Shown one piece after another: positions 1 to 64,000 of a stretch of DNA of 64,000 bases. The notes under the pieces were generated by a model. That model ran no database searches, had not been told where the DNA came from, and was given only the letters and a program-made list of their open reading frames with translations. This stretch comes from Bacteroidota bacterium. GTDB lineage: Bacteria; Bacteroidota; Bacteroidia; Chitinophagales; Chitinophagaceae. Position 1 is the stretch's first letter, and the number at the start of each line of letters is the position of its first letter. A program made the translations under genes and the position numbers. The stretch covers positions 1 through 64,000 of the forward strand of contig JAGWUV010000010.1 of NCBI GenBank assembly GCA_028875875.1, in the 5' to 3' direction.

Positions 1-303
1 AGACGTGAACTGAGAAACACCGAACAACAGAAAAAGAAAGAAGATGTGTTTATGGCAACAGTTGAACATCTTGCAGGAGAAATTGGTGAAGACGGTTTGC
101 GTTCAGGTGATGTCATACTAAATCTATATCAGGAAGATGAGATTATAAAAGCCAAAACTTCACTTAATTCAACTCAATATATTGAAGCAGATAGAGCACA
201 CATGACCCCTGGTGCTTACATAAAAATTAAAGGCAAGTTACACCCAGGAAATCAACCACGAAACTTAACAGATGTTTCATTATTCGAATTAATCCTGCCA
301 TAA
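1..303 (+). CDS. C-terminal fragment of an unrecognised protein, cut by the window edge
   Basis: The frame is open from base 1 to the TAA at 301-303, giving 100 visible residues, so the start lies outside the window. The first 17 residues are strongly charged (Arg, Lys, Glu, Gln), like the end of a helical region. The last 60 alternate hydrophobic and polar residues and contain YIKIKGKL, which suggests a small beta-rich C-terminal domain. I do not recognise the family. The next reading frame downstream is a relic of a type I restriction subunit, so this may be the end of an accessory or defence gene, but that is inferred from position only. Confidence 0.55.
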   Translation, partial: RRELRNTEQQKKKEDVFMATVEHLAGEIGEDGLRSGDVILNLYQEDEIIKAKTSLNSTQYIEADRAHMTPGAYIKIKGKLHPGNQPRNLTDVSLFELILP

Positions 304-319
304 CCATTTTTATTATGCT

Positions 320-481
320 ATGGCAAACTTTATCATCGAAAGCGAAATAGAACAAATTGCGTTGGATATTCTAAGCAACGATTTGGGATTTAGTGTTCTT
401 TATAGAACTGACATTGCCGAAGGTGATAGAAAGGAAAGGCCTACTGCTAACATCGGTCACTGTTGCACAACTAAGATATAA
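320..481 (+). pseudogene. N-terminal relic of type I restriction enzyme R subunit (HsdR)
   Basis: A 53-codon frame opens with MANFIIESEIEQIALDIL and continues through an LGF...YRTDIAEGD segment. This is the usual opening of HsdR-type restriction subunits, where ESEIEQIAL and a following 'LGY...DIAP' segment precede the nuclease domain. Family members run to about 800-1100 residues, whereas here the frame leaves the family pattern after about residue 40 and stops at 479-481. No continuation (nuclease, helicase) is seen in any frame downstream. I infer a truncated remnant left by a deletion or rearrangement. The family match is from memory of the motif and not from a search. Confidence 0.5.
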
Positions 482-703
482 ACATGGTATAAAAGAAAGA
501 GTAGTTAGAATGATTTTTGCATCGTAATAGTTATGCAAGACAAAAAGCAATTCATACCCAAGCTGTTTCAAAGTATTCAGTTACATATTGACTCCATCCC
601 AAACAATACCTATTTTTAATCCGGGCATGTTACGTCCGGTGCTGCCCGTATATCGAAAATCAACCTAATACTTTTATCCTATCACCCTATTCAACCTACC
701 ACT
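482..703. other. Gene-poor stretch after the hsdR relic
   Basis: No convincing gene is seen. A 28-codon plus-strand frame at 533-619 begins MQDKKQFIPKLF and has gene-like composition, but matches nothing I recognise and may be another broken fragment. Bases 650-703 are the pyrimidine-rich leader of the next gene. Confidence 0.35.
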
Positions 704-1717
704 ATGCGATTGATTTATTACTACCTGATGGCGATCACTATTTTGTCGTGCCAGGGACGAAATAACCCCGTTACGAACAATGCCTCAACGCCTACGTATG
801 TGTTAGATAGTTTATGGACACGTACAAGTAATGCGTGTATCGTTAGCCAGCCAACAGGTATCGGTATCGATAGGGATAACCATATTTTTATCTTTCAAAG
901 AACGGGTCGCAAGTGGACGAATCCTTTTCCGGATTCACTGATTTCGCAAAATACCGTGTTTGAACTTGATCCTCAAACAGGTAAAGTCATACACTCCTGG
1001 GGGGCTAACTATTTTATCATGCCGCACGGGTTAACTGTAGACAAGGATAACAATGTGTGGTTAACGGATGTAGGGCTGCATCAAATTTTTAAATTCAGTC
1101 ATGATGGAAAATTACTCATGAAATTAGGCGTAGCGAAGGTGCCGGGTAATGATTCCTTGCATTTCAATTTACCTACGGATGTTGCCGTTGCCGATAATGG
1201 TTCCTTTTATGTAAGTGATGGCTATGGTAATAGCCGGGTAGTGAAGTTTTCTTCAACGGGAAGGTTTATCAAAGCATGGGGCTCTTATGGTAACAAAGCA
1301 GGCGAATTTATCATACCGCATGGATTGGCCATTGATAAAAACAGCACTATCTATGTTGCCGACCGCCAAAACAACCGCATACAATTATTTGATACTACCG
1401 GTAATTTTTTGAAACAATTGAACAATAATGTATCCGTAGAACAACTTCCCTCCGTTGCCATTGACCCCAATAACCATCTGTATGCGATTGATTACGACCC
1501 CAGGAAAAAAGCCGATAGCACTGTGTATGGATCCACTTTTTTTGGCTTTGACTCATCCCTGAAGGCTTCTATCCATTTTGGCGCAACCGGTTCTGCTGAA
1601 AGAACAACCTGTTGGTTTCATGATGTTGCGGTGGATGCCGCAGGTAATATTTATGTGGGTGATATTATAGGATTGAAAGTTCTCAAATTCAAACCCGTGA
1701 GAAGAATCAATGAATAA
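704..1717 (+). CDS. NHL-repeat propeller lipoprotein, peptidyl-alpha-hydroxyglycine lyase (PAL)-like
   Basis: The 337-residue protein starts with a lipoprotein signal ending in ILSC (lipid-modified Cys16), so it should be anchored in the envelope. The rest is a run of NHL/beta-propeller blades. It matches the catalytic core of PAL, which cleaves alpha-hydroxyglycine peptides into an amide and glyoxylate: PTDVAVADN then SDGYGNSR (171-178, catalytic Tyr174), ADRQNNR (Arg221), and three blade histidines, MPHGL (His108), IPHGL (His206) and WFHDVAV (His306), placed like the three zinc ligands of animal PAL. The Cys that follows that Tyr in the animal enzyme is Gly here. No partner monooxygenase is visible nearby. 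A propeller of unrelated function is the alternative. Confidence 0.7.
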   Translation: MRLIYYYLMAITILSCQGRNNPVTNNASTPTYVLDSLWTRTSNACIVSQPTGIGIDRDNHIFIFQRTGRKWTNPFPDSLISQNTVFELDPQTGKVIHSWGANYFIMPHGLTVDKDNNVWLTDVGLHQIFKFSHDGKLLMKLGVAKVPGNDSLHFNLPTDVAVADNGSFYVSDGYGNSRVVKFSSTGRFIKAWGSYGNKAGEFIIPHGLAIDKNSTIYVADRQNNRIQLFDTTGNFLKQLNNNVSVEQLPSVAIDPNNHLYAIDYDPRKKADSTVYGSTFFGFDSSLKASIHFGATGSAERTTCWFHDVAVDAAGNIYVGDIIGLKVLKFKPVRRINE

Positions 1718-2092
1718 TTTTTTTATTGAATAGGTTTTGTCTTTAATAGAAAAAGCGTATTTTAACCAGCAAGGCTTTATGCTGCACACCGGAATCAGTG
1801 CATGGATTTTCGGGTAGCAGGCGAGTGCTTAATTAGATTTTGTGTTGGGATCAGCATAAGAGTTTCACGTAGGTAGTGCCGGAAGCGTAAGTGATGCATT
1901 TCCCGTAAACAGGGGACAGTTAACGCTCCCTGTTAAGCCTTTCTATGAAGGAATGGTACCGGAAGGTAGCGTTGAGATGATTAGGGGAATATATGGAACA
2001 GGATTTTCTGAAGTAACCAGTTACCCATTCACTGCATAATAAATACAGTTAAACTTATCAATCAACAGCAGCTTAACAATTAAAAATTTGCT
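1718..2092. other. 375-base gap without an intact gene
   Basis: The stretch between the propeller lipoprotein and the DUF2306 gene holds no intact gene. Bases 1718-1859 have stops in all plus frames and show nothing recognisable. Bases 1860-2039 hold a start-less open frame described separately. The last 50 bases are AT-rich and presumably carry the promoter of the next gene. Confidence 0.5.
1860..2039 (+). pseudogene. Possible 3' remnant of an unknown gene
   Basis: Between the TAA at 1857-1859 and the TAA at 2037-2039 lies an open frame of 59 codons with protein-like composition, including the segments FPVNRGQLTLPVKPF and MVPEGSVEMIRGIYG. It has no usable start codon near its 5' end, so if it was coding it is the tail of a lost gene. 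I do not recognise the family. A chance open frame of this size is possible. Confidence 0.25.
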
Positions 2093-2728
2093 ATGGGAAA
2101 ATCAATTCAGTTGACACAGGTTAAGCCCAAGTCTTATATAAGATTGGGGTTTACCATCTTTCTCATTGTATTAGCAGGTAAGTTCGTTATCAGCAATGCA
2201 TTGCCTTATTTCGGATTTCAAAAAGAAAGGTTGGGAAGTTATTGGGAGGATAGGTGGGCTCTTATTGCACATATTTCCGGGGGGCTTTTGGCATTGGCTA
2301 TCGGACCCTTCCAGTTTTCAAAAAAGTTTCGGAATAAATTTATGACAGCCCACAGATGGCTAGGCCGCATCTATCTCGTTGCTATTTTAGTAGGCACAAT
2401 AGCATCGACTTATTTAGCATGGACAAACTCGGTGAAGTTAAATTTTTCCTGGGCTTTTGGATTGCAAATGCTGGCTGTTGCCTGGATCTCCACCTCCGCG
2501 ATGGCTTATCTTTCGGTGATCAGGGGGCGTATGCTTCAACATAAGGAATGGATGATCAGAAGTTATGTGGTCACTTTTGCCTTTGTTACCTTTCGTTGGC
2601 TGAATGATTTGCCATTGGCGCATCAATTGATGAGCAAACCTGAAGAGAGGGCCCCAACCATTGTTTGGCTATCCTGGACACTGCCCTTGCTAATAGCCGA
2701 GATACTGCTAAGTTGGAAAAAGAAATAA
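2093..2728 (+). CDS. DUF2306 integral membrane protein
   Basis: This 211-residue protein has about five or six hydrophobic segments and the pattern of the DUF2306 family: a His early in a helix (AHISGG), then AHRWLGRIYL, and later HKEWMIRSYV. Conserved histidines inside helices suggest a cofactor-binding membrane protein, possibly haem, but the function is not established. A short Lys-rich cytoplasmic tail ends the protein. It stands alone, with intergenic gaps on both sides, and the start was chosen because the first ATG precedes the first hydrophobic helix by about 17 residues. Confidence 0.75.
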   Translation: MGKSIQLTQVKPKSYIRLGFTIFLIVLAGKFVISNALPYFGFQKERLGSYWEDRWALIAHISGGLLALAIGPFQFSKKFRNKFMTAHRWLGRIYLVAILVGTIASTYLAWTNSVKLNFSWAFGLQMLAVAWISTSAMAYLSVIRGRMLQHKEWMIRSYVVTFAFVTFRWLNDLPLAHQLMSKPEERAPTIVWLSWTLPLLIAEILLSWKKK

Positions 2729-2996
2729 GGGCAGCCGCACCCTGCAGTTTGTTTTACTTGAATTGCCCGACCGATCGTTTGAACCGGTTCATACAACCGG
2801 ATAGCAAATGGATGGCAAGCCAGGCAAACTGTTCCGTTTTAAATTCAAGGTCATTGGTTCGCCTGCGTATCCATCATCAGGCATCACTCATGATAAGTAA
2901 TCAAATAGTGAAGAAAATAAGCGTTGAACAATCAGTAACTTTTTACCTTTCTTGTCTTCATAACCAGTAGCAAGTACCCCATAAAATGATCACTCT

Positions 2997-3974
2997 ATGA
3001 ATATCGCTTTTCCTTTATGTAAAAAACCTTTCTCCATTTTATTGCTTACTATTTTTCTTTCCACTAGTTCCTTTTCTCAGCATTATGTAGCAAAAGATGT
3101 GAAAGTTACCATCCTTAGTACCATGTTGGCACAGCAAGGGATAGGGGAATGGGGCTTTTCCGCATTGATTGAAGTAGATTCCAATAAGCTTTTATTTGAT
3201 GCCGGCGGAAGAGAAAGAACTGTTTTGGAAAATGCAAAGGAATTGAACATCGATCTAAGCACAGTACCCACACTGGTGTTAAGTCATTGGCATGATGATC
3301 ATACCAAGGGATGGCTTACTTTAAGGAAAGCAATGGTATCTGTTGCGCCAACCGCATTGTCAAAAACACATGTTGCAAAGGTTTTTTTTGATGTTCGTTT
3401 TTCTAATGACGGGAAAGACAGTAGCAGTAGAAAGAAAGACAGTACTGCTTATGTGTATACAGGTGGTAAAATTATTGAGCACCGGTTTTTTGAGGAGATA
3501 CTACCCGGTGTTTATGTAACCGGAAATGTTCCAAGAGTGTATAACGAAAAAAATTATTATCCCGAAGCGAAGTTAAAATCGGCGGATAATCATTTTATAG
3601 AAGATAATATACCGGATGATATGTCTCTTGTTATCGCAACGAAAGAAGGCCTGGTCTTGATATCGGGATGTGGTCATGCGGGTATTATCAACACCATTAC
3701 ACATATTAATAAAAACCTGGCCGGCCAGTCAGTGATCGCAGCTATAGGCGGCTTTCATTTATTGAAGAGTTCTGACGAGCAGATTCAATGGACTGCCGAT
3801 AATTTGAAAAAGGCAGGTGTTAAATATTTTATGGGAGCACATTGTACCGGGATTGATGCCGTATATCAAATCAGGAATTACCTTTCTTTGAAAAGGGGAG
3901 ATTGTGTTGTAGGTTCAGTGGGCGACACATTCGATATTCATAATGGGTTTACCTGCGGAGATTTAAACCGTTGA
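2997..3974 (+). CDS. Secreted metallo-beta-lactamase-fold hydrolase
   Basis: The 325-residue protein has a signal peptide (hydrophobic core near residues 12-22, likely cut after FSQ) and so should be periplasmic. The zinc-binding signature HWHDDHTKG sits at residues 97-105, and a second metal motif GCGHAGIINT follows in the C-terminal half, then GGFHLL and GAHCTG. That second motif is typical of the MBL subgroup annotated as dihydropterin-methyl-ribofuranosyl-aminobenzene phosphate synthase-like. The substrate cannot be told from sequence. It is not in an operon with its neighbours. Confidence 0.8.
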   Translation: MNIAFPLCKKPFSILLLTIFLSTSSFSQHYVAKDVKVTILSTMLAQQGIGEWGFSALIEVDSNKLLFDAGGRERTVLENAKELNIDLSTVPTLVLSHWHDDHTKGWLTLRKAMVSVAPTALSKTHVAKVFFDVRFSNDGKDSSSRKKDSTAYVYTGGKIIEHRFFEEILPGVYVTGNVPRVYNEKNYYPEAKLKSADNHFIEDNIPDDMSLVIATKEGLVLISGCGHAGIINTITHINKNLAGQSVIAAIGGFHLLKSSDEQIQWTADNLKKAGVKYFMGAHCTGIDAVYQIRNYLSLKRGDCVVGSVGDTFDIHNGFTCGDLNR

Positions 3975-4157
3975 AAACTATCCATCCAAAGCTTATTCCA
4001 ATATGATCAATAGCTACAGACAGTATTCAATTTTTTCACCGGCAATGTGAATGATATTCATCAAATCGTCTTGCAGGTAGTATAGAAGTGCGTCCTTGCT
4101 TACATTGACCATAATCATTTTGCAGCTCCTCAAAACAGAGTACACTTGTGTATTAAA

Positions 4158-4167
4158 AAGGAGGTGC
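4158..4167 (+). promoter_or_regulatory. Strong Shine-Dalgarno site before the Usp gene
   Basis: AAAGGAGGTG lies just upstream of the ATG at 4171 and is complementary over ten bases to the canonical 16S rRNA 3' end. Neighbouring genes here mostly have A-rich leaders without such a site, so it decides the start and stands out. Confidence 0.7.
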
Positions 4168-4170
4168 AGA

Positions 4171-4593
4171 ATGAAAAGAATTCTATTAGCTATTGATGGT
4201 GGTGAAACCTCAGAATCAATAGCTCGATTCGGTTTTCAGATAGGACAGCAAATGAATGCTGAAATAGGTATGGTGAGTGTAGTAGACACCAACTTTCTCA
4301 TTACAGATGGCGGCCTGACCGCCAATGAAATAGCAGGGCTCACTAAGGACGAGCTGGTGGCACAACAGAAAAAATTATCTGACACTCTGTTCGGGCAACA
4401 AAAAGTATGGGCCTTTGTGCAGACAGGGGTGCCTTACGAGATCATATTGAAAGTGGCAAAGGAATGGAATGCTGATCTGCTGGTTATGGGTACGCATGGC
4501 AGAAGAGGCGTGGCTCATCTGCTGCTGGGCAGTGTGGCAGAGAAAGTATTGCGGCATACAACTATCCCCATTTTGGTGTTGCCCATGAAATAA
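4171..4593 (+). CDS. Universal stress protein, single UspA domain
   Basis: The 140-residue protein is one UspA fold: an N-terminal strand MKRILLAIDGG followed by a C-terminal ATP-binding motif GTHGRRGVAHLLLGSVAEKV of the G-2x-G-9x-G-S/T type, which suggests an ATP-binding Usp. The ATG at 4171 is chosen because it begins the conserved strand and is preceded by AAAAGGAGGTGCAGA, a near-perfect Shine-Dalgarno sequence. The frame is open further upstream, but only with non-ATG starts and no homologous sequence. Such strong ribosome sites are uncommon in Bacteroidota. A thiolase and a second Usp lie within 3 kb. Confidence 0.88.
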   Translation: MKRILLAIDGGETSESIARFGFQIGQQMNAEIGMVSVVDTNFLITDGGLTANEIAGLTKDELVAQQKKLSDTLFGQQKVWAFVQTGVPYEIILKVAKEWNADLLVMGTHGRRGVAHLLLGSVAEKVLRHTTIPILVLPMK

Positions 4594-4604
4594 AACTGTT
4601 TTGA

Positions 4605-4712
4605 TTCACCGCGAAGGCGCTAAGTCGCGGAAGTAAAGAAGCATCTTTTTATCCCTGCGGTAAAAAAGAGAAGCAAATATTTTGTTCACTGCGGAGGTGC
4701 TAAGTCGCGGAG
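4605..4712. repeat. Two direct copies of a 28-base GC-rich intergenic repeat
   Basis: Copy 1 (4605-4632) and copy 2 (4685-4712) both read TTCAC-GCG-AGG-GCTAAGTCGCGGA and differ at only a few positions; they are 80 bases apart start to start. The sequence resembles short 'CACCGCGAAGGCGC' type dispersed repeats that I associate with Bacteroidota intergenic DNA. No gene is seen in this 234-base gap. Confidence 0.6.
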
Positions 4713-4827
4713 AGAAGAGAAACATTTCTGTGTCCCACCGGTTGCCCACCCGCTACATAAAACGGTTGTGCAACTGCTATATTTGGCTTATCTTACAACT
4801 TTACTCACCTTCCACAATTGTAAGCGT

Positions 4828-5637
4828 ATGCGTGCAGAAGCCTATCGTTTTTCCGGTAAGGATGCAGCGAATTACGAGCAATACCTGGGTCCTATTCTCT
4901 TTGAATCTTCCGCTGTAGCTTTTATACCTTATCTCACTGCCTTGTCTGCCAGCGCTATCCTGGAAACATCCTGTGGTACCGGCAGGCTTACGCGGCATTT
5001 ACGTAATTCCTTTCCTTCTACCACACCACTGACCGCTACCGATCTCAGCAGTGATATGATGCAATTGGCACAGGAAAAGCTCCAAGGCCAGCCTGTTCAT
5101 TTCCTTGTGGCGGATGTACAGCAACTGCCTTTTCCTGATGCGTCCTTTGATCTGGTAGTGAACCAGTATGGGCTCATGTTCATTCCCGATAAGGCCAAAG
5201 CTTTTGCAGAAGCTTACAGGGTGTTAAAACCCGGCGGTCATTTTGTGTTTGCCACCTGGGAGCGTACCACCGATATACCCCTGGTAAAAATGGTGATCGA
5301 TGATCATGTGCTCCCCTTTTTTGAAGGAGAAGATACTACCCGTTTCGTTCAGCCTTATTCCATGCATGATCCGAGGGCATTACTGGCGCTCCTGCAGGAG
5401 GCTGGATTTACCCATAACAGGATCATGCTGGTTGAATTTCCCGGTAGCGCTGCCTCGGCACTGGATGTGGTGAATGGCTTTTTTGCCAGGCATCCGCTGG
5501 GTGGGGCGGTGAAGGAAAAAGACCCTGCTGCTTTCAACAGGATCGCCGCACAGATCGAAGCAGCCCTTATTGCCCGTTTTGGGCCCGGGGCTTTTGGGTT
5601 CACCCTGAAAGCATGGCTGGGTATCGGGCAGAAATAA
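4828..5637 (+). CDS. Class I SAM-dependent methyltransferase (UbiE-like)
   Basis: The protein shows the Rossmann methyltransferase core: motif I as ETSCGTGRLTRHL, an acidic residue after strand 2 in TATDLSSDMMQLA, then the VADVQQLPFPDASFDLVV segment and the AYRVLKPGGHFVFATWE strand typical of UbiE/COQ5-like small-molecule methyltransferases. The substrate is unknown. The ATG at 4828 gives 269 residues and begins just before the usual N-terminal helix; an upstream ATG at 4768 would add 20 hydrophobic residues that do not resemble the family. It has no operon partner. Confidence 0.8.
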   Translation: MRAEAYRFSGKDAANYEQYLGPILFESSAVAFIPYLTALSASAILETSCGTGRLTRHLRNSFPSTTPLTATDLSSDMMQLAQEKLQGQPVHFLVADVQQLPFPDASFDLVVNQYGLMFIPDKAKAFAEAYRVLKPGGHFVFATWERTTDIPLVKMVIDDHVLPFFEGEDTTRFVQPYSMHDPRALLALLQEAGFTHNRIMLVEFPGSAASALDVVNGFFARHPLGGAVKEKDPAAFNRIAAQIEAALIARFGPGAFGFTLKAWLGIGQK

Positions 5638-5710
5638 ATTTTCTTTCATCGTTTTTTAGGCTCTTTCGGGAAGTGAATTTTTGAAGGAAGAAAAAGTTGA
5701 TCCGCATATA

Positions 5711-5739
5711 GTTGCATAAACAACTTTTAATTATATTTG
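5711..5739 (+). promoter_or_regulatory. Promoter of the thiolase gene
   Basis: GTTG at 5711-5714 and TATATTTG at 5732-5739 are separated by 17 bases and match the Bacteroidota -33/-7 consensus (TTTG and TAnnTTTG). The start codon at 5759 follows after 19 bases, implying a very short leader. Confidence 0.6.
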
Positions 5740-5758
5740 GAGTATAAACAGGTTCTTC

Positions 5759-6934
5759 ATGCAGGAAGCATATATCGTTGCCGGATTCAGAACAGCAGTT
5801 GCCAAAAGCAAGAAAGGGGGCTTTCGATTTTTCAGGCCCGATGATCTTGCTGTTGAAGTGATCAAAGGCTTAACAGCCTCTGTTCCGCAATTAGATGTAA
5901 AACGAGTGGATGATGTGATCGTGGGTAATGCTGTTCCGGAAGCCGAACAGGGTTTGCAGTTTGGACGTATGATCGCTGCAAAGGCCCTGGGTATTGAAGT
6001 GCCGGGCATTACTATTAACCGTTATTGTGCCAGTGGATTGGAAAGCATTGCAATGGCTACTGCTAAGATCAGAACAGGTATGGCGGAATGCATCATTGCC
6101 GGTGGTACGGAAAGCATGAGCCTGGTGCCTACAGCAGGATGGAAAACAGTACCTTCTTATGCTATCGCTAAAGATGATCCTGATTATTACCTGAGCATGG
6201 GACTAACGGCGGAAGCAGTTGCGAAGGAGTTTGGTGTGAGCCGTGAACAACAGGATGAGTTTGCTTATCATTCGCACCGCAAAGCCAAAATAGCAATAGA
6301 GAACGGTTATTTTAAAAGTGGTATACTGCCCATTACTGTTGAGGAAAATTATTTGAATGAAAAAGGGAAAAAAGCTACCCGTTCTTACATAGTAGATACC
6401 GATGACGGATTACGTGCCGATACAACGGTAGAGGGATTGGCGAAGCTGAAACCTGCTTTTGCCGTGAATGGAACGGTTACTGCGGGTAATTCTTCCCAAA
6501 CCAGTGATGGTGCTGCCTTTGTTATTGTTATGAGCGAAAGAATGGTGCATGAACTGGGCTTACAACCTATTGGCAGGCTGGTGAACTGTGCCAGTGCCGG
6601 TGTACATCCCAGGATCATGGGTATTGGTCCTGTAGCAGCGGTACCTAAAGTATTGCAGCAAGCCGGAATGCAATTGAATAGCATTGACCTGATAGAATTG
6701 AATGAGGCTTTTGCTTCACAGTCGGTAGCGGTAATAAGGGAACTGGGTTTGAATCCTGAGATCGTGAACATCAATGGAGGAGCGATCGCCCTGGGCCATC
6801 CATTGGGATGTACAGGGGCCAAGTTAACAATACAGGTATTAAATGATTTAAAAAGACTGGATAAAAAATATGGGATGGTAACGGCATGCGTGGGCGGGGG
6901 ACAGGGAATAGCCGGTATCATTGAAAGAATATAA
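5759..6934 (+). CDS. Acetyl-CoA acyltransferase / thiolase
   Basis: The 391-residue protein is a full-length thiolase that condenses or cleaves beta-ketoacyl-CoA. The acyl-accepting Cys90 lies in NRYCASGLESIAMA, the NEAFASQ motif follows, His347 lies in GGAIALGHPLGCTGA, and the second catalytic Cys377 in TACVGGGQG. All catalytic positions are intact. It is closer in look to FadA/PcaF-type degradative thiolases than to ketoacyl synthases, but the chain length preference cannot be read from sequence. No 3-hydroxyacyl-CoA dehydrogenase (FadB) is adjacent, and a strong terminator follows, so it appears to be a single-gene unit. Confidence 0.9.
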   Translation: MQEAYIVAGFRTAVAKSKKGGFRFFRPDDLAVEVIKGLTASVPQLDVKRVDDVIVGNAVPEAEQGLQFGRMIAAKALGIEVPGITINRYCASGLESIAMATAKIRTGMAECIIAGGTESMSLVPTAGWKTVPSYAIAKDDPDYYLSMGLTAEAVAKEFGVSREQQDEFAYHSHRKAKIAIENGYFKSGILPITVEENYLNEKGKKATRSYIVDTDDGLRADTTVEGLAKLKPAFAVNGTVTAGNSSQTSDGAAFVIVMSERMVHELGLQPIGRLVNCASAGVHPRIMGIGPVAAVPKVLQQAGMQLNSIDLIELNEAFASQSVAVIRELGLNPEIVNINGGAIALGHPLGCTGAKLTIQVLNDLKRLDKKYGMVTACVGGGQGIAGIIERI

Positions 6935-6969
6935 GGTCCTGTTACACTGATTTCTTCGATTGAGATAGA

Positions 6970-6993
6970 AAACCCCTGCCTATGCAGGGGTTT
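6970..6993 (+). terminator. Terminator after the thiolase gene
   Basis: AAACCCCTGC pairs perfectly with GCAGGGGTTT around a CTAT loop, followed by AATTTTG. It lies 36 bases after the thiolase stop. Confidence 0.8.
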
Positions 6994-7073
6994 AATTTTG
7001 TAGCTACCTGCGCTGATATTCATCATGTCTCAACTGCACTTTATTTTTTATATTTAGCATGAAATACTTACAT

Positions 7074-7913
7074 ATGAAAACCATTTTAGTTCCTACGGAT
7101 TTTTCAGATACGGCAAAGAATGCAGCATTATGTGCTATTGAGCTTGGTAAACAAACAGGTGTACATAAACTGGTCTTGTACAATGCATATCAAACCACGG
7201 TGAATGTTTCCGGTGACCCGGCCATACCTGCACTGGAAGTACTGGATGTGGAAGCACTGAAGAAAGCAAGCGAAGAAGGGTTACAAAATTTTAAATTCCA
7301 GTTACTCGCTTTTCTGCCAGATAATATGCAAGTAGAAACAGAAAGCGAATTCAACCTTTTAACGCCGGGTATTGCAGATGCCTGTGAAAGGCATAAGGTA
7401 GACCTGGTAGTGATGGGTATAACAGGTGGTGGTGCCATACAGGAGAATTTATTTGGCAGTAATACCATCAGCGTGGCCAAGCAAACAAAAACACCAGTGA
7501 TCATCATACCCAAAGAAGCCAGGCTGAAAAATATTCATCGTGTATTGCTGGTATGCGATTTTAAACAAGTGGTAGAAACAACACCGGTAGGGCCGATTAA
7601 AAGTATACTGGATGAAACACAGGCAAAGTTTTATGTGCTGAATGTAGATCATAACCAAAGGAATTTTAGTGCAGATACCCCGTTTGAAAGCCTGATGCTG
7701 GATACGTTGTTCCATCAATATCACCCGGAATATCATTTTGCTGATGATCCAGATTTTATAGAATGTATCAATGATTTTGTGGTAGCAAACCAGATCGATC
7801 TCATCATTACCATTCCTAAGAAGCACAGCTTTTTTGAAAGCCTCTTTAAACGCAGCCATACCAAGATACTGGCCTTCCATAGCCATGTTCCTTTAATGGT
7901 GATACATGAGTAG
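7074..7913 (+). CDS. Universal stress protein, tandem UspA domains
   Basis: The protein has two Usp halves. Domain 1 begins MKTILVPTDFSDTAKNA and includes the segment VVMGITGGGAIQENLFGSNTI, a variant of the ATP-binding loop. Domain 2 begins near residue 145 with HRVLLVCDF and is more diverged, with no clear G-2x-G loop. Two-domain Usps of about 280 residues are common in Bacteroidota. The ATG at 7074 starts the conserved strand; an ATG at 7059 would add five residues. A TATATTTA element ends about 17 bases before the preferred start, in keeping with the later ATG. Role in stress or persistence is inferred from the family. Confidence 0.85.
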   Translation: MKTILVPTDFSDTAKNAALCAIELGKQTGVHKLVLYNAYQTTVNVSGDPAIPALEVLDVEALKKASEEGLQNFKFQLLAFLPDNMQVETESEFNLLTPGIADACERHKVDLVVMGITGGGAIQENLFGSNTISVAKQTKTPVIIIPKEARLKNIHRVLLVCDFKQVVETTPVGPIKSILDETQAKFYVLNVDHNQRNFSADTPFESLMLDTLFHQYHPEYHFADDPDFIECINDFVVANQIDLIITIPKKHSFFESLFKRSHTKILAFHSHVPLMVIHE

Positions 7914-8009
7914 AGAAGGGGAAATCAAATTATTAATTGTGATTAAAGTATAAAGCGTAAGGTCGTAAAGGACGCGGTCTTCGATTCAATTGCAGTTTTA
8001 AATTCCCTC

Positions 8010-8132
8010 AGGCCGGAAGGCCGTCATATTGAAAACATGGGCTGCACCGGCTTCTTTGAAAAAATAAGCTTCGCATTTTTTCAATTCCGGCTGGCCGGAA
8101 CCGAACCCGCTGATGCCCAGTTGTCAATATGG
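8010..8132. repeat. Nested palindromic element of about 120 bases
   Basis: Paired arms nest inside each other: CATATTGA (8025-8032) with TCAATATG (8124-8131), TGGGC (8038-8042) with GCCCA (8115-8119), CCGG (8047-8050) with CCGG (8087-8090), and a central hairpin TTGAAAAAAT.AGC (8056-8069) with GC.TTTTTTCAA (8073-8084). Two small GC palindromes, GGCCGGAAGGCC (8011-8022) and CCGGCTGGCCGG (8087-8098), lie at or in it. It could be a MITE or REP-like repeat or a structured RNA; the sequence alone does not decide. Confidence 0.45.
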
Positions 8133-8274
8133 TTAACAACGTAACTGAAAGCAACAGGTTACTTATTCCATTTGCGTAAGCTTTTGCGATTATTGCGCAT
8201 AATTCCATCACTTTTTATTGGAAGATGAGTTAAAGAAAATGAATCATCTTTTGAAAGACAGTCTTTATGGTTCA

Positions 8275-8299
8275 TACTTCGACAGGCTCAGTATGACAC
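8275..8299. repeat. Short dispersed intergenic motif
   Basis: The core CTTCGACAGGCTCAG followed by TATGACAC is a sequence I recognise as a short motif scattered through intergenic DNA of many genomes, including Bacteroidota. Only one copy was noticed in this window. Confidence 0.4.
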
Positions 8300-8330
8300 G
8301 GCGTAGTTGAGGTTGGGCCTTATGATAACC

Positions 8331-8369
8331 ATTAAAGCCTGTTCATCCGATTTATAAACAGGCTTTAAT
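8331..8369 (-). terminator. Terminator of nadE
   Basis: ATTAAAGCCTGTT and AACAGGCTTTAAT are perfect 13-base inverted arms around a 13-base loop, 44 bases beyond the nadE stop. The symmetrical A/T flanks would also stop transcription on the other strand. Confidence 0.7.
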
Positions 8370-8412
8370 GTTACTTACGGTGGTGTATTTATGAACAATT
8401 ATTTATCAATTT

Positions 8413-10095
8413 CTAATTCAAGTATTTCCCTACAATAGGTACCCTTCTTCCTACGCCGAAAGCTTTAGGCGAAACACGAATGATGGGGCAGAACTGGTTA
8501 CGCTTGTATTCATTGGTGTTCACCATTTTTAATGTGCGGTCTACCAGCGCCGCATCAAATCCCAATGCCTTGATCTCATCGGGGCCTACTCTTCTTTCAA
8601 TGTACTGATAAAGGATCTTATCCAGTACGGCATAATCAGGCAGGCTGTCGCTGTCTTTCTGGTTAGGCCTTAATTCTGCACTCGGTGCTTTTTCGATGAT
8701 GTTCACCGGGATGATCTCTTTCTCCCGGTTGATATACCTTGCCAAACTATACACCTGCAGTTTATAACAATCACCCAGTACACCCAAACCGCCGGCCATA
8801 TCCCCATAGAGTGTTCCATAGCCGGTAGAGAGTTCGCTCTTGTTAGAGGTGTTCAGTAAAATATATCCAAACTTATTGGCAATGCTCATCAGTACATTAC
8901 CGCGTATGCGACTCTGCATATTTTCTTCTGCCAGGCTGAATGGCAGGTTGCCAAAAATGGGTTGCAAGGTGGAGAGGAAAGACTCGTACACATCATTGAT
9001 ACGAACAATATCATAAGGGTTACCCAGGTTCTTGCTCAGCTCCACTGCATCATTTACAGAATGTTCTGTAGAGTAAGGTGAAGGCATTAAAACTGCCCGT
9101 ACATTGTCTTTACCCAATGCTTCACATGCCAGGGCAAGGGTAACTGCAGAATCAATGCCGCCGCTGGAACCGATGATGGCTTTGGTAAAGCCCATCTTTC
9201 TGAAATAATCCTGTATGCCGTTGATCAATGCTTTATGTATCTGACCGATATTGAGGTTCTCCTCTAATCCGGACGGGGTTAATTCTTTATCAGGAACACG
9301 ACCGGCTGGTTCGAGGATCGCTTCGTTAATGCTCCCATCGTTATTCAATACTACACCTGCCACTGCCTCTTCGAACATGGGGAATGCTTTGCACAGGTTG
9401 GCCTCTTTATCAAAGATAAGTGATGCTCCATCGAACACGATTTCTGTTTGGCTGCCTACTGCATTGCAGTAGAACATGGGGAGCTTGTATTTCAGTACAT
9501 TGGCTTTGATCACCGCTTTGCGGTCTTCATCATGCGTATAATCAAAAGGGGAAGCACTCAGGTTGATCATCACATCGGGGGAATGCTTCATCAGTTCATC
9601 CATCGGGCAGATGCGGTACAATGGATTGTCGCCCAGGTTCCAGATGTCCTCGCAAATGGTAACGGCTAAGCGTTTGCCTTTGAACTCAACGATGTTCCAG
9701 TTATAAGCCGGTTCAAAATAGCGGTACTCATCAAACACATCGTAGGTAGGCAATAAGGTTTTGTGTATCTCGGCCTTTATTTCCTGCTCGTATAAAAAGA
9801 AAGCAGCATTGAATAAGGGTTTGCCTTTGGGTTCCTTGTTGCGTGCCGGGGATCCGATCAGTACGCCAATACTATCTGCATGCTGTTTAATGGTATCGAT
9901 GGATTGATAACACTTATTGATAAAATCATTGAACTCTACAAAGTCACGTGCAGGGTAACCACATACACTCATTTCACTGAAAACAACCAGGTCGGCCCCC
10001 TGTTGTTTGGCCTCATCTATTGCGGCAATGATCTTTTGTGTATTGCTCTCAAAATTGCCAATGTGATAATTCTGTTGTGCTAAGAAAATTTTCAT
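8413..10095 (-). CDS. nadE: Glutamine-dependent NAD+ synthase
   Basis: This 560-residue enzyme makes NAD+ from deamido-NAD, ATP and glutamine. The N-terminal half is a nitrilase-fold glutaminase with an intact triad: Glu41 (FSEMSVCGYPARDF), Lys112 (HKTLLPTYDVFDEYRYF) and Cys148 (AVTICEDIW). The C-terminal half carries the ATP pyrophosphatase loop GSSGGIDSAV near residue 303 and later the STGYGTLYGDMAGGLG segment. Length and order fit the two-domain NadE family. It is transcribed away from gldB, with 95 bases between the two starts; nadE beside gldB is a recurring arrangement in gliding Bacteroidota. Confidence 0.95.
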   Translation of the reverse strand: MKIFLAQQNYHIGNFESNTQKIIAAIDEAKQQGADLVVFSEMSVCGYPARDFVEFNDFINKCYQSIDTIKQHADSIGVLIGSPARNKEPKGKPLFNAAFFLYEQEIKAEIHKTLLPTYDVFDEYRYFEPAYNWNIVEFKGKRLAVTICEDIWNLGDNPLYRICPMDELMKHSPDVMINLSASPFDYTHDEDRKAVIKANVLKYKLPMFYCNAVGSQTEIVFDGASLIFDKEANLCKAFPMFEEAVAGVVLNNDGSINEAILEPAGRVPDKELTPSGLEENLNIGQIHKALINGIQDYFRKMGFTKAIIGSSGGIDSAVTLALACEALGKDNVRAVLMPSPYSTEHSVNDAVELSKNLGNPYDIVRINDVYESFLSTLQPIFGNLPFSLAEENMQSRIRGNVLMSIANKFGYILLNTSNKSELSTGYGTLYGDMAGGLGVLGDCYKLQVYSLARYINREKEIIPVNIIEKAPSAELRPNQKDSDSLPDYAVLDKILYQYIERRVGPDEIKALGFDAALVDRTLKMVNTNEYKRNQFCPIIRVSPKAFGVGRRVPIVGKYLN

Positions 10096-10190
10096 GGCAC
10101 GAATTTCTTAAATAATCAGCAATTGCTGCACATTTCAACCTTAACAAAAATCATATCGCTTGTTTCAGTGAATTCTTTTTAATTCGTGGA

Positions 10191-11195
10191 ATGAAAAAGT
10201 ACTTATACGTTTTCTTGTTATTCACGTTGGCAGCCTGTACAACGAAGAAACCGGTGCCTGATGTGTCGGGTATTCAAGTACCCTTGCAAACCATTCGTTT
10301 CGAAAAAGATTTTTTTGCTATAGATACCAATCATACAGCAGAAGGACTGGATGCGCTGAACAAAAAATATCCTTCCTTCCTGAAAGATTACCTCTATAAT
10401 ATTTTAGCAGCCGTACCGCAGCCCGACAGTGTGGTGAAGTATGTACGTTTGTTCAAAAGAGATTACCAGTATGTGTACGAGGCCGCAGAGAAGCAATTTG
10501 TGCATTGGGATGTTACGGAAAACGAATTGCACAAAGCTTTCCAGTTCCTGCATTATTATTTCCCGCATTACCAGCTACCGCAGCGTATTGTAACGTTTAT
10601 CGGCCCGATAGAAGGTATTGCCAATGCCCTCACTTCAACGGGCATGGCCATCGGCTTACAATCGTATTTAGGCAAAGATTTCCCGGCGTATCAAACCGAT
10701 TATATCACGCAGGTGTATCCTAGTTATAAATCAAGAAGGTTTGAACCGGCCTATATACCGGTGAACTGTGTTCGTAATATCCTGGATGATATGTATCCTG
10801 ACAGGAGTGTGGGCAGACCATTAATTGAAAGAATGGTGGAAGCGGGTAAACGCCTGTATGTTATGGATGCAGTATTGCCCTTCACTGCAGATACATTGAA
10901 GACGGGTTATACTGCTAAGCAGTTGCAGGGATGCGTGGCGCATGAGAAAACGATCTGGAGCTTTTTTGTGCAAAATAATTTACTGTACGAAACGGAGAGT
11001 AATACCATCAACCCTTATATCAATGATGGGCCGGGTACACCAGACCTGGGAGCGGAAGCACCGGGTTTTATCGGGCAGTTCACGGGATGGAAGATTGTAC
11101 AAAAATGGATGGAAAAAAATCCGAAAACAACGCTGGATGCGTTGATGCAAAAGAACCCGAAGGATTTGTTTGATGAAGCAAAGTACAAGCCCTGA
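10191..11195 (+). CDS. gldB: GldB-family gliding-motility-associated lipoprotein
   Basis: The 334-residue protein has a lipoprotein signal ending in LAAC (Cys16). It shows the GldB pattern: an early IQVPLQTIRFEKDFFAID segment, then LNKKYPSFLKDYL, and the central segment VTFIGPIEGIANALTSTGMAIGLQ followed by the YPSYKSRRFEPAYIPVNCVRNIL region. GldB is an envelope lipoprotein needed for gliding and type IX secretion in Flavobacterium; its biochemical role is unknown. In flavobacteria gldC follows gldB, but here apaG abuts it on the opposite strand. Whether this strain glides cannot be judged from the window. Confidence 0.75.
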   Translation: MKKYLYVFLLFTLAACTTKKPVPDVSGIQVPLQTIRFEKDFFAIDTNHTAEGLDALNKKYPSFLKDYLYNILAAVPQPDSVVKYVRLFKRDYQYVYEAAEKQFVHWDVTENELHKAFQFLHYYFPHYQLPQRIVTFIGPIEGIANALTSTGMAIGLQSYLGKDFPAYQTDYITQVYPSYKSRRFEPAYIPVNCVRNILDDMYPDRSVGRPLIERMVEAGKRLYVMDAVLPFTADTLKTGYTAKQLQGCVAHEKTIWSFFVQNNLLYETESNTINPYINDGPGTPDLGAEAPGFIGQFTGWKIVQKWMEKNPKTTLDALMQKNPKDLFDEAKYKP

Positions 11196-11582
11196 TCAGT
11201 TCATCTTACTGGGAACGACCATTTCAAAGGCCGGAATCTTAACGGAGAATGATTGCTTGGTATGCTGGTTTTCCATGGTATAATAACCATGCATTTTACC
11301 CATCTCTGTTTTTAAGTTACAGCCACTTACATACTGGAACTGTTCGCCGGGCTTTAATAAAGGTTGAACGCCTACAACGCCATCGCCTTCTACTTCGCGG
11401 TGTTCGCTGTTGCTGTCGAATATGAACCAGTGGCGCCTTAATAATTTTACATCGAAAGAATTATGGTTCTCAATGGTGATACGATAGGCAAACATAAATT
11501 CATGGTTGGCAGGATTGCTGTAATCTGCCTGGTAGAAAGTTTCTACACTTATTTGTATGCCTTCGGAAATTTTTGAGACCAT
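11196..11582 (-). CDS. apaG: ApaG domain protein
   Basis: The 128-residue protein consists of one ApaG (DUF525) fibronectin-like fold, with FMFAYRITIENHNSFDVKLLRRHWFI in two strands, a GVVGVQPLLKPGEQFQYVSGC segment and GKMHGYYTM. ApaG is linked to Co2+ resistance and Mg2+ efflux in enterobacteria, but its mechanism is not known. The ATG at 11582 begins the conserved MVSKISEGIQISVE; an upstream ATG at 11627 would add 15 unrelated residues. Its stop codon directly abuts the gldB stop in TGATCA, so the two genes converge with no spacer and no terminator. Confidence 0.88.
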   Translation of the reverse strand: MVSKISEGIQISVETFYQADYSNPANHEFMFAYRITIENHNSFDVKLLRRHWFIFDSNSEHREVEGDGVVGVQPLLKPGEQFQYVSGCNLKTEMGKMHGYYTMENQHTKQSFSVKIPAFEMVVPSKMN

Positions 11583-11690
11583 CAATAGCCTTTTCGTAAA
11601 GATATAGATATCAAACAACCCAACCAATGATTTAGTTGTACTTCTCCCAAATTCATAATCTTTTCAAAAAACAGCGGGATTGATAAGAAT

Positions 11691-11706
11691 TATGAACGCA
11701 AACGAT
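11691..11706. promoter_or_regulatory. Copy 1 of a 16-base repeat, just upstream of the icd -7 element
   Basis: TATGAACGCAAACGAT occurs here and again at 13299-13314, after icd. It overlaps the -33 position of the icd promoter. ACGCAAACG resembles half of a LacI/PurR-type operator, but no full palindrome is present. Confidence 0.3.
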
Positions 11707-11717
11707 AGCGCTGTGCT

Positions 11718-11725
11718 TATTTTTG
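11718..11725 (+). promoter_or_regulatory. -7 promoter element of icd
   Basis: TATTTTTG followed by CGG fits TAnnTTTG(C). It ends 25 bases before the icd start. No TTTG-type -33 box is seen at the proper distance; the 16-base repeat occupies that place. Confidence 0.5.
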
Positions 11726-11750
11726 CGGCAGATTAAAAACTACTAAACAT

Positions 11751-13205
11751 ATGACTAAAATAGCTGTAGCAAAAGGAGATGGGATAGGCCCTGAAATTAT
11801 GGACGCTGTATTGAGTATTTTTTCTGCAGCAAAAGTTCCTTTGGAATACGAGGTGGTTGAAATGGGGAAATGGGTGTTCGACAAAGGTTTCAGTAACGGA
11901 ATGACCCCGGAAGCACAGCACACGATTGAGAACCTGGGTATTTTGTTCAAGGGCCCGATGGAAACACCCAAAGGAAAAGGGGTAAAAAGCGTAAACGTTA
12001 CGGCCCGTAAAACCTGGAACACTTACGCCAACAAAAGAACTTTTCAAACACTGCATGGTGTGGATACGGTTTTTAGCAAGGCCGGTATTCCTATCGATAT
12101 CACGATCGTAAGGGAGAACATTGAAGATACGTATGGTGGCATTGAACATATGCTTACACACGATGTGGCATTGAGCAGAAGGTTCATTACCCGTCCGGGT
12201 AGTATGCAAGTGATCAGGTATGCGTTTGAAATGGCCAAGAAGAAAGGAGCAAAGAGAATTACCTGCGGCCATAAAGCCAATATCATGAAAATTACGGATG
12301 GCCTTTTCCTGGAAGTGTTTTACGAAGTTGCCAAGGAATATCCGGAACTCAAAGCTGATGATGTGATCGTAGATGATTTGTGTATGAAGCTGGTTACCCG
12401 TCCGGATTTGTTTGATACCGTTGTGCTGACTAACCTGCAAGGGGATATTGTGAGCGACCTCTGTGCCGGCCTGGTGGGCGGATTGGGTTTTGCACCGAGT
12501 GCGAATATTGGCGACCATATCTCCATCTTTGAGGCCGTACACGGTACAGCACCTGATATTGCCGGTAAAAATATTGCCAACCCTACTGCTTTGTTATTAA
12601 GCGGTATTGGCATGCTGCAACACCTGGGATTGATGGAAAGCAGCTCTTTGATTGAGAATGCCTTGTTATACACGCTGGAGAGCGGTGTACATACAGGTGA
12701 TTTTGGCGACAGGGCAACCCCATCGCTCAGCACCACCGATTTTGCCCGGGCCATCATTACCAATTTTGGTAAGAAACCGCAGCATAATCCTAAAGTTGAC
12801 CTTCCCGATGTTCCCAGTGCCTGTACGGTGTACCACCTGGAGAAAAACCCGATGCTGGAAAGTGCGGAAGGAGTGGATGAAAAGATCATCGGTGTAGATA
12901 TGTTTATAGAGAGCAATGTGCAGCCCGAAGAACTGGCGAAGAAATGTTTGCGCCATGCAGGGGTAAAATTCAAGCTGGTGAACATCAGCAACCGCGGTAC
13001 GCAGGTATGGCCAACGGGCAGCCGTTTTACCAACCTGGTGAACCAGTACAATGCTCGTTTTGAAAGTTTGGACGGTGACCCGTTAAACCAGCAGGATATT
13101 ATTGGATTGTATGTGAGCCTGAGCGGTGATTTTAAAATATGCAGTTTAGAATTGCTGAATATGTGGGGAGAGAAAAGAGCTTATTCACTGGCGCAGGGGC
13201 AGTAG
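11751..13205 (+). CDS. icd: NADP-dependent isocitrate dehydrogenase, long (Thermus-type) form
   Basis: The 484-residue protein oxidatively decarboxylates isocitrate to 2-oxoglutarate. The dehydrogenase core shows GDGIGPEIMDAV, the substrate motif SVNVTARKTWNTYANKR, VRENIEDTYGG, and the metal region VDDLCMKLVTRPDLFDTVVLTNLQGDIVSD, then EAVHGTAPDIAGKNIANPTA. After about residue 335 there is an extra domain of about 150 residues, as in Thermus-like isocitrate dehydrogenases; E. coli Icd is about 416 residues and lacks it. The cofactor is inferred from this subfamily. It has its own promoter and no obvious terminator. Confidence 0.88.
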   Translation: MTKIAVAKGDGIGPEIMDAVLSIFSAAKVPLEYEVVEMGKWVFDKGFSNGMTPEAQHTIENLGILFKGPMETPKGKGVKSVNVTARKTWNTYANKRTFQTLHGVDTVFSKAGIPIDITIVRENIEDTYGGIEHMLTHDVALSRRFITRPGSMQVIRYAFEMAKKKGAKRITCGHKANIMKITDGLFLEVFYEVAKEYPELKADDVIVDDLCMKLVTRPDLFDTVVLTNLQGDIVSDLCAGLVGGLGFAPSANIGDHISIFEAVHGTAPDIAGKNIANPTALLLSGIGMLQHLGLMESSSLIENALLYTLESGVHTGDFGDRATPSLSTTDFARAIITNFGKKPQHNPKVDLPDVPSACTVYHLEKNPMLESAEGVDEKIIGVDMFIESNVQPEELAKKCLRHAGVKFKLVNISNRGTQVWPTGSRFTNLVNQYNARFESLDGDPLNQQDIIGLYVSLSGDFKICSLELLNMWGEKRAYSLAQGQ

Positions 13206-13517
13206 GGGAACAAGTGATGAGTTATAAGTTATAAGTGAATGGTGAGTAGGGAAAATGATGGAGGATTGTGGTTTTGAAAATGTTTTATACGGATATGGTA
13301 TGAACGCAAACGATTCCTTTGTTTATGCTATATCCTTTTTTTATATCAATCGGTATTGGTTCTCTTTTTTACCTTAATTTCACGGCTCGAAAATTATTGT
13401 TGAGCAGGATTACAGAACGATGAAGTGTGCGACGCAACGGAAGCTGAAGCCTGGTATGCCGTTCACACCCCAACCATCCCTCGTAATTCAAATTATATCT
13501 AAATCCGAACTTATTTT
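13206..13517. other. 312-base gap between icd and the E2 gene
   Basis: No gene is seen. The second copy of the 16-base repeat lies at 13299-13314, followed by TTCCTTTG, one mismatch from a -7 element. The rest is AT-rich leader with no clear hairpin, and presumably contains the promoter of the E2 gene. Confidence 0.4.
13299..13314. repeat. Copy 2 of the 16-base repeat
   Basis: TATGAACGCAAACGAT is identical to 11691-11706. Flanking bases do not match beyond the 16, so it is not part of a longer duplication. Confidence 0.3.
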
Positions 13518-15155
13518 ATGGCCGAAGTGATTTTAATGCCACGCTTAAGCGATACCATGACAGAAGGTGTGATCGCTGCCTGGCACAAAAAGGTGGGAGA
13601 TACTGTAAAAAAAGGAGATCTCCTGGCAGAAATTGAAACTGATAAAGCCACTATGGAACTGGAAAGTTACCAGGCCGGTGTGTTACTGCATATCGGAACG
13701 CCTGCCGGTGGTAAATTACAGGTGAATGATCTATTAGCTATTTTAGGTTCTGCCGGTGAGGATGTAAGTGCACTGGTGGCACAGCATAACGGTGGCGGAG
13801 CTGCCCCTGCAGCGCCTGCTGCTGAAGCGCCTGCGGCAAAGCAGGCAGAAGCCCCGGCTGCTGCACCTGCTGCAACGCTTGATATCAGCACTATGGAAGA
13901 AGTGGTACTGATGCCACGCTTAAGTGATACCATGACGGAAGGTGTGATTGCCGGATGGCATAAAAATGTTGGTGATACGGTTAAGAAAGGCGAAGTGCTG
14001 GCTGATATTGAAACCGATAAGGCCACTATGGAACTGGAAAGTTATAAGGATGGCGTTTTGTTATACCAGGGTGCCCAGGCCGGTGAGAAGATACAGGTGA
14101 ACGACCTGCTTTGTATCATTGGTAAACAAGGCATGGATATCGATGCTATTGTTGCTGCTGCCAAATCTGGTGGAAGTGCTGCACCTGCCGCTCCTGCCGA
14201 AACGAAACAGGAAGCTGCACCGGCACCTGCTGCTTCGCCAGTAGCCCAGGCTACTGCGCCAACAGTAGTAAATGAAGGAAGGATTTTTGCTTCTCCGCTG
14301 GCAAAGAAACTGGCTGCTGAAAAAGGAATTGACCTGAAATATGTACAAGGAAGCGGTGATAACGGACGTATCACCAAAGCTGATATTGATGGATATGTTG
14401 CACCTGCCGCAGCCCCAGCTGCTGCATCTGCTGCTCCTGCAGTGAGTGCTGCTGTTGCAGTTCCTGCCGGACAGGTTTCTTTTGAAGAAGTACCTGTATC
14501 GCAAATGCGTAAAACCATTGCCCGTCGTTTAAGTGAAAGCCTGTTCACGGCACCACATTTCTACCTCACCATGAGCATTAACATGGATGCTGCTGTTGCA
14601 GCCCGTGCGAAAATGAATGAGAATGCGAAGGTGAAGATCAGCTTTAACGATCTGGTGCTGAAAGCGACTGCGATGGCTTTAAAACAACATCCTAAAGTTA
14701 ACAGCAGTTGGTTGGGTGATAAGATCAGGATCAACCATCATGTGAATATTGGCGTGGCCGTAGCTGTGGATGAAGGTTTGCTGGTACCTGTGGTACGTTT
14801 TGCAGACGGCCTGAGCTTAAGCCAGATTGCCGTGCAGGTGAAAGAATATGCTCAGAAAGCAAAAGATAAAAAATTACAACCTTCAGATTGGGAGGGAAGT
14901 ACTTTCACTATTTCTAACTTGGGTATGTTTGGTATTGACCAGTTTACTGCTATTATCAATCCACCTGATGCGTGTATTTTAGCTGTGGGCGGTATCTCAC
15001 AAGAACCGATAGTGAAAAACGGACAGATCGTTCCGGGTAACATTATGAAAGTAACGCTAAGCTGTGACCACAGGGTTGTGGATGGTGCTACCGGTGCTGC
15101 CTTCCTGCAAACACTGAAGAGCTTACTGGAAGAGCCGTTGAGAATGCTGATCTAA
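13518..15155 (+). CDS. pdhC: Dihydrolipoamide acetyltransferase (E2) of pyruvate dehydrogenase, two lipoyl domains
   Basis: The 545-residue E2 transfers acetyl groups from lipoamide to CoA. Two lipoyl domains sit at about 1-80 and 127-205, each with the modified Lys in ETDKATMELESY (Lys43, Lys168). Ala/Pro-rich swinging linkers follow each. An E3/E1-binding domain lies at about 255-295 (ASPLAKKLAAEKGIDL), and the catalytic domain ends the protein with His518 and Asp522 in DHRVVDG. The two lipoyl domains are nearly identical, which points to a recent internal duplication. E1 and E3 genes are not adjacent. A strong terminator follows, so the gene is monocistronic. Confidence 0.92.
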   Translation: MAEVILMPRLSDTMTEGVIAAWHKKVGDTVKKGDLLAEIETDKATMELESYQAGVLLHIGTPAGGKLQVNDLLAILGSAGEDVSALVAQHNGGGAAPAAPAAEAPAAKQAEAPAAAPAATLDISTMEEVVLMPRLSDTMTEGVIAGWHKNVGDTVKKGEVLADIETDKATMELESYKDGVLLYQGAQAGEKIQVNDLLCIIGKQGMDIDAIVAAAKSGGSAAPAAPAETKQEAAPAPAASPVAQATAPTVVNEGRIFASPLAKKLAAEKGIDLKYVQGSGDNGRITKADIDGYVAPAAAPAAASAAPAVSAAVAVPAGQVSFEEVPVSQMRKTIARRLSESLFTAPHFYLTMSINMDAAVAARAKMNENAKVKISFNDLVLKATAMALKQHPKVNSSWLGDKIRINHHVNIGVAVAVDEGLLVPVVRFADGLSLSQIAVQVKEYAQKAKDKKLQPSDWEGSTFTISNLGMFGIDQFTAIINPPDACILAVGGISQEPIVKNGQIVPGNIMKVTLSCDHRVVDGATGAAFLQTLKSLLEEPLRMLI

Positions 15156-15178
15156 TTATCGCATGTATATAAAATTTG

Positions 15179-15205
15179 AAAGGTGAACCAACTGGTTCAC
15201 CTTTT
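15179..15205 (+). terminator. Terminator after the E2 gene
   Basis: AAAGGTGAACC pairs perfectly with GGTTCACCTTT around AACT, followed by further T residues. It lies between the converging E2 and histidine kinase genes. Confidence 0.85.
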
Positions 15206-15226
15206 TTTATCGATAGCTTAGTGTTA

Positions 15227-18200
15227 TTAAATCCGGTTTGCAATATCTGCCTGCAGTGCATTGGGAATAGTGATTTTGATAGAAGTTCCGGCACCTACAG
15301 CAGATTGGATAGCTATGGTTCCCTGTACAGCCGCTACTCTTTCACGCATGCCTGCCAGGCCATGTCTTTTCATCGTATCTACCTTGGTCGTATCAAAGCC
15401 GGCCCCATTATCATAAATATGCAGGTGCAGTGTTTGGTCCTGCCAAAGCAGGTTTACATAAACCTCTTGCGTTTTGGCATACCGTAATACATTGGTAAGG
15501 CTTTCCTGGAATATGCGGTACACACAAAGATTGATGGTTTTTGAGAAATTCAAATGAATGGGTGTGGCATTGATGCTCACAGCAATACCTGTTGATTTGG
15601 AGTAGGTTTTTGCATGCCAGTGCAAAGTGGCAATAAGACCAATATCATCCAGCATATTGGGATGCAGGGTGTTCAATAACCTGCGACTGATATCGATAGT
15701 GGTTTGTGCTGATTCTGCGAGGGTGTTGAGCTTTTCATGCAGTTCAGGGTTCTCTTCTCCAATACTTTTTTTAATGGCCCCGGCTGTTATTTTCAGGATG
15801 GTTAAGTGTTGGCCCAACTCATCGTGAATCTCTCTTGCAATTTCACTTCTTTCCTCCTCTCTTATTTCCTGTAAGCGGTTGTATAATTCCAATAATTCAG
15901 TATTACTTTTTTTCAGTTCTTCTTCTGCTTTTTTCTGAGCGGTGAGATCAATAGCGGTTGCAGATATATAGGCCGGGTTTCCCTTGTCATCCCTGTGTAA
16001 GATAAGTGCTTGAAGGGTAGGTATATAGTTACCATCTCTTGACCTGTAATAGTTTTCGCCCAGCCATTGGCCATCCTGTAGTAAAATAGCTCTTGCCTCC
16101 TGTATGATCTTATTTCCCTCTGCTGTTCTGAATTCACTAAAATTGAGGTCGTTGATGTTTTCATGATCGGCAATACCCAATACGCTTTTAGTGGCGTCAT
16201 TGGCGAATATCATTTTACCGTTCAGGTCTGTAACAGCAAAATAGGCGGAAGACATGTTGATGATCTTTAACAAGCGTTCTGTTTCTTCTTCTTTTGCTTT
16301 TAGATCGGTAATATCAATAATGGTAGCAGAATTATACAACGGTTTCCCTTTTGCATCTTTATGAAGCATGATAGATTGAATAACAGGTATTTTTTTTCCT
16401 GTTAAAGATTGCATCTCATTTTCCCCCTGCCAAAAACCGGTTCGCTGTATTTCTTCAAAAGCTAACTCTATGATTTGCTTTCCTTTCTCAGAATAGAAAT
16501 CAGATGCTATATATTGAGTGATAGCAGTTTCTGAAGGGACTTCCAATGCTTTTCTGAAAGAAGTATTGAAATAGATCGGGTGTTTTTCAAGGTCAGACAT
16601 GGCTACTAAAGCAATGGAATTTTCTATTACGTTTGCCAGCTTATCTATTTCCTGCTGCTTTTGTTTAGATTCCGTAAGGTCAATTGCTGCTAGTGAGATG
16701 AATAATGGATTACCGTTAACATCTTTATGTAAGTATAACACTTGCAAGATGGGAATTTCTTTTCCATCCCTGCTGTATAAAAAGTTTTCGCCAATCCAGG
16801 TGCCATTTTGCCAAAGTTCTGAGAGTATATCCTCGTCAAATTTTTGATCCTCAGGTGAGAAGAAAACGGGAGCATGCAGGGTAGTAATATCTTCATCTAT
16901 CGCAACTCCCAATACGTCCCTCGCAGCTTTATTCATAAAAACGACTTTGTTCTCCATGTTGATCATCCCAATATACATGGGAGAACTTTCTATAATAGCA
17001 GCGAGGCGTTCAATTTCTTCCTGACTTTTCTTATTTTCTGTTAAATCGATACCAATACCTATCATGTATTTTTTCTGGTTATGGATAATAGCCATACTAT
17101 TCACCAAGAAAGGAATTTCTTTTCCATGCTTAGCCAAAATCCAAATCTCTGCTTCTTTTGGTGCATTGCCATCCTCCAGTACTTGCTGGACCCTGTTTTT
17201 TACAAAATCTTTTCTGTTGTCACTATAAAAATCCAGAGGGCTCATTCGGATAATTTCATCAGTGGTGTAACCGGTAACTATTTCAAAGTTTTTATTCCAT
17301 TTGATAAAACCATCCTCCATGTTGTACATATAAAAAATACCAGGGAGATTATTTACGATAGAGTCGGAGAAAAGCCTTTCTTCCTCAATTTTCTTTTGTG
17401 TATTTTTTAACTCGGTAAGATCAATACATTTCATCGATAGGTATTCAGGCTCTCCAAGTGCATTTTTATGCAACATCATAGCTTGCATTACTGGTATTTC
17501 TTCACCCTTTGAGTTTACTAAAGTGTTTTCTCCAGTCCAAGTGCCTTTTGAAAGTACCTCTTGTACGATAGCCTCTGTGAATGAATGGCGTTCTGGCTTG
17601 CAGAAATCCCATAATTTATAATCTGAAAGATTTACGTTTTCTGCTAACCCCATGATCTTCCTGAAAACCTTATTTTGGTAGATAATCGTTCCATCAATTT
17701 TAGCTATGCTTGTACAAGACATTGAGTTATTAATAATTTCTGTAAGCCTGGCAGATTCTTCTTCTGCTTTTCTTGATTCTGTAATATCAACAGCTGTTAA
17801 GAGAACAGCTCTTTTTTGGTCGTACTCAATAGCCGAGAAATAACCGGATAAAAGTATTTTTTGGCCATTTTCAGAAAATAGTACATATTCGGCACTACTG
17901 TTCTGCCCACCTTGCATAATAAAGCGGATATTTTTTTCTATTACCTCTTTGTATTCAGGCAATGTGAAATTGGTTAAAGGTTGGCCTACTACTTGGTGAG
18001 GATGCCTGTCTGATTTTGTTTTATTTAAAGAAATAATGATGCCATTTTCATCAAGTTCAACTAAGTAATTTGGTAAAGATTGATATAGAGCTGTAAGCCT
18101 TGCATTCTGCTCTTGAAGATGTAAAGTTTGTTCCTTTACTTTCTGCTGTAAAGTTTGGTTGTATACTTTTAACTCCTCTTTTACGGTGTGCAGTTCTGTA

Positions 18201-19192
18201 ATGTCTTTATGAATGCCAAAGTAGCCGGTTACTTTGTTTTGGGTATCCCGTATAGAGCTGATGGTAAGTATCTCCCTTCTCAATTGCCCGGATGGCAATA
18301 TTACTTCTACTTCACAGGTATAATGGCCTTTTTGGGGTAATATCTCCCTGTAGCTTTCTCTCAGTTTGTTCATCGAATCAGAGTAAATCACATCTTTGAT
18401 ATCCTTTCCTAATATATCTGTTTTGTCATGGCCATATGTTGCTTCTGCCGATTTATTACAATCTATTACTTTAAAATTAGTATCGGTAACAAAGATGGGA
18501 TCTTGTGATTTCAGGAAGATCTCAGCCAGTTGCTGGTTTGTTGCGGCAAGGTCTGCTTTATGCTGAGCATCTTTAGAAATTTTATAAATACCATGAGCGA
18601 TCATCAAAAAGGCAAGAATTCCAATAAGGATAAAGTAACTTTTTGTGTTAGAAGCATGCTCTGTACGGTTGTTTTTTAATTCAATGAGCTGTAAGCGACA
18701 AAATGTATTAATCTTATTAATGTCTGTCCTGGCATGCATCCTGGTTATGATGCCTTTACCCGCATTCAATTCTGCATATACATCTTTTAATTGATTGTTT
18801 TTTGCTTTATCAAACAATAACCCTACAAAACTTAAACGTTCAACGATTGCCCCATTAAAAGCTGCAATTAGGGTATCCGGTACTTTTAAGCTTATTGATA
18901 ACTGGCTGATAGCATTTGTTTCATTTTTCAGTATTGTTTCGTAGGCATGGAATTGCCGGGTATAGTCTTTCCCGTTTGAAGCCAGCATGTCAGTGACTAA
19001 AATATCAATATCAGTAAGTGTATTCTGGAGTTTTTCAATATGTTCCATCACTGCCAGTGTATTGGCTTCCCTGCCAGAGCTGCTTCTCGTGATCTTTAAA
19101 TTATTGTAGGCAAAAAACAGGAATAAGAATATTGTAAAGCCAAGCAATGCAATGAATTTCACGGCATTTTCTGTATAGCTGTTTATTTTCAT
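15227..19192 (-). CDS. Membrane sensor histidine kinase with seven PAS domains
   Basis: The 1321-residue protein has a membrane helix near residues 12-30, an extracytoplasmic helical sensor of about 150 residues (CHASE3-like), and a second helix near 183-200. Seven PAS modules then fill residues about 215-1090, each ending in an IDLTE/DITE motif before a coiled linker. The kinase region is of the HisKA_3 (NarX/DesK) type: REERSEIAREIHDELGQHL with phospho-acceptor His1123, then an ATPase domain with FQESLTNVLRYA and DNGAGF. PAS units 3 and 5-7 share a 'W.GEN...IP.LQ..LHKD..G.P' pattern, so they arose by duplication. No response regulator is adjacent, so it is an orphan; such kinases usually pair with LuxR-type regulators. 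Confidence 0.9.
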   Translation of the reverse strand: MKINSYTENAVKFIALLGFTIFLFLFFAYNNLKITRSSSGREANTLAVMEHIEKLQNTLTDIDILVTDMLASNGKDYTRQFHAYETILKNETNAISQLSISLKVPDTLIAAFNGAIVERLSFVGLLFDKAKNNQLKDVYAELNAGKGIITRMHARTDINKINTFCRLQLIELKNNRTEHASNTKSYFILIGILAFLMIAHGIYKISKDAQHKADLAATNQQLAEIFLKSQDPIFVTDTNFKVIDCNKSAEATYGHDKTDILGKDIKDVIYSDSMNKLRESYREILPQKGHYTCEVEVILPSGQLRREILTISSIRDTQNKVTGYFGIHKDITELHTVKEELKVYNQTLQQKVKEQTLHLQEQNARLTALYQSLPNYLVELDENGIIISLNKTKSDRHPHQVVGQPLTNFTLPEYKEVIEKNIRFIMQGGQNSSAEYVLFSENGQKILLSGYFSAIEYDQKRAVLLTAVDITESRKAEEESARLTEIINNSMSCTSIAKIDGTIIYQNKVFRKIMGLAENVNLSDYKLWDFCKPERHSFTEAIVQEVLSKGTWTGENTLVNSKGEEIPVMQAMMLHKNALGEPEYLSMKCIDLTELKNTQKKIEEERLFSDSIVNNLPGIFYMYNMEDGFIKWNKNFEIVTGYTTDEIIRMSPLDFYSDNRKDFVKNRVQQVLEDGNAPKEAEIWILAKHGKEIPFLVNSMAIIHNQKKYMIGIGIDLTENKKSQEEIERLAAIIESSPMYIGMINMENKVVFMNKAARDVLGVAIDEDITTLHAPVFFSPEDQKFDEDILSELWQNGTWIGENFLYSRDGKEIPILQVLYLHKDVNGNPLFISLAAIDLTESKQKQQEIDKLANVIENSIALVAMSDLEKHPIYFNTSFRKALEVPSETAITQYIASDFYSEKGKQIIELAFEEIQRTGFWQGENEMQSLTGKKIPVIQSIMLHKDAKGKPLYNSATIIDITDLKAKEEETERLLKIINMSSAYFAVTDLNGKMIFANDATKSVLGIADHENINDLNFSEFRTAEGNKIIQEARAILLQDGQWLGENYYRSRDGNYIPTLQALILHRDDKGNPAYISATAIDLTAQKKAEEELKKSNTELLELYNRLQEIREEERSEIAREIHDELGQHLTILKITAGAIKKSIGEENPELHEKLNTLAESAQTTIDISRRLLNTLHPNMLDDIGLIATLHWHAKTYSKSTGIAVSINATPIHLNFSKTINLCVYRIFQESLTNVLRYAKTQEVYVNLLWQDQTLHLHIYDNGAGFDTTKVDTMKRHGLAGMRERVAAVQGTIAIQSAVGAGTSIKITIPNALQADIANRI

Positions 19193-19391
19193 TGAGTTAG
19201 TTTTTGCTTGTTTTAAAATTACACTAAAATGAGGATGAGAAAGATTAGAATTTATTATATAAAATCGTCAATTTTAAAAATAGTAATTATAAAAATTTAA
19301 ATTTCTAAGCTTGAGTTGAATGTATCATGCATGCTTTTAATTGATAATCAACTTTTTCTGTTTATTGCATTGTAAATAATCAGCAATAAAA

Positions 19392-19417
19392 AACTCCTTT
19401 CATTGTTGAAAGGAGTT
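19392..19417 (-). terminator. Terminator of the metalloprotease gene
   Basis: AACTCCTTTCA pairs perfectly with TGAAAGGAGTT around TTGT. On the minus strand it is followed by a T run, 21 bases after the protease stop. The rest of the 245-base gap to the kinase gene is AT-rich and shows nothing else. Confidence 0.75.
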
Positions 19418-19437
19418 GATGAAAAAGGATAAAAAAA

Positions 19438-21852
19438 TTAATCATCCCCATCGCATCCGATGGGGGCACCGGGAGCAATTTCTTTGTGTTGCGGAACGGT
19501 AATGTCTTTTGGTTTTTCTATTCTTTCTATAGCGTAAGCATAATGTGCTTGTAAAGAGGGATTGGTTTTGATCTGTTCGCTACAATATTTTTTCAGCGAT
19601 TGTAAACGATCGAAACAAATTTCTTTTACCAGGTAATTCGCATTTTCACTTTGTGCCAGGCCCAGCATCCAGGAGAGTACCATTTGCTGTGTTTGTAACT
19701 GAACAGCCTGTTGTAATCCTTTGCTTAATGGCGCTTTCCATGTAGCATTGATAATGGCATCGAGCACATCATCCCAACCTATGGTATTCGCTTCGGCTTT
19801 GCATTGCACCAGCCTGTTGGCTCTTTCGGTATTGAATAAAAATTCCAGTTCAAAGTTAGCCAGTGCTTCTGCGGCAGCCAATGCATCGAAACTCATACCG
19901 GTACGTTTCTGGAAAAGTTCACCTACATTATAATACAGGGGTGGGCGGGGTGGTATAAGCCTGATGATCCTTTCCGGAAAAGTGAGTACTTCGGCGCTTA
20001 AGCAATGCATCGCTTCCTGCAATGCTTTTTGTTGTGTGGCCTGCGGAAGAATAGAAGGTACGGGCTGCGCTGCATCGCCGCGAACACTATAACTGTAGTT
20101 CATACCGCCGATCAGTTTACAAACAGCTTCGAGCTGGTAACGGTGATAATTGTATACAGGAACCAATACATCTTCTAGCTTCGCCAAGGGTGTACCGTTA
20201 GTAACGGCTTGTTCTGAGAACTGTTGCAAGGCTTTTGACCTTACCTGTAGTACATTGTTCAGTTCCTCGCTGGCATCCTTACCATTATCCCATAGGTGGG
20301 CGTAGGGGTGTAATCCGCCGGCAGCACGGGCATCAGCATCAGCAATAAATAAAATGCCCTTTTTTGAATTTTCTTCCAGTATGTTATTCAGCGCTTTGTT
20401 CTCGTCTGTTACTGCTGTAAAATCGGCATAGCCGTACAGGATGGCCCTTTTATCCCATTCGCCTATTTGATTGGTGTATACTTTTGAAAAATCTATCTCC
20501 CCTTTGGCATTCACGAATACATTGGGATGGGGATAATCCATCACGGAGGACCTGTTGTTGTAACTGGATGCGTAATTATGTTGCAGTCCAAGGGTATGGC
20601 CCACTTCATGTGCTGCCAGTTGCCTTAATCTTTGTAAGGCTGCTTCCTTCATAACGTTACTCACGGGAGACCCATTTACGAAGGGTGAGAGCAGGCCGGT
20701 AAAGATGAGATAATCCTGCCGTACACGTAAAGAGCCTAAGGTTACCTGTCCTTTGATGATCTCTCCGGTACGGGGATCGGTAACAGAGGCACCATAGCTC
20801 CAACCCCTGGTAGAACGGTGTACCCAGTTGATCATATTGTAACGGATATCCATCGGGTCGGCGCTATCGGGCAGTATCTTCACCTGGAAAGCATTGATGT
20901 ACCCTGCTGCTTCAAAAGCCTGGTTCCACCATCGGGCGCCTTCCAGTAATGCGGATCGTATGGGTTCGGGTGTTCCATTATCCAGGTAATACACGATGGG
21001 TTGTACGGGCTCGCTTTTAGCCGCCGCAGGATCTTTCTTCTGTAGTCGGTGGCGACAAATAAACATCTGTTGTATCTGGTCGCTGAAAGGAGTACTGTAA
21101 TCGTAATACGAAATGCCAAAATAGCCGCTACGGATATCGTATTTGCGTGGCTTGTACTGGTTATCGGGCAACTGAACAAAGGAGTGATGCATGCGAACAG
21201 TGATGGCTTCTGCCGAAGGTGTTACACTGGTTACATACTTACCTGCATCACTGCCGCCGGTAAATGTGATGGTGGCTTCAAATTCGCTGTTCTGCGGGAA
21301 GTTCTTTGTATTGGGAAGATAGATGGCAGAACGGCTTTCATTCAGTGTGTAGGAGCCTTGTTTCATTTGTCGCAGCCTGTCTGCCACACCATGTGCATCT
21401 CTTAAAAAGAAGGAAGTAGCATCTACCAATACTTTATTCCCTTCCTCTGCTTCTATGGTAAAGCCTGCAAGAACAGATTGGGCAAAGGATTCCTGAACAG
21501 CTTTACGTTCGTTGGGATCATTACTAACAGCGCGGTAGCTGTAGTTGGGTTGCACCAGTAATAATTTTCTGCCCACTTTTGTAAAATATACGATACGGCT
21601 TGCCCCTATTTGTCCGCGGTCCAATCCAATATCATTAGAGCCCAAGCCTGCGGGCAGAGAATTTACGTATAAGAATTCTGTATCAAGCTTATCTGCCTGT
21701 AACCAGATTTTACCATTGGCCGCATCCCACCAGAAGGTGAAATAGCCTTCGTATTTTTTAAAATTTTTCGTTTTCTCAGTTATGAGTGAAGTGTTTTGGG
21801 CAGAAAGCGAAAAGCTTATTATGCAGAAAATGCATAGCATCCATGATCGCAT
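19438..21852 (-). CDS. Secreted zinc metalloprotease, DUF5117/DUF5118 metzincin-like family
   Basis: The 804-residue protein has a signal peptide ending near SAQ. The N-terminal region matches the DUF5118/DUF5117 pattern (KKYEGYFTFWWDAANGKIWL, then RIVYFTKVGRKLLLVQPNY). The catalytic zinc site is HEVGHTLGLQH, with His415, His419 and His425, followed by the SVMDYPHP Met-turn. The C-terminal part has the DUF4953-like helical region. Length is close to the 800-850 residues of the family. It ends in a short Gly-Cys-Asp-Gly-Asp-Asp tail. Substrates are unknown; it is probably periplasmic or outer-surface. It stands in its own unit with a terminator. Confidence 0.85.
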   Translation of the reverse strand: MRSWMLCIFCIISFSLSAQNTSLITEKTKNFKKYEGYFTFWWDAANGKIWLQADKLDTEFLYVNSLPAGLGSNDIGLDRGQIGASRIVYFTKVGRKLLLVQPNYSYRAVSNDPNERKAVQESFAQSVLAGFTIEAEEGNKVLVDATSFFLRDAHGVADRLRQMKQGSYTLNESRSAIYLPNTKNFPQNSEFEATITFTGGSDAGKYVTSVTPSAEAITVRMHHSFVQLPDNQYKPRKYDIRSGYFGISYYDYSTPFSDQIQQMFICRHRLQKKDPAAAKSEPVQPIVYYLDNGTPEPIRSALLEGARWWNQAFEAAGYINAFQVKILPDSADPMDIRYNMINWVHRSTRGWSYGASVTDPRTGEIIKGQVTLGSLRVRQDYLIFTGLLSPFVNGSPVSNVMKEAALQRLRQLAAHEVGHTLGLQHNYASSYNNRSSVMDYPHPNVFVNAKGEIDFSKVYTNQIGEWDKRAILYGYADFTAVTDENKALNNILEENSKKGILFIADADARAAGGLHPYAHLWDNGKDASEELNNVLQVRSKALQQFSEQAVTNGTPLAKLEDVLVPVYNYHRYQLEAVCKLIGGMNYSYSVRGDAAQPVPSILPQATQQKALQEAMHCLSAEVLTFPERIIRLIPPRPPLYYNVGELFQKRTGMSFDALAAAEALANFELEFLFNTERANRLVQCKAEANTIGWDDVLDAIINATWKAPLSKGLQQAVQLQTQQMVLSWMLGLAQSENANYLVKEICFDRLQSLKKYCSEQIKTNPSLQAHYAYAIERIEKPKDITVPQHKEIAPGAPIGCDGDD

Positions 21853-21886
21853 AAGCAGTGTTTGAATGGTGAGTAATAAATAAAAA

Positions 21887-21913
21887 AACTCTTGCTGTTC
21901 GGTAGCAAGAGTT
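21887..21913 (-). terminator. Terminator of the histone-like gene
   Basis: AACTCTTGCT pairs perfectly with AGCAAGAGTT around a seven-base loop; on the minus strand it is followed by a run of seven T. It lies 22 bases after the histone-like gene's stop. Confidence 0.8.
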
Positions 21914-21934
21914 AGTACTATTGAAGCGTTATGT

Positions 21935-22408
21935 TTATTCGTTTGGAGTACTTTCCGTTGGTGCGGCCGGAGTTGCTTCTGCAGCCGGAGCGCTCACTTC
22001 AGCTACTGTTACTTCTGGCATTACCACTGGTGCTTCAGCAACCGGAGCAGGTAGTTTTGCTTTCTTTTTGGGTGCTGCTTTCTTCACCGCTTTTTTGGGA
22101 GCCACCTTTTTAATAGCAGGCTTCTTGGCTGCGGGTTTTGCCACTACAGCTTTCTTAGCAACCTTTTTAGGTGCTGCTTTCTTCACCGCTTTTTTAGGTG
22201 CTGCTTTTTTAACAACCACTTTCTTGGCTACTTTTTTCGCAGCAGCTTTCTTCACTACTTTTTTAATTGCTTTTTTGGGTGCTGCTTTTTTCGCTGCTTT
22301 CTTGGCTGCTTTTTTAGGTGCTGCTTTTTTAACAGCCACTTTCTTAGCTACTTTTTTGGCAGGTGTTTTTTTCTTGGGTGCAGCTTTTTTTTTGCTTGCT
22401 TTGGCCAT
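21935..22408 (-). CDS. Lys/Ala/Pro-rich histone H1-like protein
   Basis: The 157-residue protein begins MAKASKKKAAPKKKTPAKK and consists, up to about residue 115, of imperfect KKAAPKKAVKK/VAKK repeats; about a third of it is Lys. The last 40 residues change to an Ala/Pro/Glu/Val-rich acidic tail. It resembles bacterial H1-like proteins (AlgP, Hc1-type) that bind DNA nonspecifically. The minus strand is chosen because it gives a proper start, stop and terminator; the 167-codon plus-strand frame opposite (21921-22424) encodes only Phe/Leu/Ala repeats complementary to the Lys codons. A role in nucleoid packing is inferred. Confidence 0.85.
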   Translation of the reverse strand: MAKASKKKAAPKKKTPAKKVAKKVAVKKAAPKKAAKKAAKKAAPKKAIKKVVKKAAAKKVAKKVVVKKAAPKKAVKKAAPKKVAKKAVVAKPAAKKPAIKKVAPKKAVKKAAPKKKAKLPAPVAEAPVVMPEVTVAEVSAPAAEATPAAPTESTPNE

Positions 22409-22493
22409 TTTTGTATTGATTTGAAGATGTTAATAGATGTGATGGGAAAGTTATAGATTATCTTTTGTAAAAAAAATGATTGCTGAAAAAAAA

Positions 22494-24338
22494 TTATAAG
22501 CAATGCAGCAAACTAACCACGCCATCCATGGTAGATACGATAAGATGGTTACTATCCAGTACCCGAACAGTGTTGATCATTGAGTTATCTATTTTATGCA
22601 CCCATTTCAACTGGCGTTCATCAGCATTAACAGCGTATACGCGGCCATTGCGTGTTCCGAAAAATACGGTGCTTCCTATCGTAGCCGGCATAGAAGGTAC
22701 ATGATCATAACCAAAGCCACAAGCCAATGCCCACAAGGCTTTCCGTTGGGTGCTGCCTGTGGCAAAACATACCAGTGAATCGTTCATGTTCTTGCAGTAC
22801 AAGTATTTACCGTCTGTAGAACTGCCTAAGGATTCCCGAACGGTATATTCATTGGAACGCCAAAGGGTTTTGCCATTTTGCAGGTTGATGGCAGATAAAA
22901 ACCTATCCGGCGCCACGACGTATACAAGAGAATCTTTAACTACAGGTATACAGGAGGCGGGTGAAAGGTTTCGTATGGTTGAACCATTACTCCATTTCCA
23001 AACGAGCCGTCCACTGGAAGTATCCAACGCATATAGATTGGTATCCCATGCCCCGAAGATAACTTTATGGCCAGCCACAACAGGGGTACTTACTACAGGC
23101 CCATTCAGGCCGGGGAATGACCATTTCATTGCTCCTGACAACAGATCGATCGCATAGAAATGATGATCGCTGGCACCGATGTAAACTGTATTGTTATAAA
23201 TCAGCGGAGAGCCCAGCACAGCTGCGTTTGCTTTGAATTTCCACTGTAGTGCTCCCGAATAAATATCCAGGCAGTAGAGGTTAGCATCGGCCGATCCTAT
23301 CACTACTTTATCCTGCTGTACGGCAGGTGAAGAATAGATCGCAGCGCCTGTTGCATATTGCCATCTCTTATTGCCCGTAGAAAGATCCAGTGCCTGTACA
23401 ACACCTTTACTGTTACCGAAGATCACTTCATCGTTTGTAACGGCAGGGGTTGAGCTTACATTGGCATCACTGTGAAAGGTCCATTTTTGCCGAACATTCG
23501 GAAAGCTGTCATTCACTGCATAAGAAGGTCTTTCATAAGCACCGGTTGTATAATGATGTTCTTCTATTTTGATGCCCGCCCAGGGTAAAGCGGTAGTTAG
23601 CCCGGGTTTCCTCTCAGCGAAAAGAATAGAATCTGTTCTTATGGCTACTATATTGTACCCACCGACTGTTGCTTTGGCCCTGAGGTTAGAGCGTCCCATA
23701 ATACCCGGTATGCCTTCAAAACTGTAAGCATGGTTTGCATGGCCATGGCCGCAAAGGATAGCTATGGTATTGTGTGTTTTTAAGGCATCAATAGCTTCAT
23801 ACCAGTTATCGAGGCTGTTATTAATGGGATAGTGATTTAAGAAGATCAATGGCTGCCGGGGATTGATGGAACCGAGTTTTTCTTTCATCCAGTTCACGGC
23901 CTCTCTCGGGATATGGCCGTCGCTCATGCGAACATAAGGCCCGGATGCACATCCCATAAATACTATACCGTTATAAGAAAATAAAAACCTGTCGCTCCCA
24001 AATGTATTTGTAAAACTTACAGCACCACTTTCGCTCCACCCGGTATCGTGGTTGCCGGGAATGATATACCAGCGGATATGCAGGCTGTCGAGTATCTGCT
24101 TTGCCATTGCCAATTCCCTATTGGTACCCATTTCCGTAATATCCCCTGTGATCACCACAAAAGAGATATCATGCATGGTGTTGATATCAGCTACTGTTCT
24201 GCGCAGGTCTTCTTCCGCTGCACCATTCGGCGAACCGATATGTGTATCGCTGATAAAGGCGAATTTGAACGGTTGTATTTGAGCATGGCCATTGAAATAT
24301 TGAGCCGCTATGCATACAAGAAAGATAAACTTTTTCAT
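22494..24338 (-). CDS. Secreted calcineurin-like phosphoesterase fused to a PQQ-type beta-propeller
   Basis: The 614-residue protein has a signal peptide (cut near GHA). Residues about 25-230 are a metallophosphoesterase with all metal motifs: FISDTHIGSP (Asp31, His33), TGDITEMG, PGNHDTG, LNHYP and GHGHAN. Residues about 290-614 are a propeller of PQQ/quinoprotein-like blades with repeated 'G...W.F....A.V.SSP.V....V..GS.D..LYALD' patterns. The substrate is unknown. The propeller lacks an obvious enzymatic cofactor site, so it is more likely a binding module. It stands alone, divergent from the CoA-binding gene. Confidence 0.85.
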   Translation of the reverse strand: MKKFIFLVCIAAQYFNGHAQIQPFKFAFISDTHIGSPNGAAEEDLRRTVADINTMHDISFVVITGDITEMGTNRELAMAKQILDSLHIRWYIIPGNHDTGWSESGAVSFTNTFGSDRFLFSYNGIVFMGCASGPYVRMSDGHIPREAVNWMKEKLGSINPRQPLIFLNHYPINNSLDNWYEAIDALKTHNTIAILCGHGHANHAYSFEGIPGIMGRSNLRAKATVGGYNIVAIRTDSILFAERKPGLTTALPWAGIKIEEHHYTTGAYERPSYAVNDSFPNVRQKWTFHSDANVSSTPAVTNDEVIFGNSKGVVQALDLSTGNKRWQYATGAAIYSSPAVQQDKVVIGSADANLYCLDIYSGALQWKFKANAAVLGSPLIYNNTVYIGASDHHFYAIDLLSGAMKWSFPGLNGPVVSTPVVAGHKVIFGAWDTNLYALDTSSGRLVWKWSNGSTIRNLSPASCIPVVKDSLVYVVAPDRFLSAINLQNGKTLWRSNEYTVRESLGSSTDGKYLYCKNMNDSLVCFATGSTQRKALWALACGFGYDHVPSMPATIGSTVFFGTRNGRVYAVNADERQLKWVHKIDNSMINTVRVLDSNHLIVSTMDGVVSLLHCL

Positions 24339-24397
24339 AACAGAAAGATACTGATTAGGCAGAACCGTTTTTGTAAATTGCAGTAGTTAAATGATGA

Positions 24398-24763
24398 ATG
24401 ATGGAAAAGAAAACGTTGGTATTAGGTGCTTCAGATAACCCGGAGCGTTATAGTTACCTGGCAGTACAGAAATTAAAAAAGTTCCAGCAGCCGGTAGTGG
24501 CGTTGGGAATAAAAGAAAGTGTTATAGAGGGAACGCCTATCCTTACGGGTAAGCCTGAATTGAACGATATACATACAGTTACGGTTTACCTGAATGCACA
24601 GCGTCAGCAGCAGTATTATGATTATATTCTTTCTCTGCATCCCAAACGTATCATTTTTAATCCCGGAGCAGAAAATGAAGAACTCTATCACCTGGCAAAA
24701 TCCAATGGTATTGAGCCCGTAGAAGCCTGCACCTTGGTGATGCTGAGTACGGGGCAGTTTTGA
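24398..24763 (+). CDS. CoA-binding domain protein (YccU-like)
   Basis: This 121-residue protein is a small Rossmann-fold CoA-binding domain: KTLVLGASDNPERYSYLAVQKL at the N-terminus, then IEGTPILTGKPEL, VTVYLNAQ, and the ending IIFNPGAENEELYHLAKSNGIEPVEACTLVML. Stand-alone proteins of this type (YccU/YneT) have no known reaction. Met1 and Met2 are consecutive, so the start could be 24398 or 24401. It has a 59-base divergent gap to the phosphoesterase gene. Confidence 0.85.
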   Translation: MMEKKTLVLGASDNPERYSYLAVQKLKKFQQPVVALGIKESVIEGTPILTGKPELNDIHTVTVYLNAQRQQQYYDYILSLHPKRIIFNPGAENEELYHLAKSNGIEPVEACTLVMLSTGQF

Positions 24764-24866
24764 AGGGTGTTATGAGCGGAAGTAAACAATACTTGTTAAA
24801 AGGTTTTCACTGCTGTTAATAATAAAATAACGCTTTGTTAGGGGATTTGTACGTAACTTCCTTTTT

Positions 24867-25340
24867 ATGCGTTGGAGAAAATTTAACGGCGAATCCATTC
24901 ATCTTCCCATCAAGCAGGCTGTTGAAGAGGCCATTAAACGCGAATTTGAGAAGGGAATTAAACTGAAAGTTTGTATTGGTACCGACAGCCAGGTGAAAGG
25001 CGAAGACACAGAATTTGCAACAGTCATTGTTTTTTTGCGTGAACACAGCGGCGGCTTCATGTACATCCACAACGAAAAGACGAAACAGAAGTTCCACATC
25101 AAAGAAAGGATGCTGGTAGAAGTTTCGAAAAGTATTGAGGTGGCATATGAGTTATGCGACCTTTTTATTGCGTACAATGTTGATATGGAAGTACATGCAG
25201 ACATCAACACTAACCCGGGCTTCAAGAGTAATGATGCTTTAAAGGAAGCAATGGGTTACATACTGGGTATGGGCTTTGCATTCAAAGCAAAACCTGAAGC
25301 TTTTGCCAGTAGCTGTTGTGCCGATAAAGTGGTGAACTGA
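24867..25340 (+). CDS. YkuK/DUF458 family, RNase H-like
   Basis: The 157-residue protein matches the DUF458 (YkuK) family, with VCIGTDSQVKGEDTEFATVIVFL forming the first strands of a ribonuclease H-like fold, the acidic Asp in GTDSQ, a later EVHADINTNPGFKSNDALKEA segment and a hydrophobic GYILGMGFAFKAKPEAFASSCCADK ending. Activity has not been established for the family as far as I know. It lies between two unrelated transcription units and probably has its own promoter. Confidence 0.8.
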   Translation: MRWRKFNGESIHLPIKQAVEEAIKREFEKGIKLKVCIGTDSQVKGEDTEFATVIVFLREHSGGFMYIHNEKTKQKFHIKERMLVEVSKSIEVAYELCDLFIAYNVDMEVHADINTNPGFKSNDALKEAMGYILGMGFAFKAKPEAFASSCCADKVVN

Positions 25341-25414
25341 TTAATACTGTTGCAGTAACAGCTGAGCAGGGATATACATCGCCTGTTAGCTATTCGTCTC
25401 CCTATAATTTTCCG

Positions 25415-26026
25415 TTACTCTTCGTTACCATATACCATTTTGTTGGTATCATGAATGAATTGCAGTATCTCCTCCCTGCCTGTTTTCTTCTCGGCACTCG
25501 TTACAAAACTCTGAGGAAGGAATTGCCAGGTTTCCCTGAGCTTACCTAAGAATGCTTTTACATTTCTATCTACTACACCCGGCTTTTCTTTATCTGCTTT
25601 GGTAAAAACAAGCGTAAAAGGTATTTCCCATTCCCCCAGTTTATTTACGAATTCAAGATCTATCTTTTGCGGCGTATGGCGGCTATCGATCAACACAAAA
25701 ACATTCACCAGGTTCTCTCTTTTACGCAGGTAATTTTCGATCATTTGCTCCCAACGCCTTCTGCTGCTTTGAGATATCTTGGCATATCCATAACCCGGCA
25801 AATCAACAATATACCATTCCTTATTGATGATGAAATGATTGATCATTTGTGTTTTGCCCGGCTGTGCAGATGTTTTGGCCAGTGATTTTTGGTTCGTGAG
25901 CATGTTGATGAGCGATGATTTACCCACATTGCTGCGACCTATGAACGCATATTCCGGCTTATCGGGCTTTGGACATTTATCGAATGATGGAGAAGAAACT
26001 AAGTACTGTGCTGATTTGATTTGCAT
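25415..26026 (-). CDS. engB: Ribosome-biogenesis GTPase EngB (YihA/YsxC)
   Basis: The 203-residue GTPase has all G motifs in order: GRSNVGKSSL (G1), a Thr in the TSAQPGKTQ switch (G2), DLPGYGYA (G3), TKAD (G4) and TSA (G5). It helps assemble the large ribosomal subunit and is usually essential. The ATG at 26026 begins the family-typical MQIKSAQYLVSSPS; a longer frame to 26083 would add 19 residues and would run into the terminator hairpin of the upstream gene, so it is rejected. Confidence 0.93.
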   Translation of the reverse strand: MQIKSAQYLVSSPSFDKCPKPDKPEYAFIGRSNVGKSSLINMLTNQKSLAKTSAQPGKTQMINHFIINKEWYIVDLPGYGYAKISQSSRRRWEQMIENYLRKRENLVNVFVLIDSRHTPQKIDLEFVNKLGEWEIPFTLVFTKADKEKPGVVDRNVKAFLGKLRETWQFLPQSFVTSAEKKTGREEILQFIHDTNKMVYGNEE

Positions 26027-26043
26027 GCCGCAAAGTAAAAGAA

Positions 26044-26076
26044 AAAGCCCCGGAACTTTTAAAAGGCCGGGGCTTT
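26044..26076 (-). terminator. Terminator of the gpmI-haem-binding protein unit
   Basis: AAAGCCCCGG and CCGGGGCTTT are perfect 10-base arms, with an inner CTTTTAAAAG palindrome. It separates the haem-binding gene from engB on the minus strand. Confidence 0.8.
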
Positions 26077-26102
26077 GATACAATTGGAATAGATTATACC
26101 GC

Positions 26103-26600
26103 TTATTTCTTTTTAGGCATTACAAGGCTATCGGCCGGATATTTTGCTTTGATAGAATCCCTGATGCCCTGGCACCAGTTGATCAGTGTTTGCTTTTCCC
26201 GGTCATTCAGAATTGCATCTTTATGAATCCATGTATAAGATTCTAAAGGCATTTCACCTTCTTTTACTTCTTCAATACAATCATCCATTCTTTTGTATTG
26301 CCTTGCGATCCTGTAAGAGGCAAACTCACTGAAGTTGAGGTGGCGTTTACCATCTTTTACATGGTTGTCTAAAAACCATGCAACCGGCTGAATATTGTTG
26401 TACCAGGGATACCGTGTATTGTTGCTGTGGCAATCGTTACAGGCTTTGGCCAGTATAGTTTGTACATCAGCAGGAACGGGGTAATGGTTACTGATATCTG
26501 TGGCCATTATTTCGGTGGACTGGTTCTTTTTTGGATGGATGAACTGGATAACCACCAATACCAGTACTACGGCCAGCAGGATCTTTTTAAGCAGTTTCAT
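26103..26600 (-). CDS. Membrane-anchored haem-binding domain protein
   Basis: The 165-residue protein has an N-terminal membrane anchor or signal (residues 5-20) and a single CxxCH-type motif, CNDCHSNNTRYPWY (Cys54, Cys57, His58), followed by NIQPVAWFLDNHVKDGKRHLNFSEFA. This is the pattern of the Bacteroidota 'haem-binding domain' family, which should bind one c-type haem on the periplasmic side. No redox partner is adjacent. It begins 9 bases after the gpmI stop, so it is probably cotranscribed with gpmI, although a functional link is not obvious. Confidence 0.85.
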   Translation of the reverse strand: MKLLKKILLAVVLVLVVIQFIHPKKNQSTEIMATDISNHYPVPADVQTILAKACNDCHSNNTRYPWYNNIQPVAWFLDNHVKDGKRHLNFSEFASYRIARQYKRMDDCIEEVKEGEMPLESYTWIHKDAILNDREKQTLINWCQGIRDSIKAKYPADSLVMPKKK

Positions 26601-26609
26601 ATGCTGTTT

Positions 26610-28133
26610 TTATGGGTTGATCAAGATGTTGCCTGTCATTTCTTTTGGAATAGGCAATCCCATAGCATGTAAAATGGTCGGAGCGATGTCGCCCAGTTTA
26701 CCGGGTTGCACGGTACCATGCCATTGGTTGTCTATCACGAATAAGGGAACAAGATTTAAAGAGTGTTGGGTGTTGGGACTACCGTCTTCATTCATCATAA
26801 AATCAGCATTGCCGTGGTCAGCGGTCAGGAATACCATATAATCGTGTGCCAGCGCAGCGGTTACCACTTTCTCGACACATTGATCTACTGTTTCCACTGC
26901 TTTTACTACAGCGCTGAAAACGCCGGTGTGGCCTACCATATCTGCATTGGCGAAGTTGAGGCAAATGAAATCGGCACTTTCTTTTTCAATCTCAGGAACC
27001 AGTTTGTCAGCCAGTTCAAAAGCACTCATTTCCGGCTGAAGGTCGTAGGTGGCCACTTTAGGAGATGCAGCCATGATGCGGCTTTCACCATCAAATTCTT
27101 TTTCCCGTCCGCCGCTGAAGAAGAAAGTAACATGCGGATATTTTTCGGTTTCAGCAATACGGATCTGTTTCTTGCCATTAGCGGCCAGTACTTCACCTAA
27201 AGTATTGTTGAGGTTATCATTTTCAAATATCACCTGCACATTGCGGAAGGTTTTATCATATTCCGTCATGGTGGTATAATGTAGTTGCAGGGTATGCATA
27301 TCCTGCTCGTGGTGATCCTGCTGGGTTAATACCTCTGTGATCTCACGACAACGGTCTGTACGGAAGTTAAAACAGATCACTGCATCCCCTTCTTTGATCT
27401 TTGCTTTCGCAGGATCCGCTTTTGTATTGATGATCGGTTTGATGAATTCATCCGTAACATTTTCAGCATACGAATTTTCAATCGCTGCAATGATATCGTT
27501 GGTATGCTGGCCCGCACCATTCACCAGTGCATCGTAAGCCAGTTTCACTCTTTCCCAGCGTTTATCCCTGTCCATTGCATAATAACGGCCTGTAACTGTT
27601 GCAATCTGGCCAACGGTATTTTCCAGATGCGTTTGCAGGTCTTTCATAAAACCCAATCCACTTTTCGGGTCGCAATCACGGCCATCTGTAAAAGCATGTA
27701 GAAAAACATCAGTTAGACCTTCAGCCTTACACACATCTGCAATCGCCTTTACATGATTGATATGAGAGTGAACACCACCATCGCTTACAAGGCCTAAAAG
27801 GTGTAAAGTTTTGTTGTTGGCTTTAGCATAACGGATGGAAGCTAACAGGGTTTCGTTTTTAGCAAACTCACCACTACGGATTGCCACGTTAATGCGCTGT
27901 AATTCCTGGTACACAATGCGTCCGGCACCGAGGTTTAAGTGGCCCACTTCACTGTTTCCCATCTGGCCATCGGGTAATCCTACTGCTTCGCCGCAGGTAA
28001 CTAAAGTACTGTTGGGGTATTTACTGTATAATGATGTAACGAAAGGTACATTCGCATTTTGAATGGCATCGGCATTTTTAATTTTACCGAGGCCCCATCC
28101 ATCCATGATGATTAAAATTGTTTTCTTGCTCAT
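26610..28133 (-). CDS. gpmI: 2,3-bisphosphoglycerate-independent phosphoglycerate mutase
   Basis: The 507-residue enzyme interconverts 3- and 2-phosphoglycerate using two Mn2+ ions. Visible are the N-terminal metal motif LIIMDGWGLG, the phosphoserine loop GQMGNSEVGHLNLGAGR, the transferase insert (DGRDCDPKSGLGFM, VTGRYYAMDRDKRWERV) and the C-terminal metal motifs FANADMVGHTG and TADHGNAD. Length is that of the iPGM family. It is the first gene of a two-gene unit with the haem-binding protein. Confidence 0.95.
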   Translation of the reverse strand: MSKKTILIIMDGWGLGKIKNADAIQNANVPFVTSLYSKYPNSTLVTCGEAVGLPDGQMGNSEVGHLNLGAGRIVYQELQRINVAIRSGEFAKNETLLASIRYAKANNKTLHLLGLVSDGGVHSHINHVKAIADVCKAEGLTDVFLHAFTDGRDCDPKSGLGFMKDLQTHLENTVGQIATVTGRYYAMDRDKRWERVKLAYDALVNGAGQHTNDIIAAIENSYAENVTDEFIKPIINTKADPAKAKIKEGDAVICFNFRTDRCREITEVLTQQDHHEQDMHTLQLHYTTMTEYDKTFRNVQVIFENDNLNNTLGEVLAANGKKQIRIAETEKYPHVTFFFSGGREKEFDGESRIMAASPKVATYDLQPEMSAFELADKLVPEIEKESADFICLNFANADMVGHTGVFSAVVKAVETVDQCVEKVVTAALAHDYMVFLTADHGNADFMMNEDGSPNTQHSLNLVPLFVIDNQWHGTVQPGKLGDIAPTILHAMGLPIPKEMTGNILINP

Positions 28134-28243
28134 GGCGTAAAACTACGTGATTTGGCAATTCCACAGAAGGCGTTAATTTTAACATCAACCGATAGATTGA
28201 TTTGGCATAGTTTTAGCCCGTTATTTAGTGTAAACATCATTTT

Positions 28244-28624
28244 ATGAAAAAGTTATTCCTGGGATTATTGATGAGTGTGGCATTGGTTTCTTTTACAAGT
28301 CAGGCCGATACAAGCGCTGTGGTTGCAGCTTTACAATCAGCGAATGCAGATAAGGTAGCGAGTTATTTTGATACGATCATTGATCTTTCTCTTCCCGGTA
28401 AAGATGAGATTAAAAATATTGGCAAGAACCAGGCAACCATCACCCTAAAAAGTTTTTTTGAAGAAAATGGCGTGAAAGGTTTTGAGCTGACCAACCATCG
28501 TGAATCCGGTACTACTATGTACATGGCCGGAAAATTGCAAGCCCGCAGCAGGCCTTTCAATATTACCATCTTGCTGAAAAACAAAGAAGGAAAACATTGG
28601 ATCACTTCCATAAGGATCAATTAA
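28244..28624 (+). CDS. DUF4783 secreted small protein
   Basis: The 126-residue protein has a signal peptide (cut near SQA) and a single domain matching DUF4783: ...AVVAALQSANADKVASYFD, DLSLPGKDEIKNIGKNQA, LKSFFEENGVKGFEL and a C-terminal ITILLKNKEGKHWITSIRI strand. Known family members have an NTF2-like fold and unknown function. The gene sits just before nadC, a pairing I associate with Bacteroidota, but a terminator separates them here. Confidence 0.8.
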   Translation: MKKLFLGLLMSVALVSFTSQADTSAVVAALQSANADKVASYFDTIIDLSLPGKDEIKNIGKNQATITLKSFFEENGVKGFELTNHRESGTTMYMAGKLQARSRPFNITILLKNKEGKHWITSIRIN

Positions 28625-28646
28625 TAATAATATTTATTGAAGGAAT

Positions 28647-28670
28647 AAAGGCTTCCGAAAGGAAGCCTTT
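28647..28670 (+). terminator. Terminator between the DUF4783 gene and nadC
   Basis: AAAGGCTTCC pairs perfectly with GGAAGCCTTT around a GAAA tetraloop and is followed by ATTTTTT. Confidence 0.85.
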
Positions 28671-28699
28671 ATTTTTTATAAACTGAGTATCTTGCCGCC

Positions 28700-29560
28700 A
28701 TGAAAAGTTTTGATGAACAATTACAGCATCTTGTTACCGAGGCTCTGCATGAAGATGTAGGTGATGGCGACCATTCGACCCTGAGTTGTATTGATGCTGC
28801 CCAAAAAGGAAAAGCTGTTTTAAAGATCAAGCAGGATGGTATCCTGGCCGGTGTTGCCGTTGCAGAAAAAATATTCCGATTGATAGAGCCTGCAGTTTCA
28901 ATTGACGTCTTTAAAAAAGATGGTGAGCCCATGAAAGTGGGGGAGAAAGCTTTTGAAGTAACCGCCTCTATTCATACCATTTTAACCTGTGAAAGATTGG
29001 TGCTGAATTGTATGCAAAGAATGAGTGGTATTGCAACACTTACGCATCGATATACCGATCAGTTAAAAGGATATAAAACGAAGTTGCTGGATACGAGAAA
29101 AACCACACCTAATTTTCGGTTACTGGAAAAGGAAGCAGTGAGAATAGGTGGTGGAACCAATCATCGCTTTGGCTTGTTTGATATGATCATGCTGAAGGAT
29201 AATCATATTGATTATTGCGGTGGTATAGAAAAAGCGATTGATAAAGCTCATGCGTATATTCTTACTCAAAAACCTGAATTGAAAATAGAAGTGGAAACCA
29301 GGAGTTTGGATGATGTGCGTAAGGTTTGTAAGATGGGCAAAGGAAAAGTATTGCGTATAATGCTGGATAATTTTTCTCCTGCACAAATCAAAGAAGCACT
29401 TGCAATGATTGATGGTGCTTTTGAAACGGAAGCCAGTGGCGGCATTAATCTTTCCAACATACAGGAATACGCTGCTACAGGTGTGGATTATGTTAGTGTA
29501 GGCGGCCTGATACACCAGGCACAGAGCGTAGACCTGAGTTTGAAAGCAGTGATGATATAA
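28700..29560 (+). CDS. nadC: Nicotinate-nucleotide pyrophosphorylase (carboxylating)
   Basis: The 286-residue enzyme converts quinolinate and PRPP to nicotinate mononucleotide, the committed step of de novo NAD synthesis. Typical motifs are EDVGDGDHST near the N-terminus, LNCMQRMSGIATLT, LDTRKTTPNFRLLEKEAV, GGGTNHRFGLFDMIMLKDNH, and EVETRSLDD and EASGGINLSNI near the end. With nadE at 8413-10095 the window holds two steps of the same pathway, though in separate units. The SUI1 gene follows after 18 bases and is probably cotranscribed. Confidence 0.95.
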   Translation: MKSFDEQLQHLVTEALHEDVGDGDHSTLSCIDAAQKGKAVLKIKQDGILAGVAVAEKIFRLIEPAVSIDVFKKDGEPMKVGEKAFEVTASIHTILTCERLVLNCMQRMSGIATLTHRYTDQLKGYKTKLLDTRKTTPNFRLLEKEAVRIGGGTNHRFGLFDMIMLKDNHIDYCGGIEKAIDKAHAYILTQKPELKIEVETRSLDDVRKVCKMGKGKVLRIMLDNFSPAQIKEALAMIDGAFETEASGGINLSNIQEYAATGVDYVSVGGLIHQAQSVDLSLKAVMI

Positions 29561-29578
29561 GTTGTAAAACAAAGTACT

Positions 29579-29926
29579 ATGAGTAAAAAAAATAAACCCG
29601 ACAGCCGGGGATTTGTATACAGTACCGATCCGAATTTCAGGTTTGAAGAAACAAATAATGCAGTGCAGGAAACATTGCCACCGGCACAACAAAAACTTCG
29701 TGTGTGGCTTGACAGTAAGCAAAGAGCCGGTAAAGTGGTTACGCTGATTACCGGGTTTGTAGGTACAGAAAATGACTTGCAGGAGTTGGGTAAAAAACTT
29801 AAAAATTATTGCGGTACAGGAGGCAGTGCCAAAGACAATGAGATGATTGTGCAGGGCGACCAACGTGACAAGGTGCTGCAGTGGTTACTGAAGAATGGTT
29901 ACAGTAATTCGAAGAAAGCAGGATGA
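29579..29926 (+). CDS. SUI1/YciH-type translation initiation factor
   Basis: The 115-residue protein has a basic N-terminal tail and a SUI1/eIF1-like domain from about residue 38: LRVWLDSKQRAGKVVTLITGF, then LGKKLKNYCGTGGSAKDNEMIVQGDQRDKVLQWLLKNGY. The GTGGSAKD loop and the QGDQ segment are characteristic. Bacterial homologues (YciH) influence start-codon choice in vitro; the in vivo role is unclear. It follows nadC by 18 bases. Confidence 0.9.
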   Translation: MSKKNKPDSRGFVYSTDPNFRFEETNNAVQETLPPAQQKLRVWLDSKQRAGKVVTLITGFVGTENDLQELGKKLKNYCGTGGSAKDNEMIVQGDQRDKVLQWLLKNGYSNSKKAG

Positions 29927-30052
29927 TCGATGCACTGCTAAACTTTCAGGAAATAATATCTTATGAAAGTCGCTAACCGTCTGTTTTTCGACGGGATCAA
30001 CATAACAGCTTTGTTTGAGTGTTATAATGTTTGGTGAAGAAAGGACGGGTTG

Positions 30053-31879
30053 CTAATAATCCAGTTCCAGTTTCAGTTTATCTTTTAAATCTTTTAGTAA
30101 AGGATATTGTTCGGCTATACGTTCGAAGCGTTGGCGGCTATTGAGTGCTACTTGTTTGGGAGCTTCTTCTTTTTCGCCTTCTTCAACAAGAATGCTAAAG
30201 TGAATGCCCCTGTTATGAAATGCCTGCTGTATATGATCTGCCAGCATCAATTTTTCCTGTTCTATGAATTTCTGCTGCGTAAAGGCACTCACCGTTACAG
30301 TGAAATGCGTCTCGTTTTCTACATGCAGTTTTGCAATACGCATGGTACCAACAGTTGAAGGTTTGCCTCCTTGTTTTTCAAGCATAACAGTATACTCATT
30401 CCAGCATTTCAGTAGTTTCTCTTTGTTCAACTCCTCTGCATCAGGCACTACTTCAATTGAGTACTTGTCGCCATATTTTTCACGGAGCGTATCCAGTAAG
30501 TTTTTACGGGTACCCGGCGTAGGCATAGGTTTTACTGCCGCATTCGGTTTCGCAGAAGGTGTTGTAGGAACCGTAGTTGCAGTTGTTGCTGCTACAGTAG
30601 CGGGTTTTGCCTGAGCTGCGGGAGGTTGCTGCACTTTTTGGTCGATCATCAGTTTGGCAGCAGGTGGTGCAGCCAAACCGCTCGTTTTCACCTGTACAGA
30701 CGGAACGGGTTTGGTATGAATTGCTACAGGGCCGTCAATTCGTTTTTTTTTTACAACGCCATTATCCTGAACCGTGAGCTCTATGGCCTGTTGCAGGAAG
30801 TTGAGTTTGATGATGGTCAGTTCAACATGCAATCGTTTATTGCGGGCCATTTTGAACTGTATCTCTGCTTCATTTAAAATATTCAGGGCACTTACAAGAT
30901 AGGCTGTTTGCGTTTTAACAGCAGTACTTGTATATTTTTCCTGCATGCCTTCTACTACATCCAGTAAAGAAGCCGCTTTAGCATCTTTACAAACAAGCAG
31001 GTTGCGAATGAATTCGGCAAAACCATTTAGTACAAGATCACCTTCAAACCCTTTGCGATTGATCTCATCATACAATAACATGGCGCCTGCCATATCCTGT
31101 TTCAGTAAGCAATCGAGCAGTTTGAAGTAATAATCGTCATCCAGGATGTTTAAATGTTCCAGTGTATTCTGATAGGTTACTTCGCCATTGGTAAAACTCA
31201 CGATTTTATCAAGGATACTCAGTGCATCACGCATACAACCTTCACTCTTTTGAGCAATCACCTGTAAAGCCGCTTTATCTGCATTGATTTCTTCCTTATC
31301 AACGATTTCCTGCAAATGCTCCACTGTATCATTGGTAGTGATGCGTTTAAAATCGAAGATCTGGCAACGGGATAGGATGGTGGGTAATATTTTATGTTTT
31401 TCTGTTGTAGCCAAGATAAAGATGGCATAAGAAGGCGGCTCCTCCAGTGTTTTTAGGAATGCATTGAAGGCACTGGCACTGAGCATATGTACCTCATCCA
31501 CAATATATACTTTGTATTTTCCGGCCTGCGGTGCAAAGCGAACCTGTTCAACCAGTGAGCGGATATCATCTACCGAGTTATTACTGGCCGCATCAAGTTC
31601 ATGAATGTTGAGGGAGGCACCGTCATTAAAAGATCTGCAACTGTTGCATTGGTTACAGGCTTCTCCATCGGGTTGGAGGTTTTCACAGTTGATCGTTTTA
31701 GCCAAGATACGGGCACAGGTAGTTTTGCCCACGCCCCTTGGTCCGCAAAACAAAAAAGCATGCGCCAGCTGGTTGTTGCGAATGGCATTTTTGAGTGTAG
31801 TGGTAATGTGAGATTGCCCTACTACGGTATTAAAATCCTGTGGACGGTATTTTCTTGCTGAAACGATGAACTTATCCAT
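30053..31879 (-). CDS. dnaX: DNA polymerase III gamma/tau subunit
   Basis: The clamp-loader ATPase is 608 residues from the ATG at 31879, which begins the conserved MDKFIVSARKYRPQDF; an ATG at 31891 would add four. It shows the P-loop GPRGVGKTTCARI, a four-Cys zinc module (CENL...CNQCNSC), DEVHML and SRCQIFDF (sensor region). Domains I-III end near residue 370. An A10 tract follows at residues 376-379 (30743-30752), where slippage by one base either way would stop translation within about eight codons and give a gamma-like product. A Pro/Ala/Thr linker and a tau C-terminal domain make up the rest. Confidence 0.95.
   Translation of the reverse strand: MDKFIVSARKYRPQDFNTVVGQSHITTTLKNAIRNNQLAHAFLFCGPRGVGKTTCARILAKTINCENLQPDGEACNQCNSCRSFNDGASLNIHELDAASNNSVDDIRSLVEQVRFAPQAGKYKVYIVDEVHMLSASAFNAFLKTLEEPPSYAIFILATTEKHKILPTILSRCQIFDFKRITTNDTVEHLQEIVDKEEINADKAALQVIAQKSEGCMRDALSILDKIVSFTNGEVTYQNTLEHLNILDDDYYFKLLDCLLKQDMAGAMLLYDEINRKGFEGDLVLNGFAEFIRNLLVCKDAKAASLLDVVEGMQEKYTSTAVKTQTAYLVSALNILNEAEIQFKMARNKRLHVELTIIKLNFLQQAIELTVQDNGVVKKKRIDGPVAIHTKPVPSVQVKTSGLAAPPAAKLMIDQKVQQPPAAQAKPATVAATTATTVPTTPSAKPNAAVKPMPTPGTRKNLLDTLREKYGDKYSIEVVPDAEELNKEKLLKCWNEYTVMLEKQGGKPSTVGTMRIAKLHVENETHFTVTVSAFTQQKFIEQEKLMLADHIQQAFHNRGIHFSILVEEGEKEEAPKQVALNSRQRFERIAEQYPLLKDLKDKLKLELDY
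30743..30752 (-). other. A10 homopolymer tract in dnaX, possible slippage site
   Basis: On the minus strand the codons read GTA AAA AAA AAA CGA, a run of ten A. With nine A the frame reads KKNELTAL then TAG; with eleven A it reads KKKTN then TGA. Both give a product of about 380 residues ending right after the clamp-loader domains. The Thermus dnaX gene makes gamma by slippage on a similar A run. Confidence 0.5.
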
Positions 31880-32059
31880 ATACTGTTGCAAGATAGCAAA
31901 TGAAGCAACAAGGTGGAGGGAAGGGGTTGTGAAGTTGAAGGATAGTTTTTCACATTTTTTAAGTTCCTTTTTATTGCAGACTATAATTTTTTACCGATAA
32001 AGTTAAAAGCAGATTAAACTTTTGAGCCTTCATTCCATCCTAGAGCAAATTATTTCTGT

Positions 32060-34015
32060 ATGAGTTGGAGAAGAATGCTGAAATGTTTTACCGTTAGTGC
32101 CACTTTATGTGTGGCATCGGCTTTTACACATCCTACTACTGAATTTTCTAAACATAAATTGCGTTTCCCTTACCAGAAAATGGGACTAACACCGCAGCAG
32201 GCAGCAGCTCATTTGTTAAGCCGGTTTACTTTTGGTGCAACGCCGGGACAGATTGATCAGGTAGTGTCGATGGGTTTGGAGAAATGGTTCCAACAGCAAC
32301 TTGATGCATCTCTTCCTGATGATGAAGTGAATAAAAGGTTAAGCGGCTATGATGCGTTAAGCCTGAGTAATGAAGACATCGCAAATACATATGTAAACCA
32401 GGGGCAGATCATTAAACTGTTACAAAAGGAATATCAGTTACCAAAAGATTCATTAGTAAAGGATAACAAGGAGCTGATCAAATCGCTCATGAAGAAGTAT
32501 GGATTAAAGCCTCCCCAGGAATTATATAGACAACTCATCAATCAGAAGATCATAAGAGCTGCTTATGGCAATAACCAGTTGCAGGAAGTGCTTACTAATT
32601 TTTGGTTCAATCATTTCAATGTTTCACTTACAAAAAATCAGTGTGCACCTTATATCCTAACCTATGAAAGAGATGCTATCCGTCCTAATGTGTTAGGCTC
32701 TTTTGAAACAATGCTAGAAGCTACGGCTAAGCATCCGGCTATGTTAGAGTACCTTGATAATGCCAGTAGCGTAAGTAATGATAATGCCCAGTCTCGTAAA
32801 CAACAGAATAAGGTAATGGCAAGAAGGGCAGAGCAGAAGATGGAAGAAACGATGAATGACCCTAAGGTAAGTCCTATTGTTAAGCAAGCATTGGCTGCCC
32901 GTAAAACACAGGGATTGAATGAAAATTATGCCCGTGAGATTATGGAATTGCATACGTTAGGTGTAGATGGTGGTTATACACAGCATGATGTTACCGAAGT
33001 GGCAAGAGCATTAACAGGATGGGGTATTGTTCCATTGATAAAAGATACACCGGGCCGTAATTTTTTCGATGCTGCAAAACGTGAGAACATGGAAAAGAAT
33101 GGTTTTGTATTTGAAGGAGATTTTATGTTCAAAGCCAACAAGCATGATGAAAATGAGAAAGTAATCTTAGGACAAAAATTTCCTGCCAATGTAGGCTATG
33201 CTGAAGGAATACGGGTATTGCATATGCTGGCCGATCATCCCTCTACTGCAAAATTTATTTGTAAAAAACTGGCTGTACATTTTGTTAGTGACCACCCATC
33301 CGATGCTTTGGTTAATCAAATGGCTGCTGTATTCCTACAAAGCAAAGGCAATATAAAAGCTGTTCTTACAGCTATGGTAAACAGTACAGAGTTTTGGTCT
33401 AAAGATGCACTGCGTGAAAAAATAAAGTCTCCATTCGAACTTGCCATCAGCAGTGTACGTGCAACACAGGCAGATGTACAGCAACCTTATCAGTTGTTTT
33501 TATGGGCATCTAAAATGGGCGAAAAATTTTATTACTACCAGGCACCAACAGGTTTTCCTGATAAAGCATCTTACTGGATCAATACAGGTTCATTGTTAAG
33601 CAGGATGAACTTTGGGCTGGCTTTTGCAACAGAAAAAATACCCGGCATCAAACTCAACCTGAAAGCATTGAATGATAATCATGAGCCGGAAAGTGTAGAT
33701 GCCGCATTGGTTGCTTACAGTAATATTTTACTGCCGCAAAGAAATAATGAAGAGAATATCAAACGCTTAACGCAACTGATCCACAGCGATAATGTAGAAG
33801 AGAAGATCAATAGCGCTGCAAGTAAAAATAAACCTGCCGATGCTGCTGATGATGATATGATGAGTGAAAGTGATAAAGCTCATCGAAAAAATGAGAATGC
33901 TGCGTTGAGCAGGAAGAATAAAGCTTTCAATGTTTCTTATGCGATGGGGAATAACAGTATGATCGGCCAGGTAACCGGGGTGATCATTGGTTCTCCGGAA
34001 TTTCAGAGAAGATGA
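32060..34015 (+). CDS. DUF1800 secreted protein
   Basis: The 651-residue protein begins with a likely signal sequence (hydrophobic core near residues 8-22) and carries the DUF1800 hallmarks: AAHLLSRFTFGATPGQIDQV near the start of the domain, NFWFNHFNVSL, YAREIMELHTLGVDGGYTQHDV and VARALTGWGI, later HPSTAKFICKKLAVHFV and the PTGFPDKASYWINTGSLLSRMNF ending. The function of the family is unknown; it almost always pairs with a DUF1501 gene, as here (49 bases downstream). A charged segment near residues 590-620 (DAADDDMMSESDKAHRKN) looks disordered. Confidence 0.88.
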   Translation: MSWRRMLKCFTVSATLCVASAFTHPTTEFSKHKLRFPYQKMGLTPQQAAAHLLSRFTFGATPGQIDQVVSMGLEKWFQQQLDASLPDDEVNKRLSGYDALSLSNEDIANTYVNQGQIIKLLQKEYQLPKDSLVKDNKELIKSLMKKYGLKPPQELYRQLINQKIIRAAYGNNQLQEVLTNFWFNHFNVSLTKNQCAPYILTYERDAIRPNVLGSFETMLEATAKHPAMLEYLDNASSVSNDNAQSRKQQNKVMARRAEQKMEETMNDPKVSPIVKQALAARKTQGLNENYAREIMELHTLGVDGGYTQHDVTEVARALTGWGIVPLIKDTPGRNFFDAAKRENMEKNGFVFEGDFMFKANKHDENEKVILGQKFPANVGYAEGIRVLHMLADHPSTAKFICKKLAVHFVSDHPSDALVNQMAAVFLQSKGNIKAVLTAMVNSTEFWSKDALREKIKSPFELAISSVRATQADVQQPYQLFLWASKMGEKFYYYQAPTGFPDKASYWINTGSLLSRMNFGLAFATEKIPGIKLNLKALNDNHEPESVDAALVAYSNILLPQRNNEENIKRLTQLIHSDNVEEKINSAASKNKPADAADDDMMSESDKAHRKNENAALSRKNKAFNVSYAMGNNSMIGQVTGVIIGSPEFQRR

Positions 34016-34064
34016 TTATCACTTGCTGCATCAATCATTCAATCAAACATTTTAAAACGGTATT

Positions 34065-35321
34065 ATGGACAGAAGAGTTTTTATGCGTAATGGTGCTTTA
34101 GCCTTGCTTGCTGCAGGTTTTGGCGGTGTGCCCCACTTTATTGCAAGGGCAGCTGGCAACAGGAAAATCCTCATGCCTTACAAAAAGAATAAGGTGTTGG
34201 TATGCATCTTTCAGCGTGGTGCAATGGATGGATTAATGGCCGTTAGTCCTTATGCCGACCAGAACTTAAGAATACAAAGGCCCACATTATATATGAGCCC
34301 TTCCGCCAAGGAAGGTGGCATGTTCGATCTTGATGGGCACTTTGGGTTGCACCCAGGGTTAGCTGCTTTCGCTCCCTTATACAAGGAGGGAAGGATGGCT
34401 ATAGTGCATGGTGTTGGTAGCCCTAACAACACACGCAGTCATTTTGATGCACAGGATTTTATGGAGAGTGGTACCCCTTTTAACAAAGGCACTTCCAGCG
34501 GCTGGCTAAACAGGGCAGTTGGATTATTAGGGCATAAAGGAACTCCTTTCAGGGCAGTGAGTTTAACCAGTGCGATGCCCAGAAGTTTTTATGGAGATAA
34601 TGAAGCTTTGGCCATCAGCAACCTGCAAGACTTTGCCATTCAAATGCGGGGAAACCCGATGGGGGCAAATTTGGCTGCGAAATCCTTTGAAGAGTTGTAT
34701 GATCAAACTTCTTCTGAACTGTTGAATAAAACAGGTAAAGAAAGTTTCGATGCCTTGAAAATGCTGAATGCCAATACCATTAAAAATTACCAACCTGCCA
34801 ATGGAGTAGTATATCCTGCTTCTCCGTTAGGTAATTCTTTAAAGCAAATTGCTACACTGATAAAAATGGATATTGGTTTAGAAGTGGCTTTTGCAGAAAG
34901 TGGTGGGTGGGATACGCATTACAACCAGGGAACGGCTAACGGAATATTAGCCCGCAACCTGAAAGATTTTAGTGATAGCATTGCTGCCTTCTGGAAAGAT
35001 ATGGATGCCTACCAGGATGATGTTACTGTGATGACAATGACAGAGTTTGGAAGAACGGTACATCAAAACGGAACGGGTGGTACCGATCATGGCAGAGCGA
35101 GTTGTTTGTTTGTATTAGGCAATGATGTAGGAGGTGGTAAAGTATATCAAAATATAAAAGGGTTAGCCAAAGAAGATTTGGAAGATGGAAGGGATCTGCC
35201 GGTAACCACTGATTTCAGAAGTGTATTCAGTGCGGTGGCAGATCATCATCTACGTATCAATGATGATAGAAAATTATTCCCGGAATGGGATGGCAGCAGG
35301 TTGAACCTGATGAAAAGTTAG
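34065..35321 (+). CDS. DUF1501 protein with twin-arginine signal
   Basis: The 418-residue protein opens MDRRVFMRNGALALLAAGFG, with two consecutive Arg (3-4) before a hydrophobic stretch, like a Tat signal. The body fits DUF1501, which is related to sulfatase/phosphatase-fold hydrolases: VCIFQRGAMDGLMAV, HGVGSPNNTRSHFDAQDFMESG, ESGGWDTHYNQG, MTMTEFGRTVHQNGTGGTDHGRASCLF. The HFDAQ, GGWDTH and TDHG positions could bind metals. Function is unknown. It is cotranscribed with the DUF1800 gene. The tatA and tatC genes lie 13 kb downstream. Confidence 0.88.
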   Translation: MDRRVFMRNGALALLAAGFGGVPHFIARAAGNRKILMPYKKNKVLVCIFQRGAMDGLMAVSPYADQNLRIQRPTLYMSPSAKEGGMFDLDGHFGLHPGLAAFAPLYKEGRMAIVHGVGSPNNTRSHFDAQDFMESGTPFNKGTSSGWLNRAVGLLGHKGTPFRAVSLTSAMPRSFYGDNEALAISNLQDFAIQMRGNPMGANLAAKSFEELYDQTSSELLNKTGKESFDALKMLNANTIKNYQPANGVVYPASPLGNSLKQIATLIKMDIGLEVAFAESGGWDTHYNQGTANGILARNLKDFSDSIAAFWKDMDAYQDDVTVMTMTEFGRTVHQNGTGGTDHGRASCLFVLGNDVGGGKVYQNIKGLAKEDLEDGRDLPVTTDFRSVFSAVADHHLRINDDRKLFPEWDGSRLNLMKS

Positions 35322-35337
35322 TGTGTGAATTTTTATC

Positions 35338-35379
35338 AGTTGCTTGTTACCTGTTTGGATAACGTGGTAGCAAGCAACT
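35338..35379. terminator. Bidirectional terminator between DUF1501 and the GNAT-like gene
   Basis: AGTTGCTTGTTACC pairs with GGTAGCAAGCAACT (one G-U pair), followed on the plus strand by eight T and preceded by A-rich sequence. It lies between two converging genes. Confidence 0.75.
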
Positions 35380-35390
35380 TTTTTTGAGTG

Positions 35391-36566
35391 TTATTTGTAT
35401 TCCATCTCCGGGTGCCTTTCGAAAGGATATTTGTTTTCATCAAAGATGTAACGATAGGTAACCATTCTCCTGCTTTGTTTGCCACCCAGGCTCTTGTAAA
35501 TATTGATCATCTTCGGGTTCCAGTCGCCGGCCCATCCCATTTCATAAGTTTCGTACCATCCTTTGTTTTGAATAAGTAAAGCACTTTCATAGATCATGTA
35601 ACTATCAACACCTAATGCCTGGAATTTCGGAACCACACCAAATGCAAGCCCGGTAAGCTTTTTACAATAACCTGTTCGTTTTAACCAGAGTAGTCGCAGC
35701 TTTTCAATAATACCAAACCTGCCGTCAAAATGTTTGAAGTACTGGTTCACATCGGGAATGTTAATGAACATGGCAATTGCTTCTTCCTTGTAATAGGTAA
35801 ACCATACCACTCGTTCATCCATCACCGGTTTCATAGTATTGAATAATTTGATCACCTGTTCTTTGGTAATCTCTTTTGCTTCTCCATGCTGTGCCCAGGC
35901 TGCATTATATACGGCTGCAAAATCACCGGCGTATTTTTCCAGTTCCTTTAAGTTCACATGCCTAACATCATATCCTGCTTTAGCTTTGAATTTTGCATGC
36001 CTTTCCGGAAAGCGGGGCGGAAGCTCATCATTCACATTCATGGCATAGTAATACTGGTTATAGTAATTCTTAAAACCATAACCTTCAAATAAGGCTTCAT
36101 AGTAGGATGGATTGAAACTCATGCCATAGATCGGTTCTTTATCAAAGCCTTCCACCAATAATCCCCAGTTCTTATCACGGTCACCAAAATTGATAGGGCC
36201 ATCCATTGCTTCCATGCCTTTGCTTTGCAACCACTCTTTGGCTTTATTGAATAAAAGGTTAGCAGCTTCCTGGTTGTTGATACAATCAAAATAACCGATA
36301 CCACCTGTTGCAAAATCCGTTCCCTTGTTCACGTATTTACTGTTGGTAAAAGCAGCGATACGCCCCAGCAATTCGCCCTTGTCTGACAATAATATCCATC
36401 GTTTTACTTCTCCGTATTTGAAGAGCTTATTTTTTTGCGGATCGAATACATCATTTACTTCATTATCAAGCGGACGAATGTAGTTAGGGTTGTGCCGGTT
36501 CATCAGCACATTTACCTGGATGAATTTTTTAGCTGTAGCGGCGGAATTAACTTCTATCAATTGCAT
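35391..36566 (-). CDS. GNAT-like acyltransferase-fold protein
   Basis: The 391-residue protein looks like a two-part GNAT-fold protein of the kind annotated in Bacteroidota simply as hypothetical or GNAT family. The N-terminal part has the strand pattern WILLSDKGELLGRIAAFTN and GGIGYFDCINNQEAANLLFNKAKEWLQSKG; the C-terminal part has TGLAFGVVPKFQALGVDSYMIYESA and YETYEMGWAGDWNPKMINIYKSLGG, which resemble the acetyl-CoA-binding and terminal regions. No substrate can be named. It is the last gene of a minus-strand cluster with rsmE. Confidence 0.6.
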   Translation of the reverse strand: MQLIEVNSAATAKKFIQVNVLMNRHNPNYIRPLDNEVNDVFDPQKNKLFKYGEVKRWILLSDKGELLGRIAAFTNSKYVNKGTDFATGGIGYFDCINNQEAANLLFNKAKEWLQSKGMEAMDGPINFGDRDKNWGLLVEGFDKEPIYGMSFNPSYYEALFEGYGFKNYYNQYYYAMNVNDELPPRFPERHAKFKAKAGYDVRHVNLKELEKYAGDFAAVYNAAWAQHGEAKEITKEQVIKLFNTMKPVMDERVVWFTYYKEEAIAMFINIPDVNQYFKHFDGRFGIIEKLRLLWLKRTGYCKKLTGLAFGVVPKFQALGVDSYMIYESALLIQNKGWYETYEMGWAGDWNPKMINIYKSLGGKQSRRMVTYRYIFDENKYPFERHPEMEYK

Positions 36567-36652
36567 AAATCAAATTAAACTGGCATTACTTGCGGTACAT
36601 GGTAAAAAACGAATGTAATAAAAACAAAAATATATTTACCGGTATTGTGAAT

Positions 36653-37291
36653 TTAGCTCTTTTGCAGGAGCATGGTTGTAATCATGGTTGTGGTACCACG
36701 GTAGGTTATGGCTTCATCGCTTCTCCTGATGCAAAAGGGTAGCACCTGTTCTATAAACATTTTTGCCATTAGTCGTTGAGGGGTTGCTAAAAAGATGCAT
36801 GTATCTCGTTCTAAAAAATACCAGATCAATTGCAGTACCGCTTCAAAGTCAGAGGGGTTATAATTCACATCGCTGAGCAATACAATATCACCGTTAAGAT
36901 CAGCGGGTATATGATGCCAGTTGATATTTCGGCAGGTTAGATTTTTCAGTTGATTTAGCGCTGCCGATTGTTGTATTACTTCCAGTGCTTCATCTGCATA
37001 GTCGGTACTGCATACAGAGGTTGCATACTGTGCAGCTACCAATGAGGGTAACCCCAAGCCTGCCGCAATTTCAAGTACTTTTTTTTCCTGAAATGAAGAT
37101 TGGTGTTGTATAATGAAATTACAAAGTGCTATGGATGCAGGCCAAACGGCAGACCAGTATGGAAAGAGTGTGTTGTTGTTGGCTTCCTGCTGTTCCATAT
37201 ACCTGTTTTTAATGAAGACAGCATCAGGAACATATGCGTTGATATGGCTGTTTTTTAAGTGGAAGGTTTCTACGATCAGTGGAATATCCAT
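36653..37291 (-). CDS. Class I SAM methyltransferase, METTL21/Nnt1-like
   Basis: The 212-residue protein has the seven-strand methyltransferase core with the signature YWSAVWPASIALCNFI upstream of motif I (VLEIAAGLGLPSLVAA), an acidic CSTDYADEAL after strand 2 and LLSDVNYNPSDFEAV at motif IV. The VWPASIAL element is typical of the METTL21/nicotinamide-N-methyltransferase-like branch, which mostly modifies protein Lys or small amines. The target is unknown. It follows the L,D-transpeptidase gene by 22 bases and is probably cotranscribed. Confidence 0.75.
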   Translation of the reverse strand: MDIPLIVETFHLKNSHINAYVPDAVFIKNRYMEQQEANNNTLFPYWSAVWPASIALCNFIIQHQSSFQEKKVLEIAAGLGLPSLVAAQYATSVCSTDYADEALEVIQQSAALNQLKNLTCRNINWHHIPADLNGDIVLLSDVNYNPSDFEAVLQLIWYFLERDTCIFLATPQRLMAKMFIEQVLPFCIRRSDEAITYRGTTTMITTMLLQKS

Positions 37292-37313
37292 GCGTGGGTT
37301 TCCGATCAGTGAA

Positions 37314-38915
37314 CTATTTTTTTACAAATAGCTTATTGATCATTTTTTCATCGTGTTTGTAAATGTCTTTCCTGAAGTTGAGTATGCCATCCTTATCTAC
37401 CCACGCAGTAAAGTAAACGATATATACAGGAAGAGTTTTAGCAAGTGTTACCCATTTCTCTCTCGATAGATGCATGCAACTATCTATGGCTTGCGGTTTC
37501 CAGGTAACTGTATCATAACGGAGCAGGTATTGTGCAAATTTTCTGGCATCACTGATACGGATGCATCCATGACTAAATCCCCGCTCCGGAGAGCTGAATA
37601 ACTCTTTGTTAGGCGTATCGTGTAAATAAATGGAATAATTGTTGGGAAATAAAAATTTCACCAGTCCCAAGGCATTACTTTCACCGGGTTTCTGGCGAAT
37701 AATTGGCAGTCCGCCACTGTATCCTGTTATTTCCATATTGTTTTTTGCAAGGTAGTTGGGGTTTCTTTTAATTACAGGCAAGAGTTCTTTCTGAACAATA
37801 CTTACCGGTACATTCCAATAAGGGCTGAATACGATGTATTTAAGATTGCCATTGAATATTACTGTGCCTGTAGATGATTTGCCAACGATCACATTCATAT
37901 CAAATACCTGTTTACCGCTATCAAACACATGCATTTTGTACTCGGGTATGTTTACTAAAACATAGTTGCTGTCTTCCTGTGGCGGCATCCATCGTATTCT
38001 TTCCATATTCACTAAAAGCTGTCGAATACGTTGTTCAGGTGTAATGTTCAATTCACTTATCATTTTGGCACCGATCACACCATCGGCACTCAGGCCTGTT
38101 CTTTTTTGAAATCTTTTTGTTGCAATAAGCAGTAAAGAATCGAAATAGGAGGAAGAATCCTGACTATCATAATCTCCTAAAAGTTTAAGACGATATTTTA
38201 TTTCAGGTATGGCAGTGTATTCATGTCCTTCTTTTAAAGGCTTTGAAGGAAGGGGTATCGAATCCCAGACAATGTTTTGTTTCTGAATATTGTAATAAAC
38301 GGCTAATGCATCCTGTAGCTTTTTGTATTGCGGATGTAGTAAGGGAAAATTGAGGGCATCTGCATTTTTTGATTTCAAAGTAGAATCCAGCAAGGCGGCT
38401 ACATCTACTTTTTTTCTTGGAATGAACCATCCCAGTTCCGCTGTATTGATATTGCTTCCTTTATACACTTTCGCGGCATAGGTAAAGAATAATCCCGTTA
38501 ATGATAATTCGGTTTGAATCATTTCTTTTTTGGATTTATGATTCCCTTCTGCAGATGCATTATACAAACGGTAGGTGGAAGCATCGTATAAACTGCTGTC
38601 CTGAAGATTGTCAATGGTATTATTTACCAGGTTAATGAAGTGATGGGCTTGTTCGGCAAGGCCACTCGTATCAAACCATGCATACTCATAGTTCCTTGCC
38701 TTGTAAAAATTGAAGTACTGATCTTTGAATTCACTGAATGCGGGATGTGATTCAATAAAGTTATTAATGGTACTGCTGTCGGTAAAAAGGTTATTGAAAG
38801 AAGTTTGTGTAGTGATCGTTGTATCTGTTTTTACATTGTTTTGAGAGGATGTTTCATTACATGCCAATGCAAGGGTGCATAGGATAAGATGACAGATTAC
38901 GATACTTCTTTTCAT
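37314..38915 (-). CDS. L,D-transpeptidase lipoprotein (YcbB-type)
   Basis: The 533-residue protein has a lipoprotein signal ending in LALAC (Cys19). Its order matches YcbB-like enzymes: an N-terminal helical scaffold, a peptidoglycan-binding domain (LLIATKRFQKRTGLSADGVIGAKMI) near residues 260-300, and a YkuD catalytic domain with the active site in SHGCIRI (His449, Cys451). It would make 3-3 crosslinks in peptidoglycan or attach proteins to it, in the periplasm. All catalytic residues are intact. It lies 26 bases after rsmE and 22 before a methyltransferase, which suggests one operon. Confidence 0.9.
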   Translation of the reverse strand: MKRSIVICHLILCTLALACNETSSQNNVKTDTTITTQTSFNNLFTDSSTINNFIESHPAFSEFKDQYFNFYKARNYEYAWFDTSGLAEQAHHFINLVNNTIDNLQDSSLYDASTYRLYNASAEGNHKSKKEMIQTELSLTGLFFTYAAKVYKGSNINTAELGWFIPRKKVDVAALLDSTLKSKNADALNFPLLHPQYKKLQDALAVYYNIQKQNIVWDSIPLPSKPLKEGHEYTAIPEIKYRLKLLGDYDSQDSSSYFDSLLLIATKRFQKRTGLSADGVIGAKMISELNITPEQRIRQLLVNMERIRWMPPQEDSNYVLVNIPEYKMHVFDSGKQVFDMNVIVGKSSTGTVIFNGNLKYIVFSPYWNVPVSIVQKELLPVIKRNPNYLAKNNMEITGYSGGLPIIRQKPGESNALGLVKFLFPNNYSIYLHDTPNKELFSSPERGFSHGCIRISDARKFAQYLLRYDTVTWKPQAIDSCMHLSREKWVTLAKTLPVYIVYFTAWVDKDGILNFRKDIYKHDEKMINKLFVKK

Positions 38916-38941
38916 ATACCAGATTACCTTATGAATATACG

Positions 38942-39643
38942 TTATAAATGCATTAAAAGTGCAGCTGCCGTAACTCCTGCTGTTTCTGTACGTAATCTTG
39001 TATTCCCCAGTGATACCGGGATATATTGATGCTGTAGTGCCAGTATTATTTCCTCCGGTGTAAAATCGCCTTCAGGTCCAATTAATATCTGTGCCTGATG
39101 ATATGGGGCAAGGGAGTTGAGGGTATGCTTTTGTTCGTCTTCGCAATGCGCAATGATCTTTTGATTATAAAGTGATTCCTGTACCACATCGCTAAATGCA
39201 GCCGGTTCATGTAATACAGGCAACCAGCATTGTTTGCTTTGCAACATGGCAGAAATGAGTATTTGCTGCATACGATCGAAACGGAAATGTTGTTTTTCTG
39301 TTCGTTTACAAATCAGCGGAATGATTTCCTGCACACCCAATTCAGTTACTTTTTCTAAAAGCCATTCAAACCTGTTGTTGTTCTTTAATAGTGAAACAGC
39401 AATGCTTATTTTTCGCCCTGCAGGCTGTTGAATGCTGCTATGATCCATTCGCACAACACAATGTTTTTTATTTGCTTCAATAATGGTAGCGGTATTCAAA
39501 AGGCCTTTGCCATCTGTTAATTGCAGCTGTTCCCCCTCTCTCATCCGTAATACTTGTATGCAATGTTTAGAGGTTTCTTCACTTAATGTAAAGTGTGTTG
39601 AAGCAGTAGTAATAGTATTTTCAAAAAAATAAGGAAGGTTCAT
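38942..39643 (-). CDS. rsmE: 16S rRNA (uracil(1498)-N3)-methyltransferase
   Basis: The 233-residue SPOUT enzyme methylates U1498 of 16S rRNA. It shows an N-terminal PUA-like part (HCIQVLRMREGEQLQLTDGKG), the central KNNRFEWLLEKVTELGVQEIIPL helix, and the trefoil-knot SAM site in LIGPEGDFTPEEI and SLGNTRLRTETA. Length is typical. It is the first gene of the minus-strand cluster that continues with the L,D-transpeptidase, a methyltransferase and a GNAT-like gene. Confidence 0.94.
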   Translation of the reverse strand: MNLPYFFENTITTASTHFTLSEETSKHCIQVLRMREGEQLQLTDGKGLLNTATIIEANKKHCVVRMDHSSIQQPAGRKISIAVSLLKNNNRFEWLLEKVTELGVQEIIPLICKRTEKQHFRFDRMQQILISAMLQSKQCWLPVLHEPAAFSDVVQESLYNQKIIAHCEDEQKHTLNSLAPYHQAQILIGPEGDFTPEEIILALQHQYIPVSLGNTRLRTETAGVTAAALLMHL

Positions 39644-39790
39644 ACTGCAAATGTATTTAGGATTGGTTAAGTGTTGTTAACCGACTTTTAAGGGATATCC
39701 GGCTTTTTTAACATCTTAATAGGCAGCTGTAAGAATTAGTACAATGTTCTTTGTGTAAAGTTTTATCACACACACAAGCATTAACCGAAA

Positions 39791-40438
39791 ATGAAAAAAA
39801 TTGCAGTTATTTTATTAGGATTTATCAGTGTAAAAAGTTTTGGACAGGGAAAATTAGGGATCGAGGCAGGCTTTAATTCTGCACAGTTTTCTACTTCCAA
39901 CAATTCAAATGTTTCCTTCTCAGCTGTTAGCAGTTTTAATATTGGTTTGCTTGACCAGGAAAGGATCAACAAAACCTTTTTTTGGCAAACAGGATTATTT
40001 TTTTCGGGCAAAGGAACCAAACAGGATAGGGCCGAGTTTGTTCAGTATGGAAGAACTTCTACCATGAAACTCGATTACCTGCAAATTCCACTAAACCTTG
40101 GTTTTGATTTTAATTTACACAAGGGATTAAAAGGCATGCTTGGAACAGGATTATATGCAGCTTATGGCATACATGGTACTGAAAAAGGATACGATGTTGG
40201 TATTTCAGGAACGCAGAACGTTGATAATACGGTTAAGTTTAGCAATACAGAATCAGGTAGCAGCAGCGAAACGCATATCAAACCTTTTGATGCTGGGTAT
40301 AATGTACTGGCTGGCCTGGAATGGAAATCTTTTGAGTTAACGGCTAATTACAGCATGGGGTTAGCCAATATAGATCCAGGGCCAACTGTTTATAAAAACA
40401 AAGTAACTTCTATAGGGATCACTTATTTCTTCAAGTAA
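39791..40438 (+). CDS. Outer-membrane beta-barrel protein, PorT-like
   Basis: The 215-residue protein has a signal peptide (MKKIAVILLGFISVKSFGQ, cut near FGQ) and alternating amphipathic strands from GKLGIEAGFNSAQF to the C-terminal VTSIGITYFFK, ending in Phe-Lys like outer-membrane barrels. The order of strands with LGFDFNLHKGLKGMLGTGLYAAYG in the middle is that of the Bacteroidota porin-family/PorT-like group. The likely role is a small outer-membrane barrel of about eight strands; no ligand can be named. Confidence 0.75.
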   Translation: MKKIAVILLGFISVKSFGQGKLGIEAGFNSAQFSTSNNSNVSFSAVSSFNIGLLDQERINKTFFWQTGLFFSGKGTKQDRAEFVQYGRTSTMKLDYLQIPLNLGFDFNLHKGLKGMLGTGLYAAYGIHGTEKGYDVGISGTQNVDNTVKFSNTESGSSSETHIKPFDAGYNVLAGLEWKSFELTANYSMGLANIDPGPTVYKNKVTSIGITYFFK

Positions 40439-40545
40439 GCAAATAAAAGTGTTCTGGTTCGTTTCAAACAATTGATAACAGCGTTGCACATTAATTTAAC
40501 CTGCAATTGAATTTTCATATATTTATTTTTTGAAAATATTTAGTT

Positions 40546-40977
40546 ATGAAAACAATTGAAAATACAGGTTGCAAGTTTGGGGTGGTAGTATTATTGATGA
40601 TTGCAATAACGCTTACATCTTGTGCAAGGAAACTAAATTTCGGAACATCAGCAGTTGTGCCTGCTGCGGAAGGTGGTGTTAAAATAAAAGCAGATGCCAA
40701 TAAAAATAACGCCATTGCTGTATTTGTAAAACATCTAGCACCGTCTAACCGGCTTACTCCTCCCAAACAAACTTATGTGGTATGGATGGTTACCAGCGAG
40801 AATGTGACTAAAAATATTGGCCAGTTGAATAGTAGTTCCGGTTTTTTATCTAAAGCGTATAAGGCTTCGTTAAATACGGTTACTGCCTTTAAGCCGGTTA
40901 GCTTTTTCATTACGGCAGAAGACGATCCTACGGTTACACATCCCTCGGCCCCGGTTATTATGAAAACTGATAATTAA
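40546..40977 (+). CDS. Small lipoprotein of unknown function
   Basis: The 143-residue protein has a lipoprotein signal ending in LTSC (Cys26). The mature part holds one small beta-rich domain: PAAEGGVKIKADANKNNAI, then QTYVVWMVTSENVTKNIGQLN and KPVSFFITAEDDPTVTHPS. The 'YVVWMVTSENVTKNIG' pattern recalls the extracytoplasmic domain of anti-sigma-K (RskA) proteins, but no anti-sigma region or sigma gene is present. I do not recognise the family with confidence. Confidence 0.7.
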   Translation: MKTIENTGCKFGVVVLLMIAITLTSCARKLNFGTSAVVPAAEGGVKIKADANKNNAIAVFVKHLAPSNRLTPPKQTYVVWMVTSENVTKNIGQLNSSSGFLSKAYKASLNTVTAFKPVSFFITAEDDPTVTHPSAPVIMKTDN

Positions 40978-41007
40978 GTTGATGATGCCTAAAGTGATCA
41001 TCGTAAA

Positions 41008-41047
41008 AATAAGAAAGGAGCTGTAACAGTACGGCTCCTTTCTTATT
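41008..41047. terminator. Bidirectional terminator between the lipoprotein gene and dnaB
   Basis: AATAAGAAAGGAGC pairs perfectly with GCTCCTTTCTTATT around a 12-base loop, between two converging genes. A-rich and T-rich flanks suit both directions. Confidence 0.8.
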
Positions 41048-41071
41048 AATGTCAATATATAATGCTATCTA

Positions 41072-42652
41072 TTAGAATGGCGCATCTCCATCAAATCCTT
41101 CATCAAAATCGCCTCCGTTCATGCGGCTGCCTTGTATGAAAAATTTTCCTCCGCCTTCTGATGCCCCACCTCCGGGACTAGGGGCTGGACCTACAGGTTT
41201 GAAATTGCCGCCTCCGTTAAAGCTTTGAAAGCCGCCATCTTCCTGCCATTCTTCAAATTTCTGGAAGTGAAGTAATGCTCTCAGCTTAATGGTTTCCAAT
41301 GAACCATTCCTGTGTTTGGCAATCTTGATATGTGTTTCACCGCGATTGTCTTCTCCATTTTCGTTGGTATAATTCTCATAGTATTCCGGACGATAAATGA
41401 ACATTACCATATCAGCATCCTGCTCAATGGCACCCGATTCACGAAGGTCACTCAGTTGAGGCATTTTGCTTTCTTTCCTGGTTTCAACGGCACGGCTTAA
41501 CTGTGATAATGCGATAATGGGGATATTCAATTCTTTGGCCAGGGCTTTCAGGTTCCGGGAAATGGTGCTGATCTCCTGTTCACGGTTGCTGTTCTTTTCG
41601 CCGCTGCCACTCATCAATTGCAGGTAGTCGATGATGATAATTCCAACACCATGTTTATTTACCAGCCTCCTGGCTTTTGCCCTGAACTCGAAAATGTTCA
41701 GTGCAGCAGTATCATCAATGTACAGCGGAGCCGTTTCCAGTCTTTTAATGCCTTTTGCATGGAGTTGCTGGTATTCATGATCTTCCAGTTTACCACGAGA
41801 AATCTTCTCCATGTGTATCTCACTCTCGGCACTTAAGATACGTTGCACCAATTGTGACGCACTCATCTCCAAAGAGAAGAAACCAACAGGAGTGGGCTTT
41901 ACAGGATTTAAAGCTGCATGGCGGGCCAGGTTTAAGGCAAAAGCTGTTTTACCCACGGAAGGCCTTGCCGCAAGGATGATCAGATCGGTAGGCTGCCAGC
42001 CGTAAGTAACACGGTCCAGTGTACTAAAACCACTGGGTACGCCAGAGATATCTTCTGTTTTCGTTCTTAATTCATCAATTCGGTTGATGGTTTTAGCTAA
42101 TACACTACCCATATCCTCGAAGTTTTTCTTCAGGTAGTTATTAGTGATGTTGAACATTTTGGTTTCACTCTCATCCAAAAGGTCAAACACATCGGTGCTG
42201 TCTTCATATGCATCGCCGATAATCTCTCCGCTGATACGGATCAGCTCCCGCTGAATAAATTTCTGAAGAATGATGCGGGCATGTGCATCTATGTGAGCTG
42301 TACTTACCACGGTATTAGTGAGCCTGGTAACGTAATAGGGGCCACCTACCTGGTCAAGCTGGTCTTTTCTTTTCAGTTCTTCCACCACGGTGAGGATATC
42401 GATGGGGATACCTCTCTGCTGCATATCCTGCATGGCTTTGAAGATGATCTGGTGTGCCTCTACATAAAAACATTCAGCTTTAAGGTTTGTATCAATCACA
42501 CTGTCGAATGCACTTTTTTCCAGCATAATTGCTCCCAGCACTGCTTCCTCCAACTCTTTGGCCTGAGGGGGCACTTTGCCATATACCATTGTACTCAGGT
42601 CTATGCTTCCTTTCCTTCTTTTCTTATCTCTGTTCAGATTAGTGATGTCCAT
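41072..42652 (-). CDS. dnaB: Replicative DNA helicase DnaB
   Basis: The 526-residue helicase has an N-terminal DnaB domain (PPQAKELEEAVLGAIMLE), a linker and a RecA-like ATPase with Walker A ARPSVGKTAFALN, Walker B GIIIIDYLQLMSG, and SNREQEISTISRNLKALAKEL. No intein is present. After about residue 465 comes a Gly/Pro-rich tail that looks disordered and ends GGDFDEGFDGDAPF, acidic and finishing in Pro-Phe like the tip of single-strand-binding protein SSB. It is divergent from pheT across a 487-base gap that may contain an origin. Confidence 0.95.
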   Translation of the reverse strand: MDITNLNRDKKRRKGSIDLSTMVYGKVPPQAKELEEAVLGAIMLEKSAFDSVIDTNLKAECFYVEAHQIIFKAMQDMQQRGIPIDILTVVEELKRKDQLDQVGGPYYVTRLTNTVVSTAHIDAHARIILQKFIQRELIRISGEIIGDAYEDSTDVFDLLDESETKMFNITNNYLKKNFEDMGSVLAKTINRIDELRTKTEDISGVPSGFSTLDRVTYGWQPTDLIILAARPSVGKTAFALNLARHAALNPVKPTPVGFFSLEMSASQLVQRILSAESEIHMEKISRGKLEDHEYQQLHAKGIKRLETAPLYIDDTAALNIFEFRAKARRLVNKHGVGIIIIDYLQLMSGSGEKNSNREQEISTISRNLKALAKELNIPIIALSQLSRAVETRKESKMPQLSDLRESGAIEQDADMVMFIYRPEYYENYTNENGEDNRGETHIKIAKHRNGSLETIKLRALLHFQKFEEWQEDGGFQSFNGGGNFKPVGPAPSPGGGASEGGGKFFIQGSRMNGGDFDEGFDGDAPF

Positions 42653-43139
42653 GTCTACAAACAGCCGTTAAGGGGTTAGTAATATCTTTCAGATTTTTTC
42701 TCAAGGGGACAATTTGTATTAAGGAATTGTTAACCCGTTGAGAAAGGAGGACGAATATGGAGCAGAAAATCCTGACTTAAAAATTTTTTTCTTTCATTTT
42801 TCATCCACATCAATTCACAATTGATTTCACAGTTTTTGCCGCTCTATGCACAGAATTTTTATGCTTCTCCACAATTTACAAAAGTTATACGCTGTTATCT
42901 ACAAAACAATGCACATTCTTTGTGCACAAAGAAATTTCACCAAAAGCTCACAACTATCTGCTTTAATGTGTAAATAAAGGCACGCTCAGAAGCATCCTTT
43001 TAAAGATGATCCTGCACATGAAAATCGTTTTTTCTCTGTCCCTGCTATAACCGGCTTTGCATATTCCATTGCTTAGAGCCATTATTGAACAACTCCGGCT
43101 TGCTTCGATTATATTTGCAGCCAATTAAGAAACAGCATA
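42653..43139. other. 487-base dnaB-pheT gap with DnaA-box-like cluster (candidate origin)
   Basis: No gene is seen. Nine-mers one mismatch from TTATCCACA or TTWTNCACA occur at 42801-42809 (TCATCCACA), 42844-42852 (CTATGCACA), 42865-42873 (TTCTCCACA), 42895-42903 (TTATCTACA) and 42920-42928 (TTGTGCACA), and a weaker one at 42907-42915. They follow an AT-rich tract at 42777-42800. None is a perfect box. Genes to the left run mostly leftwards and those to the right mostly rightwards. This could be the chromosomal origin or a DnaA-controlled promoter of dnaB. Confidence 0.35.
43085..43117 (+). promoter_or_regulatory. Promoter of pheT
   Basis: TTG at 43085-43087 and TATATTTG at 43110-43117 (followed by CAG) are 22 bases apart and fit the Bacteroidota consensus. 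The start codon follows 22 bases later. Confidence 0.6.
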
Positions 43140-45563
43140 ATGACGATCAGTTATAATTGGTTAAGTGAATACCTGCCGCAGGTCATCGATCCTGAAAAAC
43201 TTTCTAAGATCCTTACATCTATCGGTTTGGAAGTAGAAAGCCTTGAAAAATACGAGAGCGTTAAAGGTGGTTTGCAGGGGCTGGTAATTGGAGAAGTGCT
43301 TGAATGTGAGCAACACCCCAATGCCGATAAGCTTAAAGTAACGAAAGTAAACATTGGCCAGCCCGAATCTCTCCAAATTGTTTGTGGTGCCCCTAATGTA
43401 GCGCAAGGACAAAAAGTGGTGGTAGCAACGGTAGGTACTACTATCTATCCTAACGCAGGTGAACCGCTAACCATGAAAATAGCCAAGATCCGTGGTGTAG
43501 AAAGTTTTGGTATGATCTGTGCGGAAGACGAGATCGGTATCGGTGGAAGTCATGCCGGAATTATGGTATTACCCGATGATGTGGCGATAGGCTCTCCCGC
43601 AGCTGATTATTTTAAACCTTACGTAGACTGGATTTATGAAATAGGGCTTACACCTAACCGTATGGATGCGATGAGCCATTTAGGTGTAGCCAGAGATGTT
43701 TGTGCTTATATCACACATCATGAAAAGAAGGAAGCAAAGCCCAAACTGCCGTATCACAATCATTTTAAAGCCGATAACCAGTCTTTGCCTATTAAGGTTA
43801 CTGTTGAAAACGCAGCGGCCTGCCCACGTTATACCGGTGTTAGCATCACTGGTGTTACCGTAAAAGATTCGCCGCAATGGCTGAAAGATAAATTGATCGC
43901 AATAGGTCAGCGTCCTATCAATAACATTGTTGATGTTACCAATTTTATTTTGCATGAAACAGGCCAGCCCCTGCATGCATTTGATGCTTCAGCTATTAAG
44001 GGTAATCATGTGATTGTGAAAAACCTTCCAGCTGGAACTTCTTTCACCACATTGGATGAAAAAGAAAGGAAGCTAACTGCAGAAGACTTGATGATCTGCA
44101 ATGGCGATCAGGAACCGATGTGCGTTGCTGGTGTGTTCGGCGGATTGCATAGTGGTGTGCAAAATGCTACTACAGCTATCTTTCTGGAAAGTGCTTGTTT
44201 CAGTTCAACTTCTGTGCGAAAGACTTCTATGTCGCATGGTTTACGTACCGATGCTGCCACCCGTTTTGAGAAAGGGGTAGATATCTCTAACACAGTCCAG
44301 GTACTGAAACGTGCAGCATTGCTGATCAAAGAAATAGCAGGTGGCGAGATCAGTTCTGATCTTGTGGATGTATATCCTTCTCCCAAACAAAAAACAGAAG
44401 TTGCACTTAAAAATCATTATCTCAAAAAACTAAGCGGTAAAAATTATCATCCTGATACGGTGAAGAAAATTTTAACTGCGTTGGGTTTTGAAATTGTGAA
44501 AGAAGGCATGGATGAGTTGCGTGTAGCGGTTCCTTTCAGCAAACCCGATATCAGTCTACCTGCGGATATTGTAGAAGAGATCGTTAGGATTGATGGGCTG
44601 GATAATATTGACATCCCTTCGCTTATCACTATCTCCCCATCAACTGATACTTCTTCTGCAAAAGAGCTACTGAAGGATAAGATCGCCGGATACCTTGTTG
44701 GACAAGGGTTTTATGAATTGTTTACCAATTCTATCACCAACAGCAAATATTTCAACGAGGAAGTATTGAACGGAACAGTGAAAATGCTCAATAACCTGAG
44801 TGCAGAACTGGATGTGTTGCGACCCTCCATGCTTGAAACAGGATTGGAGATCATTGCCTACAACATCAATCGTAAAAACCAGAATCTCCTTTTCTTTGAA
44901 CTAGGTAAAACTTACCATACTAAAGAAGTGGGACAATACCAGGAATTAGAACATTGTGCCTTATATCTTACGGGCTATACACATGAGGATGAATGGAGGG
45001 AGAAAAAACAGCCGCTGGATATTTTCAAAGCTAAAGGATGGGCTGCTGCCATTATTACCTTGTGTGGCCTGGGTGATATTCATTTTAATGCAGAGGACAC
45101 CAATGCCCAACAATTATCTATTTTTTCAGGTAAACAAAAGCTGGGCGTATTGCAGGAGGTGGGTAAAAAGCAGTTGCAACAGTTTGATATCAAACAGCCC
45201 GTTTATTTCATTGATTTTGATTTTGCGGCCTTACTGAAAGCAGTGAGCAAAAACAAAATCACTTACCGGGAAGTAGCAAAATTCCCTGCTGTGCAGAGAG
45301 ACCTTGCTCTTGTGGTGAATAGTACCGTAACCTATACAGCTATTGATGCCGCCATAAAAAAACTAAGGCTTTCCAAACTGCAGGATGTACGTTTGTTTGA
45401 TGTATTTGAAAGTGAGAAGCTGGGTGCCGGTAAAAAATCAATGGCCGTAAGCTTTACCTTCCTGGATGAAGAAAAAACGCTTACCGATAAAGAAATTGAT
45501 GGCATGATGAGTAAACTGATCAGTACATTTGAGAAAGAACTTTCAGCCGAAATAAGAAAATAG
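43140..45563 (+). CDS. pheT: Phenylalanine-tRNA ligase beta subunit
   Basis: The 807-residue subunit pairs with PheS to charge tRNA-Phe. It opens with MTISYNWLSEYLPQVIDPEKL, then an EMAP/OB-type tRNA-binding domain (about 40-150, VIGEVLECEQHPNADKL), the B3/B4 editing domain (about 210-390, RTDAATRFEKGVD at its end), the B5 domain (about 405-475, LTALGFEIV), the core and a C-terminal FDX-ACB domain (about 710-807, EVAKFPAVQRDLALVV). Length is normal. The alpha subunit gene is not adjacent, as is usual in Bacteroidota. It heads an operon with the coiled-coil protein and zapA. Confidence 0.95.
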   Translation: MTISYNWLSEYLPQVIDPEKLSKILTSIGLEVESLEKYESVKGGLQGLVIGEVLECEQHPNADKLKVTKVNIGQPESLQIVCGAPNVAQGQKVVVATVGTTIYPNAGEPLTMKIAKIRGVESFGMICAEDEIGIGGSHAGIMVLPDDVAIGSPAADYFKPYVDWIYEIGLTPNRMDAMSHLGVARDVCAYITHHEKKEAKPKLPYHNHFKADNQSLPIKVTVENAAACPRYTGVSITGVTVKDSPQWLKDKLIAIGQRPINNIVDVTNFILHETGQPLHAFDASAIKGNHVIVKNLPAGTSFTTLDEKERKLTAEDLMICNGDQEPMCVAGVFGGLHSGVQNATTAIFLESACFSSTSVRKTSMSHGLRTDAATRFEKGVDISNTVQVLKRAALLIKEIAGGEISSDLVDVYPSPKQKTEVALKNHYLKKLSGKNYHPDTVKKILTALGFEIVKEGMDELRVAVPFSKPDISLPADIVEEIVRIDGLDNIDIPSLITISPSTDTSSAKELLKDKIAGYLVGQGFYELFTNSITNSKYFNEEVLNGTVKMLNNLSAELDVLRPSMLETGLEIIAYNINRKNQNLLFFELGKTYHTKEVGQYQELEHCALYLTGYTHEDEWREKKQPLDIFKAKGWAAAIITLCGLGDIHFNAEDTNAQQLSIFSGKQKLGVLQEVGKKQLQQFDIKQPVYFIDFDFAALLKAVSKNKITYREVAKFPAVQRDLALVVNSTVTYTAIDAAIKKLRLSKLQDVRLFDVFESEKLGAGKKSMAVSFTFLDEEKTLTDKEIDGMMSKLISTFEKELSAEIRK

Positions 45564-45573
45564 GGTATACAAA

Positions 45574-45867
45574 ATGAGCCACCTGATCAACCAGCAATTA
45601 CAACACCTGCACCAGTCGCTTCAGCAATTACTGAAGCAATACCAGTTGGTTGAAAGAGAGAATGTGCAGTTGAAAAAAGAGCTGGAAAAAACAAAACAGC
45701 AGGTACAGTCTGCTGAAAGCCAGGTGCAAACCTTACAACAGAAAGTAGATGTATTAAAGCTGGGAACAGATAGCTGGAGTGAACAGGATAAAAAGGAATT
45801 ACAAAAGCGAATTGACGGCTACCTGAAGGAAATAGACAAATGTTTACTGATTTTGAATAAAGACTAG
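45574..45867 (+). CDS. Small coiled-coil protein between pheT and zapA
   Basis: The 97-residue protein is almost entirely alpha-helical, with a Gln/Leu-rich first half (INQQLQHLHQSLQQLLKQY) and heptads through residue 65, then a short C-terminal helix (KRIDGYLKEIDKCLLIL). It lies 10 bases after pheT and 1 base before zapA, so it is cotranscribed with both. Its size, coiled coil and position suggest a ZapB-like division partner of ZapA, but this is inference from context. Confidence 0.8.
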   Translation: MSHLINQQLQHLHQSLQQLLKQYQLVERENVQLKKELEKTKQQVQSAESQVQTLQQKVDVLKLGTDSWSEQDKKELQKRIDGYLKEIDKCLLILNKD

Positions 45868-45868
45868 T

Positions 45869-46165
45869 ATGGCAGAGATGATCCCTGTAAATATCGTGAT
45901 CGGCGACAGAACTTACCGTTTAAAAATTGAGCCGGAAGATGAAGAAGTGTTGCGTAAAACGGTAAAGATCATCAATGATAAAATTGTAGAGTTCAAAAAC
46001 AGCTTTGCTGGGAAAGATATGCAGGATTATATCGCTATGGTGTTATTGTGGTATGCAACTGAACAGGCCAAAAAAGGCCCTGGCATACTGGAACAAAAAG
46101 AAACATCCGATAAAATACTTGCTATCCAAAGTCTTATTGATAAAGCATTGGTGAAGAACCAATAA
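45869..46165 (+). CDS. zapA: Cell division protein ZapA
   Basis: The 98-residue protein matches ZapA: IPVNIVIGDRTYRLKIEPEDEEVLRK forms the N-terminal globular part, and the long helix with VKIINDKIVEFKNSF and QDYIAMVLLWYATEQ follows. ZapA bundles FtsZ filaments at the division site. It is the last gene of the pheT operon; a 140-base gap and a separate promoter precede rny. Confidence 0.9.
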   Translation: MAEMIPVNIVIGDRTYRLKIEPEDEEVLRKTVKIINDKIVEFKNSFAGKDMQDYIAMVLLWYATEQAKKGPGILEQKETSDKILAIQSLIDKALVKNQ

Positions 46166-46218
46166 TATTCATTCCTAACATTTTATATTGCCATTTCCTT
46201 TCGGTTGCTTTATTTATT

Positions 46219-46226
46219 TATCTTCG
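46219..46226 (+). promoter_or_regulatory. -7 promoter element of rny
   Basis: TATCTTCG followed by CAAA is one base off TAnnTTTG. It lies 80 bases before the rny start, in the 140-base zapA-rny gap. No good -33 box was seen. Confidence 0.35.
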
Positions 46227-46305
46227 CAAACTATCACTCACTGAAACAGTTATGGTGAAATGTGAGGCCTTATGATTGTGAAATATCTTAAAACAGAACA
46301 AGAAC

Positions 46306-47868
46306 ATGGAGTATGTTATATCGATTATAGTTGGTGTAATTGCACTAATTGCCGGCATTATAGCGGGTAAGGTAATTTTTGCCAAAGACACAAAAAAACA
46401 GGTTGAAGAGGCAGAGTTACAAGCTCAAACCATTATCAAGGAAGCTGAATTAAGGGCTGAAACGATCAAGAAAGAAAAACAGCTCGAGGCGAAAGAAAAA
46501 TTTGTTCAGTTAAAGGCTGAACACGATAGGGAAATATTGGATCGTAACCGCAAGATGAGCGATGCTGAAGCCCGTATCAAACAAAAAGAGATTGCCATCA
46601 ACCAAAAGGAATCTAACCTGGATAAGCAGTTGAAGGAGAATGAGGCGATCAAGGAAAACCTGAACCGCCAGATCGAAGTGGTGAATCTGAAGCGCAATGA
46701 GCTGGAAAAACACCAGGAAGAGCATATCCGCAGGCTGGAAAAAATTGCAGGCTTAACTGCCGAAGAAGCCAAGGCTCAATTGATCGAAAGCCTGAAACAC
46801 GAGGCACAAACACAGGCACTTGCTTTGCAGCAGGAAATTATTGAAGAGGCCAAACAAAAGGCCAATAAAGAAGCCAGAAAAATTGTTATTCAATCTATCC
46901 AGCGTACCGCAGCAGAACAAACCATTGAAAATACGGTTACCGTTTTCAACCTGGAAACAGACGAGATTAAGGGCCAGATCATTGGTAGGGAGGGAAGAAA
47001 TATCCGTGCAATTGAAGCTGCTACCGGCGTAGACCTGATCGTTGACGATACGCCTGAAGCGATCATTCTTTCTTCTTTCGATCCGCTTAGGAGGGAAATT
47101 GCCCGTTTGAGTTTACAGCGACTGGTGGCCGACGGCCGTATTCATCCTGCCCGTATAGAGGAAGTAGTTGAAAAAACCCGTAAGCAGCTGGAAGAGCAGG
47201 TGATGGAAATTGGAGAGCGTACAGTAATTGAATTGGGTATTCATGGTTTGCATAAAGAACTGGTAAGAATAGTAGGTAAGATGCGTTTCCGTTCTTCTTA
47301 TGGCCAAAACCTGTTAATGCACAGCCGTGAAGTGGCTAATCTTTGCGCCATAATGGCCAGTGAATTAGGAATGAATCCTAAACTGGCAAAACGTGCCGGC
47401 TTACTACATGATATCGGTAAAGTTCCAGATGAAGAAACTGAATTAAGCCATGCCTTGCTGGGTGCGAAACTGGCAGAGAAATATGGTGAAAACCCTGCTG
47501 TGGTAAATGCCATCGGCGCCCACCACGATGAAATGGAAATGCAATATGTGATTTCTCCTGTGGTGCAGGCCTGCGATGCGATCAGCGGCGCAAGGCCAGG
47601 TGCAAGGCGTGAAATTATGCAGCAATACCTGCAAAGGATCAAAGACCTTGAAAACCTTGCTATGAATTATCAGGGTGTTGAAAAAGCATATGCTATTCAG
47701 GCCGGAAGGGAACTGAGGGTAATTGTAGAAGCCGATAAAGTAACTGATGGCGACAGCGATAAGCTGAGCTTTGAAATAGCCCAGAAAATTCAAACAGAGA
47801 TGACCTATCCCGGTCAAATTAAGGTAACTGTTATTCGAGAAAAAAGAGCGGTGAACGTAGCGAGATAA
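46306..47868 (+). CDS. rny: Ribonuclease Y
   Basis: The 520-residue membrane-bound endoribonuclease starts mRNA decay. It has an N-terminal membrane helix (residues 4-24), a long charged coiled coil to about residue 200, a KH RNA-binding domain ([28 protein letters not shown]), and an HD domain with [15 protein letters not shown] and HHDEM. Domain order and length are those of RNase Y. It is preceded by a 140-base gap and followed by rplS after 69 bases with a separate promoter. Confidence 0.95.
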
Positions 47869-47886
47869 ATAATTTGAAAATTGAGA

Positions 47887-47916
47887 TTTGAAATTTCAAT
47901 TTTTCCCCTACCTTTG
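47887..47916 (+). promoter_or_regulatory. Promoter of rplS
   Basis: TTTG at 47887-47890 and TACCTTTG at 47909-47916 (followed by CCG) are 18 bases apart, a full match to the Bacteroidota consensus. The start codon at 47938 follows after 21 bases, so the leader is too short for a structured ribosomal-protein leader. Confidence 0.65.
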
Positions 47917-47937
47917 CCGTCCGCAAAAATTAAAGTT

Positions 47938-48288
47938 ATGAACGCAGCAGTTCAGTTTGTACATGAGCAATTGACAGCAAAAAAAGAATATCCCAAATTT
48001 AAAAGTGGTGATAATATCACTGTCAACTATAAAATTATTGAAGGTGGTAAAGAGCGTATCCAAAGCTTCCGCGGTGATGTTGTGAAGTTACAAGGTACCG
48101 GTGCCACTGCTTCATTCACAGTACGTAAAATTTCTGATGGTGTTGGAGTAGAGCGTTTGTTCCCTTTCTATTCACCTAATATCGATTCAATTGTATTGAA
48201 CAAGTCTGGTAAAGTACGTCGTGCTAAATTGTACTACTTACGTGAGAGAAGTGGTAAGAGTGCACGTATCAAAGAAAAGAGATTCTAA
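47938..48288 (+). CDS. rplS: 50S ribosomal protein L19
   Basis: The 116-residue protein matches L19: PKFKSGDNITVNYKIIEGGKERIQSFRGDVV, ATASFTVRKISDGVGVERLFPFYSPNID, and the basic ending RRAKLYYLRERSGKSARIKEKRF. The ATG at 47938 begins the conserved MNAAVQFVHEQL; the open frame extends 19 codons further upstream through the promoter and is not used. It stands alone, not with rpsP/trmD as in many bacteria, and ends in a strong terminator. Confidence 0.96.
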   Translation: MNAAVQFVHEQLTAKKEYPKFKSGDNITVNYKIIEGGKERIQSFRGDVVKLQGTGATASFTVRKISDGVGVERLFPFYSPNIDSIVLNKSGKVRRAKLYYLRERSGKSARIKEKRF

Positions 48289-48307
48289 TTGCATTACATA
48301 TTCTTGC

Positions 48308-48339
48308 AAAAGCGGAAGTATACCATGCTTCCGCTTTTT
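48308..48339 (+). terminator. Terminator after rplS
   Basis: AAAAGCGGAAG pairs perfectly with CTTCCGCTTTT and is followed by T, 19 bases after the stop. Confidence 0.85.
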
Positions 48340-48371
48340 GTTTTTAATTTTTAGGAATGATGCTTTTCATT

Positions 48372-48379
48372 TACCTTGC
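48372..48379 (+). promoter_or_regulatory. Possible -7 element of tatA
   Basis: TACCTTGC is a shortened form of TAnnTTTGC and lies 19 bases before the tatA start. The preceding terminator means tatA needs its own promoter. Confidence 0.35.
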
Positions 48380-48398
48380 GTAACTAAATCAATTTTAT

Positions 48399-48632
48399 AT
48401 GGGAGACTTATTTGCACCTCAACATTTAATGCTCATTCTCTTGATCATCCTTATCTTTTTTGGTGGAAAGAAAATACCTGAATTGATGCGTGGATTAGGA
48501 AAGGGAATAAGAGAGTTTAAAGATGCGAAGGATAATGTGCAGAGAGAGATTGAAGGGCACATTAACGATACATCTTCTTCAAATAATAATTCTTCAAAAA
48601 ATATTACTTCTGGCACTTCAGAAAAAGTATAA
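48399..48632 (+). CDS. tatA: Twin-arginine translocase subunit TatA/E
   Basis: The 77-residue protein has the TatA pattern: one membrane helix ([21 protein letters not shown]) with the FGxKKIPEL hinge, an amphipathic helix ([16 protein letters not shown]) and a Ser/Asn-rich tail. TatA forms the pore for folded proteins carrying twin-Arg signals. The ATG at 48399 is at the family-typical start MGDLF. A terminator separates it from tatC. No tatB is seen here, in line with minimal TatA/TatC systems. Confidence 0.92.
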
Positions 48633-48652
48633 TTTTTTGATTTGATTGAAGT

Positions 48653-48684
48653 AAAACCTCGCAATGTAACCAATGCGAGGTTTT
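48653..48684 (+). terminator. Terminator between tatA and tatC
   Basis: AAAACCTCGCA pairs perfectly with TGCGAGGTTTT around a 10-base loop, followed by GTTTTG. Confidence 0.8.
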
Positions 48685-48723
48685 GTTTTGTAACAAAGCA
48701 ATTCTAATCTTTCTTATACAGCG

Positions 48724-49575
48724 ATGAGTTTATTTAAAAAGAAGTCAGCCTCTGATGAAACCGCAGATATGTCTTTTGTTGAGCATATCGATGAACTGCG
48801 GAAGCATTTGTTCAGGTCGGCAATAGCAGTAACCATTGGTGCCATCGTAATGGCTGTGTATAACAGTTTTATTGTAAAGAAAGTACTGATGGGGCCTACG
48901 CATCCGGATTTCATTACGTATGAATATTTATGCAAACTGGGCCAGGCGTTAGGTATGGGCAATAATCTTTGCCTTACCAAGATCAATGTGAAAATGCAGA
49001 GTAATGTAGTGGCTGGTCAGTTTAGTATCTATCTGAATGTAATTTTAATTGGTGGCTTTATCCTTGCATTTCCATATGTATTCTGGCAATTCTGGAAGTT
49101 TGTAAGGCCCGCATTGAAAAAAAATGAATTGAGAGGAACAAGAGGTGTTATCTTCTGGGTTTCTACCTTATTCTTCATTGGCGTATTATTCGGATACTTC
49201 ATCATCGCTCCATATACTATCAACTTCTTTGCGAATTTTACATTAGATGATAATATTGAGAACATTTGGACCATTACCAGCTATTTCAATACAATGGTTC
49301 CATTGATTGTTGGGTCGGGGTTGGCTTTTCAATTACCGTTGGTGTTGTTTTTTCTTGCAAAGATAGATGTGGTCACTGCTTCTTTTTTGCGTAAATACCG
49401 CAGGCATTCTATTGTTGTGATTGTTATAGCTGTTTCAGTCATCACGCCTCCGGATTTTCTCAGTACAGTTATCTGTAGTATACCATTGGTATTGTTGTAT
49501 GAGATAAGCATTTTGCTTTGTGCGAATGTAGAGAAAAAGAAAAAAATCGGAAAACCTGAACCGGATTGGGAATAA
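48724..49575 (+). CDS. tatC: Twin-arginine translocase subunit TatC
   Basis: The 283-residue membrane protein has six helices and TatC motifs: DMSFVEHIDELRKHLFRSAIA at the N-terminus, the FAFPYVFWQFWKFVRPAL-like FPYVFWQFWKFVRPALKKNE loop, and FQLPLVLFFLAKIDVVTASFLRKYRRH. TatC recognises the twin-Arg signal. An insertion of about 30 residues after the first helix (MGPTHPDFITYEYLCKLG) is common in Bacteroidota TatC. It ends in a Lys-rich cytoplasmic tail. The DUF1501 protein at 34065-35321 is a plausible substrate. Confidence 0.94.
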   Translation: MSLFKKKSASDETADMSFVEHIDELRKHLFRSAIAVTIGAIVMAVYNSFIVKKVLMGPTHPDFITYEYLCKLGQALGMGNNLCLTKINVKMQSNVVAGQFSIYLNVILIGGFILAFPYVFWQFWKFVRPALKKNELRGTRGVIFWVSTLFFIGVLFGYFIIAPYTINFFANFTLDDNIENIWTITSYFNTMVPLIVGSGLAFQLPLVLFFLAKIDVVTASFLRKYRRHSIVVIVIAVSVITPPDFLSTVICSIPLVLLYEISILLCANVEKKKKIGKPEPDWE

Positions 49576-49647
49576 AAGACTGATGATGTGTGATGTTCTC
49601 CATCGTTAAGCGGGTTAAATATCTTTATCACTTTAATAGAATAGACT

Positions 49648-51081
49648 TTGTTTAGTTTCAGTACAATAAAAGATTATCAGGCACAATTGAGTGAAGGAAC
49701 AACCAGCTGTGTAGAGGCTGTGCAATACTATTTGCAAGCGATTGCTGCTCACCAATATTTAAATGCCTATCTCGAGGTTTTTGAAGAAGAAGCATTGCAA
49801 AGAGCGGAGGCACTGGATTCTCTTAGAAAAGGTGGTGCTTCCATGGGAAAGTTGCATGGTGTGGTGGTTGCGTTGAAAGATGTTATTTGCTATAAAGGTC
49901 ATCAGGTTTCCGCAGCATCAAAAATATTGGAAGGATTTACATCCATATACAATGCTACGGCTGTAGAAAAGTTGTTGGCTGAAGGGGCGATCTTAATTGG
50001 CAGAAATAACTGCGATGAATTTGCAATGGGTAGCACCAATGAAAATTCTGCTTTTGGTGCTGTGAAGAATGGGATTGACCCATCAAAAGTACCTGGTGGG
50101 TCTTCCGGAGGTTCTGCCGTTGCAGTGCAGGCTGGTTTATGTATGATAAGCCTGGGAAGTGATACCGGAGGGTCTGTTCGACAGCCCGCTGATTTTTGCG
50201 GTATTGTGGGATTAAAGCCGACTTACGGAAGAATTTCACGCTATGGTTTAATTGCTTATGCTTCCTCTTTCGACCAGATAGGTATTTTTTCCCAAACCGT
50301 TGATGATGCTGCGCTGGTTCTTGAAGTGATTGCCGGCGCTGATGATTTTGACAGCACAGTTGCCCGGCAACCTGTAGAAATGTATTCATCCCAATTGGAT
50401 ACTTCCAAAAAATATAAGATTGCTTATTTCAGGCAAGCGTTGGAACATCCCGGACTGGATACTGAGATGGCAGCTTCTATTCAATCTTATATTAAAGAAC
50501 TCCAATCGAAAGGGTATACAGTTGAGGCTGTTGACTTTGATTTACTGAATTACATCGTACCGGCTTATTATGTCTTGACTACGGCAGAGGCTTCGAGTAA
50601 TTTATCACGCTATGATGGTATCAAATACGGCTACCGTGCCGCATTGAGCAAGGAGGATGATCTTACCGAATTGTACAAGCAAACCAGGAGTGAAGGTTTT
50701 GGAAAAGAAGTGCAAAGGCGAATTTTATTGGGTACGTTTGTTTTGAGTGCCGGTTATTACGATGCTTATTTTACAAAAGCGCAGCAGGTTCGTAGAAAAC
50801 TGGTAGATACCACACATAAAATATTCAGTAATTATGATGCGATTATAGCGCCAACAGTTCCTTCCACAGCCTTTAAATTAGGAGAGAAGAATAACGATCC
50901 CGTTGAAATGTTTCTCGCCGATATTTATACAGTATATGCTAATCTTGTTGGTATCCCGGGTATTTCTGTTCCCTTGTTTAAACACAGTAATGGAATGCCT
51001 TTCGGTTTGCAGATCATGACGTCTCATTTTGATGAAGTATCTTTGCTGGCTCTTTCCAGGCAGCTCATGGCTAATCATTAA
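49648..51081 (+). CDS. gatA: Aspartyl/glutamyl-tRNA amidotransferase subunit A
   Basis: The 477-residue amidase releases ammonia from glutamine for conversion of mischarged Glu-tRNA-Gln or Asp-tRNA-Asn. The triad is intact: Lys77 (VVALKDVICYKG), cis-Ser152 and nucleophile Ser176 within GGSSGGSAVAV and GSDTGGSVRQPADFCG. The start is TTG at 49648: an in-frame TAG lies six bases upstream, and the next ATG would remove over 60 conserved residues. gatB and gatC are not adjacent; they are often separate in Bacteroidota. The lytic transglycosylase gene follows after 52 bases. Confidence 0.92.
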   Translation: MFSFSTIKDYQAQLSEGTTSCVEAVQYYLQAIAAHQYLNAYLEVFEEEALQRAEALDSLRKGGASMGKLHGVVVALKDVICYKGHQVSAASKILEGFTSIYNATAVEKLLAEGAILIGRNNCDEFAMGSTNENSAFGAVKNGIDPSKVPGGSSGGSAVAVQAGLCMISLGSDTGGSVRQPADFCGIVGLKPTYGRISRYGLIAYASSFDQIGIFSQTVDDAALVLEVIAGADDFDSTVARQPVEMYSSQLDTSKKYKIAYFRQALEHPGLDTEMAASIQSYIKELQSKGYTVEAVDFDLLNYIVPAYYVLTTAEASSNLSRYDGIKYGYRAALSKEDDLTELYKQTRSEGFGKEVQRRILLGTFVLSAGYYDAYFTKAQQVRRKLVDTTHKIFSNYDAIIAPTVPSTAFKLGEKNNDPVEMFLADIYTVYANLVGIPGISVPLFKHSNGMPFGLQIMTSHFDEVSLLALSRQLMANH

Positions 51082-51133
51082 TCCTTTTGGGGGTTGTTTA
51101 AGGTAATGAGTTAGGCAAATAAAAAGTGCAGTA

Positions 51134-52183
51134 ATGAGGAGAATGAATTTTAATAACATAACGGAACGATTCAAAGGCAGACTTGCATTCTTTGCTGTGT
51201 TTTCATTTATTGCTTTATCGGTTACTGCGCAACGTACAGATATCATCAGCGATACACTGAATGATAAATCAGATTTTAAAAGTTTAATTACCGATAAATC
51301 TTTCAATACCATTGGTAAGGTAGTGGTTACTCAGCTAAATCCGCAAGCTATATCTTTTGTACAGGAATACATTCGCAAACAAGGGAAAGAACTGGAGCGT
51401 ATGAAGGTTTGGGGCAAACCTTATTTTGATCTGTATGATAATATCCTAACACAATATGGTATCCCCAAAGAAATGAAATACCTGAGTGTGATTGAGAGTC
51501 ATTTGCAATCTAACCTGGTTTCGTGGGCAGGTGCTGTAGGGCCCTGGCAGTTGATGGATTACGAGGCAAAACGATTTGGTTTGCATACGGGTAGATATGC
51601 TGATGATAGAACTGATTTTTATAAAAGTACATACGTTGCCGCCCGATTATTAAAAGAATTATACGATGAGTTTGGAGATTGGTTGCTGGTAATCGCTGCT
51701 TATAACGGAGGACCGGGTCGTGTAAAGCGGGCGATTGAAAGAACACATAGCAGGGATTTTTGGAAGCTACAGTATTTTCTTCCGGAAGAAACACGTAACC
51801 ATGTTAAAAAATTTATTGGAACACATTATGTTTTTGAAGGTGCAGGAGGAATAACTACCATGACGGCAGAGGAAACAGCAGCATACATGGAGGCTCAAAA
51901 ACATAATGAGCCTTCTCAACTTTCTGACGACGAAAAGCATAGTACTGTTGTTGAAGAAGTTTGCGGCAGGTTTAATTCGCTTATTCTGAGTAATAACCTC
52001 ATGATGGACATCCAGCAGTTTAATAAATGGAACCCCGGATTTGACAAAGCAATGGCAGAAGGTAAGAAATACCAGCTTCGTTTGGCGAAAGATAAAATGC
52101 AATTGTTCGAAGCGAGGAAGAACGAGATACTCATGCAGTCTATCCACTACTTATTAGAAGGCGCTACTGCTGCATCAAGATAA
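51134..52183 (+). CDS. Secreted lytic transglycosylase (MltD/SLT-type)
   Basis: The 349-residue protein has a signal peptide (hydrophobic residues 17-30, cut near TAQ) and one SLT domain at about 100-240: YLSVIESHLQSNLVSWAGAVGPWQLMD with catalytic Glu121, then YVAARLLKELYDEFGDWLLVIAAYNGGPGRV. The C-terminal part looks like a degenerate LysM-type segment (FNKWNPGFDKAMAEGKKYQLRLAKDKM). It would cleave peptidoglycan glycan strands in the periplasm. Its 3' end overlaps the pabB stop by nine bases in convergent orientation. Confidence 0.9.
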   Translation: MRRMNFNNITERFKGRLAFFAVFSFIALSVTAQRTDIISDTLNDKSDFKSLITDKSFNTIGKVVVTQLNPQAISFVQEYIRKQGKELERMKVWGKPYFDLYDNILTQYGIPKEMKYLSVIESHLQSNLVSWAGAVGPWQLMDYEAKRFGLHTGRYADDRTDFYKSTYVAARLLKELYDEFGDWLLVIAAYNGGPGRVKRAIERTHSRDFWKLQYFLPEETRNHVKKFIGTHYVFEGAGGITTMTAEETAAYMEAQKHNEPSQLSDDEKHSTVVEEVCGRFNSLILSNNLMMDIQQFNKWNPGFDKAMAEGKKYQLRLAKDKMQLFEARKNEILMQSIHYLLEGATAASR

Positions 52184-53455
52184 TGCTTTCATCATTGCTT
52201 TTGCTTTCAGTAAACATTCTTCATATTCTTTCTCAGCATCACTGTTATAAGTAATACCACTACCTACCATTGATGAAAGATATTTCTTATTATCGTTATA
52301 GAAAATGCTTCTGATCACCACGTTAAAGTCAAAGTCTTTCTCTGGAGTGATGTAGCCGATGCAACCTGAGTAGATACCTCTTTTACTGCGTTCATAGAGT
52401 TCCGTTAATTCCATCACTTTTCGTTTAGGAGCTCCTGTCATAGAACCCATCGGGAAAGTGGCATAAAGTATATCAACAAGATCAATATTTTCTTTCAATG
52501 TACCCTTAATAGTAGAGATCATCTGGTGTACCTGCGGAAAGCTGTAAATGCCAAATAATTCTTCTACACGAACTGATCCTTCTTTACAGATCTTACTGAG
52601 ATCATTTCTTACAAGATCAACGATCATCACATTTTCACTTCTTTCTTTTTCACTTTGCAATAAAGCGGTTTTCAATTCTTCATCTTGCAAACTGTTGTAA
52701 AGGTTCCTTTTGCAGGTTCCTTTAATGGGTTGTGAGATGATAGTACTACCTTTCTTTTGCAGGTAGCGCTCAGGGCTAGCGCATAAAGCATACATAGTAT
52801 TGATCTTATAGAATGCTGCAAATGGTGCCGGAGATAGTTCGGATAGGCGACGATAAGTAGCAATGGGATCGATACCACTGTTTAACTGGTAAAATTCCTG
52901 GCAATAATTTATTTCGTAACAATCACCCCGCAGGATATGTTCTTTGAGTTGCCGGATGGCATACAGGTATTCTTCTTTTGAAATACGTGCTTGTAATGTT
53001 ATGGACGATTGATATTGGGAAGTTGTAATGTGTGTTTGTTGTATTTCGTTGAAAACAGCTTCAGGCTTGTTATGTAGGCATGAAATTGTTATGTATGTAT
53101 CAGTAAGATTAATTACCGTTTCCGGCTGAAAAAGAAAAAGATCTGGGAATCCTATGCCATCAGTATGTGTGGAGGATAGCGGCTCTATATGATTTTTAAA
53201 ATCGTAAGAAATGTGTCCAAAAATCCAGTCGTTTTGTTGTGCTAACCATTTTTTAAAAGCAGTACGACTAAACTGACTTGTATTGTAAATATTGGCGGCA
53301 CCTACAGCTAGTAAGCATTCAATCTGATTGTAAGAAGAATAATAATGATGATTATCTAAAAAAGCACAAATGTTGAACCGGTTGGCCCAGCTCAACATTT
53401 GCATTTTGGATTGCTGAAAATCCCTGATTATAAATTGTTCAGTAATTCGTTTCAC
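52175..53455 (-). CDS. pabB: Aminodeoxychorismate synthase component I
   Basis: The 426-residue chorismate-binding enzyme makes 4-amino-4-deoxychorismate for folate synthesis. It shows GDCYEINYCQEF, SPERYLQKKGSTIISQPIKGT, EKERSENVMIVDLVRNDLSKI, FPMGSMTGAPK and GYITPEKDFDFNVVIRSI. The PIKGT Lys is characteristic of PabB (anthranilate synthase has PIAGT). Its N-terminal domain is diverged. No pabA or pabC is adjacent. It follows the acidic protein gene by 14 bases and is probably cotranscribed with it. Confidence 0.9.
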   Translation of the reverse strand: MKRITEQFIIRDFQQSKMQMLSWANRFNICAFLDNHHYYSSYNQIECLLAVGAANIYNTSQFSRTAFKKWLAQQNDWIFGHISYDFKNHIEPLSSTHTDGIGFPDLFLFQPETVINLTDTYITISCLHNKPEAVFNEIQQTHITTSQYQSSITLQARISKEEYLYAIRQLKEHILRGDCYEINYCQEFYQLNSGIDPIATYRRLSELSPAPFAAFYKINTMYALCASPERYLQKKGSTIISQPIKGTCKRNLYNSLQDEELKTALLQSEKERSENVMIVDLVRNDLSKICKEGSVRVEELFGIYSFPQVHQMISTIKGTLKENIDLVDILYATFPMGSMTGAPKRKVMELTELYERSKRGIYSGCIGYITPEKDFDFNVVIRSIFYNDNKKYLSSMVGSGITYNSDAEKEYEECLLKAKAMMKALS

Positions 53456-53469
53456 TTCGGAACAGATGA

Positions 53470-53910
53470 TTAGAAATCATCGTCATCATCAAATTCATCC
53501 TTATCATCAAAAAGATCGAATTCTTTGAAGTCTTCATCTAATTTAAAATCATCCTCTTCGTCTTCACCTTTTTTCTTTCCACCGGTAGACGCTTTTTTAC
53601 CTTTTGATTTTGGTAAATCAAATTCATCAAAGTCGGGATCCCAATCATCTTCATCCTCAACCTTCTCCCAGTCATCTGCTTCTTCTTCATCATCAAGGTC
53701 TTCATCATCATCGTCTTCAGACTTAATTTTTTTCGATGAAGCTTTTGCACCTGCTTTTTTTGCAGATGTTACATCGTCATCATCTTCTATGTCATCGTCA
53801 TCATCTTCTAACTGTTTCTTTGATTTTGAAGATGGTTTCTTTACTGCATCATCATCGGATGCTCCTTGTTTGGGTGTAATTTTTTTTCCCTTATCAGATT
53901 TTGCTGCCAT
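53470..53910 (-). CDS. Asp/Glu/Lys-rich disordered acidic protein
   Basis: The 146-residue protein is low complexity: a Lys-rich start (MAAKSDKGKKITPKQ), then alternating Lys/Ser and Asp/Glu runs (LEDDDDDIEDDDD, SEDDDDEDLDDEEEADD), a few aromatic residues (DWEKVEDEDDWDPDFDEFD) and an acidic end EFDDDDDF. It should be unfolded and strongly negative. The function is unknown; it may be a chaperone-like or RNA polymerase delta-like polyanion, but this is a guess. The frame on the other strand is only poly-Ser and is rejected. It lies between purA and pabB on the same strand. Confidence 0.8.
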   Translation of the reverse strand: MAAKSDKGKKITPKQGASDDDAVKKPSSKSKKQLEDDDDDIEDDDDVTSAKKAGAKASSKKIKSEDDDDEDLDDEEEADDWEKVEDEDDWDPDFDEFDLPKSKGKKASTGGKKKGEDEEDDFKLDEDFKEFDLFDDKDEFDDDDDF

Positions 53911-53942
53911 AGGTTTCCAATAAGTTTATGACGTAAAATTTC

Positions 53943-53976
53943 AACGCATTTCTATATTATCCAAAAAAAATGCGTT
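53943..53976 (-). terminator. Weak hairpin after purA
   Basis: AACGCATTT pairs with AAATGCGTT around a 16-base AT-rich loop, in the 91-base gap between purA and the acidic protein gene. It could be a weak or partial terminator on the minus strand. Confidence 0.4.
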
Positions 53977-54001
53977 CTTTTTTTTAGTTAAATTTAAGCT
54001 T

Positions 54002-55270
<1,269 letters not shown>

Positions 55271-55342
55271 TTATTGATGCCGCAAATGTAAGCGTAGAAT
55301 TGGATGAAAACCATGGATGCAAGAAATTGAGTAAAATAAATT

Positions 55343-57607
55343 TTATTTGTTCTCTTCTGCATCAAACCTGTCAACGGTTTGAATGCCTTGTAAAGATTTT
55401 AAACGTTGTACTAATTCTTCCAATTCTTCCTTATCGTGTACATATACTTTTACGGAACCCTGGAAGAGGCCTTCACTCGATTCGATGGTGAGTGCAGCAA
55501 TATTTATTTTCATTTCACCGCTGATGATATGTGTGATCTTGTGAATTACACCAACATCATCCAGCCCAACAATTTTCAAACCAGTAAGGAATGATATCTC
55601 TTTATTTTTTGCCCATTTTGTTTTTACAATTCTATGTCCGTAATTGGCCAGTAACTGGGCTGCATTCGGGCAATTGGTACGGTGAATAATTAATCCTTTC
55701 CCGGTACTTACAAAACCAAATACATCATCTCCCGGAATCGGGTTGCAGCATTTGGCCAGCGTGTACATGATCTTATCGCTGCTTTCGCCGAAAATGATCA
55801 GTTCACTATCTTTTTTAGGAATTGTTTTCTGATGGTTATCGGCAGCATGGTTGTGTTCAATTACTACCGGCTTGGGCTTGGGTGGTTCCAGCCTGTCGCC
55901 TAATACATGAAAGTCTTTCAGCTCTTTTAAGTCAATACTTTTGATCGCAATTTTATACAGCAGGTCCAGTTGTGAAGGGAGTTTGTAGAAATGCACGATC
56001 TCCTCAATATTACCAGGTGTAAATGCTGCACCCATTCCTTCAATTTTTCGTTGAAGAATGTATTTGCCATCATCGGCAATTTTTCTTTTTTCTTCACGCA
56101 GGGCGTCTTTTATTTTATTTTTCGCCTTGGCCGTAACAACGATACTGAGCCAGTCTTCTGAAGGTTTTTGTTTATGACTGGTAATGATCTCAACCTGGTC
56201 GCCACTTCTCAATTTATGACTGATAGGTACCAGTTTATGGTGTACTTTGGCGCCAATACATTTTGTGCCAATGGCAGAGTGGATGGCAAAAGCAAAATCA
56301 AGTGCCGTGCTGCCGGTTGGCAACATTTTTACTTCCCCTTTAGGTGTGTACACATAAATTTCTTCTGCCAGGAAAGAGGTCTTAAAATCCTGCAGGAAGT
56401 CGATACCATCTGTTGTAGGCGTAGCCAATACTTCGCGTATTTGTCCAAACCATTTATCAAAACGGTCTTCCTCACCCGTACCTTCCTTGTATTTATAGTG
56501 AGCAGCCAAACCTTTCTCAGCAATTTCATTCATACGCTTGGTGCGGATCTGTACTTCCACCCATTTTCCCTGCGGGCCCATTACTGTGGTATGTAAAGCC
56601 TCGTAGCCATTGCTTTTCGGATTACTGAGCCAATCCCGCAAACGTTCGGGAGAGGGATTATATTCATCTGTGATCAGTGAATACACTTTCCAGCAATCTT
56701 CTTTTTCTTTTTCGGGAGGAGAATTAAGGATGATACGGATGGCAAATAGGTCGTACACTTCTTCAAACGTAACCCCTTTTTTCTTTATCTTATTCCAGAT
56801 GGAATGGATGCTTTTGGGCCTGCCATAAATTTCGAAATCAAACTCACCTGCAGTTAATTTTTCCTTCAGCGGTTTGATGAATTCGTTGATGTAGCGGGTA
56901 CGTTCCCTCTTTGTTTCTGCCAGCTTCCGGGCAATATCGCGGTAGGCTTCGGGTTCCATGTATTTCATGGAAAGGTCTTCCAGCTCGGTTTTAATACTGT
57001 ACAAACCCATACGATGGGCCAGTGGAGCATATACCCAAACAGTTTCGGAGGATATCTTCAACTGTTTTTCACGTTTCATGCTATCCAGGGTTCTCATGTT
57101 ATGCAACCGGTCGGCCAGCTTTATCAAAATAACCCTTGGGTCATCGGTAAGGGTTAATAAAATCTTTTTAAAATTTTCTGCCTGTTGTGATGTGTTGTTA
57201 TCAATAACATTGGCAATTTTGGTAAGCCCGTCTACTATTTTGGCAATCTCGGTGCCAAATTCCCTTTCAATATCTTCCAGTGTAATATCAGTGTCTTCAA
57301 CCGTATCGTGCAACAAAGCACAAATAGTGCTTCGTACACCCAATCCAATTTCTTCAATACAAATCTGTGCTACTGCTATGGGGTGTAGAATATATGGTTC
57401 GCCACTTTTGCGCCGCATGGTTTTATGGGCTTCGGCGGCCATTTCAAAAGCATGACGCACCAATTCCTTATCGCCTTTTTTTAATTTGGGGCGAAGGCTT
57501 CTGAGTAATGCCCTGTACTGCCTGATGATTTCTTTTTTCTCTTGTTCTTCATTCAATGTATACCGGGGCGTAACTATTTCTTGTACACTTTCTTGCTCTG
57601 AGGTCAT
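55343..57607 (-). CDS. rel: Bifunctional (p)ppGpp synthetase/hydrolase
   Basis: The 754-residue Rel/SpoT-type enzyme controls the stringent response. An HD hydrolase domain (about 50-200) shows CALLHDTVEDTD; the synthetase domain (about 240-370) shows YGRPKSIHSIWNKIKKKG and FAIRIILNSP, then NPKSNGYEALHTTV; a TGS domain (about 395-455, VYTPKGEVKMLPTGSTALDFAF) and a C-terminal ACT domain (about 665-754) follow. The HD and synthetase residues I can recognise are present, so both activities are expected. It is transcribed towards purA and away from the ABC transporter. Confidence 0.94.
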   Translation of the reverse strand: MTSEQESVQEIVTPRYTLNEEQEKKEIIRQYRALLRSLRPKLKKGDKELVRHAFEMAAEAHKTMRRKSGEPYILHPIAVAQICIEEIGLGVRSTICALLHDTVEDTDITLEDIEREFGTEIAKIVDGLTKIANVIDNNTSQQAENFKKILLTLTDDPRVILIKLADRLHNMRTLDSMKREKQLKISSETVWVYAPLAHRMGLYSIKTELEDLSMKYMEPEAYRDIARKLAETKRERTRYINEFIKPLKEKLTAGEFDFEIYGRPKSIHSIWNKIKKKGVTFEEVYDLFAIRIILNSPPEKEKEDCWKVYSLITDEYNPSPERLRDWLSNPKSNGYEALHTTVMGPQGKWVEVQIRTKRMNEIAEKGLAAHYKYKEGTGEEDRFDKWFGQIREVLATPTTDGIDFLQDFKTSFLAEEIYVYTPKGEVKMLPTGSTALDFAFAIHSAIGTKCIGAKVHHKLVPISHKLRSGDQVEIITSHKQKPSEDWLSIVVTAKAKNKIKDALREEKRKIADDGKYILQRKIEGMGAAFTPGNIEEIVHFYKLPSQLDLLYKIAIKSIDLKELKDFHVLGDRLEPPKPKPVVIEHNHAADNHQKTIPKKDSELIIFGESSDKIMYTLAKCCNPIPGDDVFGFVSTGKGLIIHRTNCPNAAQLLANYGHRIVKTKWAKNKEISFLTGLKIVGLDDVGVIHKITHIISGEMKINIAALTIESSEGLFQGSVKVYVHDKEELEELVQRLKSLQGIQTVDRFDAEENK

Positions 57608-57711
57608 AGGTTTACGAATATAACTTAATCCGTTGATTTAACAGTTGATGATGATTTTCGATTCAAGATTAATTTTCCATAATCGGAAAACATCGGCAAG
57701 GCATAGTTGTT

Positions 57712-57719
57712 TACATTTG
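57712..57719 (+). promoter_or_regulatory. -7 element before the ABC transporter gene
   Basis: TACATTTG followed by C fits TAnnTTTGC and ends 9 bases before the ATG at 57729, so the transcript would be almost leaderless. No clear -33 box is seen. Confidence 0.4.
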
Positions 57720-57728
57720 CTATTTACC

Positions 57729-59564
57729 ATGAGTGATACTGTAAAGAAAAAGATTTTCGACTTTTCGCTGCTGCGAAGGGTTTTCTATTTTGTAAGACCG
57801 TACAAAAAATTTTTTTACGGCAGTTTGGTATTAGCCATCCTGATGGCGGCATTTGCACCTGTGAGACCTTATTTGATACAGCTTACTGTTGATAAGTCTA
57901 CAGGGAAAAATATTCATATCCCCGGCTGGCTGCACACTTTATTGGGGAATAGGATTGATAACGATGTTATCTATTTCATAGTAGCTGTTACCATTTTCCA
58001 GGTGATTTTTCTGCTGGTGGAAACTACTGTTCGGTTTACTTTCACGTTTATTACGGCCTCGCTTGGGCAAAGTGTAGTGAAAGACCTGCGGGTGAAAGTA
58101 TACGATAAGATTGTTAGTTTAAATCTTTCCCAATTTGATAAAACACCCATTGGTACTTTAACTACAAGAACCATTAATGACATTGAAAGCATCAATGATA
58201 TTTTCAGTGATGGATTGATTCCTATTGTAGCAGATCTGCTTACTATTATTATCACCCTGGTTACGATGTTTTGGATGGATTGGAAATTAACCCTTATTGC
58301 GTTGATCCCTTTTCCATTCCTTATCATTGCTACCTACTATTTTAAAGAAAGTGTAAACAAGAGCTTTATCCGTGTTAGAAATGCAGTGGCAGCGCTGAAT
58401 GCATTTGTTCAGGAGCATATTACCGGGATGCATGTGGTACAGGCTTTTGCTGCCGAAGAAAAAGAGATCGGCCGTTTTAAGCAGATTAATAAGGAACACC
58501 GAAATGCCAATATCAAAGCCATTTTTGCGTACAGTGTGTTCTTCCCGATTGTAGAGATCATATTGGCGATCAGTACAGCGCTGATTGTATGGTATGTAGC
58601 TAACCTGGCTATTGCCGATCCTTCAGATAAGATCAATTTTTCAGGAAAGATTGTGGCGTTCATTATGTTCATGAACCAGATATTCAGGCCTTTACGGGTA
58701 ATTGCCGATAAGTTTAATGTGCTGCAAATGGGCATGGTAGCGGCGGAAAGAGTGTTCAAAGTATTAGATAATGAAGATGTTACTGATAAAAAAGGAACAT
58801 ACAAGCCGCAAAAGATGGCTGGTGCCATTTCTTTCGATCATGTGTGGTTTGCCTATAACGCTGAACAATTTGTATTGAAGGATATTGATTTCGAGGTAGC
58901 TCCCGGCCAAACAATAGCGCTGGTAGGTCATACCGGTAGCGGAAAAACTTCCATCATTAGTTTGATGAACAGGTTATACCACATTCAAAAAGGTAAAATA
59001 GCTATTGATGGGGTGGATATTGAAGAATATGATCTCGATTTGTTGAGAAAAAATATTGGCGTGGTATTGCAGGATGTGTTTCTATTCTCCGGTTCTGTGA
59101 TGGACAATATTACTTTGCGTAACCCTGAAATATCCGGGGAGCAGGCTATTGAAGCAGCCAAAATGATCGGAATGCATGATTTTATTATGCAGTTACCGGG
59201 TGGCTACGATTATAATGTAATGGAAAGGGGTAGTACATTAAGCCTTGGCCAGCGGCAGCTCATTTCTTTTATCAGGGCATTACTATACAATCCTTCTATT
59301 CTCATCCTGGATGAAGCAACCTCTTCCATAGATACCGAAAGCGAACTGCTGATACAGAAAGCTATCGACACTTTAATTGCCGGAAGAACGTCCATCGTAA
59401 TCGCTCACAGGCTGTCTACCATTCGCAAAGCGAGTAAAATTATCGTGTTAGATAAAGGAGAGATTAAAGAAATGGGCAATCATGAAGAACTTTTAAGCCA
59501 GGGCGGTTTTTATGCCAGGTTGCATGAAATGCAGTTCGACAGCCAAAAATCGGTGTTGGCTTAG
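57729..59564 (+). CDS. ABC exporter, fused membrane and ATPase domains (MsbA-like)
   Basis: The 611-residue half-transporter has a membrane domain of six helices (about 25-320), with the coupling segment VKDLRVKVYDKIVSLNLSQFDKTPIGTL, and an ATPase domain with Walker A GHTGSGKTSI, the signature LSLGQRQLISFIRALL (variant of LSGGQ) and Walker B ILILDEATSSID. It should work as a homodimer or with another half. The substrate is not evident; lipid or drug export is typical of the family. The ATG at 57729 is preferred because an upstream ATG at 57645 adds 28 residues that lie before the promoter element. Confidence 0.9.
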   Translation: MSDTVKKKIFDFSLLRRVFYFVRPYKKFFYGSLVLAILMAAFAPVRPYLIQLTVDKSTGKNIHIPGWLHTLLGNRIDNDVIYFIVAVTIFQVIFLLVETTVRFTFTFITASLGQSVVKDLRVKVYDKIVSLNLSQFDKTPIGTLTTRTINDIESINDIFSDGLIPIVADLLTIIITLVTMFWMDWKLTLIALIPFPFLIIATYYFKESVNKSFIRVRNAVAALNAFVQEHITGMHVVQAFAAEEKEIGRFKQINKEHRNANIKAIFAYSVFFPIVEIILAISTALIVWYVANLAIADPSDKINFSGKIVAFIMFMNQIFRPLRVIADKFNVLQMGMVAAERVFKVLDNEDVTDKKGTYKPQKMAGAISFDHVWFAYNAEQFVLKDIDFEVAPGQTIALVGHTGSGKTSIISLMNRLYHIQKGKIAIDGVDIEEYDLDLLRKNIGVVLQDVFLFSGSVMDNITLRNPEISGEQAIEAAKMIGMHDFIMQLPGGYDYNVMERGSTLSLGQRQLISFIRALLYNPSILILDEATSSIDTESELLIQKAIDTLIAGRTSIVIAHRLSTIRKASKIIVLDKGEIKEMGNHEELLSQGGFYARLHEMQFDSQKSVLA

Positions 59565-59671
59565 ATCGCTATTAGCTTGGAAAAGACAGGTTGTCTCGAT
59601 GGTCAAAGGAACGTTCTAACTTTTTTTTAATTTTCCGATTTCGTTTTTTCATTTTCCAGCCCCCATACCCC

Positions 59672-59679
59672 TATCTTTG
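59672..59679 (+). promoter_or_regulatory. -7 promoter element of the atp operon
   Basis: TATCTTTG followed by CGC fits TAnnTTTGC and lies 20 bases before the atpB start. The -33 region is only T-rich (TTTTTTC near 59645). Confidence 0.55.
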
Positions 59680-59699
59680 CGCAAAATTTCGGAACAGAT

Positions 59700-60818
59700 A
59701 TGGCCTCAAGAAGCATAAAATCTTTACTGGTAGCGGGTTTCAGCATATTAGCATTGTGTTTTTCACAGGGCGTGTTAGCACAGCAATCTGAAGCAGAAGG
59801 AGTCTCCAAACCTGCTGAAAGTAAAGAAGAGGCTTTGGATCCCGGTAAATTACTCATGGAGCACATTCTTGATGCCCATGAATTTCATTTTATTTCTTAC
59901 AAAAGCGCCGATGGGCAGGAGCATGAAATAGCTATTCCTTTGCCTGTAATTGTGTACACTAAAGAAAAAGGCTTTAGTGTATTCATGTCTTCCCGCTTTG
60001 AACATGGCCATACTACTTATAATGGTTTTGGATTGTTTGAGGGAAAGATCAAAGCTGTGGATGATGCCGGTAAAGAACTGGAAGATGTAAAAGTATATGA
60101 TCTTTCAATGACAAGAAACGTGGTTCAGATGATACTTGCTTTGGCTGTATTGGTTTGGATTATGACCAGTGTTGCTTCCAAATACAAGAAAAACGGGGCA
60201 AACTCAGCACCTACAGGTATGCAAAATGCAATGGAGCCTGTAATTACTTTCATTCGCGATGAAGTAGGTAAGAGTAACCTTGGACATAAATATGAAAAAT
60301 ACATGCCTTACTTGCTAACGGTATTTTTCTTTATCCTCATCAATAACCTCTTCGGGTTGATACCGGGATCTGCTAACGTAACAGGAAACATTGCATTTAC
60401 CGCAGTGTTAGGTGTTATTTCTTTCGTTGTTATCATGTTCAGTACTAACGGTCATTTCTGGGGTCACATTTTTAATCCTCCTGTTCCAGGCTTCGTAAAA
60501 CCTATCCTCGTAGTGGTAGAATTCCTGAGTATCTTCACTAAGCCCTTTGCGTTAATCATTCGTTTGTTTGCCAATATGGTGGCTGGTCACATGATCATCA
60601 CTTGTTTGATCATGTTAATCTTCATTTTCGGAGGAATGGCAGCAGCAGCGGGTTATGGGTTCTCTCCTTTATCATTAGCATTTACAATATTTATATACAT
60701 GATTGAAGTATTGGTAGCGTTTATTCAGGCTTTCATCTTTACAAACCTCACCGCCGTATTCATTGGTCAGGCTTTTGAAGGAGAGCATCATGATGAACAT
60801 GCCCATGCTACGCATTAA
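59700..60818 (+). CDS. atpB: F-type ATP synthase subunit a, with secreted N-terminal domain
   Basis: The 372-residue protein is longer than the about 270 residues of E. coli subunit a. It starts with a signal peptide (SLLVAGFSILALCFSQGVLA, residues about 9-28) and then about 115 residues of extra domain (DPGKLLMEHILDAHEFHF...) before the first membrane helix (MILALAVLVWIMTSV). The proton-channel region is normal: FVKPILVVVEFLSIFTKPFALIIRLFANMVAGH with essential Arg288. It ends in a His-rich tail (EGEHHDEHAHATH). The extra domain seems shared by Bacteroidota AtpB proteins. It heads the operon; no atpI or atpZ precedes it. Confidence 0.93.
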   Translation: MASRSIKSLLVAGFSILALCFSQGVLAQQSEAEGVSKPAESKEEALDPGKLLMEHILDAHEFHFISYKSADGQEHEIAIPLPVIVYTKEKGFSVFMSSRFEHGHTTYNGFGLFEGKIKAVDDAGKELEDVKVYDLSMTRNVVQMILALAVLVWIMTSVASKYKKNGANSAPTGMQNAMEPVITFIRDEVGKSNLGHKYEKYMPYLLTVFFFILINNLFGLIPGSANVTGNIAFTAVLGVISFVVIMFSTNGHFWGHIFNPPVPGFVKPILVVVEFLSIFTKPFALIIRLFANMVAGHMIITCLIMLIFIFGGMAAAAGYGFSPLSLAFTIFIYMIEVLVAFIQAFIFTNLTAVFIGQAFEGEHHDEHAHATH

Positions 60819-60839
60819 TTAATTAACCTTTTTCATTAA

Positions 60840-61103
<264 letters not shown>

Positions 61104-61123
61104 GATGAAATCCCAACAAAAAA

Positions 61124-61162
61124 TATTGCTGCACCCAAGCACAGGGCCCAAGTGCAGCAATA
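61124..61162 (+). promoter_or_regulatory. Intra-operon hairpin after atpE
   Basis: TATTGCTGCAC pairs perfectly with GTGCAGCAATA around a 17-base loop, 20 bases after the atpE stop and 51 bases before atpF. Only CCTTTT follows, so it is a weak terminator or an mRNA stabiliser. Either would raise subunit c relative to the genes downstream. Confidence 0.6.
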
Positions 61163-61213
61163 CCTTTTAAGCTTTAGAAAAGATAGCATTATAAAACTTT
61201 CAAAATAGTTGAT

Positions 61214-61708
61214 ATGGATTTGCTCAATCCCGGGTTAGGTTTATTAGTTTGGACGCTTGTTGCGTTCGTGATTGTGTTTTTGATATTGAAGTCTTTCGCC
61301 TGGAAGCCTATACTAGCTTCATTAAAAGAAAGAGAAACCAATATTGCTGATGCTATTGCTTCTGCAGAAAAAGTTAAGGCTGAAATGGCGCAACTGAAAA
61401 GTGAGAATGAAACTTTACTGGCAAAAGCCCGTGAAGAAAGAGCCACTATTTTGAAAGAGGCAAAAGAAACTGCTGATAAAATGGTTACTGACGCGAAAGA
61501 CAAAGCCAAAGCTGAATACGATCGTATTGTAGCTGATGCACAAGCTGCCATCAACCAGCAAAAGAATGCTGCTTTAACCGATGTGAAGAACCAGGTTGGT
61601 GCATTGGTAATTGAAGTAAGCGAAAAAATATTGAGAAGAGAACTGAGTAACAAAGCAGAGCAGGAAGGCTACATCAAGCAATTAGCGGAAGCAGTGAAAT
61701 TGAACTAA
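61214..61708 (+). CDS. atpF: F-type ATP synthase subunit b
   Basis: The 164-residue protein has one N-terminal membrane helix (GLGLLVWTLVAFVIVFLILKSF), the conserved AWKPILASLKERE turn, and a long charged coiled coil (residues about 40-140) that forms the peripheral stalk. A single b gene is present; no b' is seen. Its gap to atpE contains the hairpin. atpH follows after 59 bases. Confidence 0.94.
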   Translation: MDLLNPGLGLLVWTLVAFVIVFLILKSFAWKPILASLKERETNIADAIASAEKVKAEMAQLKSENETLLAKAREERATILKEAKETADKMVTDAKDKAKAEYDRIVADAQAAINQQKNAALTDVKNQVGALVIEVSEKILRRELSNKAEQEGYIKQLAEAVKLN

Positions 61709-61767
61709 TTCAAACAATTAAAAACGTACTGACCAGTTTTTTTGGTTGTAACTTTTAACTTAAAAAA

Positions 61768-62331
61768 ATGCCCAATCCACGTTTAGCATCGAGATACGCC
61801 AAAAGTTTGATTGATTTAGCTGTAGAGCAAAATCAACTGGAGCAGGTATTTGCAGATATGCAGTTATTACAGGCTGTTTGCAAGAGCAGCAGAGAGTTTG
61901 TAAACCTGTTACGCAGTCCGATTATAAAGGCTGATAAAAAAGAGCAGATCATCGCAGCCATTACAAAAGATAAAGTGGGTGTACTTACCCAGAGCTTTAC
62001 CAAACTGCTGGTATTGAAAGGAAGGGAAAATGATTTACCTGAAATTGTAAGTGCTTTTATTGATCAGTACAATCAGATTAAAGGTATTCAAAAAGTGAAG
62101 TTGACCACTGCTGTTGCCGTGGGCGATGATGTGAGAGTGGCAATAGAAAATAAATTGAAAGCTGAAGCCGGCTTAGATAAAGTACAATTGGAAACCAAGG
62201 TAGATGAAGCCCTGATCGGCGGATTCGTTCTGGAATTTAATAATAACCTGGTGGATGCAAGTGTTTTGAGAGACTTAAGAGATATTAAAAAGCAATTCAG
62301 CCAAAATGTATATGTGAAAACAATACGTTAG
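61768..62331 (+). CDS. atpH: F-type ATP synthase subunit delta
   Basis: The 187-residue subunit delta (OSCP) has the N-terminal helical domain (LASRYAKSLIDLAVEQNQLEQVFADMQ...) and the C-terminal strand pair with VDEALIGGFVLEFNNNLVDASVLRDLRDIKKQF, the usual family ending. It links the peripheral stalk to the F1 head. It lies in the normal b-delta-alpha order of the operon. Confidence 0.94.
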   Translation: MPNPRLASRYAKSLIDLAVEQNQLEQVFADMQLLQAVCKSSREFVNLLRSPIIKADKKEQIIAAITKDKVGVLTQSFTKLLVLKGRENDLPEIVSAFIDQYNQIKGIQKVKLTTAVAVGDDVRVAIENKLKAEAGLDKVQLETKVDEALIGGFVLEFNNNLVDASVLRDLRDIKKQFSQNVYVKTIR

Positions 62332-62400
62332 TTGAAAAGCAGGATGAGAACATAATCCTGACTTAAAAGACAAAAACTATAATACTTAAAATTCCAAAAT

Positions 62401-63978
62401 ATGGCAGAGATTAAGCCGGATGAAATATCAGCGATACTGAGGCAGCAACTCAGCAACTTTAATGCTGCTGCAGAACTGGAAGAAGTGGGAACCGTACTGC
62501 AAGTGGGTGATGGTATTGCCCGTGTATATGGTTTGAACAACGTTCGTTCTGGTGAGCTTGTTGAATTTGAAAGTGGCGTTAAAGCGATCGCCCTGAACCT
62601 TGAAGAAGATAATGTGGGTGTGGTATTGATGGGTGAAGCTACAGATGTTAAAGAAGGCGCTAAAGTACGCCGTACCGGACAAATCGCTTCTATTAAAGTA
62701 GGCGAAGGCATGGTTGGCCGTGTTATTAATACTTTGGGTGAACCTATCGATGGTAAAGGCCCTCTTACAGGCGAATTGTATGAAATGCCTTTAGAGCGTA
62801 AAGCCCCAGGCGTAATTTATCGTGAGCCGGTAAAAGAACCCTTACAAACAGGTATCAAAGCGATTGATGCGATGATTCCTGTAGGTCGTGGACAGCGTGA
62901 GTTGGTAATCGGTGACCGCCAGACCGGTAAAACTGCTATCTGTATTGATACTATCATCAATCAGAAAGAGTTTTACGATGCAGGTAAACCTGTTTATTGT
63001 ATTTACGTAGCAGTTGGCCAGAAAGCATCTACTATTGCCGGTGTAATGAAAACATTGGAAGATAATGGTGCGATGGCTTATACAACTATCGTTGCCGCTT
63101 CTGCATCTGATCCGGCTCCTCAGCAGTTCTATGCGCCATTTGCCGGTGCTGCTATTGGTGAATTCTTCCGTGATACCGGACGCCCTGCATTAATCATATA
63201 TGATGATTTGTCTAAGCAGGCCGTAGCTTACCGTGAGGTATCATTGTTGTTACGTCGTCCTCCTGGTCGTGAGGCTTATCCTGGTGATGTATTCTACCTT
63301 CATAGCCGTTTGTTGGAGCGTGCTGCGAAAGTGATCAGTAATGATGATGTTGCGAAGAACATGAACGACTTACCGGAATCTATCAAACACCTGGTAAAAG
63401 GTGGTGGTAGCTTAACAGCATTACCGATCATTGAAACACAAGCCGGTGACGTATCTGCTTATATCCCTACTAACGTAATTTCTATCACAGACGGACAGAT
63501 CTTCCTGGAAGGTAACCTGTTTAATGCCGGTATTCGTCCTGCGATCAACGTGGGTATTTCTGTAAGCCGTGTGGGTGGTAATGCCCAGATCAAATCCATG
63601 AAGAAAGTAGCAGGTACATTGAAACTTGACCAAGCCTTGTACCGTGAGATGGAAGCCTTCTCTAAATTTGGTGGTGATCTGGATGCTGCTACTAAACTGG
63701 TATTGGATAAAGGTGCCCGTAACGTAGAGATCCTGAAGCAGGCCCAATACTCTCCATTCTCTGTAGAAAAACAAGTAGCTATCATTTACTTAGGTACACA
63801 AGGTTTACTGAGAGAAGTGGCAGTTAAAAATGTAAAAGAATTTGAAGCTCATTTCTTGTTAGAGATGGAAAACAAATTACCTGATGTGTTGGGTGAATTT
63901 AAGAAAGGTAACTTACCTGAGGATGGATTGAAGAAGATGGTTGATTTGGCTAAGAGCCTGATGCCACAATACAAATAA
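62401..63978 (+). CDS. atpA: F-type ATP synthase subunit alpha
   Basis: The 525-residue subunit has the noncatalytic nucleotide site GDRQTGKT (171-178), the crown domain ([13 protein letters not shown]), the segment [26 protein letters not shown] with the arginine finger, and the C-terminal helical domain. The stop is at 63976-63978, 22 bases from the window edge. atpG is expected next but lies outside. The beta and epsilon genes were not seen and may be elsewhere, as in other Bacteroidota. Confidence 0.96.
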
Positions 63979-64000
63979 GCACTACTTATTGTAAAATACA

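Follow-up and report, generated by a model that had tools for sequence, protein, structure and literature searches.

The window, as the whole stretch of 64,000 nucleotides analysed here is called, originates from a member of the Chitinophagaceae (Bacteroidota) and carries a dnaX gene on its minus strand (Table 1). The gene product was recognised by the NCBIfam model NF011531 (DNA polymerase III subunit gamma/tau) with 728.5 bits against a cut-off of 685, and by TIGR02397 with 455.5 bits as the sole match above cut-off in the entire assembly. Pfam placed the domains DNA_pol3_delta2 (residues 22-180), DNAX_ATPase_lid (186-232) and DNA_pol3_gamma3 (245-363) on DnaX. A plus-strand ORF of 115 aa (29579-29926) adjoins dnaX; we take its product to resemble bacterial SUI1/eIF1-like proteins.

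Table 1 Features of the dnaX locus (positions in the window)
Feature	Position	Strand	Basis
dnaX coding sequence, 608 codons and stop (tau as the template-frame product)	30053..31879	-	NF011531, TIGR02397
Residues 1-363, clamp-loader domains I-III, common to tau and predicted gamma	30791..31879	-	Pfam
A10 tract, putative slippage site (third base of V376 and K377-K379)	30743..30752	-	sequence, conservation
TGA stop of predicted gamma, one A added (381 aa)	30735..30737	-	in silico
TAG stop of predicted gamma, one A lost or two added (384/385 aa)	30724..30726	-	in silico
Linker and C-terminal part specific to tau (residues 380-608), missing from predicted gamma	30056..30742	-	in silico

Ten T on the plus strand (30743-30752) correspond to an A10 tract in the coding strand, read in the codons GTA AAA AAA AAA CGA as V376, K377-K379 and R380. 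The tract is located 13 codons beyond residue 363, where the Pfam match to domain III ends, and about 62% through the gene. In silico, the template with ten A encodes a protein of 608 aa and 68.0 kDa. The addition of one A gives a product of 381 aa (42.8 kDa) with the C-terminus ...VVKKKTN, the addition of two A a product of 385 aa, and the loss of one A a product of 384 aa (43.1 kDa); the latter two have the C-terminus ...NELTAL. Both other frames hence stop soon after the tract, as membership in the Thermus type of dnaX requires. An earlier note on this DNA had located the ten A at Lys377-379 directly after the clamp-loader domains and had expected products of about 380 residues and 42 kDa, ending within about eight codons; the codons and the Pfam boundary confirm the location, and the computed products agree with the expected sizes. 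The dnaX of the window is a single ORF and does not have the two-ORF layout, here termed reversed, that is described below for some relatives.

Long A runs are rare in the 3.5 Mb assembly. Its k-mer counts were 728 for A8, 70 for A9 and 4 for A10; counted as runs, 658 comprised eight or more A, 66 nine or more and 3 ten or more. The two runs of this last class outside dnaX are under no open frame of at least 90 codons. An A9 on the minus strand of the window (22385-22393) is located in a 164-codon stop-to-stop frame reading MAKASKKKAAPKK. As evidence against a chance occurrence, the conservation of the tract is stronger than the rarity of such runs.

For comparison, 80 dnaX loci were collected from genome records (many Chitinophagaceae, mostly MAGs, and one Dysgonomonas) and 129 phylum loci from the best 148 of 245 matching genomes among 247 searched; 18 of these 148 best matches and about 97 more distant genomes fall outside the phylum set. 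Including the window, 207 of 210 loci were kept, the exceptions being L086 and L087, which duplicate L008 and L045, and L082, whose match does not reach the tract. Each of the 207 loci was represented by its longest run of A in the 80 codons that follow domain III; at L023 this run lies 58 codons past domain III and may be a different site. A family set was obtained by an even draw of 60 genomes regardless of the run. A dnaX was present in 58 of these, all of which entered the analysis; the family set overlaps with that of the phylum. The loci are related, and sets thinned to 80, 70 and 65% identity of the N-terminal domains were made as well.

Among the 207 phylum loci examined, the run was A10 in 109, A9 in 34, A11 in 13, A8 in 2, A7 in 5, A6 in 4 and shorter in 40, that is A9 to A11 in 156 and below A8 in 49. 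Tracts of A8 or longer have a constrained position, the middle 90% beginning 7 to 27 codons past the domain III reference point. Thinning to 80% identity left 89 loci, 54 of them with A9 or longer; the corresponding numbers were 23 of 42 at 70% and 20 of 34 at 65%. In the family, 55 of 58 genomes carried A9 or A10 (31 and 24, respectively), three were without A9 or longer, and tau was encoded in the template frame in all 58. Carriers of A10 include five Chitinophaga, Pollutibacter and Dysgonomonas, carriers of A9 Segetibacter, Hydrotalea, Ilyomonas, Terrimonas, Flavihumibacter, Limnovirga and Flavisolibacter; Ginsengibacter has A8. The tract thereby passed the conservation check proposed in the earlier note. 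On a FastTree tree of the 207 rows, its presence changes 15 times, gains and losses not being told apart. The 49 tract-less loci (e.g. L129, L131, L133, L140, L141, L148, L149 and L153-L171) were also characterised by a more GC-rich N-terminal part of dnaX (median 0.52 without versus 0.41 with the tract). In the MAG loci L054 and L069, two or three lysines are kept and the run is interrupted by AAG or AGA.

A conserved lysine cluster in genes that prefer AAA may yield such runs as a by-product, slippage then being noise without a role. Lysine codons outside the tract are indeed 3698 AAA and 1439 AAG, and KKK occurs near the site in 48 of the 58 family loci and KK in 9 more. The lysines alone yield a run of A9 or longer at a mean probability of about 0.4, a point against the slippage reading. 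Yet when residues and codon usage are taken into account, such runs would be expected within 40 codons of domain III in 22.1 of the 58 family loci, compared to 55 observed. This retention in relatives beyond the expectation from residues and codon usage is a further property of the Thermus type. Outside the tract, the tau-frame dnaX genes contain one A9 and 23 A8 runs in 72,000 codons. The loci differ in codon phase and in the residues found at the run (VKKKR, EKKN, KKKT and others). A control gene with an A9 in this genome (L230) was matched in 59 of the 60 family genomes, its own included; among its 29 closest relatives, the best 29 of 58 other matching genomes, an A9 near the site was found in none, an A8 in six and shorter runs in the rest. 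Another candidate control, L229, was not used, its relatives being confined to two other genomes of the 60. With the excess of closed frames and the 38 loci that encode tau solely in another frame, both presented below, these observations render an origin as by-product very improbable. The run is conserved at the nucleotide level.

After the tract, exactly one frame remained open for at least 100 codons in all 158 loci with A8 or longer. The open frame was the template frame in 120 loci, including the window, and another frame in 38. In 115 of the 118 tau-frame loci with A9 or longer, a stop within 12 codons closed the +1 nt frame; the -1 nt frame was closed in this way in 106 loci, and both frames were closed in 104. 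Synonymous shuffling predicted closure in 63, 67 and 42% of the cases, respectively, and the values for 20,647 sites elsewhere in these genes were 60, 57 and 36%. In the thinned sets, stops within 12 codons ended both frames in 37 of 43 tau-frame loci at 80% identity, in 11 of 16 at 70% and in 9 of 13 at 65%. The excess is weaker among distant representatives, with 11 of 16 at 70% versus the expected 42%.

In the 38 reversed loci the template frame stops 4 to 10 codons on, and tau continues in the +1 nt frame in 36 and in the -1 nt frame in two, L126 and the MAG locus L079. A stop ends the third frame within 12 codons in 35 of the 38 loci, and a limit of 13 codons raises this number to 37; in the thinned sets, closure within 13 codons was present in 10 of 11 (80%), 7 of 7 (70%) and 6 of 7 (65%) reversed loci. 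A tau profile built from 117 tau-frame C-termini matched the C-terminal ORFs of all 38 loci and none of their shuffled copies. Homopolymer errors in the assemblies would offer a trivial explanation, and reversed layouts would then be uninformative on recoding. L078 (A9) and L079 (A11) are MAG contigs in which the tau frame is broken exactly at the tract, by a real switch or by an assembly error. Against a general role of such errors, the reversed layout was present in 14 of 14 genomes of the genus g15, three of them single-contig, and the tau-frame loci, among them the window, are untouched by this explanation, which we regard as highly implausible. In g15, the median dN/dS (11 of 91 pairs passing the dS filter) was 0.127 for the C-terminal ORF, compared to 0.024 for the N-terminal part. 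Selection thus acts on the C-terminal half even though a stop in the template frame precedes it, and the simplest route to this half is a frame change at the tract. Independent initiation of the C-terminal ORF may be an alternative; the first ATG, GTG or TTG is located 16 to 152 codons into these ORFs.

The distribution of the two layouts was followed on trees of the N-terminal domains, calculated with FastTree (207 rows) and in the quick mode of IQ-TREE (158 rows). Both trees require at least 12 changes of layout, and the minimum is 10 on the IQ-TREE tree without the MAG loci L078 and L079. For shuffled labels, a mean of 34.2 and a minimum of 28 changes were obtained in 100 shuffles. The T10 on the plus strand might instead serve convergent transcripts, as the tail of a terminator or as another element acting at the level of DNA. 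The closed frames and the reversed layouts, however, concern coding and argue against such a function. Plus-strand ORFs between 28700 and 29926 do point towards dnaX, but a pattern scan detected no terminator-like stem at the T10, and we assign next to no probability to this function.

The dnaX gene of Escherichia coli forms gamma by a -1 ribosomal frameshift at A_AAA_AAG, with an upstream Shine-Dalgarno (SD) sequence and a strong downstream fold. The outcome is the same as predicted here, gamma and tau from one gene. A programmed -1 ribosomal frameshift on A_AAA_AAA, acting on a uniform mRNA as in E. coli, could accordingly be the source of gamma also in the window. The tract contains A_AAA_AAA in frame, an AGGA is located 12 nt upstream, and in 36 of the 38 reversed layouts tau is in the -1 frame (an additional nucleotide is needed), as a -1 ribosomal shift predicts. 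Furthermore, three short-run relatives have an in-frame A_AAA_AAG: L050 (identical to L322) and L068 with A8, and L308 with A7. In these loci, the sequence reads AAA AAA AAG or CAA AAA AAG and the -1 frame stops five codons on; they may represent a switch from polymerase to ribosomal slippage.

Four observations favour slippage of the polymerase over that of the ribosome. Firstly, a heptamer would suffice for the ribosome, yet the run lengths are 9 to 11 in the large majority of loci and drop sharply below nine, with just two A8 and five A7. Secondly, closure above expectation extends to the frame for which a -1 shift of the ribosome has no use, in 106 of the 118 tau-frame loci and, within 12 codons, in 35 of the 38 reversed loci. 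Thirdly, two reversed loci require the opposite direction. Finally, the helper elements appear weak. In the same 45-nt view, the downstream fold had -5.4 kcal/mol in the window and -19.1 kcal/mol in E. coli dnaX; across the 158 loci the median was about -5, and five loci were at -15 or below. A strong stem-loop just 3' of the tract is absent from the window, and an Rfam scan of 30400-31100 yielded three matches, all far below the cut-offs. SD-like motifs were present in 34 of 158 loci compared to 39.9 expected. Whereas E. coli combines A_AAA_AAG with an SD sequence and a strong fold, the window has an A10 with a weak fold and only the four bases AGGA upstream; the run is followed by C, and A_AAA_AAG in the tau frame is absent from its tract, which contains only A_AAA_AAA. 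Raw fold energies were used because z-scores cannot separate the E. coli element itself (about -0.5) from the background (mean -0.07 for tract loci, -0.29 for other sites), and z-scores were dropped as discriminator. Codon phase was likewise rejected as a test against the ribosome, every observed phase containing A_AAA_AAA. Taken together, we consider ribosomal frameshifting unlikely and infer that RNA polymerase is the slipping machine.

Programmed transcriptional slippage at the A10, yielding gamma and tau from one dnaX in the manner of Thermus, is by far the most probable reading in our judgement. RNA polymerase would add or drop A's on the A10 and thereby produce a mixture of dnaX mRNAs. 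Those with 10 (or 10 ± 3n) A's would be translated into full-length tau of 608 aa. The remaining mRNAs would shift the frame and stop about 2 to 6 codons past the tract, giving gamma-type proteins of 381 to 385 aa with little beyond the domains I-III. Bacterial RNA polymerases slip on A9 to A11, with the context influencing whether insertion or deletion occurs, as described in PMC5009743, PMC6260861 and PMC4256274. We infer that slippage occurs in this organism and that gamma would join the clamp loader. The loci without the tract, 49 of 207 in the phylum and three of 58 in the family, count against this reading. Confidence in slippage is trimmed slightly by the possible separate initiation of C-terminal ORFs and by the weaker frame-closure excess at 70% thinning. 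The interpretation in the earlier note, slippage towards a gamma-type product, appears well supported by the comparison with relatives, which revealed both the conservation of the run and the usual closure of the other frames soon after it.

In Thermus, gamma originates from slippage on an A9 in dnaX, as reported in PMC1088944 and PMC5009743. According to the same accounts, the gene of Thermus thermophilus resembles that of the window in being a single tau ORF with an A9/A10 after the clamp-loader domains and in having stops close behind in both other frames, so that a short gamma results. The position of the tract is different, about 62% of the gene in the window and about seven-eighths in Thermus (PMC1088944), and the earlier note had fairly spoken of a different sequence context. 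The gamma predicted for the window, moreover, would extend only a little past domain III, and the bacteria are different. The reversed layout has a precedent in the 17 two-ORF dnaX genes from 12 genera, nine with A10, described by Antonov et al. 2013 (PMC3711429), in which tau requires a frame change and transcriptional realignment was suggested. The 38 reversed loci share this two-ORF layout, in contrast to the single ORF of the window. Chloroherpeton and Chlorobium are named in the text of that article, and none of the 17 genes had been annotated as recoded (PMC3711429). The layout suggests that annotation pipelines would render reversed genes as a truncated dnaX and an orphan ORF. A comparable behaviour is described for tssM1 of Citrobacter rodentium and tssM3 of Yersinia pseudotuberculosis, in which an A run leads to two protein lengths by transcriptional slippage and relatives differ in which variant is the slipped product (PMC4256274). 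These genes are unrelated to dnaX, and such sites are few in tssM according to the authors (PMC4256274). Caulobacter likewise has two DnaX lengths, but its gamma is reported to arise by proteolysis of tau and not by recoding (PMC5009743).

Slippage towards a shorter product was described by Baranov et al. 2005 as hard to spot by comparison, because no new coding sequence appears (PMC1088944). The conservation of run length against codon usage, together with the reversed layouts, circumvents this difficulty. For the dnaX of these bacteria we lean towards a frame-indifferent gene, in which the reading frame would be spread by a long-standing A10 slippage tract, so that tau and gamma would be made whichever of them the template encodes. 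Such indifference would allow single-base insertions and deletions around the tract to be tolerated and the layout to be switched, on the trees some 10 to 12 or more times, while the tract is kept and the third frame closed. In the open-licence literature, to which the search was confined, we found no report that the tract in its single-ORF form is widespread among these bacteria and no report of repeated switching of the dnaX layout. The proposed slippage in dnaX is of the known Thermus type; its distribution here and the layout switching look unreported in that literature.

The repeated switching of the in-frame product provides evolutionary evidence for a frame change that is independent of RNA measurement. 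The place of gamma in the replicase is described as disputed even for E. coli (PMC5009743). In many relatives of the organism studied here the tract is under selection, and two lengths of DnaX probably matter there too.
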